6,508 bases of DNA from an uncultured Bacillota bacterium (lineage in GTDB: Bacteria > Bacillota > Clostridia > Caldicoprobacterales > UBA3941): NCBI GenBank assembly GCA_937960725.1, contig CALGOY010000167.1, positions 1 to 6,508 of the forward strand, written 5' to 3'. Below are positions 1 to 6,508 of this stretch, in pieces. Made by a program: the position numbers and the translations under genes. The notes under the pieces are model-generated. The model made no database searches. It was not told the DNA's origin and saw nothing but the letters and a program-made list of their open reading frames with translations. Position 1 is the stretch's first letter; each line of letters begins with the position of its first letter.

Positions 1-887
1 ATAGATCTATCTCTAGATTAATATTTGATATCCTGAATACTCTTTTTTTCATACTGGTGATCTTTGCTTGTTTATTACCAGTGCTTCACGTCGTATTTGC
101 TTCTTTTAGCGATCCCTCTTGGGTTATGAGACAGTCGGGGGTGATATTATATATCAAGGGCTTTAATCTGGAGGGTTATAAATTAGTTCTTCAAAACCAA
201 AATCTAATCAGCGGATATCTAAACACATTTTTATATGTAATTGCTACAACTGCAATTGGTTTGTTACTTACCGTTTTAACTGCATATGTAGTATCCCGTA
301 AGAATTTGCTATGGTCCAATGCGATTATGTTTTTTATCACATTTACCATGCTTTTTAATGGCGGTATGATTGCTACCTATATCATAGTTACTAAAGTTCT
401 TAATCTATATGATAATCGCTGGGCTGTTATACTTCCTGTATGCTTAAACGGCTTTTATATAATCTTAGTCCGTACCGCAATGCAATCATTACCTGATAGT
501 TTAATAGAATCCGCCATGATCGATGGGGCAAACCACCTTACTATTTTGTTCAAAATAACACTTCCATTGATAAAAGCAACCTTAGCTACTGTGGCTCTCT
601 ATTATGTAGTTTCTCAATGGAATTCTTGGTTCCAAGCCTCAATCTATCTTCGTTCAAGGAGCAAATTCCCATTGCAATTAGTTTTGAAAGAAATTTTGGT
701 TACTGGAGATACCACATCAACAACCAGTAATATTAATGTTTCAGATTATTCAGGTGATATTACACTATATAAACAGTTAATCAAATATTGTACCATTGTA
801 ATATCAACAGTACCAATCTTTATATTTTATCCGTTTATTCAGAAGTACTTCGAAAAAGGTGTAATGATCGGTGCAATTAAAGGATAA
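1..887 (+). CDS. ABC transporter permease, LplC/YtcP-type carbohydrate uptake (5' partial)
   Basis: This is an inner-membrane permease subunit of an ABC importer, most like the LplC/YtcP group that carries oligosaccharides with a lipoprotein binding protein and an LplB-type partner permease. A GTG at 57 could be read as a start, but the frame is open upstream to the window edge and already encodes hydrophobic residues (LNTLFFILVIF), so the true start lies outside and 57 is probably internal. Counting from 57, membrane segments lie near residues 1-17 (continuing upstream), 56-80, 89-113, 122-142, 171-192 and 244-265. The EAA loop that docks the ATPase is at about 150-171 (ESAMIDGA, then ITLPL). 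The C-terminus GVMIGAIKG is the usual ending of this group. The partner permease and binding protein are expected upstream, outside the window. The gene ends 32 bp before an esterase gene, suggesting one operon. The exact substrate cannot be read from the sequence. Confidence 0.93.
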   Translation, partial: RSISRLIFDILNTLFFILVIFACLLPVLHVVFASFSDPSWVMRQSGVILYIKGFNLEGYKLVLQNQNLISGYLNTFLYVIATTAIGLLLTVLTAYVVSRKNLLWSNAIMFFITFTMLFNGGMIATYIIVTKVLNLYDNRWAVILPVCLNGFYIILVRTAMQSLPDSLIESAMIDGANHLTILFKITLPLIKATLATVALYYVVSQWNSWFQASIYLRSRSKFPLQLVLKEILVTGDTTSTTSNINVSDYSGDITLYKQLIKYCTIVISTVPIFIFYPFIQKYFEKGVMIGAIKG

Positions 888-919
888 GATAAAATTTTTA
901 ATTTTAGGAGGAATGCACT

Positions 920-1756
920 ATGGCTATAATTACTATCGATTTTATGTCTGCCAGTCTTATGAGAAATGTTACCGTTAACGCAATTATTCCCTTCGATAAG
1001 TTAGAATTTCCAGGATCCCCTAAAAGGGATAAAAAGCCTTTTAAAACACTCATATTACTCCACGGTATATTTGGGAATCATAACGATTGGATTTGTAACA
1101 CACGAATTAGGCTTTGGGCAGAAGAAAAAAACTTAGCAGTTATCATGCCTGCTGGAGAAAATCATTTTTATTTGGATTGTAAAGCGACTGGAGAACGCTT
1201 CAGTGAATTCATAGGTAAAGAGCTTCCCACAAAAATGCGTGAACTCTTTCATCTCTCAGATAAAAGAGAAGATACTTTCATCGCTGGGCTTTCTATGGGC
1301 GGTTATGGTGCTATTGTCAATGGCTTAAAATATTATGATACTTTCGGTTATATTGCAGGGTTGTCCAGTGGATTAATTCTTGATAGTTTTAAAAATACTT
1401 CCCAAGAAAGTTTTGTATCTACAGTTTTTGGAGATTCCTATATTGAAACAATCTTTGGCAAACCAGAGGAAATTGCCGGAAGTGATAAAGATTACAAAGC
1501 ACTAATTCTTAAATTAAAAGAGGAAAATGCACCAATACCAAAGATTTATCTCTGCTGTGGAACAGAGGATCATCTTTTGGATGCTAATCGAGACTTTGTA
1601 AATTTCTTAAAAGAAAACGGCGTAGATTATACCTATGAGGAAGGCCCTGGCAAACATGATTGGGATTTTTGGGATCGTTATATAAAGAAAGTTATAGATT
1701 GGCTACCTTTGGAAGATGGCTCTCAAGGAATACATAGTGGAAATATAACTAAATAA
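920..1756 (+). CDS. Alpha/beta-hydrolase esterase, EstA (tributyrin esterase)/esterase D type
   Basis: This is a 278-residue serine esterase of the PF00756-like family. The N-terminus (ITIDFMSASLMRNVTVNAIIP) matches the start pattern of bacterial EstA-type short-chain esterases and has no signal peptide, so it should act in the cytoplasm. The HGIFGNHNDW segment at residues 48-57 supplies the oxyanion region. The nucleophile elbow GLSMGG places Ser at 125. The acid is probably Asp217 in CGTEDHLLDA, and the general base is His246 in GKHDWDFWD, so the triad is complete. AGGAGG at 906-911, 8 nt before the ATG, fixes the start. The gene ends in tandem stops (TAA TAG). Following directly on a sugar permease, it probably removes acetyl or other acyl groups from imported oligosaccharides; that role is an inference. 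A general carboxylesterase or S-formylglutathione-hydrolase-like activity is an alternative. Confidence 0.9.
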   Translation: MAIITIDFMSASLMRNVTVNAIIPFDKLEFPGSPKRDKKPFKTLILLHGIFGNHNDWICNTRIRLWAEEKNLAVIMPAGENHFYLDCKATGERFSEFIGKELPTKMRELFHLSDKREDTFIAGLSMGGYGAIVNGLKYYDTFGYIAGLSSGLILDSFKNTSQESFVSTVFGDSYIETIFGKPEEIAGSDKDYKALILKLKEENAPIPKIYLCCGTEDHLLDANRDFVNFLKENGVDYTYEEGPGKHDWDFWDRYIKKVIDWLPLEDGSQGIHSGNITK

Positions 1757-1834
1757 TAGGAAAATTTCAAGGCGAAATAGGTGTGTCCTTCTATTACTAC
1801 AAAACCTCATCACTTCTGTTATAATTGTTTTCAT

Positions 1835-1898
1835 AGGAAAGTACCTACGATATTTTTTCATGCTAAAAATTTCATATCAGAGGTCTTTCCTTTTTTTT
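1835..1898 (+). terminator. Probable Rho-independent terminator after the esterase gene
   Basis: The left arm AGGAAAG (1835-1841), ACCT (1843-1846) and GATAT (1849-1853) pairs with ATATC (1874-1878), AGGT (1881-1884) and CTTTCCT (1885-1891). There is one bulged T at 1842 and a 2x2 internal loop. The stem runs directly into eight T residues (1891-1898). It lies 78 bp after the esterase stop, on the correct strand to end the permease-esterase transcript. The long AT-rich loop makes it less than ideal. Confidence 0.6.
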
Positions 1899-2290
1899 AT
1901 CACAAATGTATCATATCATAACAAAAATTAATAATAGCTAGAATCGTAAAAATATAGGAAAATAAATACCGAATATTAGAGTTCAATAAAACAAAATTGC
2001 CAAGCCCGATAAAGCGCAGTATAGCAATAACTATTCTATATTTACTCCATCATTCCATTGTATAATTGGTCTATCACAGGTGTCAATATTTTAGAATAAA
2101 AACGCTCTATGGCAAGGAACTTAAATCTATAAAGCATCATGGTAAAAACCCTGTACTTTCCCATATCTCATATTTCATACTCAGTTATGGTGTAACAGCT
2201 ACCTATACGATAATACAGTCAGAGGATATTCGCTATAAAAAACGGCAATTTTCCAAAATTTTCTTTGTAAATTATGTAAGAATATGATAT
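1899..2290. other. AT-rich spacer without a convincing gene
   Basis: Nothing here reads as a confident gene. A plus-strand frame from TTG at 2066 to 2287 (73 codons) and a minus-strand frame from 2164 to 2042 (40 codons) are open, but neither has a ribosome binding site or a recognisable protein family. Nested complementary segments occur at 1997-2002/2110-2115 (TTGCCA/TGGCAA), 2013-2016/2103-2106 and 2032-2038/2092-2098 (TATTCTA/TAGAATA). They could form an extended RNA structure, or could be chance in AT-rich DNA. A TATAAT at 2061-2066 lacks a good -35 partner. I did not recognise any known riboswitch consensus. Confidence 0.5.
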
Positions 2291-2294
2291 TATT

Positions 2295-2303
2295 TGATAT
2301 AAT
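2295..2303 (+). promoter_or_regulatory. Probable extended -10 promoter for the chemoreceptor gene
   Basis: The sequence TGATATAAT is a perfect TGnTATAAT extended -10 element of the housekeeping sigma factor. A weak -35 candidate (TGTAAG, 2275-2280) lies 17 bp upstream; extended -10 promoters tolerate weak -35 boxes. Transcription would start near 2310, about 20 bp before the AGGAGG at 2331. An alternative overlapping pair is TTGTAA (2265-2270), 17 bp, TATTAT (2288-2293). I saw no sigma-D-type motility promoter (GCCGATAA-like -10). Confidence 0.45.
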
Positions 2304-2343
2304 ATTTAATATATATCGCAAATTGTAAAAAGGAGGAAAATTT

Positions 2344-3612
2344 ATGCCGTTATGGGAGGAAATCAAGCGAAAAAGGTTTCAGATTTTAGCCAAAAAACCA
2401 TTTTTATCTACAGGAATCTTCACGATAATTATTTGTCTAATAACAAAGATATTTGTTCAACTATCTTTTTCTCAATTTATTGGAATGCTGGTTATTATAG
2501 GCGCTATATTTGAAGGTCTTACATATATATTTATAAAAGAAACTAAGGATAAAATGGAATCGATTATTTACATTATGGATAGGATTAAGAATAAAGATTT
2601 AAGCCAAACCGTTGATTTATCTCAATTCGAAGAATTAGAAGCGGTTTCTATGAGTTTCAATAGTATGGTAGATGATCTAAAATCTATTTTAGGTTCTTTG
2701 AAATCAATTTCAGTTCAATTAGTCAATGCATCCGATATGTTAAACACCAACTCCGCAAAAATAAATGAATCCATGGACGATATGGTAGCTACCGTAGACG
2801 ACATTGCTCAGGGAGCATCAGAGCAGGCAATAGAAGCAGAAAAAGGGGTACAGCTAGTTATGAGCTTATCGGAGCAAATCAATGCCGTTTTCGAAAACTC
2901 CAACAACGTCGCTAAAGAATCCCAAAACATGAAACAACTAAGTGCTAACGGCCTAAATGCCGTAGAAACATTAAAAGCTGCTAATACACAGAGTGCAGAA
3001 ATGGCCGATAAAGTGTTTAAATTCATTCAATCCTTTGTAAAAAAATGTGAAAATATAGGCGAGTTCGTAGTTGCCATAAATAACATCGCTGAACAGACTA
3101 ATCTTCTAGCTCTAAATGCTGCCATCGAGGCTGCAAGGGCCGGTGAAGCCGGAAGAGGTTTTGCAGTTGTGGCTGATGAGGTAAGAAAACTAGCCGATGA
3201 CAGCAAAAGAGCTACTGAGGAAGTAGAACAAATTATGCAGGATATACTCAAAGAAGCACAAAACGCCAGCTCTATGGCCGGCATAATAGAATCGGTTATG
3301 GAAGAGCAGGATCAGGCTGTTAACCATACCGCCCAAGCATTCAACGTAATTGCCGATAGCATACAAAATATAATACAAAGGATAAACGATGCTAATCAAT
3401 CCATTGCAATGATGGAAAAAAATAAAAACGAAGTCATTGAAGCTATTCAGAACATTTCAGCAGTTTCTCAAGAATCGGCCGCTGCCAGCGAAGAAGTTGC
3501 TGCCACCGTCCAAGAACAAAAGAACTTAATCCAAGAATTGGCCGATTCCTCACGAAACTTAAACGAATTAGCTCTACAACTTCGACAGTATATGGATATT
3601 TATAAGCTATGA
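2344..3612 (+). CDS. Methyl-accepting chemotaxis protein lacking an extracellular sensor domain
   Basis: This is a 422-residue chemoreceptor signalling through CheA/CheW to the flagellar motor or a related output. Two membrane helices lie near residues 22-40 and 43-64, separated by only a few residues, so there is no periplasmic/extracellular ligand domain. A HAMP-like linker follows at about 65-117 ([26 protein letters not shown] in outline). The remainder is a long antiparallel coiled coil with the conserved hairpin tip at about 248-284 ([20 protein letters not shown], then [15 protein letters not shown]). Glu/Gln/Ala-rich stretches such as [18 protein letters not shown] (about 375-392) are typical adaptation helices. 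There is no CheR/CheB-tethering pentapeptide at the C-terminus (MDIYKL). AGGAGG at 2331-2336, 7 nt before the ATG, supports the start. It stands alone, facing purL. The signal sensed is unknown; the membrane itself, the HAMP region or a partner protein are possibilities. Confidence 0.95.
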
Positions 3613-3670
3613 TGTTTATAAACAATATACACATAGCCAAATAAATAAGTTGAATTGGATGATAAAATAT

Positions 3671-3711
3671 ATACTAAAAAGGATACCGGATTTCGGTATC
3701 CTTTTTAGTAT
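3671..3711. terminator. Bidirectional Rho-independent terminator between the MCP gene and purL
   Basis: A perfect 18-bp inverted repeat (3671-3688 with 3694-3711) encloses a 5-nt loop (GATTT). The core GGATACCG/CGGTATCC is flanked by an A5 run on the left and a T5 run on the right, so either transcript gives a hairpin followed by U residues. It lies 58 bp after the MCP stop and 5 bp beyond the purL stop, where it can end both converging transcripts. Confidence 0.92.
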
Positions 3712-3716
3712 TTCTG

Positions 3717-6508
3717 TTATCTAAAATATGCCACTCCTGCTTCAAATATTTTCTGATCCTTATCTCCTGGTATATTAATGGCAAGGTCAGCTTCGAGCCT
3801 CTCTGGATGACCCATCTTGCCGAGTATCCTGCCGTCGGGGCTTGTAATTCCTTCGATAGCCTGATATGAACCATTGGGATTGTAAGGCATTTCAAGGGTT
3901 GGTTTACCTTCCATGTCCACATACTGACTAGCAATCTGGCCGTTTTTGCTGAGACGATCAATTAACTCCGCAGATGCAACAAAGCGTCCTTCTCCATGGG
4001 AGATAGCCACTGTATGGATATCTCCAACTTCTACATTGCTAAACCAGGGAGAAAGGGTAGAAGCTACCCGAGTTCGAACCGTGCAGGATATGTGTCTTCC
4101 AATAGTGTTAACTGTAAGGGTTGGAGCATTTTCATCAATATCCCTAATCTCACCGTAGGGAAGTAGCCCCAGCTTGAGAAGGGCTTGAAAGCCATCGCCG
4201 ATACCTAAGATTAACCCATCTCTCTTATTAAGAAGCTCCATTACAACCTCTTCAAGTCTAGGATTTCTGAAAACAGCGGCAACAAACTTACCAGAGCCTT
4301 CTGGACTATCCCCTGCTCTAAATCCATTGGGTATCACTAAGATCTGGCACTCTTTAATCCTCTCGGCCATAAGCTCAAAAGACTCCCTAATTTCTTTTGG
4401 GGTTAAATTTCGGAAGACCATCGCGTCTACTTCCCCGCCGGCTCTCTGAAAAGCCCTGGCCATATCGTACTCACAATTAGTACCTGGAAGTACTGGGATA
4501 AAAATTCTAGGCCTTGGCTTTCTAATCAAAGGCTTTGATTTATATCTTTCCCCATAGCTATAGCACTCAACTCTATCATTCTTATTATCAGCATTTTGTA
4601 TCGCAGTAGGGAATACTCCTTCCAGCGGCTTAGTCCAGGCTTCGATCGCCTCATCAAGGTCTATAGCTTCCCCTCCTATCACTATGCTACTATCTTCCTG
4701 CGTATTTCCAAGCTTTATATAATTGACCTTTTTAAATAATTCATCTAAATTTTCATCTTTGTCTATTTCTAATATAATAGAACCATACTCAGGAGTAAAC
4801 AAACCTTCAACAGGCATATCGCTATCGTATACAAAGCCTATTTTATTCCCAAAGCACATCTTGCTTATCGCGTCTGCTACTCCACCCTCTCTCACAGTGT
4901 GAGCTGCTAAAACCTTTTTATCCTTAATAAGCTCATGGATGATAATATAATTAGTTTTCAGCTCGTCAAAATCTGGTAAGCCATTTGTATCCCTGCTTAA
5001 GGGGACCATGACAACTTGGCTGCCGGATTTTTTAAATTCTGGGGAAACAACATCCCTTACATCCAATACTCCTACCGCGAAGGCTACTAAGGTAGGGGGA
5101 ACCGTCAAATCTTCAAATGTTCCTGACATACTGTCCTTACCGCCTATAGATGGTATGCCTAGCTCCATCTGAGCGCGGTAGGCTCCCAGCAATGCGCTAA
5201 AGGGCTTGCCCCATTTTTTAGGATCATCCCCCAGCCTTTCGAAATATTCTTGAAAAGTCATCCGTACTTTTCTATAATCCCCACCCATAGCTGTAAGCTT
5301 GGCTAAGGCTTCTACTATAGCATATACAGCCCCATGGAAAGGACTCCATTTCGCAATGCGGGGATTATATCCATGGGTCATAATAGTGGCCGTATTAGTA
5401 TCCCCCTCCAGCACCGGTATCTTTGCCACCATTCCTTCTGCTGGAGTCAACTGGTATTTGCCTCCAAAGGGCATCAAAACCGTCCCTGCCCCAATGGTGC
5501 TGTCGAACATCTCTACTAGGCCTTTTTGACTGCATACATTTAGATCTTGAAGAACCCTAAACCAGCTATCCTTCAGATTAGCATCTGTATTTTCTTTATT
5601 TTCTACAGATTTTTCAAAATAGCTATCCTCCAATTTAGGAGATTCTACTAAAACAGATGCCTTCTTTACAGCTCCATTGCTGTTTAAAAATTCCCGGCTT
5701 ATGTCTACAATGGCTTTCCCTCTCCAGTACATCTTAAGCCTCTTCTCTTCCGTTACCACAGCCACCCTCGTTGCTTCAAGATTTTCTTTCCTAGCAGCCT
5801 CTACAAATGCCTGTTCATTTTCTTTATCAATGACCACAGCCATCCTTTCCTGGGACTCCGATATGGCCAGTTCCGTACCGTCCAATCCTTCATATTTCAC
5901 AGGAACTAAATCCAAATTGATTTCTAAGCCATCAGCCAGCTCTCCAATTGCCACCGATACTCCCCCAGCACCAAAGTCATTGCACTTTTTAATCATAGTA
6001 GAAACAGCTGGATCTCTAAACAGCCGCTGTATCTTTCTTTCTTCAGCAGGATTACCTTTCTGGACCTCTGCACCACAAGTTTCCAGCGATTCCTTCGTAT
6101 GGGCCTTAGAAGAACCGGTAGCTCCACCGCAGCCATCCCGTCCTGTTCTTCCTCCTACCAGTATTACTACATCTCCCGGCTTGGGAGTTTCCCTAACTAC
6201 CTGTTTTCTGGGGGCAGCTGCAATTACGGCTCCAAGCTCCATCCTCTTAGCCACATAGCCCTCGTCGTATATCTCCGCCACATGGCCTGTTGCAACGCCT
6301 ACTTGATTCCCGTAAGAGCTATAGCCCTCCGCCGCTCCAATTGTAATTTTTCTTTGAGGCAGCTTCCCTGGCAAAGTATCTTCTACCCGTGTCCTGGGAT
6401 CGCCGCTTCCAGTTATCCGCATAGCTTGATATACATAGGAACGGCCCGACAAGGGATCCCGTATGGCTCCCCCTAAACAGGTGGCTGCTCCGCCAAATGG
6501 CTCAATTT
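3717..6508 (-). CDS. purL: Phosphoribosylformylglycinamidine synthase, clostridial single-chain type (5' partial), with altered glutaminase site
   Basis: PurL makes FGAM from FGAR, ATP and an amino-group donor in purine synthesis, in the cytoplasm. About 929 codons are visible. The frame is open to the right edge, where it reads IEPFGGAATCLGGAIRDP, so the TTG at 6452 is internal and roughly 300 N-terminal residues are missing compared with the usual 1,230-1,270. FGAM synthase hallmarks include NDFGAGGVSVAIGELADG, DGTELAISESQERM, DSTIGAGTVLMPFGGKYQL, TNTATIMTHGYNP, KWSPFHGAVYA and GIPSIGGKDSMSGTF. This arrangement matches the clostridial/streptococcal family (TIGR01857) rather than the separate PurS/PurL/PurQ system. 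A class I glutamine amidotransferase domain follows at about 4520-3720 (starting FIPVLPGTNCEYD, ending GKMGHPERLE and FEAGVAYFR). Its catalytic Cys is replaced by Gly (GIGDGFQ) and its oxyanion strand reads PNGFR. No other pur gene lies next to it in this window. The synthase part looks functional; the glutaminase part probably is not. Confidence 0.96.
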   Translation of the reverse strand, partial: IEPFGGAATCLGGAIRDPLSGRSYVYQAMRITGSGDPRTRVEDTLPGKLPQRKITIGAAEGYSSYGNQVGVATGHVAEIYDEGYVAKRMELGAVIAAAPRKQVVRETPKPGDVVILVGGRTGRDGCGGATGSSKAHTKESLETCGAEVQKGNPAEERKIQRLFRDPAVSTMIKKCNDFGAGGVSVAIGELADGLEINLDLVPVKYEGLDGTELAISESQERMAVVIDKENEQAFVEAARKENLEATRVAVVTEEKRLKMYWRGKAIVDISREFLNSNGAVKKASVLVESPKLEDSYFEKSVENKENTDANLKDSWFRVLQDLNVCSQKGLVEMFDSTIGAGTVLMPFGGKYQLTPAEGMVAKIPVLEGDTNTATIMTHGYNPRIAKWSPFHGAVYAIVEALAKLTAMGGDYRKVRMTFQEYFERLGDDPKKWGKPFSALLGAYRAQMELGIPSIGGKDSMSGTFEDLTVPPTLVAFAVGVLDVRDVVSPEFKKSGSQVVMVPLSRDTNGLPDFDELKTNYIIIHELIKDKKVLAAHTVREGGVADAISKMCFGNKIGFVYDSDMPVEGLFTPEYGSIILEIDKDENLDELFKKVNYIKLGNTQEDSSIVIGGEAIDLDEAIEAWTKPLEGVFPTAIQNADNKNDRVECYSYGERYKSKPLIRKPRPRIFIPVLPGTNCEYDMARAFQRAGGEVDAMVFRNLTPKEIRESFELMAERIKECQILVIPNGFRAGDSPEGSGKFVAAVFRNPRLEEVVMELLNKRDGLILGIGDGFQALLKLGLLPYGEIRDIDENAPTLTVNTIGRHISCTVRTRVASTLSPWFSNVEVGDIHTVAISHGEGRFVASAELIDRLSKNGQIASQYVDMEGKPTLEMPYNPNGSYQAIEGITSPDGRILGKMGHPERLEADLAINIPGDKDQKIFEAGVAYFR
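3720..4520 (-). other. Degenerate class I glutamine amidotransferase domain of PurL
   Basis: The C-terminal domain of about 265 residues keeps the PurQ-like fold: FIPVLPGTNCEYDMARAF at its start, GSGKFVAAVFRNPR, SPWFSNVEVGDIHTVAISHG, YNPNGSYQAIEGITS and GHPER. Two of the three active-site elements differ from the family. The nucleophile elbow (codons 4185-4205) is GIGDGFQ where GICNGFQ is expected. The oxyanion strand (codons 4317-4331) is PNGFR where PGGFS is expected. The His (3807-3809) and Glu (3801-3803) of the triad are present. The frame has no stop or shift, so the domain is maintained, perhaps for structure. Confidence 0.8.

Follow-up and report, generated by a model that had tools for sequence, protein, structure and literature searches.

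The fused PurL encoded in the stretch of DNA analysed here (6,508 nucleotides, referred to as the window) has lost the catalytic cysteine of its glutaminase domain. The same loss unites the window protein with its closest relatives in one clade and has arisen independently in other lineages of Clostridia, and most of the genomes concerned have lost the corresponding site in further amidotransferases as well. As the catalytic Cys is gone and every synthetase invariant is kept, the window PurL is likely to be an FGAM synthase that depends on ammonia, and it would represent one case of a recurrent shift from glutamine to ammonia. With less assurance, we also lean towards a broader reading, in which several Clostridia lineages independently changed the nitrogen source for much of their nucleotide and related biosynthesis, with free ammonia replacing glutamine. 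This shift would involve PurL, CarA, GuaA and TrpG/PabA, joined in some cases by PurF, PyrG and AsnB, thus two unrelated folds, and these classical amidotransferases would now act as plain ammonia ligases.

The purL gene and its glutaminase domain

The features of the locus, with positions in the window, are as follows.

3717..6506, minus strand: purL, fused FGAM synthase (TIGR01857), an intact 929-codon frame that leaves the window at its right edge
3723..4514, minus strand: glutaminase (GATase_5) domain, residues 665-928 (PF13507, 268 bits)
4185..4205, minus strand: nucleophile elbow GIGDGFQ, residues 768-774
4197..4199, minus strand: Gly770 (GGC), aligned with the catalytic Cys of Salmonella PurL
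4194..4196, minus strand: Asp771 (GAT), an Asn in 66/66 Cys-bearing genome rows compared
4317..4328, minus strand: glutamine-pocket loop, residues 727-730, NGFR versus the usual GGFS (G727N and S730R)
3801..3809, minus strand: His900-Pro-Glu902, with the remaining two triad residues retained (from the alignment)
3661..3721, no strand: inverted repeat with 28-nt arms, a 5-nt loop and T-runs, lying between purL and the MCP gene that converges on it

The 5' end of purL lies outside the window, past position 6508; the cluster of 99% identical proteins (P0001) has a length of 1260 aa. The purL frame scored 1428.5 bits against TIGR01857 (cut-off 1057), as expected of a fused FGAM synthase. No purine gene adjoins purL within the window, where the other genes encode a sugar-type ABC permease (3-887), an esterase (920-1756, PF00756) and a chemotaxis receptor (2344-3612), of which Pfam matches only the signalling domain. 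The inverted repeat likely serves as a two-way terminator common to the chemotaxis receptor gene and purL.

The initial annotation had reported the loss of the nucleophile in an otherwise open frame. On re-reading, the codons at 4185-4205 are indeed GGT ATC GGC GAT GGC TTT CAA (GIGDGFQ), and all 929 codons of 3717-6506 are open. To place this elbow, 201 rows were aligned, comprising the window, 80 genome loci and 120 protein clusters. The elbow GICNGFQ, which had been named as the usual form, was exact in 184 of these, and Cys was kept in two non-standard elbows (GICNGFH and GVCNGFQ). The 15 Cys-less rows were the window, P0001, two further clusters (P0002 and P0003) and 11 genome loci. In the alignment, His900 and Glu902 match the HPER motif of Salmonella-type PurL chains and Gly770 falls at their Cys; we take the roles of these residues to be those of the catalytic Cys and HPER in the Salmonella-type enzyme. 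The domain, the His and the Glu of the Cys-His-Glu triad are thus present, with Gly in place of the Cys, and by its ancestry and its synthetase the window protein belongs to PurL but falls outside the glutamine-hydrolysing class.

Comparison with relatives bore out that the nucleophile is gone and the synthetase retained, the combination that characterizes a CPS1-like ammonia-dependent amidotransferase. Invariant columns were defined from 66 Cys-bearing genome PurLs (155 in the synthetase, 72 in the glutaminase). The window keeps 155/155 of the synthetase invariants and has lost 6/72 of those in the glutaminase (F673, G727, S730, I742, C770 and N771), so the protein as a whole is not decaying. 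Across the 15 Cys-less rows, 0-5 synthetase and 4-18 glutaminase invariants were lost, the latter being 3-17 without the Cys column, which is counted by construction. When the 66 Cys rows were left out in turn, mean losses were 0.6 and 0.3, with maxima of 6 and 2, respectively. The glutaminase-to-synthetase divergence averaged 1.19 over 91 Cys-less pairs versus 0.89 (sd 0.10) over 2414 Cys pairs, the pairs being non-independent. Rough dN/dS estimates, with dS above 1 and near saturation, were raised in the glutaminase for L038/L066 (0.136 vs 0.066 in the synthetase) and not raised for L035/L044 (0.085 vs 0.108). The glutaminase domain of Cys-less PurL is still constrained. An AlphaFold model of the window PurL (pLDDT 72, pTM 0.77) retained the strand-turn-helix element at residue 770 and matched whole FGAM synthetases. 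That Gly or Ser took the place of the Cys repeatedly would be in keeping with a strained elbow in which small residues are tolerated.

Clade and recurrence of the cysteine loss

Among the best 120 of 7991 protein relatives scored, three were Cys-less: P0001, the window's own cluster (23 member sequences, 99% identical in the searched region), P0002 (83% identical, GIGDGFQ) and P0003 (81% identical, GISDGFQ). The next relatives, P0004 and P0005 (72-73% identical), carry GICNGFQ. In a FastTree phylogeny of the synthetase part, the window and the three Cys-less clusters formed one clade with an SH-like support of 100, which grouped with P0004 and P0005. The question of the initial annotation, whether the variant is shared by a clade, is thereby answered in the affirmative. 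A local base-calling error is untenable, since the separate clusters P0002 and P0003 carry the same change.

Among the best 80 of 436 relatives in GTDB species genomes, 11 loci were Cys-less (L015, L035, L038, L039, L040, L043, L044, L056, L066, L077 and L078), with elbows that include GIGSGFQ, GISSGFH and GIGNGFN. Mapping the elbow on the tree (FastTree), as had been proposed, placed the Cys-less state in the window clade and in independent losses elsewhere, and at least eight changes at the Cys position are required in total. L056 pairs with Lutispora thermophila, L015 pairs with Defluviitalea and L040 sits among Acetivibrio, and all of these neighbours on the tree carry the Cys. A second protein comparison around L044 (best 120 of 7996) gave 87 new relatives, 8 of them Cys-less. 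Scanning 391 genomes drawn from the class for the elbow pattern gave 60 places in 54 genomes, mostly by chance; after all 60 had been read, a Cys-less PurL was verified in 12/391 genomes (3 of the 12 from the first set), a lower bound because the pattern misses some replacements. In a plasmid search, fused PurL was also seen on large replicons, e.g., of Monoglobus and Ilyobacter.

Habitat was inferred from record titles only. Names of the form AS... denote MAGs from a biogas survey (PMC7038595), and by title, with kinship ignored, the Cys-less state was found in 8/26 of these, 0/20 strain-titled records and 3/34 others.

Glutaminase losses in other amidotransferases

Parallel loss in other amidotransferases goes beyond what the initial annotation saw. 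Fifty genomes were examined: 11 with Cys-less PurL, 19 Cys-bearing MAGs from digesters or reactors and 20 strain-titled genomes. With the PurF and AsnB cases described below included, a further amidotransferase site was lost in 9/11 Cys-less PurL genomes; G006 had no further loss, and G011 retains PyrG and PurF.

CarA was found in five of the 11 genomes and was Cys-less in all five (GIGLGHQ in four, AIDLGCQ in one). It was found in 15/19 MAGs, six of them with a Cys-less form (G013, G016, G017, G023, G026 and G028), and in 17/20 strain-titled genomes, each of the 17 with at least one Cys copy. The strain-titled Acetivibrio mesophilus (G015) carries, besides its Cys copy, a second CarA that is Cys-less. 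This second CarA (within L458, 3-8045) adjoins carB-like genes and, by eye, what are presumably arginine biosynthesis genes, and this one strain may have two carbamoyl phosphate synthases, one of the glutamine type and one of the ammonia type.

GuaA was without an intact glutaminase in five of the 11 genomes (G001, G002, G003, G008 and G010) and in two of the 19 MAGs (G013 and G017), the Cys being gone or the domain shrunk or deleted; in G008 the protein is shortened to 324 aa. One eroded and one intact copy occurred in G007, G009 and G021, and an extra copy without the glutaminase domain in G026 and G032. All 20 strain-titled genomes have a GuaA with GICYGxQ. No GuaA above the cut-off was found in G004 and G023, and that of G011, cut by a contig end, was left out of the count. 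TrpG/PabA was Cys-less in G001 and G013, and PyrG in G005 only. PyrG was found neither in G001, G003, G004 and G009 nor in the Cys-bearing G013, and G002 and G010 gave only weak matches; the missing PyrG likely reflects assembly gaps. Site-less CarA, GuaA and PyrG proteins (L121, L131, L237 and L127) pass curated models named glutamine-hydrolyzing, and automatic annotation therefore hides the glutaminase loss.

The glutaminase of PurF has the Ntn fold, which is unrelated to class I. Its Cys is N-terminal (PMC3261824) and was present in G001, G005, G006, G008 and G011 and in the standard-set copies (see below) of G007 and G009. It was absent across the L035/L044/L077 clade, i.e., from G002, the other G007 copy and G010; G003 and G004 gave no PF13522 match. 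The Cys-less PurF loci are L449:389-1732, L450:259-1647 and L451:376-1746. In G007 and G002 the in-register Cys codon is, by eye, a stop (TGA and TAG, respectively), and the frame opens directly after it. The Cys-less PurF proteins nevertheless score 500-517 bits (cut-off 350). G002 also has two Cys-less AsnB-type proteins (L452 and L453). The Cys is kept in HisH (read in two of the 11 genomes) and in the readable GlmS starts. Because the Cys persists in the PurF, GlmS and HisH of most genomes in which these were read, glutamine is still used.

A second set comprised the 9 further Cys-less PurL genomes from the 391-genome scan, with 9 hand-picked controls from the same draw, in which the state of PurL is known from the pattern only. 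Further loss was found in 6/9 (G214, G295, G061, G260, G280 and G217; in G061 it concerns a second GuaA next to an intact one) and in 1/9 controls (G202, a second GuaA copy), with a Fisher p of 0.05, or 0.015 without G420, which gave no match at all. G083 and G169 had no further loss. The Cys of CarA was kept in G214, G061 and G169; in G260 one CarA copy has it and another does not. A CarA pattern occurred in 27/391 genomes, against 2 for the reversed control; by eye, 24 of the 27 were real (22 CarA, 2 TrpG), and none of these 24 was among the 12 PurL genomes of the scan. That CarA loss strictly accompanies PurL loss, as 5/5 in the first set had suggested, was rejected on the retained Cys in the second set and this zero overlap. 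Fisher tests, with kinship ignored, gave p 0.001 for CarA (0.038 for metagenome genomes only) and p 0.0015 for GuaA (0.023). In phylogenetically independent pairs, too few for significance, CarA followed PurL in 1-3 of 3, and GuaA in 2-4 of 6 with the opposite in 0-1. The losses in PurL and the other amidotransferases go together loosely.

Loss of glutamine synthetase was considered as a cause and rejected, with a PF00120 match in 9/11 Cys-less genomes (none in G006 and G008). By eye, the proteins of G002, G003, G005 and G009 resemble ordinary GlnA, which we take them to be; in G001 and G011 the only match lies in a frame of 704-705 aa.

Nitrogen source and comparison with known systems

In PurL, ammonia from the glutaminase lets the synthetase convert FGAR to FGAM (PMC3815217), and ammonia remains a substrate of E. 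coli PurF that lacks its Cys (PMC3261824). We hypothesize that the synthetase site of the window PurL, itself unchanged, binds FGAR and ATP, that the glutamyl thioester could not form without Cys770, and that free cytosolic ammonia would gain entry by way of the old channel or of a gap next to the dead glutaminase domain, which would persist as a structural partner. The probable driver would be an ammonium-rich habitat, e.g., anaerobic digesters, in which the glutaminase would gain little and its site would erode, with the synthetase meanwhile under strong purifying selection. The genome of the window organism presumably resembles those of the relatives examined.

Almost every Cys-less PurL stems from a metagenome, which could point to a sequencing or assembly artefact. 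However, the same change recurs across separate clusters and lineages with additional changes within the same glutamine pocket, and the strain-titled A. mesophilus genome carries its Cys-less second CarA; with such independent copies an artefact is already excluded for practical purposes. It is also very improbable that the site still cleaves glutamine by another nucleophile. An Asp follows the lost Cys in 4/4 window-clade rows (Asp771), and some relatives have Ser at the Cys position, but the residue after this position varies (D, S, N, E), the pocket loop is altered too (S730 lost in 10/14 rows), and human CPS1, which has a Ser, cannot use glutamine (PMC4655335). Scarcely more credible is that the gene has become a paralogue of new function, or that the purine pathway is decaying. 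Several glutaminase invariants are lost, as decay would predict, but the window has lost 0/155 synthetase invariants and the Cys-less rows stay within the range of the Cys rows (0-5 versus up to 6), the synthetase dN/dS of L038/L066 is low, and a second full PurL (TIGR01736) was found in only two of the 11 genomes, G007 and G009.

The initial annotation offered two alternatives, ammonia dependence or service by a separate amidotransferase. A glutaminase acting in trans, PurQ or other, is unlikely, though the least improbable of the rivals. Fused PurL derives from a split PurSLQ ancestry, and PurQ with GICNGFQ occurs in G007 and in G061 of the second set. Against this, 10/11 Cys-less genomes had no second PF13507 match (PurQ/PurL-type glutaminase), the sole match being the Cys-less PurL itself; ammonia dependence is therefore favoured over the second alternative. 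In addition, the dead domain is still attached at the place that PurQ would occupy. G007, G009 and G061 have standard purine sets with their own small PurL, including PurQ in G007 and G061. These sets (L508, L492 and L099, from three distant Cys-less genomes; small PurL in all, PurQ and PurF in two) share 76-84% identity despite that distance, and they may represent contamination or a second set common to these genomes.

Biochemistry regards ammonia-built nucleotides as a rare exception, and the glutaminases of PurL, CarA and GuaA are usually regarded as required in vivo. If ammonia dependence holds, these lineages would be natural experiments on why glutamine channelling persists elsewhere, on how ammonia gains access to a buried synthetase site and on the internal ammonium level at which channelling stops paying. 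The old question of the need for ammonia channelling would become testable with existing genes, and the Cys-less state could mark ammonia-rich niches. No report of Cys-less PurL or of joint loss across amidotransferases was recognised among the titles and abstract openings of papers retrieved by full-text searches of the open-licence PMC literature.

The closest known enzymes are the Clostridia fused FGAM synthase (TIGR01857) and Salmonella PurL, which share the domains, synthetase invariants, triad His and Glu and fold with the window protein; the window protein differs in the missing catalytic Cys and the altered pocket loop. Single-domain NadE NAD synthetase resembles the proposed state in that ammonia replaces glutamine in vivo, but there the form that uses ammonia is considered the ancestral one (PMC3376133), whereas the proteins described here had a glutaminase at first and lost it later. 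A table in the same source lists no purL, guaA, carAB or pyrG that lacks a glutaminase component, the state of the Cys being outside its scope. Ammonia-dependent amination after glutaminase loss has been proposed for archaeal PurF' without the N-terminal Cys (PMC3261824) and for a hisH deletion in Corynebacterium glutamicum (PMC3896937); in contrast to the present case, each concerns a single enzyme, the former beside a normal PurF and the latter by laboratory deletion. Human CPS1, the parallel drawn in the initial annotation, keeps its class I glutaminase domain as a Cys-less scaffold (Ser294) and uses ammonia (PMC4655335). CPS1 is an animal enzyme of the urea cycle, whereas the losses described here affect bacterial purine synthesis in several lineages and enzymes, for which ammonia would be the probable donor.
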